DNA from: Aquirufa aurantiipilula
GTDB lineage: Bacteria; Bacteroidota; Bacteroidia; Cytophagales; Spirosomataceae
Length of the DNA: 64,000 nt
Direction of reading: 5' to 3'
Assembly (NCBI RefSeq): GCF_019923745.1
Contig: NZ_JAANOG010000008.1
Location: forward strand, 1 to 64,000
The position numbers were made by a program, and so were the translations under genes. The notes below the pieces were generated by a model, which did not search any database, was not told the origin of the DNA, and worked only from the letters and a program-made list of their open reading frames with translations. Each line of letters opens with the position of its first letter. Position 1 is the first letter of the stretch. Below are positions 1-64,000 of the stretch, piece by piece.

Positions 1-52
1 CAAAAGACCTCACTTAGCTTTAGAATATAAAACTCCCAATCAAATACATTAC

Positions 53-84
53 AAAAAATCCTTGCCAGTTTTACCTGACAAGGA
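53..84 (-). terminator. Rho-independent terminator after frr
   Basis: Read on the minus strand, a hairpin with a 6-bp outer arm (TCCTTG/CAAGGA), one mismatch and a 3-bp inner arm is followed directly by a run of six T. It lies about 55 bases beyond the frr stop codon, so it would end the pyrH-frr transcript. Confidence 0.75.
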
Positions 85-138
85 CTATATTTACTAAAAA
101 ACTGTCAACCTATTTTAGGACGGGACAAGGGTATGATT

Positions 139-699
139 TTAAACAGACATGATGTCTTTTTCTTTGTCCAAAAAGATTTGATCAATTTTGGCCACAAAAG
201 CATCCGTTAATTTTTGTATTCTATCTTCGGATGCTTTGATATCATCTTCAGCAACACCTTCACCTTTTAATTTTTTGATGCTATTGTTGGCATCTTGGCG
301 GGCATTACGAATATTGATTTTAGCGGTCTCTATTTCTTGTTTAACGCGCTTCACTAAATCTCTTCTGCGTTCTTCTGTCAAAGGAGGGATGGATAAACGG
401 ATGAGTTCACCATCATTCATGGGATTCAAACCAAGGTTTGAATTACGAATGGATTTTTCAATCTCACCAAAAATTCCTTTTTCAAAAGGTTTAATAGCTA
501 TGGTTCTTGCATCTGGAGTGGTTATGGATGCTGCTCCAGTGATGGGTGTAGGTACGCCGTAGTACTCGATCATTAAGCCATCCAGCATACTCGTGCTGGC
601 TTTTCCTGCTCTAATTTTTGAAAGTTCAATGTTTAGGTGCTTGATTGCTCCTTCCATTGTTTCCTGTCCGGCTTCAATATAAAATTCTAACTCCTCCAT
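139..699 (-). CDS. frr: Ribosome recycling factor
   Basis: Releases the 70S ribosome from mRNA after termination, together with EF-G, in the cytoplasm. At 186 residues it has the usual family length. It shows the family's conserved stretches: IRAGKAS near residue 30, the SITTPDARTI segment around residue 60, and NDGELIRLSIPPLTEERR near residue 95, followed by the long helix of domain I. It sits 16 bases downstream of pyrH on the same strand, a pairing widely conserved in bacteria, so the two are probably cotranscribed and end at the terminator at 53-84. The ATG at 699 fits the family N-terminus. Confidence 0.97.
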   Translation of the reverse strand: MEELEFYIEAGQETMEGAIKHLNIELSKIRAGKASTSMLDGLMIEYYGVPTPITGAASITTPDARTIAIKPFEKGIFGEIEKSIRNSNLGLNPMNDGELIRLSIPPLTEERRRDLVKRVKQEIETAKINIRNARQDANNSIKKLKGEGVAEDDIKASEDRIQKLTDAFVAKIDQIFLDKEKDIMSV

Positions 700-715
700 G
701 TAATATAATTGCTGA

Positions 716-1426
716 TTAACTAATTAAGGTTCCTACATCTTTGCCAGAAACCAAATCACACAAGTTTCCGTTTTTGTTCATATTAAATACGATGATAGGT
801 AATTTATTTTCTTGGCATAAGGTAAATGCCGTAGTATCCATGATTTTTAATCCTTTTCCAATTGCTTCTGAAAAGCTCAAATGGGTGTATCTCGTAGCGG
901 TAGGATCTTTTTCTGGGTCAGCCGTATATACTCCATCCACTCGAGTTCCTTTCAATACCACATCTGCTTCAATTTCAATGGCACGCAGAGAAGCAGTAGA
1001 ATCTGTGGTGAAGTAAGGATTTCCTGTACCTGCACCAAAAATAACGATTCTTCCTTTTTCTAAGTGACGCATGGCTCTTCTTCGGATGAAAGGTTCGCAA
1101 ACAGCCTCTACTTTGATGGCTGTCATCATGCGGGTGTATAATCCGTGTTTTTCTAAAGATGCTTGCACTGCCATTCCATTGATGACCGTGGCCAACATTC
1201 CCATGTAGTCACCTTGAACGCGGTCTATACCAGCTTTAGCGGCACTAGCGCCTCTGAAAATGTTTCCACCTCCAATAACGATAGCCACTTCAACACCCAA
1301 ATCATGTACTTTTTTAATTTCTGCAGCGTATTGATCTAGAATGTTTGGATCAATTACTTCCGTAGGTGTGGAAAGGGCTTCACCAGAAAGTTTTAATAAA
1401 ATTCGCTTGTATTTGGGTTCTGACAT
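716..1426 (-). CDS. pyrH: UMP kinase
   Basis: Phosphorylates UMP to UDP with ATP in pyrimidine nucleotide synthesis (cytoplasmic hexamer of the amino-acid kinase superfamily, distinct from eukaryotic UMP/CMP kinases). Motifs seen: LLKLSGEAL at the N-terminus (phosphate binding), [38 protein letters not shown] and the [18 protein letters not shown] segment. The length of 236 residues is typical. It is first in the pyrH-frr operon. A TAAATTTG box about 30 bases upstream matches the Bacteroidota -7 element. Confidence 0.97.
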
Positions 1427-1456
1427 TGGAATGTGATGGGTCGATTATGTGCGCTG

Positions 1457-1464
1457 CAAATTTA
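1457..1464 (-). promoter_or_regulatory. Candidate -7 box for pyrH-frr
   Basis: On the minus strand this reads TAAATTTG, a perfect match to the Bacteroidota TAnnTTTG (-7) consensus, about 30 bases before the pyrH ATG. No clear TTG (-33) element is visible at the expected spacing, so the call is tentative. Confidence 0.45.
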
Positions 1465-1478
1465 GAAAAAATATTCAT

Positions 1479-2255
1479 CTATCTGCTAGAAATTTGGCTG
1501 TTTTGCTCCTTGGCTTCTGCTAATTTCCACCAAGGTAAATAGGGTTTATCGTGGTGCTCATAATGGTAGCCGAAATTATAACAAGAAATAAATGCCCAAA
1601 TATGGTTTTTTTCTTGGCTTCTTGATTGATGCTTATTACCCGGCTCATGTTCCCCGCGATGTGGCAAATAAGTGCCAAAATAAAACAATTGAAGTGTGGC
1701 TAAGATGGCAGGTAATTCCCAGATAAGAATGATGTTTGTCATGGGAAACCATATTTTTAACACGTTATAGGTGATGGCCATGGCCAAGATTTGTGTCCAA
1801 TGCACATATTGAAACATGAACTTAAACCACCATATAAAAAAGTTTCCTTGGTGAACATCAGGGTCTTCAGCCGTATTGACATAAGCATGATGGTGGTGAT
1901 GTTTTTTGCGTAAAATCGTATAATTATTGAAGGCGAATAAGGTAGCACAGAATCTTCCAATCGCATGGTTTAAACGGGGGTGCTCCTTAGAAACTACACC
2001 ATGAATGGCATCGTGTGAACTTATGAATAAACCTGTATATAAATGAGTCTGAATCAAGATAGCCAAATATAAAAATGGACTTTTCCAATCCAAAGGCATT
2101 TGAATCCAAAAGGCTAGATGTAGTATCCAAACCAAGATGATTATCCCTGCACTACATATACCGGCATATTTTTTCATAGGGATTTTACGTGTTTTTGTCC
2201 ATGTAAAATTGGTACTTTTATCGGGATCAATGTGTATTTTGGACAATAATTTCAC
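1479..2255 (-). CDS. crtW: Beta-carotene ketolase, CrtW type
   Basis: Membrane di-iron oxygenase of the fatty-acid desaturase superfamily that adds 4-keto groups to beta-ionone rings, giving echinenone, canthaxanthin or related red ketocarotenoids. Histidine boxes are HDAIH (81-85), KKHHHHH (117-123) and HYEHH (231-235). FYFGTYLPHR (191-200) and the PWWKL tail are characteristic of CrtW rather than of CrtZ hydroxylases or lipid desaturases. Several hydrophobic membrane segments are present. The open frame begins at a GTG at 2255, only 9 bases from the divergent GH43 start. An in-frame ATG at 2177 (residue 27) gives a more CrtW-like length of 232 residues and leaves room for promoters, so it may be the true start. 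No other carotenoid genes are nearby. Confidence 0.85.
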   Translation of the reverse strand: MKLLSKIHIDPDKSTNFTWTKTRKIPMKKYAGICSAGIIILVWILHLAFWIQMPLDWKSPFLYLAILIQTHLYTGLFISSHDAIHGVVSKEHPRLNHAIGRFCATLFAFNNYTILRKKHHHHHAYVNTAEDPDVHQGNFFIWWFKFMFQYVHWTQILAMAITYNVLKIWFPMTNIILIWELPAILATLQLFYFGTYLPHRGEHEPGNKHQSRSQEKNHIWAFISCYNFGYHYEHHDKPYLPWWKLAEAKEQNSQISSR

Positions 2256-2264
2256 TTTGTAAAA

Positions 2265-4019
2265 ATGAAAACTACTTACTTAACTTGGATTTTTGCCATT
2301 TGTTTGGCTTTCACTGGGAGGGATATTTCAGCACAAAATACCTATTGTAACCCGATGAATCTAGATTATGGTTTTACTCCAATTCCCAATTTTTCAGAAG
2401 CAGGGAGGCATAGGGCAACGGCAGATCCGGTAATCAGTTATTTTAAGAATAAGTATTATTTATTTTCAACCAATCAATGGGGATATTGGTGGAGTAAAGA
2501 TATGTTGAATTGGAATTTTGTCTCACGTCGTTTTTTACAACCTTACCACAAAGTGTATGATGAACTTTGTGCTCCAGCGACCTTCGTGATGGGGGATAGT
2601 TTGTATGTAATTGGGTCAACATATGCCAAAGATTTTACGTTATGGTCTAGTCATTCCCCAGAAACGGATACCTGGAAAGAATCCGTACATGCGTTTAAGG
2701 CAGGGGCTTGGGATCCAGCATTTTTTTTAGATGATGATGGTCGACTGTATTTGTATCATGGATCCAGTAATTTTTATCCTATGTACGGACAAGAGATAGA
2801 TCGTAAAACGCTTCAGCCGATTGGGGAAAGAATGGATTTAATCCGATTGAATGATGAGTTACATGGTTGGGAGCGATTTGGAGAGTATCAGGACAATACT
2901 TTTTTGAAGCCATTTATGGAAGGGGCATGGATGAACAAATACAAAGGAAAATATTACCTACAATATGGTGCGCCGGGTACCGAGTTTTCTGCTTATGGGG
3001 ATGGTGTTTATATTTCGGATAAACCCATGGGGCCTTTTACTTATCAATCCCACAATCCTTTTTCGTTTAAACCAGGCGGTTTTACTAGGGGAGCGGGGCA
3101 TGGTGCCACATTTGAAGGGCAATTTGGAAATTGGTGGCATGTGTCAACCATAACAATTGCGGTAAAAAATAGCTTTGAGCGTCGGTTAGGCCTTTGGCCA
3201 AGTGCATTTGATCAAGATGGAGTTTTGTATACAGAAACGGCCTATGGAGATTATCCATATCGTATGCCCAAATCGAAATTCGATAAGCCGGTTGATTTAT
3301 TTACAGGTTGGATGTTGCTTAATTACAATAAGCCAGTGAATGTATCTTCTAGTTTGGCGGGTTATGGAGCTAATTATGCAGTAGACGAGCAAATGAAAAC
3401 TTATTGGTCGGCAAAATCTTCTAAAAAAGGCGAGTTTATTCAATCGGATTTAGGGGAAGTTTCTACCGTGAAAGCTATTCAAATTAATTATGCCGATCAG
3501 GATGTGGATTCGAGTTTTTTGGGAAAAATACCAGGCATATACCATCAGTATCAAGTTTTTGGGAGTAAGGATGGGAAAAGTTGGCAGTTGATAATAGATA
3601 AATCAAAGAATAAGAAAGATGTTCCTCATGACTATGTAGAATTGGCAAAGCCAGTGGAAGTGAGGTATATTAAATTAGTCAATGTACATATGGCGGCTGG
3701 AAAATTTGCCATAAGTGGTTTACGGGTATTTGGTAAGGGGCATGGGGAGTTGGCTAGAGAGGTCAAAGATTTTGTGGTTTTGCGAGGTGAGCATGATAAA
3801 CGATCGGCTTGGTTGAAATGGCGACATGACCCTCTGGCTACAGGCTATGTAATTTATTCAGGAATTGCTCCTGATAAATTATACACATCCATCCAAGTTT
3901 TTGGTGCCAATGAGTATTATTTCAAATCCATGGATAAGGATAAAACCTATTATTTTCAAATAGAAGCTTTTAATGAAAATGGTATTGGTAAACGAGGAGT
4001 CATCTTAAAATCAGAGTAA
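2265..4019 (+). CDS. Secreted GH43-family glycoside hydrolase with C-terminal F5/8C-like and FnIII-like domains
   Basis: Probably removes arabinose or xylose side groups from plant polysaccharides outside the cytoplasm. A signal peptide of about 23 residues ends at ISAQ. The five-bladed propeller of GH43 spans about residues 40-340. Candidate catalytic carboxylates lie in RATADPV (base), WDPAFFLDDDG (pKa modulator) and FMEGAW (acid). Residues ~350-475 look like a discoidin (F5/8 type C) carbohydrate-binding domain, and ~490-584 like a fibronectin type III domain. The substrate is not certain from sequence. The gene diverges from crtW and its end overlaps the tail of the DUF2851 gene by 9 bases. 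Confidence 0.82.
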   Translation: MKTTYLTWIFAICLAFTGRDISAQNTYCNPMNLDYGFTPIPNFSEAGRHRATADPVISYFKNKYYLFSTNQWGYWWSKDMLNWNFVSRRFLQPYHKVYDELCAPATFVMGDSLYVIGSTYAKDFTLWSSHSPETDTWKESVHAFKAGAWDPAFFLDDDGRLYLYHGSSNFYPMYGQEIDRKTLQPIGERMDLIRLNDELHGWERFGEYQDNTFLKPFMEGAWMNKYKGKYYLQYGAPGTEFSAYGDGVYISDKPMGPFTYQSHNPFSFKPGGFTRGAGHGATFEGQFGNWWHVSTITIAVKNSFERRLGLWPSAFDQDGVLYTETAYGDYPYRMPKSKFDKPVDLFTGWMLLNYNKPVNVSSSLAGYGANYAVDEQMKTYWSAKSSKKGEFIQSDLGEVSTVKAIQINYADQDVDSSFLGKIPGIYHQYQVFGSKDGKSWQLIIDKSKNKKDVPHDYVELAKPVEVRYIKLVNVHMAAGKFAISGLRVFGKGHGELAREVKDFVVLRGEHDKRSAWLKWRHDPLATGYVIYSGIAPDKLYTSIQVFGANEYYFKSMDKDKTYYFQIEAFNENGIGKRGVILKSE

Positions 4020-5279
4020 AATGTGCTGACCTATTGAGCACGAGAGGCACTTTTTTATTTGACAATAGTTTTTATGCCAATGTAAACAAGCTTGGGAGTC
4101 GTGAGCATTTTTGATTTCTAAACCCAACTGAGTGTAGATGCGGGAAATGACATTGTTTTCTGCTTCCATCTCAAATAGCCATCGATATGCTTTGTCAGTA
4201 TATTTTGATTCTTTCTTGCAGTGAGCATAAGCCAACAATATGGGGATTAGGGTATTGATGCACAAAGAATAGAAAGTAGACCTTCCTAATTGCTTATGAG
4301 GCTTTTTGCTTTTTTTGCCAAAATGGTAATGCGTTTGCCAATAAGTCGAAGGACTAATTTCAAAGAGTGTTTGTATCACTTTTAGTTCTTGGATTTCTAA
4401 TAAAATGGAAAGTAGAGAACAATTGTTTCGAATGACTTCTGAAAATTGTGCCATCCGAATGGTGGGGAAATTGGCAGGTCTTAATCGTAGAAATTTCCAA
4501 TCGGACATCTGTAAAAAGGCATTTTCCCATTGATGTTTTTTCTTTAGATGGATAAATTCTCTTCTTAATTCCCATTGGTATTCATCTTTGATGGGCTCTT
4601 CTAGCATTCCTGCTAGCCCCATCATTGCCGCTTCAATACCTAATTAACGATCTCTGTTTCTTAATATGAGTTTAAGAGGTATGGCTTGTGTAAGGCGGAG
4701 CATGGGTTCTGCATTGAGCCCAAATCCAAAACTTTTGCCTAGAGATTGATAAAATGTTTCATCCCAATCCTGGTTGTTTTTATTCCATAAATCAATGATG
4801 GCTTCATATTTGATTTGCATTCTTTGTTCTGTACAAAGAGTCAGCATACGGGTTTTGATCTCATGAGGAATCTCCTGAAAAAATGGTTGACAGGCAATGG
4901 AATTAGCTTGAGGTTCAAGACTAGCCATGATATTCGTATTTTGTACACGATGGCATAGTTCGAGGGTAGGAATTTCTCTCCCGTCTTGATAATAAATGGG
5001 CAAATCTGCTATCCAGACAACATGTAAAATGACATTTTCAAAAGAGGAATCTTGGTGGTGAGCATGGAGAAGCCAATCGGAAGATCGGACATGTAATTCT
5101 ACTGATCCAATCCACGCAAAATCACTCAGGAGAATGTGTGCTTCTTGAAAATCTGCACCCGCATGTTTGTTTAAAAATCCGGGATGAATGATTTGAAGAT
5201 ATTCTCCTTGTTGACTACGCAGGTTCTTGCGTTCAAAAAGTTGTTTACTCCAAATTCGGCTTAGTATTTGCTCGTTCAT
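4011..5279 (-). pseudogene. DUF2851 family protein interrupted by an in-frame TAA
   Basis: Two open segments, 4644-5279 (211 residues) and 4011-4625 (204 residues), lie in the same frame and are separated only by a TAA at 4644-4646 and six sense codons. Together they make 423 codons, which is the length expected for DUF2851 proteins (function unknown, common in Bacteroidota). The N-terminal half carries NKHAGADFQEAHI and GSVELHVRSSDW; the C-terminal half carries the RPANFPTIR segment. Around the break the sequence reads ILRNRDR-stop-LGIEAAMMGLAGML, where relatives have a Leu at the stop position, so one TTA-to-TAA change explains it. This may be a real nonsense mutation, a sequencing error or, less likely, readthrough. 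It is the last gene of the dusB-EamA run. Confidence 0.85.
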
Positions 5280-5373
5280 AGCATAGACCTAATTAAAAGG
5301 TCTAAGCAAGCTAGTATGCATTCTTAAAAGTTGTTTGATAATCTACATTTGGGAATCCTAGATTAAGAAATTA

Positions 5374-6261
5374 TCAAGATTTTGAATTGTTTACTTGGTA
5401 AACACCCCAAAGTAGGATGAACATAAATACGATTTGCGACCAATAAATAGTTTCCCCGTCAAAAAGTCCCCAAGCAACTGCTACAATGGGGATTAGGTAG
5501 GTAACAGAACTAGCAACAATGGCACTGGTCCATTTAATTAATTGATTAAAAAGGACCATGGCAATAGCTGAACCAAATAATCCTAATGCAATGGCTGCCA
5601 ATAATGGCCACATTTGCGCATGGTCAGACCAAGGTCGGTTGAAGAATCCAGAATAAGCTAAAAGTCCAAGAGCTAAGGGGCCGATCATCATGAATACCCC
5701 AGCAGTAGAAGTAAGTGGATGTAAATCTGCGAATTTTGATTTGACAGTATGTAGGTTAATGCCATATAAAAATGTGGCTAAAATAACCCAAAGGGCATGG
5801 TAATTAAATTGAAAGGAAAAGCTTTTACCTGCAACGAGTAAACCAATGCAGCCAATTAAACCTAAGATTATACCCCCAGTTTGTTTTAAAACAAATTTTT
5901 GTTGGAATAAAACGATTCCGATAATCAAGGTAAACAGGGGGGTAAAAGCATTTAACATGCCAGAAAGTGCACTTGGGAGGTGTTCTCCAGCAATGGAAAA
6001 AAGTATAGCGGGAAATAAATTACCCGTTAAACCTGCCAAAAGGAAAGATGGCCAATGTTGTTTTTGGATGTATTTTCTTCTTTTAAAAAAGAATGGGCAG
6101 AAGAAAAGAGCAGCTGAGGCAATGCGTAAGGCACCGACTTCCATAGCCGAATAGGTGCTAAGGCTTTTTTTGACCAAAATAAAGGAGCTTCCCCAGATGA
6201 GTGAAATGGCCGCAATGGCTAGAATAATCCAAAGTGCTGGTACTTTTTGTGTTGATGTCAT
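5374..6261 (-). CDS. EamA family (drug/metabolite superfamily) transporter
   Basis: Inner-membrane permease with about ten hydrophobic helices arranged as two EamA repeats. The first begins AISLIWGSSFILVKKSL and the second near residue 155. At 295 residues it has the standard DMT length. Substrate cannot be read from the sequence; relatives move amino acids, metabolites or drugs. It starts 3 bases after the dusB stop, so the two are probably cotranscribed. The C-terminus ends with a short polar tail (YQVNNSKS). Confidence 0.85.
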   Translation of the reverse strand: MTSTQKVPALWIILAIAAISLIWGSSFILVKKSLSTYSAMEVGALRIASAALFFCPFFFKRRKYIQKQHWPSFLLAGLTGNLFPAILFSIAGEHLPSALSGMLNAFTPLFTLIIGIVLFQQKFVLKQTGGIILGLIGCIGLLVAGKSFSFQFNYHALWVILATFLYGINLHTVKSKFADLHPLTSTAGVFMMIGPLALGLLAYSGFFNRPWSDHAQMWPLLAAIALGLFGSAIAMVLFNQLIKWTSAIVASSVTYLIPIVAVAWGLFDGETIYWSQIVFMFILLWGVYQVNNSKS

Positions 6262-6264
6262 GTG

Positions 6265-7263
6265 TTATTCCTGTAAAATTGCTTGATAATGTTCAGCAAT
6301 TTCCTGTAATATTTGATTGATTTCCTCGTAAGATAAAGAGGTAACTAATCGGCTTCTAAATGGTTTGAAATGATCCATACCACGGAAATAGTTGGCATAA
6401 TGTCGACGCATTTCAACAATACCACCATGATTTCCTTTCCATTTGATGGAAAAATCCAAGTGACTTTGACACACACGGATACGTTCTTCTAAAGTAGGTG
6501 GCGCCAAATGTTCTCCAGTTTGAATGAAATGCTTGATTTCATTGAAAATCCATGGATAACCAATGGTGGCTCTACCTATCATGACTCCATCAACTCCGTA
6601 TCTATTTTTATATTCCAAGGCTTTTTCTGGAGTATCAATATCGCCATTCCCAAAAATTGGAATTTTTATGCGGGGGTTATTTTTGACCTTGGCGATTAAT
6701 TCCCAATTGGCTTCACCTTTGTACATCTGCACTCGAGTACGACCATGAATGCTCAATGCCTGAATACCAATATCTTGTAGCCTTTCTGCTACATCTTCGA
6801 TATTTTTGGTTGACTCATCCCATCCCAATCTAGTTTTAACTGTAACGGGTAGGTGTGTAGCATTAACCACAGCTTTCGTCATGGCAACCATTTTGGGGAT
6901 ATCTTGCAAAAGAGCAGCGCCAGCCCCTTTGCAGGCTACTTGTTTTACTGGGCAGCCATAATTGATATCAATTAAATCAGGGCCTGCCTGCGTGGCAATT
7001 TCAGTGCAAGAAGCCATAGTTTCAATGGATGAACCAAAAAGTTGAATTCCAATGGGGCGTTCATATTCAAAAATATCCAACTTTTGGACACTTTTGGCTG
7101 CATCTCTGATAAGACCTTCAGAAGAGATAAATTCAGTATACATCAAGTCTGCTCCATTTTCTTTACACACTGCACGAAAGGGTGGGTCAGATACGTCTTC
7201 CATAGGTGCTAAAAGCAGAGGGAAAGAGCCTAATTCGATGTTGCCTATTTTTACCATTCTCAT
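6265..7263 (-). CDS. dusB: tRNA-dihydrouridine synthase, DusB type
   Basis: FMN-dependent enzyme that reduces uridines in the tRNA D-loop. The TIM barrel opens with LLAPMEDVSDPPFR (about residue 17). DINYGCPVKQVACKGAGAALL holds the catalytic cysteine in GCP. VKTRLGWDE, SIHGRTRVQMYKG and GNGDIDTPEKA (FMN phosphate binding) follow. IGRATIGYPWIF is typical of DusB. Length 332 is normal. Two close starts are possible (7263, or ATG at 7257); the second fits relatives that begin MVKIG. The gene heads a minus-strand run with the EamA transporter and diverges from the CPBP protease. Confidence 0.95.
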   Translation of the reverse strand: MRMVKIGNIELGSFPLLLAPMEDVSDPPFRAVCKENGADLMYTEFISSEGLIRDAAKSVQKLDIFEYERPIGIQLFGSSIETMASCTEIATQAGPDLIDINYGCPVKQVACKGAGAALLQDIPKMVAMTKAVVNATHLPVTVKTRLGWDESTKNIEDVAERLQDIGIQALSIHGRTRVQMYKGEANWELIAKVKNNPRIKIPIFGNGDIDTPEKALEYKNRYGVDGVMIGRATIGYPWIFNEIKHFIQTGEHLAPPTLEERIRVCQSHLDFSIKWKGNHGGIVEMRRHYANYFRGMDHFKPFRSRLVTSLSYEEINQILQEIAEHYQAILQE

Positions 7264-7290
7264 TAAAAATTCAGTAAATTTACGACCATT

Positions 7291-8241
7291 ATGGAAGAAA
7301 ACTACATTTCTGGACCCGCGCGTTGGTTTGGTCTTTTTTCGAAGTTGCTTAGCTTATTTGGATTTTTTCTGCTTGGAAGCTTTTTAGGGCAGTTTTTGGG
7401 TCTAGTAGCGGTAGTTTTAATCATGGAATTTCCTTCCACTAATGTGGCAGAATTTCAAAAATTACTTCTGGATTTTATGGCTAATCCAGAAAAATACCAA
7501 GGAGCATTTAAAGGAATCATGGCATTGCAGTGGTTTGTGTCATTATTTACATTTGTAGGAGGCTCATGGGCTTATTTGAAATTTATTGAAAAACGCAGTT
7601 TATATGATTTAAGTCCATTGGAAGCTCCTTCTTGGCGTATTTTTTCCTGGGCTATTATTGCCTTATTGGTTTCCATTCCTTTGATGGAATACATTATTCA
7701 ATGGAATCAATCCATTGTGCTTCCTGCAGGTTATGAAGAAGTGGAGGCTTGGATGAGATCTTCGGAAGATAATATGGCCCGACTAACCAAGTTTTTATTG
7801 CATTTTGAAACACCACTGGATTTTGTGACAGCATTAGCTGTGATTGCGGGAATGGCGGCTATTGGAGAAGAATTGTTTTTCCGTGGTGTATTGCAAAATT
7901 TGTTTGAGCGGTATTTAGTGAATGTGCATGTGGCTGTTTGGTTATCTGCAGCTATTTTTAGTTTCATACATTTTCAGTTTTATGGGTTCTTGCCAAGGAT
8001 GTTATTGGGTGCCTTTTTTGGGTATTTATACATCTGGTTTAGAAATATTTGGTTGCCGATTTTAGCCCATTTTTTTAACAATGCTTGGACATTGACCTTA
8101 TCCTATTTGTATCAAGAAAAACTGATAGATTTAGATCCTGAGCAAGTTGGAGAGATGATCCCATTATGGTCAGCCGCTGTTTCATTGATGTTCCTTATTT
8201 ATTATATTCGTTTAATGTATCAACAAAGGGAGGAATTATGA
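7291..8241 (+). CDS. CPBP family intramembrane glutamic endopeptidase
   Basis: Polytopic membrane protease of the CAAX/Abi (CPBP) family, with about eight hydrophobic helices in 316 residues. All three active-site motifs are visible: EELFFR (glutamate pair and arginine, near residue 195), FSFIHFQ (FxxxH, near 228) and AHFFNNAW (HxxxN, near 262). Substrate unknown; family members process prenylated proteins or act in bacteriocin immunity elsewhere. The stop overlaps the start of the next gene (ATGA), so it is in an operon with the DUF2007 gene and cdsA. Confidence 0.88.
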   Translation: MEENYISGPARWFGLFSKLLSLFGFFLLGSFLGQFLGLVAVVLIMEFPSTNVAEFQKLLLDFMANPEKYQGAFKGIMALQWFVSLFTFVGGSWAYLKFIEKRSLYDLSPLEAPSWRIFSWAIIALLVSIPLMEYIIQWNQSIVLPAGYEEVEAWMRSSEDNMARLTKFLLHFETPLDFVTALAVIAGMAAIGEELFFRGVLQNLFERYLVNVHVAVWLSAAIFSFIHFQFYGFLPRMLLGAFFGYLYIWFRNIWLPILAHFFNNAWTLTLSYLYQEKLIDLDPEQVGEMIPLWSAAVSLMFLIYYIRLMYQQREEL

Positions 8242-8444
8242 TCAAGGACTGGGTTTTATTAGGTACTTCTGAAAATGGCATTGATCTAGAAATGCAAAAA
8301 TCAATGCTTTCTGAAAGCTATGAAATACCAGCTGTCGTAATAAATAAGAAAATTAGCCCTTATAATTTGGGCGTTTTTGAATTGTATGTACATCAAGATC
8401 ATGTCGAACAGGCTAAGTTAGCTATTGTTGAATCCAAGAATTAA
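8238..8444 (+). CDS. DUF2007 family small protein
   Basis: 68-residue cytoplasmic protein of the DUF2007 type (sometimes called putative signal transducing protein; function unknown). The features are WVLLGTSENGIDLEMQKSML followed by a central beta-rich part ending in ELYVHQDHVEQAKLAI, the ferredoxin-like fold that family members adopt. The start is fixed at the ATG at 8238: it overlaps the CPBP stop as ATGA and is preceded by a good Shine-Dalgarno AGGGAGG at 8227-8233, uncommon in this genome. The longer open frame that starts upstream inside the CPBP gene is not supported. Confidence 0.85.
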   Translation: MIKDWVLLGTSENGIDLEMQKSMLSESYEIPAVVINKKISPYNLGVFELYVHQDHVEQAKLAIVESKN

Positions 8445-8453
8445 AATCAACTT

Positions 8454-9284
8454 ATGGGATTGTCCAATTTGAGTAATTTATGGCAGAGAGTTATTGCGGC
8501 AGTGATTGCAGTTCCTTTTTTGTTATTCTGTATCAATTTCAACGATTATACTTTTTTAGCCTTATTCTTATTGATTGGTGCCTTAGCTCAATTAGAATTT
8601 TATAAGTTAGTTGGGAGTTTAGAGGGGAATTTACCTTTAACTTTTTATGGTACTTTTTGTGGGGTTATTCTGCATTTACTTACCTTTTTTATTGAAAAGG
8701 GGATGATAGGATACCACAATTACTATATTCTGTCGCCCTTATTGACCCTTATCTTTTTTATCAAGTTGTATAAATCCGAAGATGGCAAGCCTTTTCAAAA
8801 TATTGCCTTTACCTTTTTAGGGATTATCTATGTGGCACTTCCTTTTGCCTTATTGACAGTTTTAGCATTTATGAGATCAGGTTCTTATGATGCGAACATT
8901 ATCATGGGTTGTTTGTTCTTATTATGGGCCAGTGATTCTGGTGCTTATTTTGCTGGAACTTATTTTGGGAAGACAAAATTATTTGAACGAGTTTCCCCAA
9001 AAAAATCTTGGGAAGGATTGATGGGAGGATTATTGAGTGCCATGATTGCGGCTTATGTTATTTCAAGGTATTTCACCAATTATGAAGTATGGGAATGGTT
9101 TGCCATTGGTGGGATTATCGTGGTAGCAGGTACTTATGGAGATTTAGTAGAATCATTGTTTAAAAGAAGTATTAATATAAAGGATTCGGCTAATACCATT
9201 CCAGGTCATGGAGGGTTTTTAGACCGTTTTGATGGCTTATTATTATCCATCCCTTTTATTATTACTTTTTTAAAATTATTTTAA
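8454..9284 (+). CDS. cdsA: Phosphatidate cytidylyltransferase
   Basis: Makes CDP-diacylglycerol from phosphatidic acid and CTP, the branch point of phospholipid synthesis, in the inner membrane. About eight hydrophobic segments are seen. The CDS signature lies near the C-terminus: GDLVESLFKRSINIKDS followed by PGHGGFLDRFDGLL, with the conserved acidic and lysine residues. WASDSGAYFAGTYFGKTKL precedes it. Length 276 is usual. It follows the DUF2007 gene by 9 bases. Confidence 0.94.
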   Translation: MGLSNLSNLWQRVIAAVIAVPFLLFCINFNDYTFLALFLLIGALAQLEFYKLVGSLEGNLPLTFYGTFCGVILHLLTFFIEKGMIGYHNYYILSPLLTLIFFIKLYKSEDGKPFQNIAFTFLGIIYVALPFALLTVLAFMRSGSYDANIIMGCLFLLWASDSGAYFAGTYFGKTKLFERVSPKKSWEGLMGGLLSAMIAAYVISRYFTNYEVWEWFAIGGIIVVAGTYGDLVESLFKRSINIKDSANTIPGHGGFLDRFDGLLLSIPFIITFLKLF

Positions 9285-9290
9285 TTTTCA

Positions 9291-9318
9291 TTCGTTTAAC
9301 GAAAAGTGAAAACGAATT
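9291..9318. repeat. Inverted repeat between cdsA and the next gene
   Basis: ATTCGTTT and AAACGAAT form an exact 8-bp inverted repeat separated by 12 bases, with a nested TTCGTT/AACGAA. No T-run follows on the plus strand, so it is either a weak terminator for cdsA or a binding site in front of the gene at 9343. Confidence 0.4.
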
Positions 9319-9342
9319 AGTAAAAATATTATTTGCAGCTCA

Positions 9343-10068
9343 ATGAAAATTTGCAAACGAGTCATATTGGGACTTTTCTTTTTAGTTGCATGTGTTAGCC
9401 AAGATCTTTTGGCTCAAGGGCAGGATAAAACGGTGTTATTTCTTGGAAGGGTAGTAACTGCTACCAAAGCGGAGGATTTACCATTGGCTTATGTATATAA
9501 CCCAAAGGCTGGCCGTGGGGCCTTGAGTGACAATTTTGGTATGGTAGAGATGTATGTCTTTCCTGGAGATAGTTTGGTGTTTACCTATGTGGGTTATCAG
9601 AAAAAATATTACATCATTCCTAAAAATACAGATCAAGTACATCGAGCTATCATTTCTTTATCGGAAGAATCTAAAATTTTGTCTGAAGTAAAGGTTTTTC
9701 CGCATAGTTCAGAAGAAGAGTTCAAACAAGCATTCTTAAATATGCGCCTTCGAGATGAAAAACAACGAGGGATTTTAGCTAATAATTTGGAACAATCGAA
9801 GCTGAATGTTTTTGCTTTACAAGCAGGGATGGGGGCCTCCTCCAATTTTAGAAATTTTTCAGATCAAATGGTTTCTGCTCAGGCGAATAAAACTTTTTAT
9901 GCTAGTCCAATTTTGTCACTTACCAATCCTTTTGCTTGGATTAATTTCATTCAATCCATTAAAAATGGCGATTTGAAGAAGAAAGAATGGAAGAAAGCCT
10001 ATGAATTTTTGCCAAAGGAAAATATCTCTAGACAGCAGTTTTTGAGGGAGACCAATACCAATAAGTAG
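9343..10068 (+). CDS. Exported protein with carboxypeptidase-regulatory-like (CarboxypepD_reg) domain
   Basis: A signal peptide (hydrophobic core FFLVACVSQDLLAQG) is followed by a beta-sandwich domain at about residues 30-105: FLGRVVTATKAEDLPLAYV, then GRGALSDNFGMVEM and PGDSLVFTYVGYQKK, the pattern found at the N-terminus of many TonB-linked proteins. There is no barrel; the remaining ~130 residues are charged, and I recognise no family. Located in the periplasm or on the envelope. Function unknown. It ends 2 bases before the end of the convergent TonB receptor gene. Confidence 0.7.
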   Translation: MKICKRVILGLFFLVACVSQDLLAQGQDKTVLFLGRVVTATKAEDLPLAYVYNPKAGRGALSDNFGMVEMYVFPGDSLVFTYVGYQKKYYIIPKNTDQVHRAIISLSEESKILSEVKVFPHSSEEEFKQAFLNMRLRDEKQRGILANNLEQSKLNVFALQAGMGASSNFRNFSDQMVSAQANKTFYASPILSLTNPFAWINFIQSIKNGDLKKKEWKKAYEFLPKENISRQQFLRETNTNK

Positions 10069-10070
10069 GA

Positions 10071-12182
10071 TTACCACCTCATCTGTACTCCTACGTAAAT
10101 AATTCTTTTCTGAAAATATTCTTGGAAGGACTGTTGATAATCCCAGTTATAATTGATGGATTTAACATTGTCACGGTTTAATACATTACTAATCGATATA
10201 TATGTAATCCAAGATAGCTGATTTGATTTATGGAACATTTTACTGAGCATAGCATCTATTCGCATATAAGGTGATAAATTATCTGAGGAAAGGGAATCAA
10301 ATTGAGGAACATAAACTTGTAATTCTGAGGAAAATGCTGATGCTAATAATGGTCTATAATAATTCCCCATCCTTATTAAACTGCTTAAACTAAGGTCCAC
10401 CCATTTCCACTTCCATTGTGAGTTTGTTCGTAAGAAGTAAGGGATTTGGTAGGGAGAGTGTTGAGTTATAGTCCCAATTTTCATTTGACTCCAGTGGCTA
10501 CCTAAACTCCATTCATGTTTGGATTTTGATGTAACTAAACTGAAGTTACATTCTGCTCCAAATGCTTCTATCGTATAATGGAGAGATTTTTCCGTTTTGT
10601 AAAAAGTATGTAAACTCCATTTTTGTAGTTCCTTTTCCTGGACTAAATCAAAGGAAACCTGTTGACTTGTTACTATGGAATACTCATTTTCTGGGGTATA
10701 TAAGCTAGCAATTTGTTTACTCCATGCTAGATTAAGGTATTTTTCCAGCTCATGAAGATACCATCGAGTATGGATTTGATGGGTAAACCGCCAATCAGAT
10801 ATAGATGGAAAATGAGTCAGCTTAACTGCGAATCCCATTCTAAATGGCTTAGAAAATGCATAATTGTTGGATAGAAATAATTCCTGTTGAGAAAGACTGG
10901 GAGTGTTTGAAAACAGAATAACAGGTGATTGTGGACGGTAATCAAAGCTATAAATAGGTCTTCTGATTTGATATGAAGTTTGAGATTGAAACCATTGATA
11001 GCCCGTTTTAATGGTCCAGTTTTCCTGAGGAAAAAGTTGTAGGTCAATTCCGCTGAAGAGTTGAACTGATTTTGGGTGGTAGGCATAATTGCCAGTGCTA
11101 TCATGTTGAGTGGATTCATGAAGTCCAAATTTTAATGTCCACTGTGCATGTTCTTGCAGTTTAGATAGATTGAGGGTCTGAATGTGCCTATTTTTTTGAT
11201 ATTCAAAAGGACCAGCAAAAGAAGGATGTCTAAATTGACTACTATATTTTTCAATCATAAGGAGGCTGAATATTTTGAATCTCCATAAATTTTTAGTTTG
11301 AAAAAAAGCATTTAGGCCCCAGTCACTTTCGTTAAATTGTGGTAAATCTTGTAGAGAGGTGGGATTAAATGATTTTAATAAGGGGCTGAATTGATGATGG
11401 CCAAATATGCTAATTCCATTTTTATCTTTTGCCCATGGAGTCCAATGTATACCTGCTTGTCCAAGGCTAAGATCTATTTCCATGTTTTGCTTGCTGAATG
11501 ATTCATTGCTTTGAATTTGTACTACTCCCGTGCTAGCATTTAGTAGTTCTAAAGGAGGGTTACTTGGAAAAATAAGTAAGTCTTTGATGGAATTGATTGG
11601 AATTAGACTGAAAGTGCCCAAACTGGACATTTGGGTGAATTTAATGGGTTCTGGAATGGGTATATCGTTGAGGTATATTTGAGTTAATTGGGGATTACTT
11701 CCTCTAAAACTTATGGAGGCAGATTCACCAAAGGGGCTTGCTGCTGAGGTGGATTGAACCGCTAAAAGGGGGTCGGCCTTGGAGGATGCATTGACTACAA
11801 CATCTAAAAAATTGATTTTTTGGTTAACAAAATCTTCTGACATTGGAACACTAGCCTTTACTTTTACTTCCGCGAGGGCATTGGGTTTATCTAATGTTAA
11901 TTGTATTTCTAAATCCTTATTATACTGGATCGGTATATATTTTTGTTTATAACCTATCATGGAAACAAGTAGGGTATCAGGTAGGCCTTTGCTTAGTTTT
12001 GAAAATTGAAATGTCCCCGTCGAATCGCTGAGTAAACTAAGTTTATTATGAATTAAAAGTAGACTTACATTTTCTAAATAGGTTTGATGGTAGGCATCCA
12101 TAACTCTCCCTCTTAGCTGAGTTTGAGCTATTGAACAGGTTGAAATACCAATGAAAAATATTAGTAAGTACTTTATTTTCAT
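10071..12182 (-). CDS. TonB-dependent receptor, last gene of the TOMM operon
   Basis: Outer-membrane beta-barrel of 703 residues. A signal peptide (MKIKYLLIFFIGISTCSIAQ) precedes a CarboxypepD_reg-like domain at ~22-105 and a plug domain at ~120-240 containing SASISFRGSNPQLTQIYLNDIPIP. A barrel of alternating aromatic strands follows, ending ...YVGVQMRW. The ATG at 12182 overlaps the stop of the M50 gene (ATGA), so the two are translationally coupled. An earlier in-frame start inside the M50 gene adds 17 residues that spoil the signal peptide. Placement in the azole-peptide operon suggests the receptor handles the modified peptide or a complex of it; that is inference. It is shorter than SusC proteins and has no SusD partner. 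Confidence 0.85.
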   Translation of the reverse strand: MKIKYLLIFFIGISTCSIAQTQLRGRVMDAYHQTYLENVSLLLIHNKLSLLSDSTGTFQFSKLSKGLPDTLLVSMIGYKQKYIPIQYNKDLEIQLTLDKPNALAEVKVKASVPMSEDFVNQKINFLDVVVNASSKADPLLAVQSTSAASPFGESASISFRGSNPQLTQIYLNDIPIPEPIKFTQMSSLGTFSLIPINSIKDLLIFPSNPPLELLNASTGVVQIQSNESFSKQNMEIDLSLGQAGIHWTPWAKDKNGISIFGHHQFSPLLKSFNPTSLQDLPQFNESDWGLNAFFQTKNLWRFKIFSLLMIEKYSSQFRHPSFAGPFEYQKNRHIQTLNLSKLQEHAQWTLKFGLHESTQHDSTGNYAYHPKSVQLFSGIDLQLFPQENWTIKTGYQWFQSQTSYQIRRPIYSFDYRPQSPVILFSNTPSLSQQELFLSNNYAFSKPFRMGFAVKLTHFPSISDWRFTHQIHTRWYLHELEKYLNLAWSKQIASLYTPENEYSIVTSQQVSFDLVQEKELQKWSLHTFYKTEKSLHYTIEAFGAECNFSLVTSKSKHEWSLGSHWSQMKIGTITQHSPYQIPYFLRTNSQWKWKWVDLSLSSLIRMGNYYRPLLASAFSSELQVYVPQFDSLSSDNLSPYMRIDAMLSKMFHKSNQLSWITYISISNVLNRDNVKSINYNWDYQQSFQEYFQKRIIYVGVQMRW

Positions 12183-13342
12183 GGTATGATGCTGATGAAA
12201 TATGGGACAATAATCCAAAGTGCCAATAGGCAATAATAGGCAGAAATAAAGCCGTAACTCATTATGATAAATGAGCCATATAAATAATCCTTAGCAGTTA
12301 ATTCGATGGATTCAATTCGGAATAATACGGATTTACACTTTTTGAGGGATCTACTTGCTTCATGGAATAGAGCCGGCTCATGCAAAAATTCGGATAGTAG
12401 AAAATATCCATCGGTACCTGGGATAAAGGGAACTGCATTAAAGACTATTCGAAATGCGATGAAGCACTGTAAAAATTGCCAATGTGAGAACCAAATTTTA
12501 TCCATTTCCCAATTCAAGAGTATATTAATCCCCAGTACTAATGAAATATCTAGGATTATTCCTGCTAATATGACTTGAATGCGATGTTTGTGATTATCCC
12601 AAAAATGAAGGGAATTCGTATTGATGTGAACAAATGGAATGAAGCCTAGAACCAGAGAAAATCCCAAATCAGCGACTAAGCCTCCGTACCTCAAATAGAT
12701 CAGATAGTGAGCAAATTCGTGTAAAAAAGTAGAAGAGAGAAGCCCTAAAATTAAAAAGGGGATTAGATAGGGGCTACTCAATAATTCAAATTCAAGCCAA
12801 TGTTCTATGAATGTAGGATGAAATGCCAATTGACCTATTCCCAAAATAATAAGTAACAAAGAAGCAATACTACTTAGGTTTTGTACCCATGCGTTTTTGG
12901 CCCATTTTTCCATCCATGTTTTTTCTAAAGGGATTTTTGCAATTTTGAAAAATCGTAGATTACCTCTTCCAATAAATTCAATGGTGATATTTAAAAAGGA
13001 AAACAGCTGAGTTACAGCCAATTTCCAAGCTGTGATATTTTGTGTGATCTTTTTGTTTTTTTGATTTTGGTAGGCTTCCAAGGCATCTTCATGCATCAAC
13101 AATTCGATTTCCTGTGAATACTGAATTAATTGATTTAGTATAGCTAAGTCAGCATCATAACTTTGCTTTATATATGCCAAGGTTTTGTTTTCATCTCGAT
13201 TATTTACTAGGTGAGAAAGTATTTCCCATTCACATTGACTGATTTGAATCAACATGTCTTTCCAATTGTGTTTGAAATAGAGGTCATCGGTGCTCTCCTT
13301 AGCATAAATGAGTTTAAAATCTGGATTAATGACATAGTTCAT
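12179..13342 (-). CDS. M50 family membrane zinc metalloprotease (site-2-protease-like)
   Basis: 387-residue polytopic membrane protein. HEFAH at 208-212 is the zinc-binding HExxH, and NAVPFIPGTDGY at 302-313 gives the second S2P motif with the metal-ligand aspartate D311. Residues 1-85 are soluble and look like a PqqD-type winged helix (ILSHLVNNRD... AILNQLIQYSQEIELL), as in the 'putative peptide zinc metalloprotease' proteins found in RiPP clusters. Likely roles are leader removal, export or immunity for the azole peptide; the sequence cannot decide. The start lies 2 bases after the SagB stop and its end overlaps the receptor gene. Confidence 0.85.
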   Translation of the reverse strand: MNYVINPDFKLIYAKESTDDLYFKHNWKDMLIQISQCEWEILSHLVNNRDENKTLAYIKQSYDADLAILNQLIQYSQEIELLMHEDALEAYQNQKNKKITQNITAWKLAVTQLFSFLNITIEFIGRGNLRFFKIAKIPLEKTWMEKWAKNAWVQNLSSIASLLLIILGIGQLAFHPTFIEHWLEFELLSSPYLIPFLILGLLSSTFLHEFAHYLIYLRYGGLVADLGFSLVLGFIPFVHINTNSLHFWDNHKHRIQVILAGIILDISLVLGINILLNWEMDKIWFSHWQFLQCFIAFRIVFNAVPFIPGTDGYFLLSEFLHEPALFHEASRSLKKCKSVLFRIESIELTAKDYLYGSFIIMSYGFISAYYCLLALWIIVPYFISIIP

Positions 13343-13344
13343 AG

Positions 13345-14175
13345 TTATTTGCCTAGAGATAAAGCTAAAAGAGTAATCTGACTCGGATTTTGGTATGAAA
13401 TCAATTGAGCAAGTGCTTCATCATTGAATCCACCTATGGCACAAGTTCTCATGGCTAGGGATCCACTGGCTAAATACATGGATTGAACAATTTCACCGGC
13501 TTCGATCATGGCCCATCGAATACCCCGATCAAGGTATTTAAAACAGGATCTTTCAAGTTCTGCCCCCAGGACCATAAATGCACTTGAATTGCTATAATCG
13601 ATATCATTTTTTTGCTCAGCAAATAGTGTGGTATTCAAGGCAACTTTTAATTCTTCGCGATCCTTAAAAGCATGTATTAATTTGAGTTTCGAAGAGAATA
13701 GGTCATATAAGAATACTCCTAAAGGAAGCTCTTCTATCAGTTGATTGATTACATATACATCAATTGGATATAAACCTCCACCCGATGGGATATTTCTTCG
13801 AGGAGGGATCAATAACAATGGGTCAAATCGCTGAGTTATGGAATAACTTAAATACAAAAATTGAGAAAGATCCTGTAAGGAGAGTTTGTTATCTGGGTCA
13901 TAATTTCTTTGACTGCTTCTTTCTTGATTTAATTGATTCAATGCCTTCGCCAATGGTGGTAAAGGGGTATTGATTGCTAAATCATATTCCTCACAGAAAC
14001 CTAATTCTATACTATGATGACTAATATTTCTCATGAAATAGTCACTGGACATCACTGCATTCAGGCGTTCGCTGTACTCCTTGGCCTGGTAACTATATAA
14101 TTTACTATGTTCCAGGAAGTCGTATGAGATATCTGAAATACAAGGTTCAAATAATAGATTTCGAGTTTTGGCCAT
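13345..14175 (-). CDS. SagB-type azoline dehydrogenase (nitroreductase fold)
   Basis: FMN-dependent oxidase that in TOMM pathways turns thiazolines/oxazolines into aromatic thiazoles/oxazoles. Signature segments: SSQRNYD (88-93, start of the FMN site), PPRRNIPSGGGLYPIDVYV (124-142) and DRGIRWAMIEAGEIVQSMYL (216-235) followed by TCAIGGFND. These match the SagB/ThcOx family rather than ordinary nitroreductases. At 276 residues it lacks long N-terminal extensions. It lies between the TPR gene (4-base gap) and the M50 gene (2-base gap). Its presence implies that at least part of the product carries aromatic azoles. Confidence 0.88.
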   Translation of the reverse strand: MAKTRNLLFEPCISDISYDFLEHSKLYSYQAKEYSERLNAVMSSDYFMRNISHHSIELGFCEEYDLAINTPLPPLAKALNQLNQERSSQRNYDPDNKLSLQDLSQFLYLSYSITQRFDPLLLIPPRRNIPSGGGLYPIDVYVINQLIEELPLGVFLYDLFSSKLKLIHAFKDREELKVALNTTLFAEQKNDIDYSNSSAFMVLGAELERSCFKYLDRGIRWAMIEAGEIVQSMYLASGSLAMRTCAIGGFNDEALAQLISYQNPSQITLLALSLGK

Positions 14176-14179
14176 GGTT

Positions 14180-14899
14180 CTAAAGTTTATACTGATGGAA
14201 TAAATTATTCTCAGGGAATTTGCTTTTAGCCTCTTGTAGATAATGTTGAGCTTTGGCTTTCTGATTCTCTTCTTTAAAAAATCGGATTAGAAATAAATAG
14301 GATTCTGGGATACCCCATTGAGGATCTTTGGAATTTTCGACCACGGTAGATGCTAATGAAATAGCTTTGATGAGATTGGATTCCACTAGTTTACGCCCTC
14401 CGTACATTTTGGGAGTATAAAAATCATATATAGCTAAGGCATAATATGCTCTTGGATTTTTAGGATTTAAATCAATGGCCCTTTCTGCTAATCTTCCAAC
14501 TTTTCCTGCTTTGATAGGCAATAAGAAAACATTGGTAAAATTGAGCTTCAGTCCATCTATCAAGGATTGTAATGCTAAAGTTTCCGAATTGGGTTTCGTA
14601 ATTTTACCTATCATGGAGGAAGCTTGCTCGAGGGATTGTTGGGCTTTTTTCTCTTCAGTTGAATTCGATAATTTATAATTGAAGTAATCCATGTAATGAG
14701 CATAGGCATTCCAGTACAAATAGTAATACTCGTTGCTTGGATGGTTATTCATGTAAGTGATGATTTTTTGTAGACTATCCTTATGTGTTTTCCATGATAT
14801 TTTTTGAACCTCGTGTACTATATTTTCCATGTTTCCCTGTGCCAAACACAAGACAGGTAATAATAAAGTTGCTATAAGGAGTATTATTCGTTTTTTCAT
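14180..14899 (-). CDS. Exported TPR-like protein in the TOMM operon
   Basis: 239 residues with a signal peptide (IILLIATLLLPVLCLAQG). The rest is helical; AERAIDLNPKNPRAYYALAIYDF followed by TPKMYGGRK and a final helix pair (ESYLFLIRFFKEENQKAKAQHYLQEAKSKFPEN) resemble tetratricopeptide repeats. It should be periplasmic, an odd place for a protein encoded between the cytoplasmic cyclodehydratase (3-base gap) and dehydrogenase (4-base gap). I do not recognise it as a known TOMM component. Possible roles are a scaffold, a carrier of the product to the receptor, or immunity. Confidence 0.72.
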   Translation of the reverse strand: MKKRIILLIATLLLPVLCLAQGNMENIVHEVQKISWKTHKDSLQKIITYMNNHPSNEYYYLYWNAYAHYMDYFNYKLSNSTEEKKAQQSLEQASSMIGKITKPNSETLALQSLIDGLKLNFTNVFLLPIKAGKVGRLAERAIDLNPKNPRAYYALAIYDFYTPKMYGGRKLVESNLIKAISLASTVVENSKDPQWGIPESYLFLIRFFKEENQKAKAQHYLQEAKSKFPENNLFHQYKL

Positions 14900-14902
14900 G
14901 AT

Positions 14903-16171
14903 TTATGGGAAAGGGTGTGGATATGTTAGAAATAGATTTTCATTCGGTTCTGCCCTTAGGTATTTTAAAAAGGGTTGCCGATGTACTCCTGTTAATAAAT
15001 TCCAATGAGGTACAATTACTCGGACTACTTCCATACCCTGAGATTGAACATCCTCAGTACTTAATGGAACAACTAATATGTGGTTTAAGTCCAGTTGATT
15101 TATTTCATTCCAAGATTGAATTTTAGGTTTAATTCGTTCATTTTCAGGGAAATGAGATTCTGTGCTTAGAGCTGCTTGGAGAATAGCGGATTTTTTTCTC
15201 CATTGGGGAAAACGATTGTAGAATGCAAAATGCTTGTCAAAACTATTAATGCTGTCAAAGCCTGGCAAATTATCTATCCATTCTTCTGGTTTTTGACTTA
15301 AACCAATGGCATATTCAATTCCTTGATAGGCTTCTAGGCACGCTTTGATGATGGATTCTTCTTTGCTAAATCGACAGGCGCAACCCATCGATTGGAAAAG
15401 TTGTCCTTTGTATGGGAAAAAAAGTACAACAACATGCGTTTCTATAGGACTTAAGGGGGATAAATCGAAAAGCTTTATTTGCACTCGATTATTATCAAAT
15501 AATTGCTTGATTTTAGGGTGTTCGAAAGATGCTAAGACTTCTTTTTGGTTTAACATCGGGATATGCTTGATCCAATGATCTTGCCGATACCAGAACTCTG
15601 CAAATACATTTCTTTCAGCACATTCTAAAAAGCCTCCAACAGTAGCATCATGGATATTTTTGCCCGCCGAAATACCGGTTGAGGTTTGAAGGGCATAATT
15701 CTTTTTACTATCCCAATCGGTATTATGAGGTAAATGCACTGCGAATGCGGGTACCCAAACGGATTGTTGATTATTGACATTTTCACTTTTAATCCAACTT
15801 ATTACGTCATTTGGTTCCCATTTTTGATAGGGGAAATCTAGAGTGTATTGTTCTGGGGCATAAGGAATGAAAGTTTCTACAGGTAAGAAATTTTTATCTT
15901 GACTCCTCATATCAGACTCACTTGCAAAGACTAAATCCTGTATGTCTTGATGAGATGCAGCATACCTCTCTGTCCATTCACCAATGGCCGAATTTGTTGC
16001 TTCGCCTTGGCTGAACCCTATACCTGAGCCTTGAATCATGTAAGTATTGGAGGCCAACATGTCTAGATGTGTTGCTTCAACGTAGCTTTGAAATAGCCCA
16101 GCTGGCAAACACCTTCTGGTGGGTATCTGAAATTGATTTCCGTGGATTAAATCATCTTTAAGTGCTATCAT
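14903..16171 (-). CDS. YcaO-domain TOMM cyclodehydratase (SagD-like)
   Basis: ATP-dependent enzyme that cyclises Cys, Ser and Thr side chains of the precursor onto the peptide backbone, giving azolines. YcaO ATP/Mg motifs are visible: GEATNSAIGEWTERY (56-70) and ISAGKNIHDATVGG with ECAER (183-187). The last five residues are PHPFP (418-422), the PxPxP tail that in studied TOMM YcaO enzymes organises the active site. Length 422 fits a stand-alone D protein that works with a separate E1-like C protein, which is the next gene upstream (15-base gap). The PxPxP separates it from non-cyclase YcaO proteins such as the RimO-associated type. Confidence 0.93.
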   Translation of the reverse strand: MIALKDDLIHGNQFQIPTRRCLPAGLFQSYVEATHLDMLASNTYMIQGSGIGFSQGEATNSAIGEWTERYAASHQDIQDLVFASESDMRSQDKNFLPVETFIPYAPEQYTLDFPYQKWEPNDVISWIKSENVNNQQSVWVPAFAVHLPHNTDWDSKKNYALQTSTGISAGKNIHDATVGGFLECAERNVFAEFWYRQDHWIKHIPMLNQKEVLASFEHPKIKQLFDNNRVQIKLFDLSPLSPIETHVVVLFFPYKGQLFQSMGCACRFSKEESIIKACLEAYQGIEYAIGLSQKPEEWIDNLPGFDSINSFDKHFAFYNRFPQWRKKSAILQAALSTESHFPENERIKPKIQSWNEINQLDLNHILVVPLSTEDVQSQGMEVVRVIVPHWNLLTGVHRQPFLKYLRAEPNENLFLTYPHPFP

Positions 16172-16186
16172 GTTAGTGAAGACGGA

Positions 16187-17053
16187 TTAAACATTGAAGG
16201 TCATGGATTGATTTTTATGACTACAAATAGGACATTGAGGCACTTTTAAAATTTTATACCTCTGTACTTCAATAGGACTACCTTGAACGACAAAACTTTG
16301 TCCAATTAATGGTGAGAATGTTAATCCTGAATTGAAAAACTGTTGCAATTCTTCATGGATAAAATTACTGAGGGCCAAGAAATAGCGTTTTTCTTGAATC
16401 AATGGTGTGTAGACATACTCTTGATTATGCTTTTTCTGAAAGACAGAGAAAGCTTTTGGGTTCTTCAGTTGGACTCGTTTCCGATTGGCATAGCAATTCA
16501 AACATGGACTTAATAATTTGGAAGAAATGATAGGTCCAATCGTGAAAGTTGAACTATCAATTTCCGTATATAAAAGAGGGATTTTAGCCTCATAACTTAA
16601 TTGTGCTAGTTCTTTTATGTTTTTGTGATGTGTAAAAAGAGAACCCACAAATAAGATTACATCTGAATCAATCAAATTATCCTCCAAGATATATTCAAAG
16701 GAAGGCTTACTTACTTGATTCAGTAAGTGGATAAGGGAGCTAGATTGATCTGATTGCTTTGCATCTACGAGTACATGGATTTTTACTTTTTGAGGACTTT
16801 GGGTCTGTTGGATTACTTGTTTTTCCTTCAACCAGTCGAATAATTCTTGAAAAACTTCAAAATCATCTCCAAAATCCTCCTTGTGTTTTTCATAAATGTG
16901 ACTTATGGAGTCCTCTTGCTGAATTCCTTGAAGTATTTGTTTGATCAAGGGAGTTGATTCACCTTGTATTTCTATTAAATTTTGATCTCCGTTTACGATG
17001 AATAGAGTATCCGGACCACAAAATATGGCTTGGTGGGGTATCGTAGTTTTCAT
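16187..17053 (-). CDS. TOMM leader-binding E1-like protein (SagC-like)
   Basis: Partner of the YcaO enzyme that recognises the precursor leader and presents the core. Residues ~8-82 look like a RiPP recognition element (PqqD-like winged helix: LIEIQGESTPLIKQILQGI ... FQELFDWLKEKQVI). Residues ~90-180 are a degenerate ThiF/E1 fold without an obvious ATP site. Two CxxC pairs, CLNC (184-187) and CPIC (274-277), form the structural zinc site typical of this family. At 288 residues it is somewhat shorter than SagC. It begins 56 bases downstream of the precursor gene, just after the hairpin at 17075-17103. Confidence 0.87.
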   Translation of the reverse strand: MKTTIPHQAIFCGPDTLFIVNGDQNLIEIQGESTPLIKQILQGIQQEDSISHIYEKHKEDFGDDFEVFQELFDWLKEKQVIQQTQSPQKVKIHVLVDAKQSDQSSSLIHLLNQVSKPSFEYILEDNLIDSDVILFVGSLFTHHKNIKELAQLSYEAKIPLLYTEIDSSTFTIGPIISSKLLSPCLNCYANRKRVQLKNPKAFSVFQKKHNQEYVYTPLIQEKRYFLALSNFIHEELQQFFNSGLTFSPLIGQSFVVQGSPIEVQRYKILKVPQCPICSHKNQSMTFNV

Positions 17054-17074
17054 GTGTGGGTAGGTATTTAGGTA

Positions 17075-17103
17075 AAGCGGGTGGAGAAAATCTCCACCCG
17101 TTT
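17075..17103 (-). terminator. Hairpin between precursor and biosynthesis genes (attenuator candidate)
   Basis: A perfect 10-bp GC-rich stem, CGGGTGGAGA/TCTCCACCCG, with a three-base centre, lies 10 bases after the precursor stop and 25 before the E1 start. The T-run on the transcribed strand is short (CTTTACC), so it probably acts as a partial terminator or 3' stabiliser, giving more precursor than enzyme mRNA. The streptolysin S operon has a terminator in the same place, between sagA and sagB. Confidence 0.75.
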
Positions 17104-17109
17104 ATCCAA

Positions 17110-17262
17110 TTAGGCTGTCGCTTCTGCTGGCGCATCATTGTTTGATTTGCAGCAAGTACATGTACAAGTGCAAGTCGAACCAGCAAGTGCTACCTCGTTT
17201 GATCCTCCGAAAGAAGCATCTCTGTTTTCTAAAACAGTCAGGGTTAATTTTAACTTTTTCAT
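17110..17262 (-). CDS. TOMM (azol(in)e peptide) precursor, 50 residues
   Basis: Small gene starting at the ATG at 17262. The leader starts MKKLKLTLTVLENRD, a basic-hydrophobic start like that of other Bacteroidota RiPP leaders, and carries a Gly-Gly at 19-20. Residues 29-38 are STCTCTCTCC: ten consecutive residues that can all be cyclised (five Cys, four Thr, one Ser), followed by KSNND and an Ala/Glu-rich tail. Leader cleavage could fall after G20 or after the ALAG at 25-28. The gene opens the operon that encodes the E1-like, YcaO and SagB proteins needed to make azoles, so the assignment rests on both composition and context. The mature structure is unknown. Confidence 0.9.
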   Translation of the reverse strand: MKKLKLTLTVLENRDASFGGSNEVALAGSTCTCTCTCCKSNNDAPAEATA

Positions 17263-17460
17263 TGTGATTAGGGTTAGGTTGATTGAATTATTTCGAAGGC
17301 AATTTCAAAAAAATGTCCTAATTACAAAAGGCTTGTCAATGCGGGGGGATTACATTATCAGTTTGTAGATAATTTTAAATAAGAAATGGGCTTAGGCGTC
17401 CAATTGAGATACAAATTTGATTTTTGACAAGTTTTGAGATTCCAAAAACTTGATTAAAAT
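17263..17460. other. Upstream region of the TOMM operon
   Basis: This 198-base AT-rich gap between pgeF and the precursor gene must hold the operon promoter. On the minus strand a TTGACA-like element (near 17335) is followed by a T-rich stretch, but no perfect TAnnTTTG box is present. A hairpin at 17428-17452 (CAAGTTTT/AAAACTTG, 9-base loop) lies just past the pgeF stop and could be a weak terminator for pgeF. Confidence 0.4.
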
Positions 17461-18207
17461 TTATGACTGAAATCCGGCAAAAGCTAACATTCTGCCAGTC
17501 AATCCCTGTTCTTTTCTATGAGAAAAAAAATGTTCATTGTGTTCAACAGTACACCAGGGAGCAATTTCAATTTGTGTAATGCCTGATTTCCTTAATTGTA
17601 AAGCATGGTGTTTTTTTAAATCCACATGCCATTTGTTATATAGCTTTTGTTTACAAGACTCTGGAAATTTTTCAGCTACTTCATCACCCACTTCAAAATG
17701 TTGAACACTGATGCATGGGCCAATATAAGCCAATAAAATCTCTGGTTTACTATGGTATTTACTAATCAATAAATCAGCAGTTTTAGGTACAATTCCCAAG
17801 ATAGACCCTTTCCAACCCGCATGAACTGCTGCCGTAATTTTCTGTTCGGGGTCCACTAAGAGAATTGGGCAACAATCTGCAATGCCTACTGCTGAAAATA
17901 TATTCACCTGAGTGCTGATAATGGCATCATATCCATTCTCATAATCAGGTAGTTGGCATTCCCAAATATGATCTTGATGCGTTTGAAATGACCTAGCTAA
18001 TTGACTTGCGTCTATGCCTAAGGATTGGCATAAAAGATTAATATTTTCCTGAATGGTTTCAACTTGGTCGTTGGTATGTACTCCTAGATTTAGTGAATGA
18101 TAAGGAGCTTGACTTTTTCCACCGTGGCGGGTGCTGACACCCGCCACTAAAGATGGAATATGTTTAAAAATGTCCGGTTTAAGGTATAAATCGGATGGTT
18201 TAATCAT
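17461..18207 (-). CDS. pgeF: Peptidoglycan editing factor (YfiH/laccase-domain family)
   Basis: Cytoplasmic amidase family that removes wrongly incorporated amino acids from peptidoglycan precursors; older annotation calls it polyphenol oxidase or laccase. Conserved metal-binding segments are GVSTRHGG near residue 24, SFQTHQDH, GIADCCPILLVD and AAVHAGWKGS, then IGPCISVQHFEVG and a C-terminal NEHFFSHRKE. Length 248 is normal. Its start overlaps the end of the gluconate dehydrogenase-subunit-like gene by 8 bases, so it is probably the last member of that minus-strand operon. Confidence 0.93.
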   Translation of the reverse strand: MIKPSDLYLKPDIFKHIPSLVAGVSTRHGGKSQAPYHSLNLGVHTNDQVETIQENINLLCQSLGIDASQLARSFQTHQDHIWECQLPDYENGYDAIISTQVNIFSAVGIADCCPILLVDPEQKITAAVHAGWKGSILGIVPKTADLLISKYHSKPEILLAYIGPCISVQHFEVGDEVAEKFPESCKQKLYNKWHVDLKKHHALQLRKSGITQIEIAPWCTVEHNEHFFSHRKEQGLTGRMLAFAGFQS

Positions 18208-18838
18208 CGTAAGATAATCCGTATTGCTTTAATACATCATCTGGTACCCCTTTCCATTCGTTGGGAGTATTTCCTTTATACGCCAAATCATCTAATCCAA
18301 TTCTAGACGTATAGAATCCAGTTGCTGTCAAGTTTCTCATCAATGTGAAAAAATTCACTCCTTGAGAAAACTGAGGTTTGACCTTTTCAGGATAAGCAAT
18401 GTCTTCCACGATTTCAATACGTTGCTTTGGAGTAATTTCCGTAAATAATTTACTAAAACGACGCTTTGATTCACCATCTAACCATCTCAAACCACCTCGC
18501 ATTGGGGTTTTAAATTCTGGTTTATCTTTTACAATAAACTCAATGAATTTAGTGACACCCGATTGAGAAGCGCTTCCCGATTTGCCATCTGCAGGGATAA
18601 TGATATCCGACAAAATGGTGATAGTGGCTAACTCATGAGCATTTAAGAACTTTTCTGCCATTAATTTGGCATCACGTTCTGCTTCATCCATGGTTCTACC
18701 ATTAGGTACTTTTAAAGGAGCGACTTTTTTAGGGTCTGGTGCGCCTTCTAATGCCTCCATGGCTTTTACTTGTGGATTCAATGCAGCTAAGCCCAATGAA
18801 CTTAAGCCGATATTTTTTAAATAATCTCTTCTTTTCAT
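18200..18838 (-). CDS. Gluconate 2-dehydrogenase subunit 3 family protein
   Basis: 212-residue exported subunit. The N-terminus MKRRDYLKNIGLSSLGLAAL has the twin-arginine-like pattern seen in this family. The helical domain contains FLNAHELATITILSDIIIPADGKSGSA and RGGLRWLDGESKRRF, which are typical. It partners the FAD subunit encoded directly upstream (TAATG overlap at 18838). Together they resemble membrane-associated sugar or alcohol dehydrogenases; a dedicated cytochrome c subunit is not in this operon. Confidence 0.87.
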   Translation of the reverse strand: MKRRDYLKNIGLSSLGLAALNPQVKAMEALEGAPDPKKVAPLKVPNGRTMDEAERDAKLMAEKFLNAHELATITILSDIIIPADGKSGSASQSGVTKFIEFIVKDKPEFKTPMRGGLRWLDGESKRRFSKLFTEITPKQRIEIVEDIAYPEKVKPQFSQGVNFFTLMRNLTATGFYTSRIGLDDLAYKGNTPNEWKGVPDDVLKQYGLSYDD

Positions 18839-20592
18839 TATAAATTGGCTTTTTTACGTTGATCAATAATATATTCGGAAGTACGCATAGAAAGTGCAAG
18901 GATAGTCCATGTAGCATTCTTATCTCCCTGAGAAACGAATGGTGCCGCATCTGCCAAGAACAAGTTCTTCACATCATGTGCCTGGCAATTTGAATTTACG
19001 ACCGAAGTGCTCGCATTATTTCCCATACGCGCTGTTCCTACTTCGTGAATAATACGTCCTGGATCTGCTAAGCCGTAATTGGTATCTGCACCCGGCTTTT
19101 TGCCCATGGCCTTACCACCCATGGCATCAATAATTTGCTCAAAGGTGTCTTGCATGTGTTTTGCCTGCTTGATTTCGTAATCGCTCCATTTGTAATTGAA
19201 GCGTAAAACTGGAATACCATATTTGTCAACCACATTTGGATCAATTTCACAATAGTTATCTTCTCTAGGTACAGGTTCTCCACGACCAGCAAAGCTGACA
19301 TAAGAACCGTAAAAACGACGATAATCTTCTTTCAATGTCGCTCCATATCCACCTGCTGCTTTTTTCAAACCATCACGAGTGAAGTTTTCACGTCCATTTA
19401 ATCCTTCAATTCCCCATCCAAAACCGTAGCTAGGCATACCCATACCACCACCGTATTCGATGTGGTAACCACGTGGAAAGTCTAATTTACTGTTATCGCC
19501 CCACCAAGGAGAGTAAATGTGAGAACCACCTACGCCATCTTCATTGTATGTTTTGCGATCAAATAAGGAAGGAATAATGGCAGAACGAGAAGCTCCTGTT
19601 GAGTCGTTGATGTACTTTCCAACTACCCCACTGGAATTGGCAATACCATTCGGGAAACGAGAACTTTTTGAGTTCAATAATAAACGTGCCGTCTCACCAG
19701 CTGAAGCTGCCAAAACAACAATTTTACCTTTCACTGAATATTCTTGTAATGTACCAGTATGTACATAAGAAACGCCAGTTGCCAAACCAGATATTGGATC
19801 AGTTGTTACTTCTCTAGCCATGGCATATGGCAATAATGTCAAATTACCTGTTGCTGCTGCGGGTTTAACCAATACAGAGGAAGAAGAGAAGTCGGCATAT
19901 GCCTGACAAGCACGAGAACATTGTGCACAGTAGAAACATTGGCCACGCTCATTGTTGATTGGCTTAGTCAAAATCGAAAGACGAGATGGGTAAGTCGGGA
20001 TTCCGATGGCCTTATTCGCTTTCTTAATCATTAATTCATGCAAACGAGCCTTAGGAGGAGGTAAGAAAATTCCATCTGGGTTATTTCTTAGTCCTTCATT
20101 GGTACCAAATACACCAATTAAACGATCTACTTTATCGTAATATGGCTTCATGTCGTCATAGCCAATAGGCCAGTCGTCACCTAAACCGTCTATACTTTTT
20201 CTTTTAAAATCATCAGGTCCAAAACGCAAAGAAATACGGCCCCAGTGGTTGGTTCTACCACCCACCATACGAGATCTGAACCAATCAAATTTGGTTCCTT
20301 CTTTACGGGTATAAGGTTCACCTTCAATATCCCAACCACCATAAGCTGCATCAAAATCACCAAAAGGACGGGTGGTATTTGCACCACGACGAGGCGATTC
20401 ATATGGCCATTTTAATTGGGTAATATTTTTTGGATCAGCGGGGTCATAAGGTTGACCGGCCTCTAATAAACAGACTTTAGCTCCTGCTTTGGTTAGCATA
20501 TGGGCAGCCATACCACCACCAGCACCTGAGCCAACAATCACCACATCAAAAACCTCTTGTTGAGATTTGATGTATATGGAAGAATTAATCAT
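18838..20592 (-). CDS. GMC family FAD-dependent oxidoreductase
   Basis: Large catalytic subunit, 584 residues. The dinucleotide-binding motif VVIVGSGAGGGMAA is near residue 18. A cysteine-rich CFYCAQCSRACQ segment near residue 224 is typical of the gluconate/sugar dehydrogenase type of GMC proteins, and the C-terminal GMC_oxred_C part contains HEVGTARMGNNASTSVVN and the final NATWTILALSMR. No signal peptide is seen, so it likely travels with the Tat-type small subunit encoded next. Substrate is probably a sugar, sugar acid or polyol but cannot be specified. Confidence 0.9.
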   Translation of the reverse strand: MINSSIYIKSQQEVFDVVIVGSGAGGGMAAHMLTKAGAKVCLLEAGQPYDPADPKNITQLKWPYESPRRGANTTRPFGDFDAAYGGWDIEGEPYTRKEGTKFDWFRSRMVGGRTNHWGRISLRFGPDDFKRKSIDGLGDDWPIGYDDMKPYYDKVDRLIGVFGTNEGLRNNPDGIFLPPPKARLHELMIKKANKAIGIPTYPSRLSILTKPINNERGQCFYCAQCSRACQAYADFSSSSVLVKPAAATGNLTLLPYAMAREVTTDPISGLATGVSYVHTGTLQEYSVKGKIVVLAASAGETARLLLNSKSSRFPNGIANSSGVVGKYINDSTGASRSAIIPSLFDRKTYNEDGVGGSHIYSPWWGDNSKLDFPRGYHIEYGGGMGMPSYGFGWGIEGLNGRENFTRDGLKKAAGGYGATLKEDYRRFYGSYVSFAGRGEPVPREDNYCEIDPNVVDKYGIPVLRFNYKWSDYEIKQAKHMQDTFEQIIDAMGGKAMGKKPGADTNYGLADPGRIIHEVGTARMGNNASTSVVNSNCQAHDVKNLFLADAAPFVSQGDKNATWTILALSMRTSEYIIDQRKKANL

Positions 20593-20889
20593 AGTTATGG
20601 GTTTCGAAATTATTTGGCAAAATAGGGAAATAATTTTTCAATTTCTAATTTTCTTATCCTGAAAAATAGCTAATCCAGGATTATCTATATGCTTTTTTAA
20701 AATGGAATGAATGTTCGTTTATTTAAAGGGAATGAACCATTTTTTCTCTTCCTTAGTAATAAGCCTCGTCAATTTATTCGTATTTTTTATTCCGTTTATC
20801 GCTCATTTTAAAAATGGTCAAAATCCGGCACTTTGGTGTAATAATTCGGCCAAAATTCTTATTTTTACAACCTTTATATCAATACTAGT
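20593..20889. other. Divergent promoter region between the GMC operon and mutS
   Basis: About 300 bases without a convincing gene. It must contain the promoters for the minus-strand GMC operon and plus-strand mutS. AT-rich stretches resembling -7 boxes occur (for example a TATTTTGC on the minus strand near 20627), but none is a perfect TAnnTTTG with a well-placed TTG. A 71-residue hydrophobic frame (20711-20926) overlaps mutS and is not believed. Confidence 0.4.
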
Positions 20890-23535
20890 TTGGCCAGAAA
20901 AGCAGCAGATGGACAAGAACCTTTGAAAAAAGGAGAAACTCCACTTTCCCGACAATTTAATCAGATTAAAGCCAAATATCCTGGGGCAATTTTGCTTTTT
21001 AGGGTAGGGGACTTTTATGAAACATTTGGGGAAGATGCGGTGAAAGCATCCAAAATATTAGGCATTGTTTTAACACGAAGAAACAATGGAAATGCTGATG
21101 ACCACCTGGCTGGTTTTCCCCACCATTCCTTGGATGTTTACTTACCCAAATTGGTTCGGGCTGGACAGCGTGTAGCTATTTGTGATCAATTGGAAAATCC
21201 TGCTGAAGCTAAAGGGATTGTTAAACGAGGGGTAACAGAATTAGTGACTCCTGGTGTTTCTTTTAATGATCAAGTTTTAGACAACAAAAGAAATAATTAT
21301 GTGGCTTCCATTGCCTTTCCGTCCACCACTCAAAACTTGTATGGATTGGCTTTATTGGATATTTCTACCGGTGAATATATGTGCTCCCAAGGCCCTTTGG
21401 CCTATATACAAAAGTTAATTCAAAGTTTTTTACCGGCTGAAATTCTATACCCCAAAAAGTTCAGAAATCAGTTTTTAGAATCTTTTGGCGATCAGTTTCA
21501 TTCATTCAGTTTGGAAGAGTGGATCTTTAGCCACGAATTTACTTATCCACTATTAACCCAGCATTTTAAAACACAAAATTTAAAGGGATTTGGTATAGAA
21601 GAAATGCCTTTGGGGATAATTGCAGCAGGGGTAATTTTACATTATTTAGCAGAAACAGAGCACAAACAAGTGGCTCATATTTCTTCCATTCAACGCATTG
21701 AAGAAGATAAATATGTTTGGCTAGACCGATTCACCATTCGGAATTTGGAATTAATACATCCTTCTCAAGAAGGTGGAGTTCCCCTAATTTCATTGATGGA
21801 TCAAACGCTTACCGCTATGGGGGCTCGCTTGCTTCGAAAATGGATGGTTCTTCCTCTGAAACAGTTGAATGAAATTCAAGATCGTCAGTTGGGTGTTGCG
21901 GAATTAGTTCAAAATCAAGATTTATTGGATTTGCTAGTTAGTTATTTAAAGCCCATAGGTGATTTGGAACGTTTGATATCCAAAGTTGCTGCGAGTAGAA
22001 TTAATCCAAGGGAACTAGTTCAGTTGAAAAAGGCATTACAGCAAATTCCATTAATCAAGGAATTACTGTGGGATAATAGCCAAGGCAGTTTAAAAAAGTG
22101 GGCAGATTGCTTAAATCCCTGTACCACATTGGTGGAAAAAATAGAATTAGCTCTTCGAGATGATGCACCTATGTTGGCTCATCAAGGAGGAATTGTAAAA
22201 ACAGGGTATCAAGCAGAATTGGATGAACTACATTTACTTTCATCCAATGGAAAAGAATATTTACAAGACTTACAAAAAAGAGAAATAGAGAGAACCGGAA
22301 TTTCCTCTTTGAAAGTAGCTTATAATAAGGTATTTGGCTACTATTTGGAAGTAACCAATTCGCACAAAGACCGAGTACCTCCCGAGTGGATCCGGAAGCA
22401 AACTTTAGTGAATGCCGAAAGGTACATTACAGATGAGCTAAAGGTATATGAAGAAAAAATCCTAACAGCAGAGGATCGTATATCTCAGATTGAATATGGG
22501 ATTTTTCAAGAACTGATTCGGGAAGCGATGGAATATTTGGAGCTCATTCAAGTGAATGCCCAGTGCGTGGCAACTTTGGATGTGTTGCAGAGTTTTGCCA
22601 CTATTGCTCAAAAAAATCATTATGTACAGCCTGAATTGCAGGATTCCGATGCAATTGATATCAAGGAAGGGCGTCACCCAGTCATTGAACAACAGTTACC
22701 AGTAGGGGAAGCTTATGTGCCAAATGATGTTTATTTGGATAATGAATCCCAACAAATCATCATGATTACTGGGCCCAACATGGCGGGTAAATCAGCCTTA
22801 CTTCGTCAGACAGCATTGATTGTGTTAATGGCCCAAATGGGATCTTTTGTTCCCGCCAAGGCTGCAACTATCGGTTTGGTAGATAAAGTATTTACTCGCG
22901 TGGGGGCATCGGATAATCTTTCTAAAGGAGAATCTACTTTCATGGTCGAGATGACGGAGACTGCAGCTATTTTGAATAATTTATCCAATAAATCGCTCGT
23001 ATTATTGGATGAAATAGGCAGAGGGACGTCTACTTATGATGGGGTTTCCATGGCATGGGCTATAGCCGAGCATTTACATAATCACCCTAAAAGTCTAGCA
23101 AAAACGCTTTTTGCCACTCACTACCATGAGCTGAATCAATTAGCGGATGATTTTCCACGTATTAAGAACTTCCATGTATCAGTGAAAGAAATGGGAAATA
23201 AAATCATCTTTTTGAGAAAGCTATTGCCTGGGGGATCTGCCCATAGTTTTGGTATTCATGTGGCTCAAATGGCCGGAATGCCTACCCCTTTAGTACTTCG
23301 TGCACATGAAATTTTGAGGCATTTGGAAAAGGATCATATCAAAGAAGATCATGATCAAAAACTCAAAGACATGCCTAAAGTCAATTATCAATTAAGTCTT
23401 TTTGGGGCTGAAATTCCAGCTGGATTAAAAGAAGTTAATGATCAATTAGAAAAATTGGATGTTAATTCACTTTCACCGATTGAAGCTCTATTGAAGCTGA
23501 ATGAATTGAAGAAGATGATAAGTAATAAATTGTAA
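20890..23535 (+). CDS. mutS: DNA mismatch repair protein MutS
   Basis: Recognises mismatches and starts repair with MutL. 881 residues. N-terminal mismatch-binding domain carries LFRVGDFYETFGEDA (the Phe-x-Glu contact). Walker A GPNMAGKSALLRQ is near 628, Walker B VLLDEIGRGTSTYDG near 700, then FATHYHEL. The gene begins at a TTG: no in-frame ATG lies near, and the resulting N-terminus MARKAADGQ... ETPLSRQFNQIKAKYPG agrees with relatives. It converges with nadK. It looks full length with no missing motif. Confidence 0.97.
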   Translation: MARKAADGQEPLKKGETPLSRQFNQIKAKYPGAILLFRVGDFYETFGEDAVKASKILGIVLTRRNNGNADDHLAGFPHHSLDVYLPKLVRAGQRVAICDQLENPAEAKGIVKRGVTELVTPGVSFNDQVLDNKRNNYVASIAFPSTTQNLYGLALLDISTGEYMCSQGPLAYIQKLIQSFLPAEILYPKKFRNQFLESFGDQFHSFSLEEWIFSHEFTYPLLTQHFKTQNLKGFGIEEMPLGIIAAGVILHYLAETEHKQVAHISSIQRIEEDKYVWLDRFTIRNLELIHPSQEGGVPLISLMDQTLTAMGARLLRKWMVLPLKQLNEIQDRQLGVAELVQNQDLLDLLVSYLKPIGDLERLISKVAASRINPRELVQLKKALQQIPLIKELLWDNSQGSLKKWADCLNPCTTLVEKIELALRDDAPMLAHQGGIVKTGYQAELDELHLLSSNGKEYLQDLQKREIERTGISSLKVAYNKVFGYYLEVTNSHKDRVPPEWIRKQTLVNAERYITDELKVYEEKILTAEDRISQIEYGIFQELIREAMEYLELIQVNAQCVATLDVLQSFATIAQKNHYVQPELQDSDAIDIKEGRHPVIEQQLPVGEAYVPNDVYLDNESQQIIMITGPNMAGKSALLRQTALIVLMAQMGSFVPAKAATIGLVDKVFTRVGASDNLSKGESTFMVEMTETAAILNNLSNKSLVLLDEIGRGTSTYDGVSMAWAIAEHLHNHPKSLAKTLFATHYHELNQLADDFPRIKNFHVSVKEMGNKIIFLRKLLPGGSAHSFGIHVAQMAGMPTPLVLRAHEILRHLEKDHIKEDHDQKLKDMPKVNYQLSLFGAEIPAGLKEVNDQLEKLDVNSLSPIEALLKLNELKKMISNKL

Positions 23536-23567
23536 ATGATGAATTATAAAGTATAAATGGGGCTTCC

Positions 23568-23620
23568 TTTCTACATTCTACACTCTTCATTCACAATTCG
23601 CCATTCATAATTTCCAATTT
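23568..23620. repeat. ATTC-rich degenerate repeat tract between mutS and nadK
   Basis: Short irregular units around ATTC (ctacattcta, cttcattcac, gccattcata) follow each other across the convergent intergenic gap. Similar low-complexity tracts sit between genes in other Bacteroidota. It may reflect slippage or act as a weak termination zone; no clean hairpin with a T-run is present. Confidence 0.35.
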
Positions 23621-24500
23621 AGTTTCTCGCATCTAATCCCCAATTCAATTTGTTTCTAAGGGTTTGTAAGAAGTCATCACCGGGGATTTTGATTAATCTG
23701 GCAGGGAACGGGGCTTTTTGAACTTCAATACTAAATTGGCTATCCACCACTTTAGAGCGGGAATCAATGGAAATTAAGAAGTTTTGACTCCGACTACTAA
23801 CCTCAAAGCGTAAATGGGTATCACTAGAAACGACTAAAGGACGCACATTAAGGTTGTGAGGACTCATTGGCGCAATGATGAAGATGTCTGAGGTTGGCAT
23901 CACTAATGGACCACCCACAGATAAGGAATAACCAGTGGAGCCCGTGGCAGTGGATACGATAAGACCATCTGCCCAATAGGAGTTCAGGTAATTGCCGTCC
24001 ACATAAGCTTTAATAACAATCATAGAAGAGGTATCAGTTTTCATAATACCTACTTCATTTAGACCAAATGATTTATTTTCAAATAAGTCTACTTCCGTTT
24101 TTACCTCAACTAAGCCTCGTTCTTCCACTCGGTAATTTCCATCAATTAAAAAATCCAAAGCTTGAGAAACTTCTTGAGGAGAAATGGTTGCTAAAAAGCC
24201 CAATCTACCCGTATTGATACCTAAAATAGGTATCATTTTACTGCCGATATGCGTTAAGGTTTCCAATAGAGTCCCATCTCCTCCAATACTCCAAGCCATG
24301 TCCACTTGATTTGGGCCTTCCGTGGAAGAATAAGCTGGGATTGAGTTTACATCAAAACCATGCTCTATTAAATGCGATTTAAAAATTTCGGATAAGGTAA
24401 TTTGACAGTTTTTTGATAGAATATCTGCCCATAAGTCCTCCATCAGGCTTTTGGTATCACCTGTAAATGGTTTTCCGTGAATGGCGATTCGTAGACTCAA
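23619..24500 (-). CDS. nadK: NAD kinase
   Basis: Phosphorylates NAD to NADP in the cytoplasm. 293 residues with the family signatures GGDGTLLETL (about residue 74), GINTGRLGFLATIS, FGLNEVGIMK, and DGLIVSTATGSTGYSLSVGGP (NAD binding). The start is a TTG at 24500, 2 bases after the stop of the CBS gene; it gives LRIAIHGK, which matches the usual N-terminus, and no ATG offers a better one. Operon order is hydrolase, CBS protein, nadK. Confidence 0.95.
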   Translation of the reverse strand: MSLRIAIHGKPFTGDTKSLMEDLWADILSKNCQITLSEIFKSHLIEHGFDVNSIPAYSSTEGPNQVDMAWSIGGDGTLLETLTHIGSKMIPILGINTGRLGFLATISPQEVSQALDFLIDGNYRVEERGLVEVKTEVDLFENKSFGLNEVGIMKTDTSSMIVIKAYVDGNYLNSYWADGLIVSTATGSTGYSLSVGGPLVMPTSDIFIIAPMSPHNLNVRPLVVSSDTHLRFEVSSRSQNFLISIDSRSKVVDSQFSIEVQKAPFPARLIKIPGDDFLQTLRNKLNWGLDARN

Positions 24501-24502
24501 AA

Positions 24503-25198
24503 CTAGGGGTTTAAGTATTTTAAAAGTAGATCAAATCGCATTTGATCTATATCTTCTTGTTGTCCAAACGCAAATGCTTTTTCAATGCCAATATCATGTC
24601 GTTCCAAACTTTTAACCAAATTAGAAAATTGATCTGTTTGAACTTGAATGACCCATTCAGGTAAAGCTTGAGGATTTTTTTCTGAGCGATGAAAAAAACT
24701 TCGTACCATAAGACCTTTGTTTTCTTCAATGATTCGTAAAATGACACTCATGGAATCTCGCTGAACATGAAATGGAATACGTAAAATTCCTCCATTTTTT
24801 CCTGTAAATCCAGATTGGATAAACATGTTCGTAATGACATCTTGATGGATATATCCCATCCAATTTCCTTCTTCATTTATAACAGGAAGAACATTAAATC
24901 CTGTACTTTCAAAAAGCGGAAGGCTAGCTAAAATATCCTCTTCTAATTCCAATTTGTCCTTTTGAAATTCTGATTGAATATCTTTTAATTTGGAGGCCTG
25001 GGATAATTGCTGTGAAATTTGAACAGCGCTGATAGTACCTACCCATTTTTTTCCATCCAAAACACTTAGTGCGGGAACTTTATGTGATTCCATTGCTTTT
25101 AAAGCCTTTGGAAGGCTATCTTGCAAAGAAAGCGTGGGATAGTCAAAGGATAAATAGGATAAGACTAGCATAGCTAAACTTTCGTTTTTTGTAGCCAT
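24503..25198 (-). CDS. CBS-domain protein next to nadK
   Basis: 231-residue cytoplasmic protein. Residues ~10-130 form a pair of CBS motifs (VPALSVLDGKKWVGTISAVQISQQL; FNVLPVINEEGNWMGYIHQDVITNMF), which normally bind adenine nucleotides. A C-terminal ACT-like stretch (~140-215) follows, with ILRIIEENKGLMVRSFF. Adjacent nadK suggests a link to nucleotide sensing, but this is only context. Its start lies within the end of the hydrolase gene (25-base overlap). Confidence 0.78.
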   Translation of the reverse strand: MATKNESLAMLVLSYLSFDYPTLSLQDSLPKALKAMESHKVPALSVLDGKKWVGTISAVQISQQLSQASKLKDIQSEFQKDKLELEEDILASLPLFESTGFNVLPVINEEGNWMGYIHQDVITNMFIQSGFTGKNGGILRIPFHVQRDSMSVILRIIEENKGLMVRSFFHRSEKNPQALPEWVIQVQTDQFSNLVKSLERHDIGIEKAFAFGQQEDIDQMRFDLLLKYLNP

Positions 25199-25935
25199 TT
25201 ATCTAAAATGGCATTAAATTCATCAGGTCTTTCCATCATGGGGGCATGACAACATTTATCAATAAACTGAAGTTCTGAGCCTTGAATTAATTGATTGAAT
25301 TCATGTCCAACTTGCGGAGGCGTAATGGTGTCATTTAATCCCCAAATTAAAAGGGTAGGGGTGTTAATACGGACAATATCTTTGGCCATATTGTTTCTTT
25401 GAGCTGATTTAGCAATGGCAATAATGCGCATTACTTTCGGAATACTATTGGTGATTTCAAAAACCTCATCAACCAATTCTTTGCTGGCGGTTTTTGGGTC
25501 ATAAAAAGTATATTCTACTCTTTCTTTGATGTATTCGTAATTCCCACGCTTTGGATATGATCCACCCATGGAATTTTCAAATAGTCCTGAGGAACCCGTT
25601 AAGATGAGTCGCTGTACTTTTTCTGGATGTCTAAGTGTGTAAATTAATGCCACATGACCACCCAATGAATTTCCAATTAAGCTAAATTTATCTAGTTCTT
25701 TGAAGGCTACAAAATCTTCAATAAAAACGGTTAAGCCTTCACAACCAGCCTCTTTAATGGGCATGTCGTGAATGGGCATAAGCGGTATAATGATGCGGTA
25801 ATTAGATTTGAAGTAGGAAATGACACCTTCCCAGTTACTTAAAGCGCCAAAAAGCCCATGTAACATCAATAATATTTCCCCTTTACCCTCGTCGATATAG
25901 TGATAACCGTTTTCCTCCTTAATTTTGTAATTCAT
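25174..25935 (-). CDS. Alpha/beta hydrolase
   Basis: 253-residue serine hydrolase of the abhydrolase_1 type. HGLFGALSNWEG near residue 26 is the oxyanion-hole segment, GNSLGGHVAL near 89 holds the nucleophile serine, WGLNDTITPP near 197 gives the acid and KCCHAPMMERP near 229 the histidine. No signal peptide, so cytoplasmic. Substrate unknown; relatives include carboxylesterases and C-C bond hydrolases. It heads the operon with the CBS gene and nadK. Confidence 0.86.
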   Translation of the reverse strand: MNYKIKEENGYHYIDEGKGEILLMLHGLFGALSNWEGVISYFKSNYRIIIPLMPIHDMPIKEAGCEGLTVFIEDFVAFKELDKFSLIGNSLGGHVALIYTLRHPEKVQRLILTGSSGLFENSMGGSYPKRGNYEYIKERVEYTFYDPKTASKELVDEVFEITNSIPKVMRIIAIAKSAQRNNMAKDIVRINTPTLLIWGLNDTITPPQVGHEFNQLIQGSELQFIDKCCHAPMMERPDEFNAILDKWLQKTKV

Positions 25936-26021
25936 TCCAGGGAATCATTTAATATGCAAAGTAATAAAAAAGACTTTAAACTTTTGTAAGTTCAAAGAGT
26001 TTGTTTAAATATAAATTTATC

Positions 26022-27230
26022 ATGAAACCAATCGTCATAATCGGAGCAGGTATTGCAGGCCTCCAAGCAGCCAATGTGTTACATGAGGCAGGAATTCCTT
26101 TTGTCTTATTGGAAAAACAAGCTCATGTTGGGGGTAGGGTACAAAGTGAACATTTTCAAGGTTTTACCTTAGATCATGGTTTTCAAGTTTTACAAACATC
26201 TTATCCTGAAGTTCAACAAAGTTTACGATTGCCCGATTTGGATTTATCTTATTTTGATTCTGGTGCATATTTATGGAAAGAAAATGCTTGGCATCCATTT
26301 TTCAGTCCTTGGCATGACACATTTTCTTTATTAAGGGCAGTTGCTGATGGGATTATTACAATTCCTGATTTAGTTAAACTAGCCAGACTTTGGTTGAAAA
26401 TACAATTGGATGCTAAACCCTTATCTAAGAGTCCATTAAGTGCCATGGAGTATATCCATTCACTTCATTTTTCTCCCATCTTCCGAGATGGGTTCTTAAA
26501 GCCATTTTTTTATGGCATATTCCTTGATGATACTTTGTCTCAACCAGCCTCTTTGTTTGTGTTTTATTTAAAACAATTTTTGGAGGGAAGGGCGGCTATT
26601 CCCAAAGCTGGGATGGGTGCTATTTCTGATCAATTATTGAGCGCTTTGCCAGCAGAATCGGTTCGGTTAAGCATTGAGGTGGAAAGTTTGCAAGAAGGGA
26701 AAGTGGTTTTGAAAAATGGAGAGGAAATAGCTTGTTCAAAAATCATTTTGGCAGCCAATCCCACGGCTGCAGCCGATTTATTGGATATTCCTTTGGCTAA
26801 AGGGGCTATTTTGCAGAGTAAAACATTCTATTTTTCAGCCGATACTTTTCCTAATGATGGTAAACTACTGCATTTGGTTCCCAAGTCAGAAGAATCGAAT
26901 ATTTTGCACTATGCTTGTCTAAGTAAGGTTAATCCTAATATAGCACCTGCAGGAAAAGAATTGATTTCTGTCACTACGCTAAAAACCAATATGACTGAAA
27001 AGGAAGTACTGCAAGAACTAAAGCAGTATGTAGGCCAAGAAAAACTGAATTGGAAATTTTTGAAAGCATATTCCATTCCTGAATCTCTTTCCAAGCAGGG
27101 CTTTTGGAAGTTTATCAAGCAAAAAGCACATAAAAAAGGAATTATTCTTACAGGAGATTATACTCAATATCCATCCTTGCAAGCTGCATTTGCTTCAGGT
27201 CGTATGGCAGCTGAGGCAGCTATTAGCTGA
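26022..27230 (+). CDS. FAD-dependent amine-oxidase-like oxidoreductase
   Basis: 402-residue flavoprotein. The Rossmann motif IVIIGAGIAGLQAANVLHEAG lies at the N-terminus, followed by VGGRVQS, and the C-terminal FAD motif is TGDYTQYPSLQAAFASGRMAAEA. This is the protoporphyrinogen oxidase/phytoene desaturase-like superfamily; the reaction is not predictable. The ATG at 26022 is preferred over an upstream TTG at 26001, since relatives begin directly before the Rossmann strand. The next gene starts 65 bases on, so cotranscription is possible. Confidence 0.82.
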   Translation: MKPIVIIGAGIAGLQAANVLHEAGIPFVLLEKQAHVGGRVQSEHFQGFTLDHGFQVLQTSYPEVQQSLRLPDLDLSYFDSGAYLWKENAWHPFFSPWHDTFSLLRAVADGIITIPDLVKLARLWLKIQLDAKPLSKSPLSAMEYIHSLHFSPIFRDGFLKPFFYGIFLDDTLSQPASLFVFYLKQFLEGRAAIPKAGMGAISDQLLSALPAESVRLSIEVESLQEGKVVLKNGEEIACSKIILAANPTAAADLLDIPLAKGAILQSKTFYFSADTFPNDGKLLHLVPKSEESNILHYACLSKVNPNIAPAGKELISVTTLKTNMTEKEVLQELKQYVGQEKLNWKFLKAYSIPESLSKQGFWKFIKQKAHKKGIILTGDYTQYPSLQAAFASGRMAAEAAIS

Positions 27231-27295
27231 TTTTGGTCAATGTTTCCATTCTAATTGTAAGTATTGGTATATTTGTCTTTCGAAAAATTAAACCC

Positions 27296-28612
27296 ATGAA
27301 GAGATATATCATTTTATTTGTTGCCTTATGGTTTGCTGCTTGTAAATCGGACAATCCCAATTACCAAGAAGAAGCCGCTAATCCTGAATTTTTGATTCGT
27401 TCAGAGGTTATGCTGACAGAAAGTATCATCCACGATATTTTTGCCCCACCCGTTTCTTCAAGAATTTACATGTATGCTAGTATTGCTGGATATGAGGCTG
27501 CTGTCCATGGGAATAAAGGGTATAAGTCTTTGGTCGGTCAATTGAATGGATTTGAAAAAGTAGCTCAACCGAAAGCAGGAGAGGAATATTGCTTTCCTTT
27601 AGCTTCTGTAAGAGCCTATTTGGCCGTTGGGAAAAAATTAACTTTTGCTCAAGAACTTTATGAAGAGTTTGATAAAAAACTTGAAGCAGATTATAAGAAA
27701 ATTGGTATACCGGATGATGTATATGAGAGGTCTATTGCATTTGGAGATTCCGTAGCAGAATCCATCATGAAATATGCTTCAAAAGATAATTATAAGCAAA
27801 CAAGAGGGTTTCGATTCACTGTAACAAATTTACCTGGAACATGGACACCGACGCCACCTGCTTATATCGATGCAGTTGAGCCATATTGGACGAAAATTAG
27901 ACCAGCGGTATTGGATTCATCTTCTCAATTCAGAGCTCCTGAACCAAGTAAATTTGATTTAACAAAAGGAAGCCCCTATCACAAGGAGGTCATGCAGGCT
28001 TATGAAACGGTAAAAAATCTAACGAATGAACAACGTGATATTGCCAATTTTTGGGATTGTAATCCGTTCAAAATGAACATTACTGGCCATGCCATGTTTG
28101 CGACTAAAAAGATGTCTCCTGGTGGACACTGGTTGGGGATTGCCGGCCAAGTTTCAAGACAATTAAAAAAGAACTATATACAAACTGCGGAGGCTTTTGC
28201 CTTAACTTCAATTGCTATTTTTGATGGTTTTATTTCTTGCTGGGATGAAAAATATCGTTCCATTCGAATTCGTCCAGAAACAGTAATTAATGCTTCAATC
28301 GATAAAACATGGATGCCTGTTTTACAAACGCCACCATTCCCAGAATACACTTCTGGTCATAGCACGATCTCTCGGTCAGCTGCTGTTGTTTTGACGGAAC
28401 TTTACGGAGATAATGTTGCTTTCAATGATTCCACCGAAATTCCTTATGGTTTACCACCAAGAAAATTCACTTCATTTACTCAGGCATCAGATGAGGCTTC
28501 CATTAGTCGACTTTATGGAGGGATTCACTTTTGGCCAGCATTGGATGAAGGGGCAAAACAAGGACAAAAAGTAGGGTCTTGGTTGATTCAAAGTATTAAG
28601 ACACATGAGTAA
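27296..28612 (+). CDS. Vanadium-dependent haloperoxidase/PAP2-related lipoprotein
   Basis: 438 residues. The start at 27296 yields a lipoprotein signal (ILFVALWFAACKSD, lipobox Cys at 15), so it is membrane anchored. The PAP2/haloperoxidase oxyanion-binding motifs are present: KYRSIRIRPET, FPEYTSGHSTISRSAA, and SRLYGGIHFWPALDEG with the catalytic histidine. Relatives bind vanadate (haloperoxidases) or act as phosphatases; which applies here cannot be told by eye. The stop overlaps the start of the haemoglobin gene by 8 bases. The open frame extends upstream, but those residues disrupt the signal. Confidence 0.85.
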   Translation: MKRYIILFVALWFAACKSDNPNYQEEAANPEFLIRSEVMLTESIIHDIFAPPVSSRIYMYASIAGYEAAVHGNKGYKSLVGQLNGFEKVAQPKAGEEYCFPLASVRAYLAVGKKLTFAQELYEEFDKKLEADYKKIGIPDDVYERSIAFGDSVAESIMKYASKDNYKQTRGFRFTVTNLPGTWTPTPPAYIDAVEPYWTKIRPAVLDSSSQFRAPEPSKFDLTKGSPYHKEVMQAYETVKNLTNEQRDIANFWDCNPFKMNITGHAMFATKKMSPGGHWLGIAGQVSRQLKKNYIQTAEAFALTSIAIFDGFISCWDEKYRSIRIRPETVINASIDKTWMPVLQTPPFPEYTSGHSTISRSAAVVLTELYGDNVAFNDSTEIPYGLPPRKFTSFTQASDEASISRLYGGIHFWPALDEGAKQGQKVGSWLIQSIKTHE

Positions 28613-28997
28613 AAGTGATATAAATACAAAAGAAGATATCAAGATATTTGTCAATGCTTTTTATAAAAGTATGACATCAGACGACTTGGTAGGTCATATT
28701 TTTCTAGACGTCATGCACGTAGACTGGGATCATCATTTGCCTAAAATGTATGACTTTTGGGAAATGCTTTTATTGGATGGCCATTCTTACAAAGGTGCAC
28801 CCATGCAACCACATTTATTGGTGAACCAAATTGTACCTTTGACAAAAGCCCACTTTGAGCATTGGATAGCTCTATTTACCCAAACCATCGATGCTTTATT
28901 TGAAGGCCCCAAAGCGGAGGAAGCAAAAACCAAAGCTTTCAATATTGCCCAAACTTGGGCCTATAAGTTTGATTATATGAATAAGCTGGATAAATAA
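28605..28997 (+). CDS. Group III truncated haemoglobin
   Basis: 130-residue 2-over-2 globin. The FVNAFYKSMTSDDLVGHIF segment, the central YDFWEMLLLDGHSYKGAPMQPH and the LTKAHFEHWIALFTQTIDALFEG stretch, where the His of AHFEHW is the proximal haem ligand, are those of the trHbP (group III) family. Likely cytoplasmic, binding O2 or handling NO/peroxide. Translationally coupled to the haloperoxidase-like gene, which suggests a linked redox role (inference). Confidence 0.92.
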   Translation: MSKSDINTKEDIKIFVNAFYKSMTSDDLVGHIFLDVMHVDWDHHLPKMYDFWEMLLLDGHSYKGAPMQPHLLVNQIVPLTKAHFEHWIALFTQTIDALFEGPKAEEAKTKAFNIAQTWAYKFDYMNKLDK

Positions 28998-29056
28998 AGT
29001 GATTATCGATTAATTGAAGAGTATAATTGGTTTTTTTCGCTTATTTTGAGGCATAA

Positions 29057-29095
29057 AACAACGTTGGCAAGGTTTTAAACCTTGACAACGTTGTT
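29057..29095. terminator. Long inverted repeat, bidirectional terminator
   Basis: Outer arms AACAACGTTG/CAACGTTGTT (10 bp), one mismatch, inner arms CAAGGTTT/AAACCTTG (8 bp), almost no loop. It abuts the stop of the minus-strand acyltransferase-like gene and follows the haemoglobin gene by 59 bases. On the minus strand the stem runs into TTTT. The size and symmetry exceed what a terminator needs, so it might also be a dispersed palindromic element. Confidence 0.7.
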
Positions 29096-30180
29096 CACAA
29101 AGAAATATAAATTTTGTGCTTATCAAGCCAAACAGCAATCCAGCCAATGATTCCCAATACAACGAGGGAATTCACCAATTCAGCAATATTTTCTGTGATA
29201 TAAACTTTCTCTAAAAATCCTCCTACAAAAACAAAAGAGGCTTTGTTGAGCCATTGAGGACCTACGGATTCAAAAAATAAATAGATAAAAATGGAATTCT
29301 TTCCGAATGATAAAATATAATCTGGAGCAGGTAAAATGGCTTTGCTTCGTTCCCAATTCAGATAAAAAGCTGCCATCATCAAAGAAATCCAACCACCCGA
29401 AGCTAAGGTAAAAGAAAGAGTTGCAGTTCTTTTGATAATTGGAATACCAGCAAAATCAAGGCCATAGCCAACTAAGATTCCTAAAATTCCCAAACCTAGC
29501 AACGTGCGGATAACTATTTGGTGTGATGTGCTTCGATGGATGATTCGACCAATCAAAGCTCCCCATATGGTATGTGCAGCTGTAGGTATGCAGTTAATCG
29601 CAATCCAATGTCCCCCACTTAATTTGCCCATGAGTAACATATCCATGTACGATCCAAAATTCTTATCTGGTGTATAAGGTTCATTATAACCAGGGATATC
29701 ACTAAAGACGTATAAACTATGAGAAAGCAATAATAACAGTAAAGAAGCCGCTATTTGAAGAGGGATAGAAAATCGTAATAGAAAAAAGGCAATAATGGTG
29801 GTAACTGAGAGCTGGGTAAGTACATTCCATAATTCAAAAACCAATTTTTCTTTGCCCAAGCAATGCAGACCAGTTCCAAATAAAAATAATAATAAAGAGC
29901 GTTTTAATACTTTTGGCCAAAGTGTTAAATAGGTATCTCCATTATCCAATCGTTTATATGTAGAAAAATATAAGGCAGCGCCTGCAATCATCATAAACCC
30001 GGGTTGAATTAAATCCCAGAAATGTAATCCTTGCCATTTAACATGGAAAAATTGAGTAATGATGAAATTGTCAGGGAAAAGTTTGTCCAGATTGTGGTAC
30101 AAATCAGTACTTTCCGCAGCAAGAAGAAAGAGGATAAAGCCTCTAAAATAATCGACGGATGGGATGCGCTTCGTAATCAT
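29095..30180 (-). CDS. HGSNAT/DUF5009-like membrane acyltransferase
   Basis: 361-residue polytopic membrane protein with about ten helices. The N-terminus RIPSVDYFRGFILFLLAAES and FHVKWQGLHFWDLIQPGFMMIAGAAL are like the heparan-alpha-glucosaminide N-acetyltransferase/DUF5009 group, in which the early histidine region is thought to carry acetyl groups across the membrane. Substrate would be a periplasmic sugar. It diverges from the GHMP kinase gene with a 78-base gap. Confidence 0.75.
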   Translation of the reverse strand: MITKRIPSVDYFRGFILFLLAAESTDLYHNLDKLFPDNFIITQFFHVKWQGLHFWDLIQPGFMMIAGAALYFSTYKRLDNGDTYLTLWPKVLKRSLLLFLFGTGLHCLGKEKLVFELWNVLTQLSVTTIIAFFLLRFSIPLQIAASLLLLLLSHSLYVFSDIPGYNEPYTPDKNFGSYMDMLLMGKLSGGHWIAINCIPTAAHTIWGALIGRIIHRSTSHQIVIRTLLGLGILGILVGYGLDFAGIPIIKRTATLSFTLASGGWISLMMAAFYLNWERSKAILPAPDYILSFGKNSIFIYLFFESVGPQWLNKASFVFVGGFLEKVYITENIAELVNSLVVLGIIGWIAVWLDKHKIYISL

Positions 30181-30231
30181 CGATAGTATTTAAGTGTTTC
30201 AAAGGTAAGGTATTTTTTTAAATCTAATTTG

Positions 30232-30239
30232 TACTTTTG
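30232..30239 (+). promoter_or_regulatory. Candidate -7 box for the GHMP kinase operon
   Basis: TACTTTTG matches the Bacteroidota TAnnTTTG consensus exactly and lies 19 bases before the ATG at 30259. No clear -33 TTG is visible. Confidence 0.45.
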
Positions 30240-30258
30240 TTATACATTAAAATTTAGC

Positions 30259-31335
30259 ATGATTGTTTCTACTCCCGGCCGGATTTGCTTGTTTGGCGAA
30301 CATCAAGATTATTTAGGATTACCTGTTATTGCAGCAGCAATTTCGAAAAGAATACAAATGAAGGGCCAATTTCGAGCAGATAAAACTGTTCGTTTTTCCT
30401 TACCAGACATGGATGCTGTCGAGGAATTTGAATTGGATTTTCCTTTAACATATACCAAAGAGCGTGATTATTTCAAAAGTGTATGCAATGTATTGCACCG
30501 TAAAGGTCACTCCCTAGCTAAGGGTCTAGAAATTGAAGTTAGAGGAAACATTCCTATCAATTCAGGTACTTCCAGTTCTTCTGCCCTGATTGTTTCTTGG
30601 GTCAAGTTCTTGTGTGAAATGTACCAAATACCTGCAACCCAAAAAGAAATAGGAGAAATAACCTATGAAGCAGAAGTTTTGGAATTTACGGAACCAGGTG
30701 GAATGATGGATCAATATTCTACTGCAGTAGGTAATGTGATTTTTTTGGAAAGTAAACCCAAAATAGCCATTGAAACCTATGCCCGAGATTTAGGAACTTT
30801 TGTTTTGGGAGATTCTTTGGAAGCTAAAGATACTTTAAAGATTTTAGCCCATGTGAAGTTTGGAATGTTGAGTGGATTGGAGAAAATTCAACAAGTAAAC
30901 CCGGATTTTGAATTAGAAAAAGCAACGTTAGATGATTGTTTAAGCTATCAGCCTATCTTGACTGAGGCTGAATGGGTATTGTTGAAAGCCAATATCTCCG
31001 ATCGCGATATTTTATTGGAAGCAAAATTAATGTTTGAAGGTAAAACGGAGTGGAGTGACGAAAAATTGGGCGACTTGTTGAACCGTCACCAGGTAAACCT
31101 TAGAGAGCATAAGAAAATATCAACATCAAAAATTGATCGAATGATACAGGCTTCTCTGGAAGCTGGGGCATTAGGAGCTAAAATTAATGGCTCTGGTGGA
31201 GGAGGTTGTATGTTTGCATATGCCCCTGTTCACCCCGAGAAAGTAGTAGAAGCGATAGAAAAAGAAGGAGGAAAGGCCTACATCATACGGGTAGACGAAG
31301 GTACTAAAGTGGAAAAAGAAAGTTTGTTTTATTAA
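30259..31335 (+). CDS. GHMP family sugar kinase (galactokinase-like)
   Basis: 358 residues. STPGRICLFGEHQDYLGLPV at the N-terminus resembles the galactokinase substrate motif; GNIPINSGTSSSSALIVSW is the GHMP phosphate-binding loop; AKINGSGGGGCMFAY is motif 3. It should phosphorylate a sugar at C1. The next gene, 8 bases on, is a sugar-1-phosphate nucleotidyltransferase-like protein, so the pair could make an NDP-sugar from a free sugar. I cannot tell the sugar, so galK is not assigned. The ATG at 30259 is chosen over a TTG at 30229. Confidence 0.8.
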   Translation: MIVSTPGRICLFGEHQDYLGLPVIAAAISKRIQMKGQFRADKTVRFSLPDMDAVEEFELDFPLTYTKERDYFKSVCNVLHRKGHSLAKGLEIEVRGNIPINSGTSSSSALIVSWVKFLCEMYQIPATQKEIGEITYEAEVLEFTEPGGMMDQYSTAVGNVIFLESKPKIAIETYARDLGTFVLGDSLEAKDTLKILAHVKFGMLSGLEKIQQVNPDFELEKATLDDCLSYQPILTEAEWVLLKANISDRDILLEAKLMFEGKTEWSDEKLGDLLNRHQVNLREHKKISTSKIDRMIQASLEAGALGAKINGSGGGGCMFAYAPVHPEKVVEAIEKEGGKAYIIRVDEGTKVEKESLFY

Positions 31336-31343
31336 TACTAGAC

Positions 31344-32210
31344 ATGAAAAAGAGATTATTGATTTTAGCAGGTGGAATGGCTTCTCGAATGAAGAAAGCC
31401 TTGTCGGAGGGTAGTGATTTAGATCCTAATTTGGTCGCACAAGCCAATTCAGTAACCAAAGGAATGATTCAGGTAGGGAAGAATGGGAAGACATTAATTG
31501 ATTATCAATTATATAATGCACATTTGGCAGGGATTGAGGAAGTGATGCTTTTGTTGCATCCTACGGATCAAGTAACTCAACAATATTGCGAAGACTTAAT
31601 GTCTCGTTACGCATGTTGGGGATTGACCATAGTGTTTGCCCGTCAACAAATACCTGCTGACCGTGAAAAACCCGCTGGAACTGCAGATGCGGTTTATCAA
31701 GCATTGATGCAACATGCAGATTGGCAAAGTGGGCGAGTGATTGTATGTAATTCTGATAATCTTTATTCGGTAAATGCCTTGAAAACACTTTGGTCTACAG
31801 ATCATGCTCAAGCCTTAATTTCCTATCATCGGGATAGTTTATTGTATCCAGCAGAAAGAATTTCAGCCTTTGCTCTTATACGTACTGATGCTGAAGGGTT
31901 TTTGTTGGAGATTATAGAGAAGCCTACTGCACAGCAGGCAGAAGAACTGATGACACAGCAGGGTCGACTAGGTGTCAGCATGAATATTTTTGTATTTGAA
32001 GCATCTACTTTTTTACCTTATTTGGCCAAAACGCCTTTCCATCCGCTTAGAAACGAAAAGGAATTACCAACTTCAGTAGCACTTTTCGGAGAGGGTGAAG
32101 GCCAAGGTTTTTTTGCTATTCCTTTGGCAGAAAATGTACCTGATTTGACTTCCAAAGAAGACATCTTAGTAATGCAGAAATATTTGGAAGATACCTACGG
32201 CGATTTCTAA
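31344..32210 (+). CDS. NTP-transferase-domain sugar nucleotidyltransferase
   Basis: 288 residues. LLILAGGMASRMKKA at the N-terminus is a variant of the GGxGxRL nucleotide-binding motif. CNSDNLYS near residue 134 supplies the metal-binding aspartate, and EIIEKPT near 192 is the conserved product-binding segment. It is probably a nucleotidyl transfer partner of the upstream GHMP kinase. The loop between AGG and the Arg is unusual in lacking the GxGTRL consensus, and an insert (SEGSDLDPNLVAQANSVTKGM) follows, so activity with a standard substrate is not assured. Confidence 0.75.
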   Translation: MKKRLLILAGGMASRMKKALSEGSDLDPNLVAQANSVTKGMIQVGKNGKTLIDYQLYNAHLAGIEEVMLLLHPTDQVTQQYCEDLMSRYACWGLTIVFARQQIPADREKPAGTADAVYQALMQHADWQSGRVIVCNSDNLYSVNALKTLWSTDHAQALISYHRDSLLYPAERISAFALIRTDAEGFLLEIIEKPTAQQAEELMTQQGRLGVSMNIFVFEASTFLPYLAKTPFHPLRNEKELPTSVALFGEGEGQGFFAIPLAENVPDLTSKEDILVMQKYLEDTYGDF

Positions 32211-32295
32211 TCCAATTTTAAGGTTTATTTCCAATGGATTTTTTGGCATATCAATGAAGAATGCTGAAATGTAGGATCCATTCTATATATTTGGA

Positions 32296-32358
32296 ATTAA
32301 ATGGAGTATTTTAAAGAAAAAATAAGCTTTTGCTAATAATTTCCGTACTCCATTTAAT
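32296..32358. repeat. 13-bp inverted repeat with adjacent direct repeat before the GntP gene
   Basis: ATTAAATGGAGTA (32296-32308) and its exact complement TACTCCATTTAAT (32346-32358) are 37 bases apart. The right arm's ACTCCAT recurs at about 32361-32367, one to one-and-a-half helical turns on. This lies 20 bases upstream of the permease start: either an operator for a dimeric repressor or an mRNA structure. Confidence 0.6.
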
Positions 32359-32377
32359 CACTCCATAATAGAACTTT

Positions 32378-33691
32378 ATGACTATCGCTATTGTCGTTTT
32401 ATGTATTTGCCTTTTAGTTTTCTTGATTACCTATCAAAAGGTCAATGCGTTCATCGCATTTTTAATCATTAGTTTAACGACAGGTTATTTGCTAGGACTT
32501 CCACTTGGAGAATTAGCTAAGTCAGTACAAAAAGGTATCGGAGATACCCTAGGTTCATTGGTGACCATCATTGTATTGGGAGCCATGTTAGGAAAACTAG
32601 TCGCCAGTAGCGGAGCAGCTCAACAAATTTCAGGTAGTTTAATTCAAGCTTTTGGTCAAAAAAACATGGCTTGGGGTTTGATGCTTACCGGTTTTATTAT
32701 TGGTATACCTTTATTTTACAATGTTGGTTTTGTGTTGATGATACCTTTAATATTTGCCTTGGTTCATCAATTTAAATTACATCCTTTAGTTACCGGCATA
32801 CCTATGATGGCTTCCTTATCGGTTGCTCATGGATTTCTGCCACCACATCCTTCCCCCGCAGCTTTGGTTGCTCAATTTGATGCCAATATGGGGACTACTT
32901 TATTTTATGGAATCATTGTTTCTATACCTGCCATCATATGTGCAGGACCTATATTTTCCAAAACCTTAACTCATTTACCCATTCGGTCATTGAAAGCTTT
33001 TCAAGGAGAACCCATCCCTGAATCTCAATTACCCAGCCGAACTTCTAGTTTCATAACAGCTTTATTTCCTGTTTTTCTTTTGGTAGTAACTACATTGGCG
33101 GATTTGAAAATTGATAAAAGTTCGGCATTGACACCATTAATTCATTTAATTGCTGATCCGTCCATGGTCATGTTGATTGCCATTTGCGTTGCGACATATA
33201 CCTTGGGTTTGAGATTAGGTAAAAAAATGGAAGAAATCATGGTCATATATACTGATGCGGTAAAAGACGTGGCCATGATATTATTAATTATTGCTGGTGC
33301 AGGTTCATTGAAAGAGGTATTATTGGTATCAGGGGTTAGTAAAGAAATAGCAGGATACCTGCAAACATTACCTTTTCCTCCTTTGGTATTGGGATGGCTA
33401 ATGGCAGCTATTATTCGCGTATGCGTGGGTTCAGCCACGATTGCAGGCTTAACGGCAGCTGGCATGATTTACCCGATTGTATCTACAGGATTAGTAAATC
33501 CTAACTTAATGGTATTGAGTATTGGCGCAGGAAGCCTGATGTTTTCCCATGTCAATGATACGGGCTTCTGGTTATTTAAAGAATACTTTAACCTCTCAGT
33601 AAAAGAGACGATTCGCTCGTGGTCGCTCATGGAAAGTATCGTCTCTATAGTAGGTCTAATCGGGGTACTCGTTTTAAATCAATTTATTTAA
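32378..33691 (+). CDS. GntP family gluconate-type H+ symporter
   Basis: 437-residue inner-membrane permease with about 12 hydrophobic helices. GIPLFYNVGFVLMIPLIF and HGFLPPHPSPAALVAQF are characteristic of the gluconate permease (GntP) family, as is the C-terminal HVNDTGFWLFKEYF. Likely cargo is gluconate or a related sugar acid. A 13-bp inverted repeat lies just upstream. The separate promoter region (167 bases) suggests independent control from the kinase/nucleotidyltransferase pair. Confidence 0.88.
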   Translation: MTIAIVVLCICLLVFLITYQKVNAFIAFLIISLTTGYLLGLPLGELAKSVQKGIGDTLGSLVTIIVLGAMLGKLVASSGAAQQISGSLIQAFGQKNMAWGLMLTGFIIGIPLFYNVGFVLMIPLIFALVHQFKLHPLVTGIPMMASLSVAHGFLPPHPSPAALVAQFDANMGTTLFYGIIVSIPAIICAGPIFSKTLTHLPIRSLKAFQGEPIPESQLPSRTSSFITALFPVFLLVVTTLADLKIDKSSALTPLIHLIADPSMVMLIAICVATYTLGLRLGKKMEEIMVIYTDAVKDVAMILLIIAGAGSLKEVLLVSGVSKEIAGYLQTLPFPPLVLGWLMAAIIRVCVGSATIAGLTAAGMIYPIVSTGLVNPNLMVLSIGAGSLMFSHVNDTGFWLFKEYFNLSVKETIRSWSLMESIVSIVGLIGVLVLNQFI

Positions 33692-33897
33692 TGGGGAATT
33701 TGCAATTTTTTAATAAAAAATAGAGTAGATTTTATTTCTCCCGGAAAAATTCAAAATCAAATTTTGCTGTATTGCGCTTTTAGGGGCTTTTTCGCTTGCA
33801 AACTTCTGTTTATGCGCAATTTTCTTTGGTATCTATTGGAAAATTTATAATTTGCCAAAGTTTTCAAATTATTTTTTCATTAAATAAACTAATCAAC
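33692..33897. other. Upstream region of the first SusC gene
   Basis: 206 AT-rich bases. The last ~35 bases before the ATG (ttattttttcattaaataaactaatcaac) resemble the leader of the second SusC gene at 38700-38731, suggesting a shared 5' untranslated element. A TATAATTTG near 33849 is a degenerate -7 box. Confidence 0.4.
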
Positions 33898-36800
33898 ATG
33901 AAAAAACTCTTACTAGTGATGGCACTAGTAACGACTGCGTGCAGTTCGTTGCTAGCCCAATCAAGGGTGGTTACCGGTAAAGTAACTGCTTCAGAGGATG
34001 GCACAGCGCTACCAGGCGTTAGTGTTAGCCTTAAAGGTACCTCACGTGGTGTTACTACCACGGCTGATGGTTCTTACAAAATCAGTGTTGACAATGGAGC
34101 GGCTCTTCAGTTCTCCTTTGTTGGTTACAAGCCTCAAACAATTACTGTTGGAAGTCAAAGCACGATTAATGTTGTGTTAGTAACGGATGCAGCGGAATTG
34201 AGCGAAGTAGTAGTAACAGCCTTAGGTTTAACTCGTACCAAAAACTCATTACCTTATGCTGCTCAGCAGGTTAAAGGAGATGAATTAACACGTGTTAGAT
34301 CAGGTAATGCATTTTCTGCTTTGTCAGGTAAAGTAGCAGGTCTTCAAATTATCCAAGGTAATGCGATTGGTGGTTCAACCAACGTGGTTATTCGTGGTAA
34401 TAAGTCCTTGACTGGTAACAACCAGGCTTTATTTGTTGTGGATGGTGTGCCGGTAGATAATACTAACAAAAACACAGGTAACCAACAAACTGGTCGTGGT
34501 GGTTATGACTACGGTAACGCGGCAGCAGATATTAACCCAGATGATATCGAGTCTATGACGGTATTGAAAGGTGCAGCTGCAACAGCTCTTTACGGTTCTC
34601 GTGCATCGAATGGTGTTATCATGATTACTTCTAAGAAAGCGAAGAAAGGTTTAGGTTTGACAGTTAATGCTGGTTTAACAGTAGGTACTATCGACAAATC
34701 TACTTTTGCTACTTACCAAAACCAATATGGTGCTGGTTATTCAGATCCATATCAAAAAGATGGTTTCTTGTATTTTGATGCTAACGGTGATGGTACTAAA
34801 GATTTAGTTATCAATACAGCGGAAGATGCTTCATATGGTACTAAATTCAACCCTTCTTTAATGGTTTACCAATGGGATTCATTTGATCCAGCAGGTCCAA
34901 ACTATTTGAAAGCTAAGCCTTATGTAGCTGCAACTAATACGCCAGCTAAATTTTATGAGACTGCTATTTCTAATAACGTAAACGTTCAATTAGATGGAGC
35001 TACCGATCAAGGTACTTTCAAATTAGGTTATACACGTAATGATGAGCGTGGTACTTTACCAAACTCAAACGTGACTAAAAATATCATGAACTTGGCTGGT
35101 TCTTACAATATCTCTAAGAAAGTTACAGCATCTGCTGCAGCTAACTTCTCAGTTATTGAAGGAAAAGGTCGTTATGGTTCTGGATATAGTGGTTTGAACG
35201 TAAACCAAAACTTCCGTCAATGGTATCAAACTAACGTGGATATCTTAGAGCAAAAAGAAGCTTATTTCAGAAATCAACAAAACGTAACTTGGAACTGGTC
35301 TGATCCTTCATCAGCAGCTGGTTTGAAGCCAATTTACACAGATAACTACTACTGGACTCGTTACCAAAACTACCAGAACGATACTCGTTCTCGTCTTTTC
35401 GGAAACGCGATGGTAAACTACAAAGCAGCTGACTTCTTGAATTTCATGGGTCGTGTAACTGTAGATACTTACAATGAATTCCAAGAGGAGCGTATTGCAG
35501 TAGGTAGCCAAGGTGTTCCTTCATACAGCCGTTTCGATCGTACTTTCCAAGAGCTTAACTACGATTTGATGGGTAACTTTGATAAGGAAATTTTAACTGG
35601 CTTAAACTTAAAAGCATTAGCTGGTTTGAACTTACGTAAATCGTATATCCGTTCTATCTCAGCATCTACTAACGGTGGTTTGATCGTACCAGGTTTATAT
35701 TCTATCGCTAACTCTAGAGGTACAGTATCTGCTCCAGGTGAAAACTACAACCCACGTGAGGTATTTGGTGTATTCGGAGGTTTGACTTTGACTTACAAAG
35801 ATTTCTTAACGTTAGATGGAACTATCCGTCAGGATAAGTCTTCTACTTTGCCAGTAGCTAACAACGCTTATTTATACTATGCTGGTTCAGCTAGTTGGTT
35901 ATTCTCTCACCACATTGAAGATCTTCCTTGGTTGACTTCAGGTAAATTGAGAATGAACTATGCAACAGTAGGTAATGATGCTCCTTGGGGATCTATCAGA
36001 AACGTATATGACAAACCAGATCCATTTGGTTCAACTATCTTGTTCTCTGCTCCTTCAACTCAGAATAATCCTTTCTTGAAACCAGAGCAAACTCAAAGTA
36101 AAGAGATTGGTTTGGAAATGGCATTCTTGCAAAATCGTTTAGGCTTTGACTTTACTTATTACCACACGAATACATTAGACCAAATCTTACCTGCATCGGT
36201 TTCTTCTGCAACAGGTTTCTCTAGTACATTCGTAAACGCAGGTAATATCGAAAACAAAGGTTTTGAAGTTAGCTTATATGCTAGCCCAATCAAAACAGCT
36301 GATTTCTCTTGGAACGTAAATGTAAACTGGACCAAGAACAGCAGTTTAGTATTAAGCTTATATAACGACAGCAAGAACTTACAATTGGCTACTTTCCAAG
36401 GTGGTGTTAGTTTAAATGCTACGGTCGGTCAGCCTTATGGTATCTTACAAGGTAAAACTTGGAAGACTTTAAATGGTGAAAAATTGGTAAAAGCCAATGG
36501 ACGATATGATGTAACATCAACTACAACCAACAACATTGGTAATGTGAATCCAGATTGGATCGGTGGTATCAATAACTCATTCAAGTATAAGAATGTAACA
36601 TTGAATTTCTTAATTGATATGAAGCGTGGTGGTAGTGTATTCTCTTTGGATCAATACTACGGTCAAGCAACAGGTGTTTATCCTGAGTCAGTTGTTATCA
36701 ACGACAAAGGAAATCCATCTCGTTCACCAATTGCTGAAGGTGGTGGTGTGATTATGCCAGGTGTTAAAGCTGATGGTACTCCTAATACAACTCGTGTAGA

Positions 36801-37104
36801 GAATGATTATGGTACTTTTGGTTACGCACAAAACCCTGCAGCTGCATTCGTTTACGATGCTAGTTACATCAAATTAAGAGAAGCAAACATTGTTTACTCT
36901 TTACCAAGTTCAGTTGTACGTAAATTAGGAGGTGTTAAAGGTGTTGATTTGTCTATTTTCGGAAGAAACTTATGGATCATCCAGAAATATGTTCCTTACG
37001 CAGATCCTGAAGAAAATCTTTCTGCAGGTAATATTCAAGGAAATCAATCGGGTGCATATCCAACAACTCGTTCGATTGGATTTAACATCAAATTATTATT
37101 CTAA
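33898..37104 (+). CDS. SusC/RagA family TonB-linked outer-membrane transporter (first pair)
   Basis: 1068 residues. Signal peptide [21 protein letters not shown], CarboxypepD_reg-like domain at ~22-110 ([25 protein letters not shown]), TonB-box-like [11 protein letters not shown] at ~112, plug at ~125-245 ([36 protein letters not shown]), then a large barrel ending IGFNIKLLF with the terminal Phe. Works with the SusD lipoprotein encoded next to import oligosaccharides or peptides. The ATG at 33898 gives a proper signal peptide. Codon use (many CGT, GGT, AAC) differs from neighbours, as in highly expressed genes. Confidence 0.95.
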   Translation: [1068 protein letters not shown]

Positions 37105-37125
37105 TTATCCTAAAATTTGATAAAG

Positions 37126-38556
37126 ATGAAAAAAATATTTTTAGTTTTTGTACCACTTTTGCTCCTTGCATCGGCTTGTACAGAAGATATTTCTCAATTA
37201 AATATTGAGACTAAAAGGCCAGCTGCAGTACCTGCACCTACCTTGTTCTCGAATGCGGTTAAGACCATTTCTGGTTCTTTAGCTTCTCCTAGTGTGAATA
37301 CGAACGTATTCCGTTTTACTGTGAGTCACTGGGCTATGTCTACTTATCAAGATGAGGCACAGTATGATTTTGCAACTCGTAACATTCCTCAAGGATGGTG
37401 GACAACCATGTACCGTGATGTTATCGCGGATTTACGTGAGTCAGCTAAATTGATCAATGCGGATGCTTCTTTAGCTCCAGGTGAGAAAGCTAATAAATTA
37501 GCGATTATCGATATCATGGAAGTATATACTTACAGTATTCTAGTGAATACTTTCGGTAATATTCCTTACTCTGAGTCGTTAAACCCAGCTATTTTATTTC
37601 CAAAATACGATGATGCAAAAACCGTTTCTACGGATTTGATTAATCGTTTGAATGCTGATATAACTAAAATCAATACTTCAGCTGCTGGATTTGCTTCTGG
37701 AGAAGATTTGATTTACAAAGGATCAGTTGCTAAATGGTTGAAATTTGCTAATACTCTTCGTATGAAGATTGGTATGGTACAAGCTGACGTAGATGCTTCG
37801 GTTGCAAAATCTGCCGTTGAAGCTTCTGATGCTGGTGCTATTTCTGCTGCTGCTGACAATGGTTTGTTTACTTATATGGCTGCTTCGCCTAACCAAAATC
37901 CATTATATGTGGATATCGTTTTAGGAGGTCGTTCTGACTATATCGCTGCAAAAGATTTGATGGACAAATTATTAGGATGGAATGATCCACGTACAAGTGC
38001 TTACTTTACTCCAAACAATGCAGGTGTTTACGCTGGTGGAATTGTTGGAAAAGGAAACACTTACGTAGATTTCTCTCGTGCTGGTACTAAAATCATTGAC
38101 GCTTCTGCACCATGTGTGTTAGCGGATTATGTTGAAACTGAATTCTTACGTGCTGAGGCAAAAGAAAGAGGATTTAACGTAGCTGGTACTGCTGAGTCTC
38201 ACTACAACAATGCGATTCGTGCTTCTATCATCTATTGGGGTGGAACTGCTGCTGATGCTGATGCTTATTTAGCTCAAGAATCTGTAGCATATTCTACTGC
38301 TGCTGGTGATTGGAAACAAAAAATCGGTACACAAAAGTGGATTGCATTATACAACAGACCTTACGAAGGATGGGTTGAGTTGCGTCGTTTAGACCAACCT
38401 AAGATTTCTGCTCCAGTAGGTGCAAAATCTGGTTTCCCAACTCGTTTGACTTATGCTGCTAATGAGCAAACTTTGAACGGCACTAATTATACAGCTGCAG
38501 CTTCTGCTATTGGTGGTGACGTTGTAACTACTAAATTGTATTGGGATAAATTCTAG
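37126..38556 (+). CDS. SusD/RagB family nutrient-binding lipoprotein (SusD_2-like)
   Basis: 476-residue surface lipoprotein that caps the SusC channel and binds the nutrient. Lipoprotein signal IFLVFVPLLLLASACTED (lipobox Cys). Helical TPR-like scaffold; NTFGNIPYSESLN and FLRAEAKERG are typical of the SusD-like_2 branch, not the classical RagB type. It follows its SusC by 21 bases and is followed by a strong terminator. Ligand unknown: no hydrolase accompanies the pair. Confidence 0.93.
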   Translation: MKKIFLVFVPLLLLASACTEDISQLNIETKRPAAVPAPTLFSNAVKTISGSLASPSVNTNVFRFTVSHWAMSTYQDEAQYDFATRNIPQGWWTTMYRDVIADLRESAKLINADASLAPGEKANKLAIIDIMEVYTYSILVNTFGNIPYSESLNPAILFPKYDDAKTVSTDLINRLNADITKINTSAAGFASGEDLIYKGSVAKWLKFANTLRMKIGMVQADVDASVAKSAVEASDAGAISAAADNGLFTYMAASPNQNPLYVDIVLGGRSDYIAAKDLMDKLLGWNDPRTSAYFTPNNAGVYAGGIVGKGNTYVDFSRAGTKIIDASAPCVLADYVETEFLRAEAKERGFNVAGTAESHYNNAIRASIIYWGGTAADADAYLAQESVAYSTAAGDWKQKIGTQKWIALYNRPYEGWVELRRLDQPKISAPVGAKSGFPTRLTYAANEQTLNGTNYTAAASAIGGDVVTTKLYWDKF

Positions 38557-38580
38557 TCGAATTTAGATTATTCTAATTTT

Positions 38581-38612
38581 AAGAGGGGGCTTCGCGAGAA
38601 GCCCCCTCTTTT
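38581..38612 (+). terminator. Rho-independent terminator after the first SusC/SusD pair
   Basis: Perfect 13-bp stem AAGAGGGGGCTTC/GAAGCCCCCTCTT with a GCGA tetraloop, continuing into TTTTTT, 25 bases beyond the SusD stop. Confidence 0.93.
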
Positions 38613-38731
38613 TTGTTCAAAAAACTCGAAAACATTTTTATATATGAACGTTGTGAATTAATTTATGAGCGGATTATAAAGCCTATAAGCGGATGGTCCT
38701 TAACTTATTTCTCATTAATCAAACTAAAAAA

Positions 38732-41700
38732 ATGAAAAAACTATTACTCGTTGGGGTATTAGTGACAACTGTATTCAGTTCACTTTTAGCTCAAAACAAA
38801 CAAGTTACGGGGAAAGTTACCTCATCTGACGATGGGAGTGCATTACCCGGAGTTAGTGTGAGCGCGAAAGGCTCCACTCGAGGAACCACCACCTCAGCTG
38901 ATGGTTCTTACAATATTCAAGTTGCCGATGGAGCTTCTTTGGTGTTTAGTTTTGTAGGTTACACTAGTCAAACTGTACCAGTTGGAAATCGCTCTGTAGT
39001 TAACGTTCAATTAGTTTCTGACGTTAAACAATTAAGTGAGGTTGTTGTAGTTGGTTATGGTACTAAGAAAAGAACTGAATTTACGGGTTCTGCTTCCACC
39101 ATTAAAGCTGCTTCTATCGCAGAAAGACCGGTTCAAAGTTTTTCTCAAGGTCTTACTGGACAAGCTGCCGGTGTGAACATCACGCAGCCTAACGGTTTGT
39201 TGAACAACCCTCCAGTTATCCGTGTACGTGGTCTAAGCTCTTTATCTTTGAGCTCATTTCCATTGGTTGTCATTGATGGTATACCAATCAGTACAGATAA
39301 CGTTTCTGCTAACTCAACGACAAACAACCCATTAGCCGATATTAACCCTTCGGATATTGAGTCGATCGACGTGTTAAAAGATGCTGCTTCTGCCGCTATT
39401 TATGGTTCACGTGCTGGTGCAGGTGTGTTATTAATTACAACGAAACGTGGTAAATCAGGAAAAGCAAAAGTATCGATTGATTCTTGGGCTGGTGTAAGTC
39501 AGGCCGTTCGTTTACCTGATGTGTTAAACGCGCAACAATACATGGATCACAAAAATATGGCTATTGCTAATGCCTTATTATTAAATCCTAATGCTGTTAC
39601 TTCTACGCAACGTAATTCAGAGAATAAATCATTCTTGCCGAATTATAATCCAGATGGAAGTTTGATCGATACTGATTGGTACAAAGAAGTGTATCAAACG
39701 GGTGTTTCTCAAAATCATAACATGACCATTTCTGGTGGTAATGATAAAACTACTTACTATTTCTCTGGTGGTTATTCAGATCAAGATGGTTTCTTGAGAA
39801 GCAATAGTTTCCAACGTCGTTCTGGTCGTTTCAACATGGATCACCAAGCTACCAAATGGTTGAAGTTGACAGCTAATTTCAATTATTCGAATACATTCAA
39901 CAAAGCTCCTATGTCAGGATCGAATGCAGGTGGTGCTTTCAATACTTCAGGTTTAGGTCGTATCGCTGTCGCTCAGGTTCCTAACCTACCAGCTTATTTA
40001 CCTGATGGTTCATACAACTTGGAAAACAATACTGTAGGTCGTTTGAACAACTTATTGCCTGCACAGTTTCCAAACCCAGCAGTTGTTCGTGATTTAGATA
40101 AAATTACATCAGAAAATACCCGTTTAATCGCCAATTTAGGTGCAGAAGTACGTTTGGCAGAAGGTTTAACGGCTAAAACATCTTACTCTTGGGATCGTAG
40201 AAATACAGAGAACATTCGTTTCTTTAACCCATACAATGGTGACGGTTGGTCGACATCTGGAGATGCTTACAACAACACAGCGCGTTCTGACAACTGGAAC
40301 TGGATTAATACCTTACAGTATAATGTTACTTTGGCCGAGAACCACAACATCTCAGCTATCGTAGGTTCTGATGTTCAAAAAACACGTGTTTTGAACTGGG
40401 GTGCACAGCGTCAAACTTTAGCTGACTTCTTCTTTACAGATTTCCAAGGAAACTTTGGAACTAACTTGGCAGCAGGTAACGGTATCTCGCAAGTAGCTTA
40501 CGAAGCTTATTTTGCTAATTTGAGTTATAACTTCAAAGGGAAATATTTCGTGAGTGGTAACCTTCGTCGTGATGGTAACTCTGCTTTATCTGCTGAAAAC
40601 CGTTGGGGTGATTTTGGTGGAGTATCTTTAGGTTGGACAGTTTCTGAGGAAGAATTCTTCAAAGGCATGGACTTAGGAAACACCATTTCTAATTTAAGAT
40701 TAAAAGCTAGTTATGGTAAAGTAGGTAATGGTAACGTACCTAACGCTTATGGTTCTTATTCTACTTTTGGTTCTGGTTTATATGGTTCTATTCCAACTTT
40801 ATCTTTCAACCAAGCAGGAAACAAGGATTTGAAATGGGAGACTTCGGCACAAACGAACGTGGGTATTGACGTAAGCTTCTTAAATGATCGTATCACATTA
40901 GAAGCGAACTACTATTACAAGGATATCAACAATTTGATTTTGAACGTTCCTCAAGCTCCTTCTAAAGGTATTCCAGGAAACTCTATCTTAGCTAACGTAG
41001 GATCGATGTATAACAAAGGATTTGAGGTAGCCATTACAGCTACTCCTATCAATTCGGGTAAATTCAGCTGGAACACGAGCTTGAACTTTGCTACCAACGA
41101 AAACATGGTAACTTCATTAGTAGATGCCAATACGCCTATTTTGTCGAACACTTCTGGTTTAGAGGCAACCTCTATTACTAAGGTGGGTTATTCTGCTGCT
41201 CAAATTTATGGAGTTAAAACTGATGGTGTGAACCCAGCGAACGGCCGTAGAATTTACATCAAGAGAGACGGGACTAAAGTACAATATCAACACTTAGGTG
41301 GTGCTTTAGCTTGGACTACGTTAGATGGTAAGGCTACAACTTCTCCATCTTCTGAGCAACAAATCTTAGGAAATACTTTACCTACATTCTATGGTGGATT
41401 TAACAACACCTTTAAATATGCTGGTTTTGATTTAGGATTGAACTTTACTTTCTCTGGAGGTAACTATATCTACAACGGATCTCAGGCTGGTTTACGTGAC
41501 CAACGTGTTTGGAATAACTCAGTAGATGTATTGACTTCATGGAAAAAAGAAGGAGATATCACGGAGATTCCTCGTGCAGTTTACGGAGATAACGTATCCA
41601 ATGGTTCTTCATTCTTGATTGATGCTAACATCCAAAAAGGAGATTTCTTACGTTTACAAACAGCTACTTTAGGTTATAAAATTCCAGCTGATTTGAGTCG

Positions 41701-41881
41701 TTTAGGAATTACAAGTTTACGTGTATATGCACAAGCAACGAACTTGTTCCTATTGACACCTTACAAAGGTGTTGACCCAGAAATCTCATCCAATGGAGAT
41801 TCTAACTTAGCTTCTGGTATTGAAAGAAATTCAATTCCTCAAGCTAGAGCATTTACATTTGGTATTAACATCGGTTTATAA
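38732..41881 (+). CDS. SusC/RagA family TonB-linked outer-membrane transporter (second pair)
   Basis: 1049 residues. Signal peptide [21 protein letters not shown], CarboxypepD_reg-like domain ([25 protein letters not shown]), TonB-box-like [13 protein letters not shown], plug with [38 protein letters not shown], and a barrel ending FTFGINIGL. The signal peptide and first domain are close to those of the first SusC, so the two are paralogues, but the plug and barrel have diverged, suggesting different ligands. The ATG at 38732 is chosen; the upstream frame from 38693 adds a non-signal extension. Confidence 0.95.
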   Translation: [1049 protein letters not shown]

Positions 41882-41899
41882 TTTTAAAGGATATATAAA

Positions 41900-43345
41900 A
41901 TGAAATTATTCACAAACAAAATAGGATATCTGACCATCGCTTTAGCTTTGACAGTTTCCTCTTGCAGTAAGGATTTTCTTAGTGCAGTTCCTGAATTAGA
42001 CTTGTCTGATGCGACAGTTTTTAATTCCCCAGCTCGCGTGCTTTCTCAAGTAAATGGTTTATATGGATCAGCTAAAAGTGGTAGCTTATTCGGTGGTCGT
42101 TACTTGATCTATAATGATATTCGTGCAGAAGAATTTGTTAACCGTACAACCAACTCGGTAACTGGTTATTCTACTTATCAAGGTAACCAAGATCCATCTG
42201 ATACCTATTTAGCTGGATTCTGGATTCAAGGTTACTTGACCATCAACCGTGCTAATTTGTTTTTAGAAGGTCTTGCAGCTAATCCAAATGCTGTTTCAAC
42301 AGCCTTGGCAGCTAATTACCGTGGTGAGGCTAAATTCATTCGTGCTTTGACTTACTTCTCCTTAGTGCAGTTCTTTGCTAAGCCTTATATCTTAGACAAA
42401 GGTGCTTCGGCAGGTTTGCCTTTGCGTTTGAAAGGTGAAACTTCTTCAGCTAATAATAACTTAGCAAGAAGTACCGTAGCTCAAGTTTACGATCAAATCT
42501 TGAAAGATTTGAATGAGGCAGAAACAGAGCTACCAGATAGCTATGCATCCGCTTTATTGAATACGACTCGTGCACACAAAAATTCGGCTATTGCCTTAAA
42601 AACTCGTGTGTTGTTAGCCAAAGGAGATTATGCTGGTGTGATTACAGAAGCGAACAAAATTGTTTCTGCTACAGCTCCGTATAGATCCAACAGCCGCGTT
42701 GCTCATACCTTGCAAGCCGATGTTTCAGCTGTATTTAAAGCACCTTATACAACAACTGAATCCATCTTCTCTTTCCCAATGGATGCAACTAACGCACCAG
42801 GTACTCAAAACCAATTGGGATATTACTTTAATGCTGGTAACGTAGAGTATTATTTGAACACAGGTTCTACTGGTATCTATAGTAATCCGCAATTTTCAGC
42901 AACAGATGATCGTAAAACGAAGTTGACCGTAGCTACTACCTCAATCGCGAAGTTTCCATCATCTACTAAGTTTAGTGGTGTATCTCCGTACATTGATTTT
43001 GTACCGAACATCCGTTATGCAGAAGTATTATTGAACTTGGCAGAAGCAGAAGCAGAAGGTGGTAATTTGAATCGTGCCATTGACATCTTAACTGCTGTTC
43101 ATAAACGTTCTGATCCATCTTATGCATTTACAGGATTGGATTCAAAAGCCAATGTGGTAAAGGCAATCTTAACTGAGCGTCGTATCGAATTCTTAGCTGA
43201 AGGTTTCCGTGCTAACGATATCTTACGCAGAGGTGAGTCAATCAATTCATTTGGCGCAGGAGCTGTGATTCCTCCATCAGACCCACGTTATATTTATGGA
43301 ATACCATTAGTAGAAACACAAACTAATCCGGGTATCGGAAATTAA
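41900..43345 (+). CDS. RagB/SusD family nutrient uptake lipoprotein
   Basis: 481 residues. Lipoprotein signal LTIALALTVSSCSKDF with lipobox Cys. Classical RagB/SusD features: SAVPELDLSDATVFNSPARVLSQVNGLYGSAK, REAKFIRALTYFSL-like GEAKFIRALTYFSLVQFF, and the C-terminal YAEVLLNLAEAEAEGG ... LTERRIEFLAEGFRANDILRRGE segment. It starts 18 bases after the second SusC, so they form an operon, ended by the terminator at 43367-43398. Confidence 0.95.
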   Translation: MKLFTNKIGYLTIALALTVSSCSKDFLSAVPELDLSDATVFNSPARVLSQVNGLYGSAKSGSLFGGRYLIYNDIRAEEFVNRTTNSVTGYSTYQGNQDPSDTYLAGFWIQGYLTINRANLFLEGLAANPNAVSTALAANYRGEAKFIRALTYFSLVQFFAKPYILDKGASAGLPLRLKGETSSANNNLARSTVAQVYDQILKDLNEAETELPDSYASALLNTTRAHKNSAIALKTRVLLAKGDYAGVITEANKIVSATAPYRSNSRVAHTLQADVSAVFKAPYTTTESIFSFPMDATNAPGTQNQLGYYFNAGNVEYYLNTGSTGIYSNPQFSATDDRKTKLTVATTSIAKFPSSTKFSGVSPYIDFVPNIRYAEVLLNLAEAEAEGGNLNRAIDILTAVHKRSDPSYAFTGLDSKANVVKAILTERRIEFLAEGFRANDILRRGESINSFGAGAVIPPSDPRYIYGIPLVETQTNPGIGN

Positions 43346-43366
43346 GTTTGATGCCTAATGAATCTC

Positions 43367-43398
43367 AAAGGGGCTTGCCATTGGCAAGCCCCTTTTGT
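43367..43398 (+). terminator. Rho-independent terminator after the second SusC/SusD pair
   Basis: AAAGGGGCTTGCCA pairs perfectly with TGGCAAGCCCCTTT (14 bp, one-base centre) and runs into TTTTG, about 20 bases after the SusD stop. Confidence 0.92.
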
Positions 43399-43455
43399 AT
43401 TTCCACGTGTAATTAAAATGACTAGCGAAAGGCCACTGTTATAGGCTGTAATTTC

Positions 43456-43893
43456 TCAGGAGAGGTTATTTATATCGTCTAAGTCTCTGAGTCGCCCAGA
43501 TTACTTTTTGTTTTTTAGGAGGTCGTTATAACCAATAAAGTTAACTATAAGACCTTCTATTTCGACTTGAGTTTTATTTTGATAGCATTCTTTGAATGTC
43601 ACTCCGTCAATTTGTGTCAGTAAATCAATTCTAAGTGGGGGATATCCTAATTGAACGATGTTACCTTCTTTCATGAAGACACTTCTTTTGAGTCCATAGG
43701 AAGCGAAACCAAATTCGTTAACGCACGCTAAAATTCTTTCAGCATTTTCAGGGGTCGGATTCAACCAAATGTCCAGATCACCTGTATAACGCGGGTGTCC
43801 GTGAACACCAACTGCATAACCTCCAACAATTAGATATTCTGCGTTATGATTGATTAACAATTCTACAAACTCTCTGAAGTCTTGGCTGAACAT
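43456..43893 (-). pseudogene. DUF6036-like nucleotidyltransferase, C-terminus cut by an in-frame TAA
   Basis: The first 130 residues form a minimal nucleotidyltransferase: LIVGGYAVGVHGHPRYTGDLDIW carries the Gly-Gly and DxD catalytic residues. The frame stops at a TAA (43501-43503) right after DLLKNKK, but it continues in the same frame as SGRLRDLDDINNLS to a TGA at 43456-43458, exactly the tail this family normally has (GRxxDLxDLxxL). The gene therefore seems to have lost its last 15 residues by one nonsense change. The short product may still fold. Such proteins are often paired with a small upstream gene, as here. Confidence 0.75.
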
Positions 43894-44026
43894 CTTTTTT
43901 TAAACTAAAGTATTGCTGTCTGAGGATTTCTATTGTGCCTAAACGTTCATTGAAACTTTTAGTCGACCAATAGGCAAAGTCTGACTTATTTTCCTTTAAA
44001 GTCGTTATTTTTAGGACCTTTTCCAT
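43844..44026 (-). CDS. Small partner protein of the nucleotidyltransferase
   Basis: 60 residues starting at the ATG at 44026: MEKVLKITTLKENKSDFAYW then SFNERLGTIEILRQQYF and a QPRLQRVCRIVNQS tail. Proteins with this pattern commonly sit immediately upstream of nucleotidyltransferases like the one that follows, and here they overlap by 50 bases in different frames. This looks like an antitoxin-toxin style pair, but no function is shown. A longer in-frame extension upstream to 44185 looks non-coding. Confidence 0.65.
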   Translation of the reverse strand: MEKVLKITTLKENKSDFAYWSTKSFNERLGTIEILRQQYFSLKKDVQPRLQRVCRIVNQS

Positions 44027-44308
44027 ATTTCGAATATAAGTCTTTTTTGTGACTATTTTGTTATGGCCTTTAACGTTTTGCGGCTTGGTGAAGAAGCGAT
44101 TTCGGAGCACTAAACTGTCAACATACCACAAAATTTGATTCGAGGTAGAATGTTCAAGTAACCATTGAACCCGCTTTTTTGTCAATTAGGGGTCGTCCTA
44201 CACTTGCTTGTAACTTGTATATATGTACAATAACTCCCCCTTTATACACCCATTTTGGTTGGCTTGTGGGTGGTTTTATGTGTATTTTTTTCTTAAATAT
44301 TAATTATA
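44027..44308. other. Unassigned stretch between the small partner gene and the recombinase remnant
   Basis: About 280 bases with no convincing gene. AT-rich, containing an open extension of the small gene without family features. I see no attachment-site duplication. Confidence 0.4.
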
Positions 44309-44800
44309 TCAATCATCAAAAGGTTTTTTACGTTTTATGAGCTTTTCGTTCTAACATGTGTGTAAATTTCCGTGGTTTTACTGCTTCTATGTCCTATATC
44401 TCCTGAATATACCTCAAGTCTGTACCACTCTCTAAGAGCTGGGTAGCATAGCTATGCCTCAAGCAATGCAAGGTAACTGTTTTTTTTATTTTTGCTTTCT
44501 CCATAGCTTGCTTCAACACTTCGCTTAGGCTTCTTTCATCATATGCCATTCCTGGCTCTCGTCCTTTAAATAAATAGGTAATGGGTTTTTAATTATATAA
44601 TATTCCTTTAACCTCATCAAAATAGTGCTTGATAGGGGTGAAATGCTGTCTTTTTTACCCTTAGCTTGTAAAATCTGCATTTGATGATTTTGGTGACCCT
44701 CTATAATACGAAGATTAAATGAGCTGTTTCTATTTGGATTTATAACATAATTTTCAATTTCAAGATTTAGTAACAATTCTAGAAATCAGTAATAGATATT
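44309..44800 (-). pseudogene. Tyrosine recombinase (phage-type integrase) remnant
   Basis: Translating the minus strand in all frames recovers the C-terminal catalytic domain in pieces: LISELLLNLEIEN, AKGKKDSISPLSSTIL, YLFKGREPGMAYDERSLSEVL, VTLHCLRHSYATQLLESGTDLRYIQEI (HxLRHSxAT catalytic box), GHRSSKTTEIYTHV (second His and the Tyr nucleophile) and a KKPFDD tail. At least four frame changes separate them, one being a missing T before GGACATAGA. The N-terminal part and first catalytic Arg are gone. It points to a former mobile element or genomic island. Neighbouring broken genes support this. Confidence 0.85.
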
Positions 44801-44814
44801 TCAAATTTTTGACA

Positions 44815-44849
44815 TAAAAAAATCGCCCTTGAGTTTTCAAGGGCGATTT
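44815..44849 (-). terminator. Terminator after the M13 peptidase gene
   Basis: On the minus strand AAATCGCCCTTGA pairs with TCAAGGGCGATTT (13 bp, AAAC loop) and runs into a string of T, 20 bases past the peptidase stop. Confidence 0.92.
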
Positions 44850-44869
44850 AATTCAAGAACGGATATCAA

Positions 44870-46903
44870 TTACCAAATCTTAATTCGGTCTTCTGGTTTC
44901 TTGTATAATTTGTCTCCTGGTTTGATTTTAAAAGCATCATACCAAGCATTCATATTGACAGGCGCACCAATCGTTCTGTATTGATTTGGCGAATGTGGAT
45001 CTGTGATAATCAACTGTGCCGCTGTTTCAGGTAAAGTAGTTCCACGCCATACTTGAGCCCAGGATAAAAAGAATCGTTGATCTGGAGTAAATCCATCTAT
45101 TTTCTTTTTAGATTTTCCCTGCTCCGTCATTTTAAAAGCTTCATAGGCCATATTTAAACCACCCAAATCACCAATGTTTTCCCCCATGGTTAATTTACCA
45201 TTGACATGAATGGTGTCCAAAATGGTGTATGCATCAAATTGTGCTCCTAAAAGTGCTGTTTTAGCTTTAAACTTATTTAAATCCTCGTCGGTCCACCAAT
45301 TTCGTAAGGTACCATCCTTATCGTATTTACTACCAGAATCATCAAAACCATGTGACATCTCATGGCCAATAACCGCACCTATACCACCGTAGTTTACCGC
45401 ATCATCTGCTTTGGGGTCAAAGAATGGAAACTGTAAAATACCTGCTGGGAAAACAATTTCATTCATGACAGGGCTGTAATATGCATTCACTGTAGGAGGA
45501 GTCATACCCCAACGGCTACGATCTACTTTTTTGCCTACTTGATTTACATTCTCTTTAAAACTCCAAGCACTCGCATTTCTCAAATTTTGAAAATATTGAT
45601 CACCAGAAATCTCTAAACCTTCATAATTTCTCCATTTGTCTGGGTAGCCAATTTTGGGCGTAAAAGCATGTAATTTGTCCAAGGCTTTTTGCTTGGTTAC
45701 ATCACTCATCCAATCCAATTTTTGGATACGGATTTCAAAGGCTTTTCTTAAATTCTCAATCAATACCTTCATGCGCTCCTTGGCTTCAGGTTTGAAATAA
45801 TTCTTTACATATAATTGTCCTAACAATTCCCCAATTGTGCCATCGGTTAAACTTGACATACGTTGCCAACGAGGAGTTTGAACTTTTTGTCCGGTCAATA
45901 ATTGATTAAAACTAAAGCTAGCTTTGACGAAAGGACTACTTAAATTAGGAGCCGCTCCTTTTAAAATGGACCATTGCAAATAGACTTTCCATTCATTTAA
46001 AGGTGTATCCTTAACTAATCGATTAACTTCTTCGAAAAATTTTGGAGCTGAAACTAAAATGGAATCTTGTTTAGGCACATTCATTTGAGTAAATAAATTG
46101 CTCCAATCTATTTCACTAGTCTTTTCTTGAAATTCATTCCAAGCAAATTTATTATAGGTTTTATAAGGGTCACGCATTTCTACGCGTGACATTTGGGCAG
46201 AAGCTAATTGCTTTTCCAAAGCAAAAACAATAGCTGAATTAACCTTTGCTTGGTCAGATGTGTTTCCTACAAGTTCAAATAGCGTTTTGATGTAATTCTT
46301 GTACACTTCTTGAACTTTTGCGCTTCGAACATCCGATTTTAAATAGAAATCTCGGTCGGGTAAAGTTGTACCTCCTTGAGAAAGTTGAGGTACCATTTTT
46401 TCTACATTTTTTCGGTCTTGGCCTACTCCGAAACCAAATAAGGGAGAACCCATGCCAGAAATTCTAAATTGTGCCAAAGCATCTAATACTTCTTTCTTAG
46501 ATGAAATGGCATTTACTTTGTCTAAATCTGCCTTGATGGGTGTATATCCCAATTTTTCAATCGTTATACTATCCATGGCTGCTGAATAAAAGTCAGCTAC
46601 GCGTCTTTCAATACTACCTGCAGGATAATTTTTTTGATTCAATTTGGCCTCTTCAAGAATCGTCTTGACGGCATTGATGTTGAAATCCCTTAATTGATTA
46701 AAGCTACCCCATCGGGTTTCTTTAGCGGGGATCGGGTTATTCTTTACCCAAGTGCCATTAGCATATTCCGCAAAATCATCTCCAGGCTTCACTTTCGTGT
46801 TCATATTGGCCTTATCAATGAATTTTTCTGGACTTTGCGCGACCAGATTTCCTGAACTTAATAATAAGCCAGATACTACCAAACATTGGTAAATAGTCTT
46901 CAT
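44870..46903 (-). CDS. M13 family metallopeptidase (neprilysin/PepO-like)
   Basis: Zinc endopeptidase of 677 residues that cleaves small peptides. A signal peptide (LVVSGLLLSSGNLVAQ) places it in the periplasm or outer envelope. VIGHEMSHGFDD is the HExxH zinc motif and ENIGDLGGLNMAYEAF gives the third zinc ligand. NAYYSPVMNEIVFPAGILQFPFF is the conserved substrate-binding NAYY segment. Diverges from the S9 peptidase gene, suggesting a joint peptide-degradation role. Confidence 0.95.
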   Translation of the reverse strand: MKTIYQCLVVSGLLLSSGNLVAQSPEKFIDKANMNTKVKPGDDFAEYANGTWVKNNPIPAKETRWGSFNQLRDFNINAVKTILEEAKLNQKNYPAGSIERRVADFYSAAMDSITIEKLGYTPIKADLDKVNAISSKKEVLDALAQFRISGMGSPLFGFGVGQDRKNVEKMVPQLSQGGTTLPDRDFYLKSDVRSAKVQEVYKNYIKTLFELVGNTSDQAKVNSAIVFALEKQLASAQMSRVEMRDPYKTYNKFAWNEFQEKTSEIDWSNLFTQMNVPKQDSILVSAPKFFEEVNRLVKDTPLNEWKVYLQWSILKGAAPNLSSPFVKASFSFNQLLTGQKVQTPRWQRMSSLTDGTIGELLGQLYVKNYFKPEAKERMKVLIENLRKAFEIRIQKLDWMSDVTKQKALDKLHAFTPKIGYPDKWRNYEGLEISGDQYFQNLRNASAWSFKENVNQVGKKVDRSRWGMTPPTVNAYYSPVMNEIVFPAGILQFPFFDPKADDAVNYGGIGAVIGHEMSHGFDDSGSKYDKDGTLRNWWTDEDLNKFKAKTALLGAQFDAYTILDTIHVNGKLTMGENIGDLGGLNMAYEAFKMTEQGKSKKKIDGFTPDQRFFLSWAQVWRGTTLPETAAQLIITDPHSPNQYRTIGAPVNMNAWYDAFKIKPGDKLYKKPEDRIKIW

Positions 46904-46960
46904 ATTCGTTTTAGTTAGTTGATTTTTTTAAATTCATTTCAAATTAATATAACTTCATCT

Positions 46961-49006
46961 ATGAACAAATTGTTAACACTCTCTTTTATCCTGATTTTTT
47001 CAGTTTACTCCACTTGGGCACAGCAACCCGTTTTGAAAACGCTGAGCCACGAAGCGATGATGTCTATCAAGCGAGTAGGGGTTCCTAAAATTAGCCCAGA
47101 TGGTCAATGGCTTATTTATTCGCAACAGTCGGTTTCTTATGATTCAGAATCCAATACAAGTGACTTGTGGTTGGCTTCGTCAGATGGAACTCAAGCACCT
47201 CGGAAAATCACCCAGACAAAGGCTGGCGAAGACAACTATTTTTGGCACCCATCTGAGAGGAAAGTGTTTTTTACTGCAAAGCGAGAAGGAGATGAATCTG
47301 CACAATTGTACATGCTAGATTTGTCTAATGGGGGAGATGCCCAACGAGTAAGTAGTTTTTCATTAGGTATTGGAAGCCCCCAAATAAATGCTGATGGGAA
47401 TAAAGTGTTGTTCTCAGCTAAAGTGTTCCCAGGTGTGTTTACGGATTCACTGAATAAAAAGCATGCAGAAGAAAAGAAGAAACTGAAGTATAAAGCCAGA
47501 GTCTATACCGGATTTCCCATTCGTTATTTTGATACTTGGTTGGATGAAAAACAGTCACACGTTTTTGTGCTCGATTTAAAAACCCAACAAATCCAAAATG
47601 TATTCACTGGTATCAGTTTAATTCAATCCAAGGGTTTTCAATTGGGATCTTTTACTTGGGCTCCAGATCAACAATCCGTTGTTTTTACTGCCGCCATAGA
47701 CCTTCATACGACAGCCTATCAAAATTCGATTTCGAAAATTTATCAAGTTAGTATTCAGGGTGGCAAGGAAAAGCTTTTAGTAGATGATCAAGGGGATTAT
47801 AATTCGATTGATTTTTCTGAAGACGGAAAATATGCCATCGCCTTAGGAGCACCTTTGAATCAAACAAGATTTTATCAAATGAATCACTTATACCGTTTTT
47901 CTTGGCCGGAAATGTCCAATAAAACCGAATTAATAAGTACGTTGGATAGACCTATCAATCAAATGGAGATTTCGAAAGAGTATATTTTGGCTAGTGTTGA
48001 AGACCAAGGTGTCGATCGTTTGATTAAGATAGCAATACAAGATGGGTCTTATCAAGCGGTACTAGGAGGGAAGCAGGGTTCTTTTAATCAAGTTTCCTTA
48101 TCCAATCAGGAAAATGTATTTGCTTACCAATACAATAGTATGTCAAGTCCAGCCGAGGTGTTTGTGCATCGGGTAGATAAAGAAGTGGCCATTTCAAATG
48201 CCAATCAAGCCATGCTGAAAAACTATGATGTGAAAGATCCTGAAGAGTTCTGGACTGTGAGTCGGGGTAAAAAAATCCGAAGTTTTCTTATAAAACCAGC
48301 ATCTTTTGATCCTTCCAAAAAATATCCGCTATTTGTTTTAATGCATGGTGGACCAGCTTCCTCTTTTAAAGATGCATATGGTTATCGTTGGAATCCACAT
48401 GTGTTGGCTGGTACAGAATATGTCATTGTCATGACGGATTATACGGGTTCAATAGGATATGGAGAAAAATTTGCTCAAGATATACAGTTGGATCCTTTTA
48501 AAGGCCCAGGTCAAGAGATTTTGGATGCAGCTAATGATGCCATCAAGCGATATTCATTTATTGATGGTAGTCGGCAGGCTGCTGGTGGAGCCAGCTATGG
48601 AGGGCATTTAGCCAATTGGATGCAGGCAAGTACAAGTCATTTTAAATGCCTGATTTCCCATGCCGGTTTAGTGAATTCAGAAGCACAGTGGGGTACATCG
48701 GATTTTGTTTATAGTAGAGAATTGATGAATGGTGGTGCACCTTGGGTACCTACTAAAACATGGAAGGAGCAAAACCCCATGCGCTATGCAGCTAATTTCA
48801 AAACACCTATTCTCTTAACTGTGGGTGAAAATGATTTTCGCGTACCCATTAATAATACCTTAGAAAACTGGAGTATTTTGCAGCGACAAAAAGTGCCAAG
48901 TAAGCTGATTGTTTTTCCAGAGGAGAATCACTGGGTGCTAAAAGCAGAAAATTCTCGTTTTCATTATCAGGAAATTCGAAATTGGTTAGCCACCTACTTA
49001 AAGTAA
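46961..49006 (+). CDS. S9 family prolyl-oligopeptidase-like serine peptidase
   Basis: 681 residues. Signal peptide MNKLLTLSFILIFSVYSTWAQ from the ATG at 46961. The N-terminal beta-propeller (~30-420) contains ISPDGQWLIY and FTWAPDQQSVVFT repeats. The C-terminal alpha/beta-hydrolase has GGASYGGHLANW with the nucleophile at about S545, TVGENDFRVPINN (Asp) and EENHWVLK (His). Likely an exported dipeptidyl or acyl-aminoacyl peptidase. A bidirectional terminator follows directly. Confidence 0.93.
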   Translation: MNKLLTLSFILIFSVYSTWAQQPVLKTLSHEAMMSIKRVGVPKISPDGQWLIYSQQSVSYDSESNTSDLWLASSDGTQAPRKITQTKAGEDNYFWHPSERKVFFTAKREGDESAQLYMLDLSNGGDAQRVSSFSLGIGSPQINADGNKVLFSAKVFPGVFTDSLNKKHAEEKKKLKYKARVYTGFPIRYFDTWLDEKQSHVFVLDLKTQQIQNVFTGISLIQSKGFQLGSFTWAPDQQSVVFTAAIDLHTTAYQNSISKIYQVSIQGGKEKLLVDDQGDYNSIDFSEDGKYAIALGAPLNQTRFYQMNHLYRFSWPEMSNKTELISTLDRPINQMEISKEYILASVEDQGVDRLIKIAIQDGSYQAVLGGKQGSFNQVSLSNQENVFAYQYNSMSSPAEVFVHRVDKEVAISNANQAMLKNYDVKDPEEFWTVSRGKKIRSFLIKPASFDPSKKYPLFVLMHGGPASSFKDAYGYRWNPHVLAGTEYVIVMTDYTGSIGYGEKFAQDIQLDPFKGPGQEILDAANDAIKRYSFIDGSRQAAGGASYGGHLANWMQASTSHFKCLISHAGLVNSEAQWGTSDFVYSRELMNGGAPWVPTKTWKEQNPMRYAANFKTPILLTVGENDFRVPINNTLENWSILQRQKVPSKLIVFPEENHWVLKAENSRFHYQEIRNWLATYLK

Positions 49007-49010
49007 TAGA

Positions 49011-49045
49011 AAAAGCCCAAGCATGATTCACTTGCTTGGGCTTTT
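49011..49045. terminator. Bidirectional terminator between the S9 peptidase and Gfo/Idh/MocA genes
   Basis: AAAAGCCCAAGCA pairs with TGCTTGGGCTTTT (13 bp, 9-base loop), flanked by A-rich and T-rich runs, between two convergent genes. Confidence 0.88.
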
Positions 49046-49069
49046 AAATTAATTGATGCGCTAGGTTAT

Positions 49070-50152
49070 TTAATTGAGCTCAATCATTTTACCTGTTTTT
49101 ACTGACTCATCGCAAGCAAAGGCAATTTTTAAGCTATTAACTGCATCAGCCACATGGTCTGTTAAATCCCAATTTTGAGTGATTGCGTCATAAAAATAAG
49201 CTTGCTCTCGATCACACAAACCTTGATGATCAGGTTCATCCAATAAATTCACCCATTCGTCTTCTTGTGTAAATTCATTTTGAGCATTAATATCAGATTT
49301 ATGTACCCGGAGAGATTCTGTTTTGGTATGTGATTCTACTGAATCGGATTTTCCTTCTCCACCTGCATCTTTGGCCACAATGGAAACTGAGCCTTTAGGT
49401 CCAAATACATCCTTGACAAAATAGGCTGTTTGGGAAATCATAGGTCCCCAACCTGCCTCATACCAACCTACTGAACCATCTTCAAAATGAATTTGTAGTT
49501 GGCCATAATTGTAATTATCCGCTGGAATGTCATTTGTTAACCTAGCTCCGATAGCTGAAACCCTGATTGGCTTAGAACGGGTCATTTGGCACATGACATC
49601 AATGTAATGTACACCACAATCGACGATAGGACTCAGGCTCTTCATTAAATTTCGGTGTACATCCCACATGTATCCGTGGCTTTGTTGGTTGAGGTTCATC
49701 CGCATGACCAAAGGTTTTCCTAAGTCTTTGGCAATTTCAATGAACTTCATCCAGGAAGGGTGATGACGCAGAATATACCCTACCACGAGTTTTTTGCCCG
49801 TTTTACGAACTACTTCAGCCACTCTTTCAGCTCCAGCTAAGGAATCAGCAATGGGTTTTTCTAAAAAAACGTGACAGCCTGCTTCTAAGGCAGCAATGGA
49901 GTATGCCTCATGGGTATCAGGATAAGTAGAAATACAAACAGCATCGGGTTTTGTGACAGATAATGCTGTTTCATAATCTGAATACAGTTCATATTGTCCC
50001 CCTAAATCTTGATTTAATTTTTCTTTACTCACTCCGGTGGAAACTAATCCACATATTTCAAAACCCTGATGGGTATGAAATGACATGGCATGGGAGGCTC
50101 CCATATTTCCGCAACCTACTACTAATACACGTAATTTATTTGTTGAACTCAT
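49070..50152 (-). CDS. Gfo/Idh/MocA family NAD(P)-dependent oxidoreductase
   Basis: 360 residues. Rossmann motif LRVLVVGCGNMGASHAMS at the start; CHVFLEKPIADSLAGAE holds the conserved EKP; later VDCGVHYIDVMCQMT contains the catalytic-site histidine. Cytoplasmic; substrate is probably a sugar or inositol derivative. The ATG at 50152 is preferred because the frame's upstream extension (to 50251) is not protein-like. It diverges from a sugar isomerase/epimerase-like gene, a combination seen in inositol and sugar catabolism. Confidence 0.88.
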   Translation of the reverse strand: MSSTNKLRVLVVGCGNMGASHAMSFHTHQGFEICGLVSTGVSKEKLNQDLGGQYELYSDYETALSVTKPDAVCISTYPDTHEAYSIAALEAGCHVFLEKPIADSLAGAERVAEVVRKTGKKLVVGYILRHHPSWMKFIEIAKDLGKPLVMRMNLNQQSHGYMWDVHRNLMKSLSPIVDCGVHYIDVMCQMTRSKPIRVSAIGARLTNDIPADNYNYGQLQIHFEDGSVGWYEAGWGPMISQTAYFVKDVFGPKGSVSIVAKDAGGEGKSDSVESHTKTESLRVHKSDINAQNEFTQEDEWVNLLDEPDHQGLCDREQAYFYDAITQNWDLTDHVADAVNSLKIAFACDESVKTGKMIELN

Positions 50153-50279
50153 GTGTCTTGCTGATTTGAATAGTGAAATTATAAAGAATGGAGGATAAAT
50201 CGAAAGGGGCTGTCGGGTTTTCTCCCCTTTGGTCTTCCCTTCGGAGCTCATATCGCAAAATCATGATAAATAAATTTTA

Positions 50280-50306
50280 TTGTATCAAAACAATACATTA
50301 TACTTG
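50280..50306 (+). promoter_or_regulatory. Candidate promoter for the sugar isomerase gene
   Basis: TTG at 50280-50282, a 16-base spacer and TATACTTG at 50299-50306 (one mismatch to TAnnTTTG), about 22 bases before the ATG at 50328. Confidence 0.4.
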
Positions 50307-50327
50307 TGAAAATAAAACCCAGCCATC

Positions 50328-51218
50328 ATGAAAAGAAGACAGTTTATTCAACAATCCAGTTCCTTATTAGCCTCCTCCTTATTTTTGTCCAAAACAGCTA
50401 TGTGGGAAGGTATGTTGACCTCCAAGCCTTTGGGTCTACAATTATTTACCTTGTTCAATGTCATCGACCAAGATGTACCTGGAAATTTGAAGAAAGTGGC
50501 GGATTTAGGAATCAAGGAATTAGAATCTGCCTTCAGTTTTAAGCCAATGTTTTACGGTTATACGGGTAAAGAATTCAAATCATTGACCAATAACTTGGGA
50601 TTGAATTGGGTTTCTCATCACGTGATGGGTGCTCCTTTGAAACCTCGCCCAGGATTTGATGTGAGCAAAATGCCTAAGTTCTTAACCTTAAAAACAGATG
50701 CTAGCCAGATTGTAGATAATGTGGCTGAAGCAGGTATTAATTATTTGGTGTGTGCCAACATACCTATTGAATCAAAATCTGAAGTTTCAGAAGCCGTAGA
50801 TACGTTAGGTAAATCAGCTGAACTAGCAAAAAAAGCTGGTCTTACTTTTTGCTACCATAACCATGATGCTGAATTTAAAGTAGTTGATGGACAAAGAGCA
50901 TTTGATGTATTTTCTAGCCAAATTTCTTCTGATTTATTGAAGTTTGAATTGGATTTAGGTTGGGCTACCAAAGCAGGAGAGAACATCATTGAGTTATTCA
51001 AAAAACAACCAGGTCGCTTCCCTCTTTGCCACATCAAAGATTTTGATGCAGATTTCAAAAATATAGTACCAGTAGGACAAGGAATCATCAACTACGAGCC
51101 AATTTTCAAAGCGGCTTCAATTGGAGGCTTGAAACACTACTTCCTTGAGCATGATATGCCTAAAGATGCCTTTGAAAGCATCCGTTTAGGTAAGAGTGCT
51201 TTGGATAAAATTTTATAA
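50328..51218 (+). CDS. Exported sugar phosphate isomerase/epimerase-like (AP endonuclease 2 TIM barrel) protein
   Basis: 296 residues. An N-terminal signal (MKRRQFIQQSSSLLASSLF, twin-arginine-like) suggests export. The TIM-barrel region shows LGLQLFTLFNVI, FCYHNHDAEF, FELDLGWATKAG and FPLCHIKDFDAD, the metal-ligand strands of the xylose isomerase-like family. Enzymatic activity is not known for this branch. It diverges from the Gfo/Idh/MocA gene with a 175-base gap. Confidence 0.85.
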   Translation: MKRRQFIQQSSSLLASSLFLSKTAMWEGMLTSKPLGLQLFTLFNVIDQDVPGNLKKVADLGIKELESAFSFKPMFYGYTGKEFKSLTNNLGLNWVSHHVMGAPLKPRPGFDVSKMPKFLTLKTDASQIVDNVAEAGINYLVCANIPIESKSEVSEAVDTLGKSAELAKKAGLTFCYHNHDAEFKVVDGQRAFDVFSSQISSDLLKFELDLGWATKAGENIIELFKKQPGRFPLCHIKDFDADFKNIVPVGQGIINYEPIFKAASIGGLKHYFLEHDMPKDAFESIRLGKSALDKIL

Positions 51219-51234
51219 AATACCTAAAAATCCC

Positions 51235-53166
51235 CTAAGAATCCGCCAAGATATAAAACTGGTACGGTTGAAAACGTAAACTGCCTTTCTCTAACGAAAC
51301 TTGTTTCTTAGACCAAAGGCAGTTTTTATTTTGCTTGTTTGGTTCTATGGCATGTACCGGAATCAATTGTTCCAATGAGGAGAAGTTGAACAAGAAATAC
51401 ACACGCTCATGACCAATATACCGTACATAACCCACTATGGATTTATTGCTACAAGGTAACCATTCCAGATTTTTTAGGTCAGCAACTACCTTCAGCTTTT
51501 TACGCAAGGCAATCAATTTTTTCAAGGAAGCATAAACCTTATTTTCTACTGTTCCTTTTTTCTTGACTAGGGCATTTTTCTCCCAATGAATGATGGGACG
51601 GTGCATCCAGCGATTATCATAACTTTTGCCTGGATCTTGAAGATAGGAATAGTCGTTGGTATAGGCTGCCTCATCTCCATAAAATAGCATGGGAATACCT
51701 CCTAAGAATAGACAATGCGCTTCCATCAAAAGGATTTTTTGAATGGATTCCTCTATCCAGTGCTTATCATTAGCAACTATTGCTTTTTCTAATCCACATA
51801 AAGAAGCCAAAGATCCAGAAATTCGGGCATCTTGTGTTTTCGGATTAATGGCAAAAAGTGCCCCAGCTGCTGGAGAATCTTCTTGTAAACCTCCGTAATA
51901 ATTTTTTAAGTAATATCGATGTAAATAAGGGGTAAATCCAACATTTGCAATCATGTAGTCGTCATATCCTAAGCCAATATCATCATGACAACGGGTGTAA
52001 GTAATCCATGAACTGCCCAGTGGTTTTTTAGCTAACTCGTGTTGAGCTTCTAACATAATTCGAGTGTCACCCGTGGCTAAAGCATCCCATTGTAAGGCCA
52101 TGTGCGTAGCATTATAGGCAAAATCACATTCATGCGTTGCATATCGACCTTTTCCGAAATATTCCATGATTTGGGCTGGAGCTACGATAGCCTCTCCCAA
52201 AATGGCCATACCTGGTGTTGACACTTCGGTACATAATTTGATTAATTGAAGTAAAGCGTGTGCCTCAGGTAAATTTTGACACGTGGTACCCATCTGTTTC
52301 CAGATGAAAGCTGGGGCATCAATGCGGACAATATCCACCCCTAAATTTCCATAGAAAAGTAAGTTGTCTAACATGTCAACCAAGACCTTGGGATTACTGT
52401 AATTTAAATCCCATTGGTATTGGTGAAATACAGTCATAACCCATTTCTGTACAGATTCCTGAAAGGTGAAACTGCCCGGAGAACTTTCCGGAAAAATCTC
52501 GGGCATGGTTTCCTCCATTTGATCAGGTATAGACCTGTCGTCATAGAAATAATAATAATCTTGAAATTCACGATTCCCTTTTTTGGCTTTTTTTGCCCAT
52601 TCATGGTGATGTGACGTATGATTAAGCACAATATCAATCATGAGGTACATGTCTTTCTCTAGCAAATGGGATTGAAGTTTTCGTAAATCTTCAATCGTAC
52701 CCAGCTTTGTTTCGATAACCCGAAAGTCTTCTACGGCATAACCTCCGTCACTTTCTCCTTCTGGACTTTTAAACAGGGGCATTAAATGCAATAAATTGAC
52801 ACCCAAATCTTCTAAATAGGGTAATTTACTTTCCAACCCTCCGATATTCCCAGCAAATCGATCCACGTACAAACTCATGCCGGTAAGTTCATTGCTCAAA
52901 AACCATTTCCCTTTTTTCTCCTTAGCCTCATCTCTGTTTTTCAATGCGGGGCTTCTATCTAAATGCGCTTGAAATAAGACTTGGATCAATTGTCCAAATA
53001 GGTCTTTTGCTTGGGGTAAATGCCCGTATATTCCCGCAAATAATGCGTGTATATCATCAATATTAGCAATTAAACGATGTAAGAAATATTGATCTTGAGT
53101 CGATTTGCTTAGTTTTTTCGACTGGCTAATGGAATCAATGAAGGGTTGTAAAGTAGGATTATACAC
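51235..53166 (-). CDS. Amylosucrase / sucrose-active GH13 enzyme
   Basis: 643 residues. GH13 subfamily 4 features: an all-helical N-terminal domain, SDGGYAVEDFR, DIVLNHTSHHHEW, WDLNYSNPKV, VDIVRIDAPAFIW (catalytic Asp), ILGEAI (catalytic Glu) and YTRCHDDIG (transition-state Asp). This subfamily splits sucrose and either transfers glucose to glucan (amylosucrase) or hydrolyses it; the two cannot be separated here. It begins at a GTG, 6 bases after the fructokinase gene, and completes a sucrose operon with the kinase and symporter. No signal peptide, so it acts in the cytoplasm on imported sucrose. Confidence 0.88.
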   Translation of the reverse strand: MYNPTLQPFIDSISQSKKLSKSTQDQYFLHRLIANIDDIHALFAGIYGHLPQAKDLFGQLIQVLFQAHLDRSPALKNRDEAKEKKGKWFLSNELTGMSLYVDRFAGNIGGLESKLPYLEDLGVNLLHLMPLFKSPEGESDGGYAVEDFRVIETKLGTIEDLRKLQSHLLEKDMYLMIDIVLNHTSHHHEWAKKAKKGNREFQDYYYFYDDRSIPDQMEETMPEIFPESSPGSFTFQESVQKWVMTVFHQYQWDLNYSNPKVLVDMLDNLLFYGNLGVDIVRIDAPAFIWKQMGTTCQNLPEAHALLQLIKLCTEVSTPGMAILGEAIVAPAQIMEYFGKGRYATHECDFAYNATHMALQWDALATGDTRIMLEAQHELAKKPLGSSWITYTRCHDDIGLGYDDYMIANVGFTPYLHRYYLKNYYGGLQEDSPAAGALFAINPKTQDARISGSLASLCGLEKAIVANDKHWIEESIQKILLMEAHCLFLGGIPMLFYGDEAAYTNDYSYLQDPGKSYDNRWMHRPIIHWEKNALVKKKGTVENKVYASLKKLIALRKKLKVVADLKNLEWLPCSNKSIVGYVRYIGHERVYFLFNFSSLEQLIPVHAIEPNKQNKNCLWSKKQVSLEKGSLRFQPYQFYILADS

Positions 53167-53172
53167 GATTAT

Positions 53173-54123
53173 TTAATTAAAAATATCTGAATTTAAATGA
53201 CGGAATGCTTCCATGGCGCCCAGGTATTCGCAAGTACGCGCACCTGCCTTGTTGGCATTTTGAATGATTTTTGTCCAATCATCTGAACTTAATTCAAGCA
53301 GATGCTTAATCTTCCATTGGTCTAATTGATATAAAACAGCTCCCACAAAGGCATCTCCAGCACCAGTCGTATCGGTTGGTTGGATGGGTATGCTCGAAAT
53401 GATATACGTTTTTCCTGCTAAACCTAACAGCGTTCCTTCTTTTCCTAAAGTAATGGCAAATACCCCTGGACATATCTGGAGTAATTTTTCTGTAGCCTCA
53501 GTTAGGCTTGGAGTACGGGTTATCAACATGGCTTCTTCATCACTTAGCTTGACGAAGTCGGCTTGTTGAAGAAATATCATGGATTGTTGAATGAAACTTT
53601 CCTGTTTATCTCCAAACAATAAATGCCGATAATTAGGGTCAAAACTGATGATTTTGCCTAGGGATTTAGCCTCATTCAATAAATGATAATAAGCTTCTTT
53701 CAGTTGACCGTCCAAAAAAGCGGTAGCTGATCCAAAGTGAATAATCTGCTGATTGTGTAAATCAATGGATTTGATGTCATCAATACTTAATTGTGCATCA
53801 GCACCTCGATTGAATACAAAATCCCTTTCGCCGTCCAGCATCAAGGATACAAAGGCAAAGGTGGTAAAGTGTTGGTCGTCGAAATGAACATGCTGGGTGT
53901 TTACACCAAAGCTATTCATCACTTCTTGCAATTGTTTTCCAAAAGGATCATTTCCTACTTTGGCACTTAAGTAGACTTCACCACCCAGTACAGCAATAGC
54001 AGCAGCCACATTGGTAGGTGCGCCTCCAGGTTTTTTCAGGAAATTTTCACCAGCCGATAAAGTCGATCCTTTATCGGTACATATCATATCGATCAGCGCT
54101 TCGCCGATACAAAGTACACTCAT
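53173..54123 (-). CDS. PfkB family carbohydrate kinase, probably fructokinase
   Basis: 316 residues of the ribokinase fold. GEALIDMICTDKGS at the start, KKPGGAPTNVAAAIAVLGG (substrate binding) and PTDTTGAGDAFVGAVLYQL (catalytic Asp in GAGD) are as expected. Next to amylosucrase and a disaccharide-type symporter, fructose released from sucrose is its likely substrate. Its ATG overlaps the stop of the symporter gene (ATGA), so expression is coupled. Confidence 0.88.
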   Translation of the reverse strand: MSVLCIGEALIDMICTDKGSTLSAGENFLKKPGGAPTNVAAAIAVLGGEVYLSAKVGNDPFGKQLQEVMNSFGVNTQHVHFDDQHFTTFAFVSLMLDGERDFVFNRGADAQLSIDDIKSIDLHNQQIIHFGSATAFLDGQLKEAYYHLLNEAKSLGKIISFDPNYRHLLFGDKQESFIQQSMIFLQQADFVKLSDEEAMLITRTPSLTEATEKLLQICPGVFAITLGKEGTLLGLAGKTYIISSIPIQPTDTTGAGDAFVGAVLYQLDQWKIKHLLELSSDDWTKIIQNANKAGARTCEYLGAMEAFRHLNSDIFN

Positions 54124-55436
54124 GATTGGGTTATTTTAGATTCATTGGTAGGTATAAAAGCTGTGGCTATAGCGGCTACGGCCAACAGAGCTCCCGCAAA
54201 GGAAATGGCATTCCTTGGGTCGGACCCCAACATATTTTCAAAGATAGCGCCAAAACTTAAGGTTTGGATAATCATAGGGATTACAATCATCATGTTGATG
54301 ATGCCCATGTAAACCCCATAACGCTCTTTGGGTAAACTTTCCACAACTAATAAATAAGGAACTCCCATCATGCTTGCCCACGCCACACCAAAGCCAATCA
54401 TAGGAACAAATAACAGATATTTGTCATGAATGGTCGGTAAAATGAGCAAGGAGACAGTCGCTGCTAAAAGACACACAATATGGACCCACTTTGGACCAAA
54501 TTTTTTAGCTAGGCTTACCAAGAAAAAGGCTGATAAAAAGGTGATGACATTGTAAAAACCATTGACTAAGCCAGTCCAAGCTGCCGCTTCTTCATAAAGC
54601 TGTATGTTTTCTTCCGAACTGGTATTCCAAACAGAACGGGCAATACTCAAGGGCACATATTGCCAATAGATGAATAAAGCATACCATTGGAATAGATAAA
54701 CTAACGCTAGTTGCCACATGACACGTGGCATATCCCCAATAGCCTCAAAAATCTCAAAAAAAGGATCTAAAAAATTACGCTTTTGAGCACGCATGTGAAT
54801 TAACTCTTCATCGGAAGGAGGAATTTCAGGTGTTTTTACCACAGACCACAAAACAGAGCTTATCGAACAAAAACTTCCAACAAAGAAAGAACCATACACC
54901 CAATAAGGTATTCCAACTTCACTTTGTCCTTTGATGAAACTTTGAAATACAAATAAGGAAACATTGGCTAGGGTGATACCCAAACCTGTGAAAAAACTTT
55001 GCGTGAGGAAACCTGTAGCCAATTGCTCACTAGGTAATTTGTCCGCAATGAATGCTCGATAGGGCTCCATGGCTGTATTATTGGCTGCATCCAATATCCA
55101 TAATAAACCGGCTGCCATCCATAAACTTCGACTAAAAGGGAATGCGAATAAACAAAGACTACAAGCAATAGCGCCAATTAAAAAGAAAGGTTTTCTTCGG
55201 CCATATTTGGGATGCCAGGTCTTGTCACTTAAGGCGCCAATGATGGGTTGTATGAGTAAACCAGTAACCGGGCCAGCTAAGAACAAGAGAGGAAGTTCTC
55301 CTTCATGAGCTCCTAAAAAGCTGTATAATGGCCCGACGGCCGTTTGCTGTAATCCAAAACTGTATTGAATTCCAAAAAATCCAACATTCATATTGATGAT
55401 TTGTTGGAAGCTTAAAGTAGGTTTTATTAGGGACAT
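54120..55436 (-). CDS. SLC45/GPH-like MFS sugar symporter, probably sucrose
   Basis: 438-residue permease with about 12 helices. The N-terminal FFGIQYSFGLQQTAVGPLYSFLGAHEGELP and GALSDKTWHPKYGRRKPFFLIGAI (the MFS loop 2-3 motif) match bacterial relatives of sucrose transporters (SLC45/GPH group). Operon order with fructokinase and amylosucrase supports sucrose import. It is the first gene of the operon; a 78-base gap separates it from the SDR gene. Confidence 0.85.
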   Translation of the reverse strand: MSLIKPTLSFQQIINMNVGFFGIQYSFGLQQTAVGPLYSFLGAHEGELPLLFLAGPVTGLLIQPIIGALSDKTWHPKYGRRKPFFLIGAIACSLCLFAFPFSRSLWMAAGLLWILDAANNTAMEPYRAFIADKLPSEQLATGFLTQSFFTGLGITLANVSLFVFQSFIKGQSEVGIPYWVYGSFFVGSFCSISSVLWSVVKTPEIPPSDEELIHMRAQKRNFLDPFFEIFEAIGDMPRVMWQLALVYLFQWYALFIYWQYVPLSIARSVWNTSSEENIQLYEEAAAWTGLVNGFYNVITFLSAFFLVSLAKKFGPKWVHIVCLLAATVSLLILPTIHDKYLLFVPMIGFGVAWASMMGVPYLLVVESLPKERYGVYMGIINMMIVIPMIIQTLSFGAIFENMLGSDPRNAISFAGALLAVAAIATAFIPTNESKITQS

Positions 55437-55514
55437 AATGTATTTATTGCAAAAATAAATATAAATAATACCATGAATAAAACCTGCTTTTTTTAGAAAT
55501 TAATGAATTAAAAT

Positions 55515-56231
55515 TTAATATTCTTGAGACAAAGGGTGTACCATTAACTCATCGATTACAACATGGGCAGGTTGATTCATAATAAAATAGATGCTATCAG
55601 CCATGTTTTCACAGGTTAACCATGTTTGATGGCTTTTGTCCCCTTGAGGTTCCGGATGAAACATCGTGTCTACCAGTCCAGAATATACCGTAGATACTTT
55701 AATTCCATCTTTTCTTACCTCTTTTCTTAATGCTTCTGTAAAAGCATGTTGGGCATATTTAGATGAGCAATATAAGGATCCACCATCAAAAACGCGTTTG
55801 GCGACATCCGAAGCAATCGAAATGATATGTCCTTTTTTTGCAGCTTTCATACTAGCTAACACGGCTTTTGAAAATAAGAATGTTCCTTTGACATTCGTGT
55901 TGTAAGTCTGATCCCAATTTTCAACGCTATAGCTTTCCGTAGGTCCAAAAATACCAGAGCCCGCATTATTGATTAGGAAATCGATTCCTTGAAAAGTATG
56001 GGCAATTTTATCCACGGCATAATTCACAAAACTTTCATCCGCGACATCTCCAACAAAATACAAGGGGCGATGTCCAATTTCAGCGATGCTTTCAGATAGA
56101 TCCTTTAATTCTCCTTTACTTCTTGCAATAAGGCCTAATTGGAAATTATGTTCAGCTAATAATAAGGCTAGGGCTTTCCCTATTCCTTTGGATGCACCTG
56201 TGATGATAGCAACGGGAGGTTTTTGTGACAT
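55515..56231 (-). CDS. SDR family oxidoreductase
   Basis: 238 residues. TGASKGIGKALALL (cofactor binding), FLINNAGSGIFGP (NNAG), IISIASD (catalytic Ser) and YCSSKYAQHA (YxxxK). This is the classical short-chain dehydrogenase type, close to 3-oxoacyl-ACP reductase-like sequences; the real substrate is unknown. Upstream of the sucrose operon on the same strand with a 78-base gap, so possibly independent. Confidence 0.9.
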   Translation of the reverse strand: MSQKPPVAIITGASKGIGKALALLLAEHNFQLGLIARSKGELKDLSESIAEIGHRPLYFVGDVADESFVNYAVDKIAHTFQGIDFLINNAGSGIFGPTESYSVENWDQTYNTNVKGTFLFSKAVLASMKAAKKGHIISIASDVAKRVFDGGSLYCSSKYAQHAFTEALRKEVRKDGIKVSTVYSGLVDTMFHPEPQGDKSHQTWLTCENMADSIYFIMNQPAHVVIDELMVHPLSQEY

Positions 56232-56395
56232 GGTTCTATTTTTTTTCTAAGATAAGGATTTGAGCTGAAATGGATATCGACATAATGATTGATTTTGACT
56301 TTATGTTTTCAGGGTTTACCGATTGTTTCAAAAATTTCAAAGAGTATTCTTTTATTTTAAGCATTAGTTCTACACCACCCTAAATTGAAAATTCA

Positions 56396-57130
56396 TTGAA
56401 AAGGAAAGATTTTTTATTAAAAGCAGGCGCTTCCGTATTGATGGGACCTGCAGCCATAGTAGCCTGTAAATCAGAAGAAACAATTAGTCCAGCGAGTAGT
56501 ACAAGTTCTAGTAGTAGTTCATCCTCGAGTAGTTCGACAAGTACCTGTAAGGTAGGGGATACCGAAACCGATGGTCCATATCCTTTATATAATAAGCGAG
56601 ATGCCACCATTACCCATGCGGATATTACGGAAGGTAAAACAGGTATTCCTTTACAAATGGTCATAGCCGTTAAAAATGTAAATGCCAATTGCGCACTTTT
56701 ACCCAATGCTCGTGTCGATGTTTGGCATTGTGATAAAGACGGATATTATTCTGGATATACCAATAGCGGATATTTAGGTACGCAAGACAATACCGCAAAA
56801 ACGTTTTGTCGCGGAATTGCTACCACAGATGCCAATGGTATTGCCAAATTCACAACGATTTATCCAGGATGGTACCAAGGGCGAGTTACGCACATTCATG
56901 CACAAATTTATGTGAATAACGTCCTGAAGTTGACAACGCAAATTGCTTTTCCTGAAGAAATTAATACCGCTATTTACAATACCGATTTGTATAAAGCACA
57001 CGGACAAAATTCGACTAAAAATACCACTGATTCCATCATTAAGGATTCTTTGTCGAATGAATTAGCTAGCGTAACGGTCAATGCCTCAGGAGGCTATGAT
57101 TTAAATCATACTATTTTTATAGCTGTTTAA
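56396..57130 (+). CDS. Intradiol ring-cleavage dioxygenase-like lipoprotein
   Basis: 244 residues starting at a TTG: MKRKDFLLKAGASV resembles a Tat-type signal, and AIVAC (Cys24) looks like a lipobox. Residues ~31-50 are an almost pure Ser/Thr linker. The catalytic domain follows: TETDGPYPLYN, RVDVWHCDKDGYYSGY, GWYQGRVTHIHAQIY. The Tyr of YPLY and GWYQGR and the two His of HIH are the Fe(III) ligands of protocatechuate 3,4-dioxygenase relatives. Substrate unknown; it stands alone without aromatic-degradation genes. A clear terminator follows. Confidence 0.8.
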   Translation: MKRKDFLLKAGASVLMGPAAIVACKSEETISPASSTSSSSSSSSSSSTSTCKVGDTETDGPYPLYNKRDATITHADITEGKTGIPLQMVIAVKNVNANCALLPNARVDVWHCDKDGYYSGYTNSGYLGTQDNTAKTFCRGIATTDANGIAKFTTIYPGWYQGRVTHIHAQIYVNNVLKLTTQIAFPEEINTAIYNTDLYKAHGQNSTKNTTDSIIKDSLSNELASVTVNASGGYDLNHTIFIAV

Positions 57131-57146
57131 TTGGTTTATAAATCAG

Positions 57147-57172
57147 AAAAGAGGCTTCGGCCTCTTTTTTTA
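57147..57172 (+). terminator. Rho-independent terminator after the dioxygenase-like gene
   Basis: AAAAGAGGC-TTCG-GCCTCTTTT: a stable UUCG tetraloop on a 9-bp stem followed by T-rich sequence, 16 bases after the stop. Confidence 0.93.
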
Positions 57173-57195
57173 TGTTCAAAGCTTTTTGTTTGTAA

Positions 57196-57203
57196 TATTT
57201 TTG
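57196..57203 (+). promoter_or_regulatory. Candidate -7 box for the CBS-protein gene
   Basis: TATTTTTG matches TAnnTTTG exactly, 36 bases before the ATG at 57240. The -33 element is not evident. Confidence 0.42.
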
Positions 57204-57239
57204 TTTTAACTTGAATTATTCCAACACAAAAATAAAGCT

Positions 57240-57668
57240 ATGAAAAAAGTCAACGACATTTTATCGCAAAGAAAACGGGATACGATCACAGTTAGACCCG
57301 ATACGCATGTGATTGAAGCATTGAAAATAATGCAAGACCAAAATATTGGTTCCGTGGTTGTGATGGAAGGAAATCAATATTTGGGTATCATGACAGAACG
57401 AGATTATGCTCGTAAGGTGATACTATTAGGAAAAAGCTCCATAGATGCCTCGGTGAAGGAAATTATGTCCACTGATTTACCCCATATTAATCGGGATACC
57501 ACGCTGGAAATGTGCATGATCATCGTGTCGGAAAAAAATATTCGCTATTTGCCTGTACTTGAAAATGGTCATTTTGTGGGCATTATTTCAGTCAACGATT
57601 TAATTACCGCAACAATTCAAGATCATTTGGATACCATTGAGCATCTAAAAAATTACATTCAAATGTAA
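57240..57668 (+). CDS. Two-CBS-domain protein
   Basis: 142 residues, essentially only a CBS pair: NDILSQRKRDTITVRPDTHVIEALKIM with SVVVMEGNQYLGIMTERDYARKVI, then VKEIMSTDLPHINRDTTLEMCMIIVSE with IRYLPVLENGHFVGIISVNDLI. Such free-standing pairs usually bind AMP/ATP and regulate other proteins. A lipid-kinase gene begins 3 bases after the stop, so the two form an operon. Confidence 0.9.
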   Translation: MKKVNDILSQRKRDTITVRPDTHVIEALKIMQDQNIGSVVVMEGNQYLGIMTERDYARKVILLGKSSIDASVKEIMSTDLPHINRDTTLEMCMIIVSEKNIRYLPVLENGHFVGIISVNDLITATIQDHLDTIEHLKNYIQM

Positions 57669-57671
57669 GGT

Positions 57672-58535
57672 TTGGGTGTGGAGATAAGTCATATCGCTTT
57701 TTTGATTAATCCTTTTTGTTCCAAAAGAGCTAAAGCCTATGCTCATTGGGTAGAGGAGCAGGTGGAATTAACTACACGAGGAAGACTACGTGTTGTTATG
57801 TTTTTTCAAAATTGGCCTCAAAATTTGGACGGGTTTACTCAAATTTGGGTCCTTGGGGGGGATGGGACGTACAATTATTTTGCCAATGCATATCCCAATT
57901 GTCACCTGCCAATTGCCTTTTTCAAAGGAGGTACAGGAAACGATTTTTATTGGAAATTGTATGGTGACATCAGTCGAGAAGCACACCTAGAAGTTATTTT
58001 ATCGGCTAATATTCAGGCTGTTGATGCCGGGATGTGCAATGGACAGTTATTTTTAAATGGTGTGGGCATGGGTTTGGAGGGAGAGGTTTTGGAATCCATG
58101 AATACCATACGGGCTATTGGAGGATTAATTGGCTATTTTCTAGCAGCTATTCCGCAGATTTTCATGTTTAGATCTTTTCCCATCCGCATGAGCTTAGGAA
58201 GCGAATGGATAGAACGCCGCGTTTTTTTATGCATGGTTTTCAATTCTTCTAGGGCAGGGGGAGGCTTTCATTTTGTGCCCAATGCTTCCATTTGGGATAA
58301 TCAATTGGACATTTTACTTTGTGAACCTTTATCCATTTTTAGGCGAATTTGGTACTTGCCCAAGATTCAGCAAGGTAAACATGAGCATATTTCATTTTTG
58401 CATTTTCAGCAAGCCAAACAAGTAACGATTCTGTCAGAAAGGAAATTAAAAGCTCAAATTGACGGTGAACTAATCGCCTCCCATCGATTTGAGTTCCATG
58501 TTTTGCCCGGTCATTTTCAAGTTATTGTTCCATAA
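57672..58535 (+). CDS. Diacylglycerol kinase family lipid kinase
   Basis: 287 residues. AFLINPFCSKRAKAY opens the fold; VLGGDGTYNYF is the GGDGT catalytic motif, FFKGGTGNDFYWK is the GTGND motif, and DAGMCNGQLFLNGVGMGLEGEV follows. The C-terminal domain ends with a beta-rich QIDGEL. It would phosphorylate diacylglycerol or a similar lipid at the inner membrane. Begins with TTG (or GTG two codons on), with no ATG nearby. Confidence 0.88.
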   Translation: MGVEISHIAFLINPFCSKRAKAYAHWVEEQVELTTRGRLRVVMFFQNWPQNLDGFTQIWVLGGDGTYNYFANAYPNCHLPIAFFKGGTGNDFYWKLYGDISREAHLEVILSANIQAVDAGMCNGQLFLNGVGMGLEGEVLESMNTIRAIGGLIGYFLAAIPQIFMFRSFPIRMSLGSEWIERRVFLCMVFNSSRAGGGFHFVPNASIWDNQLDILLCEPLSIFRRIWYLPKIQQGKHEHISFLHFQQAKQVTILSERKLKAQIDGELIASHRFEFHVLPGHFQVIVP

Positions 58536-58569
58536 ATTTTTTTAGGGCTGTTTATTAAACTAAATGTTT

Positions 58570-58585
58570 ATCGTAATATTGCGAT
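58570..58585. promoter_or_regulatory. Imperfect palindrome (possible ArsR-type operator) before the phosphatase gene
   Basis: ATCGTAATATTGCGAT is a 16-base palindrome except for one mismatched pair, centred on AATATT, 18 bases before the ATG at 58603. Position and the arsenate-reductase-like product suggest a metalloregulator site; the regulator is not in the window. Confidence 0.5.
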
Positions 58586-58602
58586 GTAAATTTTGATATT
58601 CC

Positions 58603-59217
58603 ATGTATTCTGCATTAGAGGCAAACATTCAAGCTATTCGAGAACGACCTATTTCAGCTGATAGAAAAGAGCAGATTGCTGTTTTGGTGGCATATATGAA
58701 AGAATGTAGGCAACAAGGTAAGCCTTTGCGTTTGAATTTTATTTGTACACATAATTCTAGGAGAAGTCAGTTTTCCCAGATTTGGGCCCAAACAGCAGCA
58801 GATTATTTTGGTATTCCTTTGCAGTCATATTCGGGAGGGGTGGAAGAAACAGCATTCAATGAGCGGGCTGTGGCTTCTATACAGCGCTTGGGATTTCAAG
58901 TTATTAAGCGAGGGCATGCCAATCCGGTGTATATTATTTTTCATACGGAAGATGCTCAACCGATGATTGCATTTTCAAAAAATTTCGATCATCCCATCAA
59001 TCCGCACCAGCAATTTGCTGCGGTGATGACCTGTTCGCATGCGGATGAAAACTGTCCATTTATACCAGGAGCATCTGCCAGAATTCCCTTGCGATATGAA
59101 GACCCCAAGGCCTTTGATGATAGTCCAGAGGAGGCAATTCAATACGATGAACGTTCCATGCAAATAGCATCGGAGCTATTTTATGCGTTTGAATGTCTTA
59201 GCTCGTATGATCTCTGA
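58603..59217 (+). CDS. Low-molecular-weight protein tyrosine phosphatase / arsenate reductase-like
   Basis: 204 residues. The active-site loop CTHNSRRS (Cys48-x5-Arg54) lies in FICTHNSRRSQFSQIWA. CSHADENCP near residue 147 adds two cysteines as in thioredoxin-coupled arsenate reductases, and FDDSPEEAIQYDER is typical of Bacteroidota members. An N-terminal ~40-residue helical extension precedes the loop. It stands without other ars genes. Either an arsenate reductase or a phosphatase; the extra cysteines favour the former. Overlaps the convergent NTF2-like gene by 20 bases. Confidence 0.85.
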   Translation: MYSALEANIQAIRERPISADRKEQIAVLVAYMKECRQQGKPLRLNFICTHNSRRSQFSQIWAQTAADYFGIPLQSYSGGVEETAFNERAVASIQRLGFQVIKRGHANPVYIIFHTEDAQPMIAFSKNFDHPINPHQQFAAVMTCSHADENCPFIPGASARIPLRYEDPKAFDDSPEEAIQYDERSMQIASELFYAFECLSSYDL

Positions 59218-59623
59218 AAATAAGCCATTTGCCTTTTACTTTTTTCAAGAGTAAGGTAAAATGCCCACCAATATCGCCTAGTTTAGGTCTAGCTAAATTC
59301 CATTTTCCAATTACCCAGGCAGTTTTAGCAGCGGTAATATCTACTTCCAAAATATCAAAAGTCAATTGTCCCATGGCTTCTTGATTCGGGTAGCTTTTAA
59401 GATATCGCGCTAAGGTGGCATCCCAGCCTTGGGTAATACCATTTTTACTGATGAACTTCAAATCATTGGAATGGTGATAATAGGCCATAAATCCAGGAAT
59501 GTCACCTTCATTCCAAAGTTTATTTTGAGTAGCTAGAATAGTACGGATAGCAACTTCATCAGAATTGGTTTGAGCCAAACTGCTGAATGCAAGGAAGAAG
59601 AAGAGACAAAATTTACCCATCAT
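59198..59623 (-). CDS. Exported NTF2-like (SnoaL/DUF4440-type) protein
   Basis: 141 residues with a signal peptide (FCLFFFLAFSSLAQ). The cone-shaped NTF2 fold is suggested by AIRTILATQNKLWNEGDIPGFMAYYHHSNDLKFIS and the strand pairs GHFTLLLKKVKGKWLIFRDH. Enzymatic role unclear; these proteins often act as small hydrolases or ligand binders. The 3' end overlaps the phosphatase gene. Confidence 0.75.
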   Translation of the reverse strand: MMGKFCLFFFLAFSSLAQTNSDEVAIRTILATQNKLWNEGDIPGFMAYYHHSNDLKFISKNGITQGWDATLARYLKSYPNQEAMGQLTFDILEVDITAAKTAWVIGKWNLARPKLGDIGGHFTLLLKKVKGKWLIFRDHTS

Positions 59624-59792
59624 AAGGATCTGTTTTTTTTGAAAATTAGGGATTTTTTCAGGATTTTATTTGGATTTCAAGAGCTATTTCATGCTTTGTC
59701 GACAAATAGTGCGTATTGGTAGCAAATGCATACCTGCATTTTTTTCATTCGACTTATTGTATCATTTTTGTAAAATGAACAACCTTACATAT

Positions 59793-62642
59793 ATGAAACA
59801 ATTGACAACGGGCAAATTAACTCGCCTTTTTATGCTCTCTTGCATCGCTCTTTGGTCATTCCAAGGAAATGCACAGGCTCCAGATGAAAATAGATTCGTC
59901 AAGTCTGTATTAATGGAAAAATTAGATGAACCAATGGAAATGGCTTTTTTGCCAGATGGTCGCATTTTATTTGTGGAAAGAAAAGGAGATGTAAAACAAT
60001 ACAATCCTAGTACAAAAGAAACGAAGGTAATTGGTCACATTGTTGTCAATACCAAATACAAGAACCGTGTCGGTATGGTTCGTGAAGCAGAAGAAGGTTT
60101 AATGGGTATCGCTGTAGACCCTAATTTCAAAGTGAATCATTGGTTGTATTTATATTATGCTCATCCAACAGAAAGTAAGCACATTTTAGTGCGTATGGAG
60201 TTGAAAGGCGAAGAGCTACTAATAGACCAACAAAAAGTGGTTTTAGAAGTGCCAACCCAGCGTGAAGAATGTTGTCATACAGGCGGAGGCATGGCTTTTG
60301 ATAAGTCAGGAAATTTATTCTTGACTGTAGGAAATAACACAAGTAACAGTAATTCAGATGGATATGCACCTATCGATGAGCGTGCAGGTCAAGCATATTG
60401 GGATGATCAACGAGGAGCGGCTAATACTAATAATTTACTTGGTAAAATTTTACGTATTCATCCAGAGAAAGATGGTTCTTATACAATTCCAAAAGGAAAC
60501 TTATTTCCTGTAGGAACTCCAAAGACCCGTCCAGAAATTTATACCATGGGACATCGTAACCCTTGGAGAGTAAGTATTGATTCCAAAACAGGTTTTATCT
60601 ATTGGGGTGAAGTAGGCCCAGATGCATCGGTTGATTCAGATAGAGGTCCTAGAGGATATGATGAGTTTAACCAAGCTAAAGGTCCTGGATTCTTTGGATG
60701 GCCTTATTTTATTGGGGATAACAAAGCCTATGCGGATTATAATTTCGAGAACTCCACAGCAGGCCCTCGTTTTAATCCAGCGAAACCATTGAATGAGTCA
60801 CCTAATAACGATGGTTTAAAGGAATTGCCAGCTGCTCAAAAGGCATTTATTTGGTATCCATACGGTACATCAGAAGAGTTCCCATTGGTGGGAGCTTCAG
60901 GTAGAAGTGCAACAGGTGGTCCAGTTTATCACCGTTCTGATTTCCCTAGCACAGCAAAACGTGCATTCCCTTCGTATTATGAAGGAAAATGGTTGATCGT
61001 TGAATTCATGCGTGGTTGGATTATGTCGGTTACATTAGATGAAAACGGCAACTATAAATCCATGGAGCGTTTCTTACCTAACCAAAGTTTTGGTAGTGCT
61101 ATTGACATGAAGTTTAGTCCAGATGGTGATTTATATGTATTGGAATACGGTTCTGCTTGGTTTAGAGGAAATGATAATGCTCGTTTAGTTAAGGTTGAAT
61201 ACCAAGGCGGAAATAGAAAACCTTCCGTAGAGGTGAGTGCAGGTAAACTAAGTGGTGCTGCACCATTCAAAACAACCTTATCTGCAGAAGGAACGAAAGA
61301 TTATGATGGAGATAAATTAACTTATTCTTGGACTGTTAAAAAGCAGGGTAAAGTGGTTAAAACTTTATCAGGAATATCTCCAGAATTAGCTTTAAGTCAA
61401 TCAGGTAAATACCAAGTGAGCTTAAAAGTGACAGATCCAAAAGGTTTAAGTAATTCAGCATCTTTGGAAGTTCAAGTAGGTAATGAGTCTCCTAAGGTGG
61501 ACATTATTGTACCAACTGGAAACAAGTCTTTCTATTTCCCAGGTCAAAAATTAGCCTACCAAGTACAGGTTGAAGATAAAGAAGATGGTGTTCTAGGAAA
61601 AGGAATTGCCCCTGAGTCAGTGGCAGCTACTATCGACTACATCGCTTCTGGTTATGATCCTATTGAAATGTCTCAAAGTCACCGTAAAGCAGATAGTGAT
61701 TTATTTGCTTCTGCTGGCTTGAAATTGATCAATCAAAGTGATTGTAAATCTTGTCACCTTCCCAATGTACGTTCTGTGGGACCTAGTTACCAAGAAGTGG
61801 CAACTAAGTATAAAGGTCAAAACGTAGTGGATCAATTGTCAGCTAAAGTTATAGCAGGTGGAATGGGAGTTTGGGGAGAACATGCAATGAGTGCTCACCC
61901 ACAAATTTCTAAAGCAGATGCTAAATCCATGGTCAACTATATTTTGAGTTTAGGCGATAAAAAAGCCAATAATAACATTCCATTAGCTGGTGAAATTGAT
62001 GCTGTTATTCCGAAAGAAAACGTAGGATCTAAAGGAGTATTCGTAGTTCGTGCTACCTATTTGGATAAAGGGAATAATAAAATTGCTCCTGCTCAATCAG
62101 AGAAATGGTTATTGTTGCGTCACCCATCCTTAGATCCAGAGAAAGCGGATTTACGATTTGGAATTCAACAGTTGATTACACCTGCACGAGCAACTAACAT
62201 GGTGGGTCAAAATCCTTACATCGCTTACAAGCAATTGGATTTGACTGGAATTAAATCGATGGAAATCGCTGCTTCGGCTCAGGCAAGAACCAATGCAACT
62301 GGTGGTGTTATCGAAATTCGTTTGGATTCACCTACAGGTACTTTAATTGGAAAAACTACACCAATTGCAGTATCACAAGCTACGGGATTTGGTCCTCCTC
62401 CAGCAGCAGCTAATCCACAACAAAAAGGTGCACCTTTAGGAACACCAACTACTGCGCCGGCTCCAGCAGCAGGTGCTCCTGCCCAAGGTGGTGGACAAAG
62501 AAGAATGGGTGGTCCAGCTCCAATAAAAGTTGATATCCAAGCCGTAAGCGGAACACACGATGTCTATTTTGTTGCGGTAAACCCACAAACAGCTCCACAG
62601 CAAATTGTTGTGCAGATTTCAGGTATAGAAGTGAAGCAATAA
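59793..62642 (+). CDS. PQQ-type sugar dehydrogenase fused to PKD and cytochrome c domains
   Basis: 949 residues, secreted (signal ending GNAQA; an alternative ATG at 59775 adds six residues). Residues ~35-460 are the glucose/sorbosone dehydrogenase propeller: LMGIAVDPNFKVNHWLYLYYA, CCHTGGGMAFDKSGNLFL, TMGHRNPWRVSID. A PKD-like domain spans ~475-555 (FKTTLSAEGTKDYDGDKLTYSW). A cytochrome c domain has the haem site CKSCH at 651-655. A carbohydrate-binding-like C-terminus (~760-949) is interrupted by a Pro/Ala/Gly-rich insert. Electrons would go from sugar through PQQ to its own haem. Substrate not known. Confidence 0.88.
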   Translation: MKQLTTGKLTRLFMLSCIALWSFQGNAQAPDENRFVKSVLMEKLDEPMEMAFLPDGRILFVERKGDVKQYNPSTKETKVIGHIVVNTKYKNRVGMVREAEEGLMGIAVDPNFKVNHWLYLYYAHPTESKHILVRMELKGEELLIDQQKVVLEVPTQREECCHTGGGMAFDKSGNLFLTVGNNTSNSNSDGYAPIDERAGQAYWDDQRGAANTNNLLGKILRIHPEKDGSYTIPKGNLFPVGTPKTRPEIYTMGHRNPWRVSIDSKTGFIYWGEVGPDASVDSDRGPRGYDEFNQAKGPGFFGWPYFIGDNKAYADYNFENSTAGPRFNPAKPLNESPNNDGLKELPAAQKAFIWYPYGTSEEFPLVGASGRSATGGPVYHRSDFPSTAKRAFPSYYEGKWLIVEFMRGWIMSVTLDENGNYKSMERFLPNQSFGSAIDMKFSPDGDLYVLEYGSAWFRGNDNARLVKVEYQGGNRKPSVEVSAGKLSGAAPFKTTLSAEGTKDYDGDKLTYSWTVKKQGKVVKTLSGISPELALSQSGKYQVSLKVTDPKGLSNSASLEVQVGNESPKVDIIVPTGNKSFYFPGQKLAYQVQVEDKEDGVLGKGIAPESVAATIDYIASGYDPIEMSQSHRKADSDLFASAGLKLINQSDCKSCHLPNVRSVGPSYQEVATKYKGQNVVDQLSAKVIAGGMGVWGEHAMSAHPQISKADAKSMVNYILSLGDKKANNNIPLAGEIDAVIPKENVGSKGVFVVRATYLDKGNNKIAPAQSEKWLLLRHPSLDPEKADLRFGIQQLITPARATNMVGQNPYIAYKQLDLTGIKSMEIAASAQARTNATGGVIEIRLDSPTGTLIGKTTPIAVSQATGFGPPPAAANPQQKGAPLGTPTTAPAPAAGAPAQGGGQRRMGGPAPIKVDIQAVSGTHDVYFVAVNPQTAPQQIVVQISGIEVKQ

Positions 62643-62661
62643 GCTCACAATAAATCCATAT

Positions 62662-62709
62662 AAAAGGAGTTTTCTAGACGTTCACAACGGAAGAAAACTC
62701 CTTTTTTTT
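62662..62709 (+). terminator. Rho-independent terminator after the sugar dehydrogenase gene
   Basis: AAAAGGAGTTTTCT pairs with AGAAAACTCCTTTT (14 bp, 16-base loop) and continues into eight T, 20 bases after the stop. Confidence 0.9.
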
Positions 62710-62722
62710 GTCTGTTATTGCG

Positions 62723-62730
62723 TAGTTTTG
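62723..62730 (+). promoter_or_regulatory. Candidate -7 box for the GH88/GH105 gene
   Basis: TAGTTTTG matches TAnnTTTG exactly, 40 bases before the ATG at 62770. The nearest TTG lies only 12 bases upstream, shorter than usual. Confidence 0.4.
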
Positions 62731-62769
62731 TTGGCCCTTGGTCTTTATTCCATGTGTAAAATATTGAAT

Positions 62770-64000
62770 ATGAAAAATGTAATCTTGATTTTGGGAGTAT
62801 TTTTTGGCTCCATTGTTTCCGTTATAGCTCAAAAAAATATTACAGCAGCATCGGATGCCAATGCACCTTTGCATGCCCTTCAGCCTGATTATCCGACTCC
62901 CTATGTGGTTCCTAATGAGACCCAAATCAAAGCTACAATAGACAAGGTTTATACTTATTTAGAAAAAGCGACTCCCGCCAATTTGATTCATAAAGCTTCT
63001 GGAGAGGCCTGGAATCCGTATCAAATCTATTCGGATCAGTTGGTGTTTGCCAAAGGAGATTTTCGACCTGTTTCTTATGAGTTTGGAGTAACCTACAGTG
63101 GCATGTTAGCATTAGAAAAAGTCAGTGGAGATGCCAAATACAAAGAGTATGTCTTTAAGCGATTGAAATTCATATTAGAGACTTTGCCTAAAGCCTATCA
63201 ATACACCCAGCAAAATCCTACTAAAACCCATGTGTTAAGTGGTTTAATCAACCCCAAAGCATTGGATGATATTGGAGCAATGTCCATGGCTTTTTTAAAA
63301 GCAAAACGCGCTGGATTTGATGGAGATGATTCCTTGATTACTCAAAAGGCATTGAACTTTATCATGAAGGAGGAACATCGTTTACCTGATAAGACTTTAG
63401 CCCGTATGCGTCCCTTACCTAATACCATTTGGTTGGATGATTTATATATGGCCATTCCTGCACTTCTTCAACTTGGAAAGGATTCTGTCAATGTCAATTG
63501 TTTTAATGAGGCGGCATTTCAATTTGAATCGTATCAAAAAAGAATGTTTAATCCTAGCCTAGGCATGTTTATGCATGGCTATTTAGAAGGTTCTGAAGAG
63601 CATCCAGAATTTCATTGGGCTAGAGCTAATGGTTGGGCATTGTTAACCAATGCGGAATTATTAGAGCATTTGCCAGCTAATCATCCTGCTCGTCCAGCAT
63701 TGTTAATTCAATTGAAAAAACATTTGAAGGGACTACTGGCACATCAAGATGGAACAGGTTTTTGGCATCAACTAATTGATCGAAATGATTCCTATTTGGA
63801 AACTTCAGCAACAGCTATTTATACCTATGTGATAGCGAAAGGTGTAAACCAAGGTTGGTTAGATCCAAGAACTTATGGTCCTGCGGCTATTTTGGGTTGG
63901 CAAGCTGTTGCATCTAAAGTTAATGCACAAGGTCAAGTCGACGGAACATGTGTAGGTACTGGCCTTGCTTGGGATCCTGCCTTTTATTTCAATAGACCTA
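62770..64000 (+). CDS. GH88/GH105 unsaturated glucuronyl/rhamnogalacturonyl hydrolase (3' end outside the window)
   Basis: The frame runs open to the window edge, so the protein is truncated at 410 visible residues. Signal peptide from the ATG at 62770 (VILILGVFFGSIVSVIAQ); an ATG six codons earlier is also possible. Family features: IWLDDLYMAIPALLQLG, FHWARANGWALLTN, GFWHQLIDRNDSYLETSATAIYTY and GPAAILGWQAVASKVNAQGQVDGTCVGTG. These enzymes remove unsaturated uronic acid from lyase products of pectin or glycosaminoglycans in the periplasm. Confidence 0.85.
   Translation, partial: MKNVILILGVFFGSIVSVIAQKNITAASDANAPLHALQPDYPTPYVVPNETQIKATIDKVYTYLEKATPANLIHKASGEAWNPYQIYSDQLVFAKGDFRPVSYEFGVTYSGMLALEKVSGDAKYKEYVFKRLKFILETLPKAYQYTQQNPTKTHVLSGLINPKALDDIGAMSMAFLKAKRAGFDGDDSLITQKALNFIMKEEHRLPDKTLARMRPLPNTIWLDDLYMAIPALLQLGKDSVNVNCFNEAAFQFESYQKRMFNPSLGMFMHGYLEGSEEHPEFHWARANGWALLTNAELLEHLPANHPARPALLIQLKKHLKGLLAHQDGTGFWHQLIDRNDSYLETSATAIYTYVIAKGVNQGWLDPRTYGPAAILGWQAVASKVNAQGQVDGTCVGTGLAWDPAFYFNRP

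Follow-up and report, generated by a model that had tools for sequence, protein, structure and literature searches.

The DNA analyzed here (the window) is a 64,000-nucleotide stretch of a contig of the freshwater bacterium Aquirufa aurantiipilula. Seven genes, all on the minus strand, lie at 10071-17262. They have the positions and the order given in a preliminary description, which read them as a complete operon for an azol(in)e peptide (TOMM). In the direction of transcription, the features are as follows.

17280..17309, minus strand: conserved block upstream of the precursor gene, nearly invariant in an alignment of six loci
17110..17262, minus strand: precursor peptide of 50 aa; leader with ENRDASFG, core of Gly followed by STCTCTCTCC, tail KSNNDAPAEATA
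17078..17100, minus strand: 10-bp hairpin between the precursor and E1 genes; z -4.5 to -6.2 in all six loci
16187..17053, minus strand: E1-like C protein of the cyclodehydratase; two CxxC; TIGR03882 36.0 bits; PDB match to MusD at 8.2e-8
14903..16171, minus strand: YcaO cyclodehydratase (D protein); PF02624 150.5 bits; C-terminal PHPFP
14180..14899, minus strand: exported HusA-like (TPR-fold) binding protein; PDB 6bqs (PG_2227, HusA), phmmer 7.4e-6, profile 1.7e-9
13345..14175, minus strand: SagB-family dehydrogenase (azoline to azole); TIGR03605 112.4 bits, cut-off 78.4
12179..13342, minus strand: M50/site-2-type membrane metalloprotease; N-terminal extension of about 150 aa; HEFAH and NxxPFIPGTDGYF
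10071..12182, minus strand: TonB-dependent-receptor-like outer membrane protein; 703 aa from ATG; PF13715 42 bits, Plug 18.7 bits

From the E1 gene on, the genes are as tightly spaced as had been described, with gaps of 15 bp (E1-YcaO), 3 bp (YcaO-TPR), 4 bp (TPR-SagB) and 2 bp (SagB-M50) and a 4-bp overlap of the M50 and receptor genes, taking the ATG at 12182 as the receptor start. A TTG listed as its start at 12233 is unlikely to be used, as an in-frame stop precedes the ATG in four of the five Aquirufa relatives. The gap between the precursor and E1 genes is 56 bp and contains the hairpin. The same gene order is found in five Aquirufa relatives, and a modified form of it in five genomes further away, so the arrangement is more than chance.

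In five of nine operon-less Aquirufa loci, the genes that border the operon here (9343-10068 and pgeF) directly adjoin, and in a sixth some 0.35 kb lies between them. One other gene separates them in L114; the first bordering gene is followed by another gene in L115 and L116, where the contig ends before pgeF. A mobile element was considered and rejected: the window contains no tRNA and the operon proteins include no recognized mobility gene, though the site does vary. Nor is the Rce1-like gene on the opposite strand (7291-8241), considered as a missing CaaX protease, part of the operon; it is also present in all nine operon-less relatives examined. Anti-phage defense was likewise set aside, with no PADLOC match for the six operon proteins other than the precursor.

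Precursor, E1, YcaO and SagB families were all identified. By its gene families the locus is thus well supported as a complete operon for a TOMM, a linear azol(in)e peptide. The E1-like protein scores 36.0 bits against the TIGR03882 cut-off of 36.9 in the window, and is over the cut-off in all four distant relatives scanned. It was described as having an RRE and two CxxC. The CxxC pairs hold, being found twice in each of seven aligned proteins, while an RRE was not detected by sequence, with no significant match in Pfam (searched at E up to 10), in PDB profile searches or when profiles were compared with each other. The YcaO protein ends in PHPFP in all 11 clusters (the window counted in), and a PxPxP end is a mark of azoline formation in YcaO proteins. 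Its profile matches the azoline-forming MusD, TruD and LynD best in the PDB (1.9e-33 for MusD to 1.1e-24), placing it with cyclases rather than with non-cyclase families. A YcaO profile (A6) built from the 11 clusters later found the same clusters at more than 550 bits, a possibly circular result whose informative part is the gap to the next match at 206 bits. Ring formation, azole or azoline, on the precursor is very probable given these genes, and the product would be a poly-thiazole/methyloxazole peptide.

The precursor core has ten contiguous heterocyclizable residues (Cys, Ser or Thr) directly after the Gly. Across the five Aquirufa relatives the peptide is 98-100% identical, compared with 54-85% for the remaining operon proteins, and its pN/pS is 0.024 (15 pairs). 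It is under strongly purifying selection while the other proteins drift. The precursor was found in six of 38 genomes of the genus; they form exactly one subclade and are the same six that encode the YcaO protein. Among strains in culture, A. ecclesiirivi 50A-KIRBA carries the operon. Each of the five more distant genomes has the core set with its own Cys-rich precursor. Such a peptide is thus found in 11 of 11 clusters, and in the ten related to the window it lies upstream of E1. The only match to a further precursor copy in the genome scores 14.8 bits and is broken by stops. If the core is STCTCTCTCCKSNNDAPAEATA, with the cleavage site a guess, the predicted [M+H]+ is 2194.818 unmodified and 1994.556 with ten azoles, each azole changing the mass by -20.026 and each azoline by -18.011.

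The upstream block matches only once in the window and is possibly a promoter or operator; a consensus scan near the precursor gave no sigma-70 site or classical terminator. The hairpin, which we propose to be an attenuator or mRNA stabilizer, has changes on both sides in three of ten pairs, with 98.3% of cells paired. Its number of further pair types was not above shuffles (390/500).

The M50 protein scores 13.3 bits with PF02163 (cut-off 27.2) and 55.7 bits with NF041824, daptide_HExxH (cut-off 300). HExxH and NxxPFIPGTDGYF are kept in all seven aligned long forms. It is probably responsible for release of the peptide, and we propose that it cuts off the leader and frees the product at the inner membrane. 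The lack of an ABC exporter had been put forward as a distinguishing trait. This is true of the window's sub-type and not of the kind as a whole, as four of the 11 clusters encode an ABC pair and a short M50-like protein in place of the long M50 (the ABC domain was tested in three and judged by eye in the fourth). Intramembrane M50/site-2 proteases are also shared with daptide and epipeptide clusters, in the portions of PMC10036551 and PMC10885120 consulted. EpeP, an M50 protein, is believed to cleave an epipeptide and to export it; production nonetheless survived its deletion (PMC10885120). The daptide protease has an N-terminal RRE (PMC10036551), whereas none was detectable here: Pfam, PDB profile and profile-profile comparisons with the M50 N-terminus gave nothing significant. 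Unlike in those clusters, no operon protein matches daptide tailoring or radical SAM enzymes; a daptide oxidative decarboxylase, aminotransferase and methyltransferase had no match in 10071-17262.

Between the YcaO and SagB genes, the preliminary description placed an exported TPR protein. Export and the TPR fold stand, and what had been missed is homology to the hemophore HusA. HusA is the only PDB sequence with E below 0.1; the runner-up is at 0.38. That PG_2227 is HusA comes from one table row and agrees with the residue numbering derived by hand. The Porphyromonas gingivalis HusA holds porphyrins in a hydrophobic groove, and its authors suggest uptake through the TonB receptor HusB (PMC6173696, in the sections available). 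Heme-binding residues named there are L123, V124, W130 and Y164, the last contributing to heme binding. Tyr161 of the protein encoded here aligns with Y164. This position is Tyr in 11 of 11 operon-linked copies and in 10 of 16 other rows, so it is not operon-specific. None of the 11 main copies has a counterpart of W130 or L123, and seven have one of F80, a position mapped by hand. The wider HusA-like family is common, being found in 164 of 391 genomes of the order at E 0.001.

A TonB receptor in the cluster is borne out by CarbopepD_reg_2, which is over its cut-off, while Plug itself is under its own in the window (18.7 against 23.9 bits); the three receptors of distant relatives that were scanned all pass Plug. 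Compared with solved receptors, the TonB profile aligns only with the N-terminal domain and, more faintly, with the plug. In 23 of 24 high-scoring loci the HusA-like gene has a TonB-type gene as its neighbor, and the two are adjacent in ten of the 11 TOMM operons. We therefore propose from gene neighborhood that the receptor is the partner of the HusA-like protein, as HusB is suggested to be for HusA. The comparison with HusB is one of gene position. Like HusA/HusB (PMC6173696, in part), the pair combines an exported helical binding protein, a neighboring TonB receptor and the Y164 equivalent; unlike it, the pair sits inside a peptide biosynthesis operon, and W130 and L123 are not kept. In 13 of the 24 loci the pair occurs without TOMM genes within the stretch fetched, and so may serve another ligand.

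Late heme-synthesis genes are also present in the hosts. Ferrochelatase and URO-D, the two enzymes covered, are over cut-off in all 11, so heme is probably not a required nutrient and heme auxotrophy is an unlikely reason for the HusA-like protein. The pair may instead act on the flat polyazole that the operon would make, though iron could possibly be obtained from heme.

Could the YcaO protein catalyze another reaction, such as thioamidation, with the precursor modified differently? Its score with the SagD model TIGR03604 is 152.4, under the cut-off of 219.25, and TIGR03266 (McrA thioamidation) gives 70.6 bits. Among its lower PDB matches the thioamidating MJ1094 (4.6e-17) outscores the azoline-forming McbD (1.8e-9), with E. 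coli YcaO at 8.8e-6. However, the best PDB matches and the invariant PHPFP end point to azolines, a separate E1 partner and SagB are present, and no operon protein matches TfuA, making this very improbable. A product resembling the cytolysins, membrane-active, with the HusA/TonB pair collecting heme or similarly flat nutrients that lysed cells set free, is less remote and still unlikely. Streptolysin S-type TOMMs, as far as described in PMC4603692, share with the operon discrete C and D proteins, a dehydrogenase and a core of Gly followed by at least ten contiguous heterocyclizable residues. The distant relative L053 also has ten, HusA does bind heme (PMC6173696), and three of the five precursors from distant genomes show matches to TIGR03602, the streptolysin S model (E 5.5e-4 to 5.9e-4). 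Yet those matches stop at 19.7-19.8 bits where the cut-off is 35, no match was obtained with the window precursor, and none of the remaining four relatives (L014, L046, L048 and L052) reaches ten residues, their longest runs being, in descending order, 8, 8, 5 and 4. The operon has no ABC transporter or CaaX protease, encoding instead the M50 protease, HusA-like protein and TonB receptor, and its hosts carry the late heme-synthesis genes.

To about the same low degree, we consider an antibacterial azole peptide, with the barrel and the HusA-like protein working in its export or in self-protection and not in uptake. Graspetide loci of Bacteroidetes are likewise linked to TPR and SusC/TonB-linked outer membrane proteins, and the TonB-related outer membrane proteins were proposed there as exporters; the chemistry of these loci is however that of ATP-grasp enzymes, and in the part of PMC8939145 concerned the TPR role is called unclear and HusA goes unmentioned. 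The operon encodes no alternative outer-membrane exit. Against export, loci with the pair and no biosynthetic genes fit a dedicated exporter poorly. TonB receptors are, in the familiar cases, importers.

We favor, at roughly even odds, an operon making a linear polyazole peptide that is handled by a HusA/HusB-like pair. The gene content, homology, conservation and recurrence of the set are observed. In the proposed route, the E1-like protein would present the precursor to the YcaO protein, which, using ATP, would convert residues of STCTCTCTCC to thiazolines and (methyl)oxazolines. SagB would then oxidize these, giving as many as ten azoles in a flat chain. Removing the leader and freeing the peptide at the inner membrane would fall to the M50 protease, substituting for an ABC exporter. 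Outside the cell the flat product, perhaps carrying a captured metal, would be bound by the HusA-like protein, with the TonB receptor then re-importing or sensing it. It is somewhat probable that the product of this operon is what the pair acts on; inward transport falls a little short of an even chance, and metal binding is doubtful. Counting against this route, the operon genes include no recognized importer of the inner membrane and no recognized metal regulator. The arrangement nevertheless suggests that the cell may recognize or recover its own product. A bolder version, which we hold to be rather unlikely, treats the operon as a self-contained system for a ribosomal metallophore or signal. 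After release, its flat oligo-thiazole/oxazole peptide would be captured outside by the HusA-like protein and re-imported via its own receptor, and closely related pairs without biosynthetic genes would be receivers exploiting a neighbor's product.

A literature search on TOMM, YcaO, azole or RiPP with TonB, Bacteroidetes or Cytophagales, in which the name HusA was outside the search scope, nowhere found these elements joined. The nearly frozen precursor beside drifting enzymes in six species provides a natural set on how cyclodehydratases read leaders. Two solutions for release, the long M50 without ABC genes and the short M50-like protein with them, can be compared directly. Should the pair recognize what the operon itself makes, the peptide would be a polyazole served by a capture protein and a receptor of its own, and HusA-like proteins would gain a new class of ligand open to testing.

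The coordinates and gene order of the TOMM (azol(in)e peptide) operon in the preliminary description were borne out when gene positions were checked in the window. The operon runs from 17262 to 10071 on the minus strand:

First gene, from 17262, minus strand: precursor peptide, 50 aa
Between the precursor and E1-like genes, minus strand: hairpin, 10 bp
Second gene, minus strand: E1-like protein, 288 aa
Third gene, minus strand: YcaO, 422 aa
Fourth gene, minus strand: exported helical-repeat protein (HusA-like), 239 aa
Fifth gene, minus strand: SagB-type dehydrogenase, 276 aa
Sixth gene, minus strand: M50-like membrane protease, 387 aa
Last gene, ATG at 12182, minus strand: TonB-receptor-like protein, 703 aa from that ATG

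From E1 onward the genes are 15, 3, 4, and 2 bases apart, with a 4-base overlap at the final M50/TonB junction. The TTG start formerly given for the TonB-like gene appears unlikely because in four of five relatives an in-frame stop separates it from the preferred ATG.

The YcaO scored 150.5 bits against PF02624 and 152.4 bits against the SagD model TIGR03604, under the model cut-off of 219.25. With a profile of 11 relatives as query, the best PDB matches were the cyclodehydratases MusD (1.9e-33), TruD (6.2e-27), and LynD (1.1e-24), followed by MJ1094 (4.6e-17), McbD (1.8e-9), and E. coli YcaO (8.8e-6). The position of the azoline-forming McbD under MJ1094 is a point against a simple reading of this ranking. 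In a PDB profile search, the E1-like profile matched MusD (8.2e-8) and TruD across the first CxxC; a separate weak segment covered the second. The window E1 (36.0 bits) is 0.9 short of the TIGR03882 cut-off of 36.9, which the E1 of all four distant relatives scanned passes (40.9-53.4). SagB exceeds the TIGR03605 cut-off (112.4 versus 78.4), as it does in all four distant relatives scanned. The M50 HExxH and NxxPFIPGTDGYF motifs are kept in all seven long forms aligned; the top curated match is a daptide protease model at 55.7 bits, far under its cut-off of 300. A carboxypeptidase-regulatory domain is present in the TonB-like protein, whose Plug score of 18.7 falls below the cut-off of 23.9 passed by its counterparts in all three distant relatives scanned (24.7, 29.3, 30.3). 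The RRE claimed for E1 was not detected with Pfam or PDB sequence profiles; likewise, none was detected in the M50 N-terminus by Pfam, PDB profiles, or profile-profile comparison.

The exported protein, listed in the preliminary description as a TPR protein, is by sequence a HusA homologue, an identity overlooked there. Its closest solved sequence, and the only close one, is PG_2227 (PDB 6bqs/6crl), matched at 7.4e-6 from the window protein alone and 1.7e-9 from a profile; the next PDB match was a designed TPR at 0.38. One table row gives PG_2227 as husA (PMC10913741). As published, HusA binds porphyrins, both haem and metal-free ones, in a hydrophobic groove with no ligation of the iron; uptake through the TonB receptor HusB is a suggestion of the same authors (PMC6173696). 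HusA Y164 corresponds to Tyr161 in the window protein, and every one of the 11 operon-linked copies keeps this Tyr. As 10 of the 16 other rows of the alignment share it, this Tyr marks the family and not the operon. The F80 position, mapped by hand, is Phe in 7 of the 11 copies, and W130 and L123 are conserved in none.

Within Aquirufa, the precursor is encoded in 6 of 38 genomes, exactly those with a CdsA at least 94% identical to that of the window. It is absent from 31 genomes with CdsA at 79-83% identity and from one with neither, though many of these assemblies are incomplete. Beyond the genus, 391 genomes of the order were searched with the exported-protein profile: 164 matched at E 0.001, but only 24 scored above 120 bits, the next score being 73. 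TOMM genes are also found at 11 of these 24 loci, six in Aquirufa and five in distant relatives (L014, L046, L048, L052, and L053). The YcaO profile A6, built from these same 11 clusters, matched 20 of the 391 genomes at E 1e-10, the 11 operon genomes scoring above 550 bits and the next 206. Only two genomes of a 392-genome phylum sample, those of the window and L053, exceeded 210 bits.

In 23 of the 24 high-scoring loci, the HusA-like gene has a TonB-type gene as its direct neighbour. The exception is L052, where the TonB-type gene lies some kilobases off in divergent orientation. Thirteen of the 24 pairs are solo: the stretch examined around them gave no TOMM gene match. One solo locus, L045, starts where its contig does, so TOMM genes may lie beyond the break. 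In the unrooted receptor tree, 10 of 11 operon-linked and five solo receptors fall on one side of a 100/100 branch. Well-supported branches give at least four linkage changes for the receptor, counting L052's distant receptor as linked, and three for the HusA-like protein. Next to the solo pairs at L047 (3588-5416), L049, L050, and L051 lie genes for a small membrane protein and a winged-helix regulator, the latter tested (HTH_34) only in L047. At L055-L058 the neighbours resemble, by eye, sensor and response-regulator genes.

All 11 operons encode a short Cys-rich peptide ahead of E1, in the same orientation, and fall into two precursor types. Type A, Aquirufa and L053, has a leader with ENRDxSFG, a core of Gly plus ten contiguous Cys/Ser/Thr, a long M50, and no ABC genes. 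Type B (L014, L046, L048, and L052) has a MKxxKLS leader and a core in which Cys is accompanied by some Asn; its operons encode a short HExxH protein and an ABC ATPase paired with a membrane protein (ABC domain tested in L014, L046, and L048). Identity among the Aquirufa loci is 98-100% for the precursor, against 54-75% for E1, 66-80% for YcaO, and 61-76% for the receptor. Precursor synonymous sites do vary (pS 0.23-0.53 versus the window), so it is the peptide itself that selection conserves. Averaged over 15 pairs, pN/pS was 0.024 in the precursor, 0.16-0.30 in the six remaining operon genes, and 0.018-0.041 in four flanking genes, ratios that are rough because operon synonymous differences are near saturation (mean pS 0.67-0.76). 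The tail beyond the core is also conserved, which suggests that it is retained in the product or guides processing.

The hairpin follows the precursor stop codon and folds better than every shuffle in all six species (z -4.5 to -6.2). On a structure taken from one of the aligned sequences, 98.3% of alignment cells pair, versus 40-60% in slid controls. Three of ten pairs are altered on both sides, a level reached by 9 of 500 shuffles; the number of further pair types was not above shuffles (390 of 500), and a scan found no T-run. We interpret the hairpin, which separates the precursor from the enzyme genes, as a partial stop or mRNA shield. Upstream of the precursor, a 30-base block (17280-17309) is almost invariant in six species in an otherwise variable spacer; a sigma-70 scan found nothing there.

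The operon's border genes (9343-10068 and pgeF, 17461-18207) are directly adjacent in five of nine operon-less Aquirufa loci examined and about 0.35 kb apart in one. The other three have another gene beside the first border gene, followed by pgeF in one; in two the contig ends before pgeF could appear. Given this differing gene content, the site is variable within the genus, and may be a small hot spot. Operon-less L114 (4888-5955) and L115 (5655-6722) carry there a gene of 355 aa whose product resembles, by eye, a Fic-type protein, and L116 yet another gene. Just beyond the operon, pgeF shows operon-like divergence (72-83% identity, pN/pS 0.20 over the 15 pairs), unlike the two genes beyond it (95-99.7% identical). 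The locus is bordered (18200-20592) by a GMC oxidoreductase and the gluconate 2-dehydrogenase subunit 3 that partners it; within the subclade their identity reaches 99.7%.

Cytolysin TOMMs have a published Gly-plus-ten-type core, and an ABC transporter and CaaX protease are listed among the family's genes (PMC4603692). The window precursor's core fits the trait, but its operon lacks both the transporter and the CaaX protease. The window precursor did not match TIGR03602, and three of the five distant relatives' precursors reached only 19.7-19.8 bits (cut-off 35). We therefore do not file the operon as a cytolysin, though its product may act like one. TOMM operons and M50 proteases in RiPP clusters are each already known, and PMC8939145 describes Bacteroidetes graspetide loci with TonB or TPR genes nearby. 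In the mainly non-subscription literature surveyed, without the name HusA as a term, no TOMM operon joined to a HusA-like protein and TonB receptor appeared. Term searches within Aquirufa papers gave no mention of antiSMASH, bacteriocins, or YcaO.

Further TOMM-like clusters were seen. L103 (5163-11741, same phylum) is loosely similar: its YcaO and SagB genes precede those for an M50-like protein (scoring below cut-off) and for an outer membrane protein of the carboxypeptidase-regulatory/DUF5686 kind, and a possible Cys-containing precursor is present. L100 (5553-11922) and L102 (5811-12277) encode precursors of 106 and 102 aa with the common core SCCCTCTPACCCTAAAVIKAA, E1, YcaO, SagB, and a 745- or 735-aa protein; a 154-aa protein in L100 matches Peptidase_C39/C70. 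L104 (5518-7118), from a more distant genome, has two HusA-like genes (77.8 and 55.6 bits) directly after an apparent ABC pair, with no TonB match in the stretch examined.

In TOMM pathways generally, E1 and YcaO carry out cyclisation and SagB oxidation. Here E1 and YcaO would cyclise precursor residues and SagB would oxidise the rings; the product should be a long flat aromatic chain. The M50 protease may release the peptide at the inner membrane, by analogy with EpeP, thought to cleave and export an epipeptide whose production was not abolished on its deletion (PMC10885120). Outside the cell, the HusA-like protein would bind a flat ligand that the receptor would then move. Ferrochelatase and URO-D exceed their cut-offs in all 11 hosts, so these probably do not require haem as a vitamin. 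Two points count against the operon's own product as ligand: W130 and L123 are lost, and solo pairs exist. Since haem is probably unneeded and the operon would make a flat chain, we nevertheless favour this product, possibly with a metal, as the likely ligand of the HusA-like protein.
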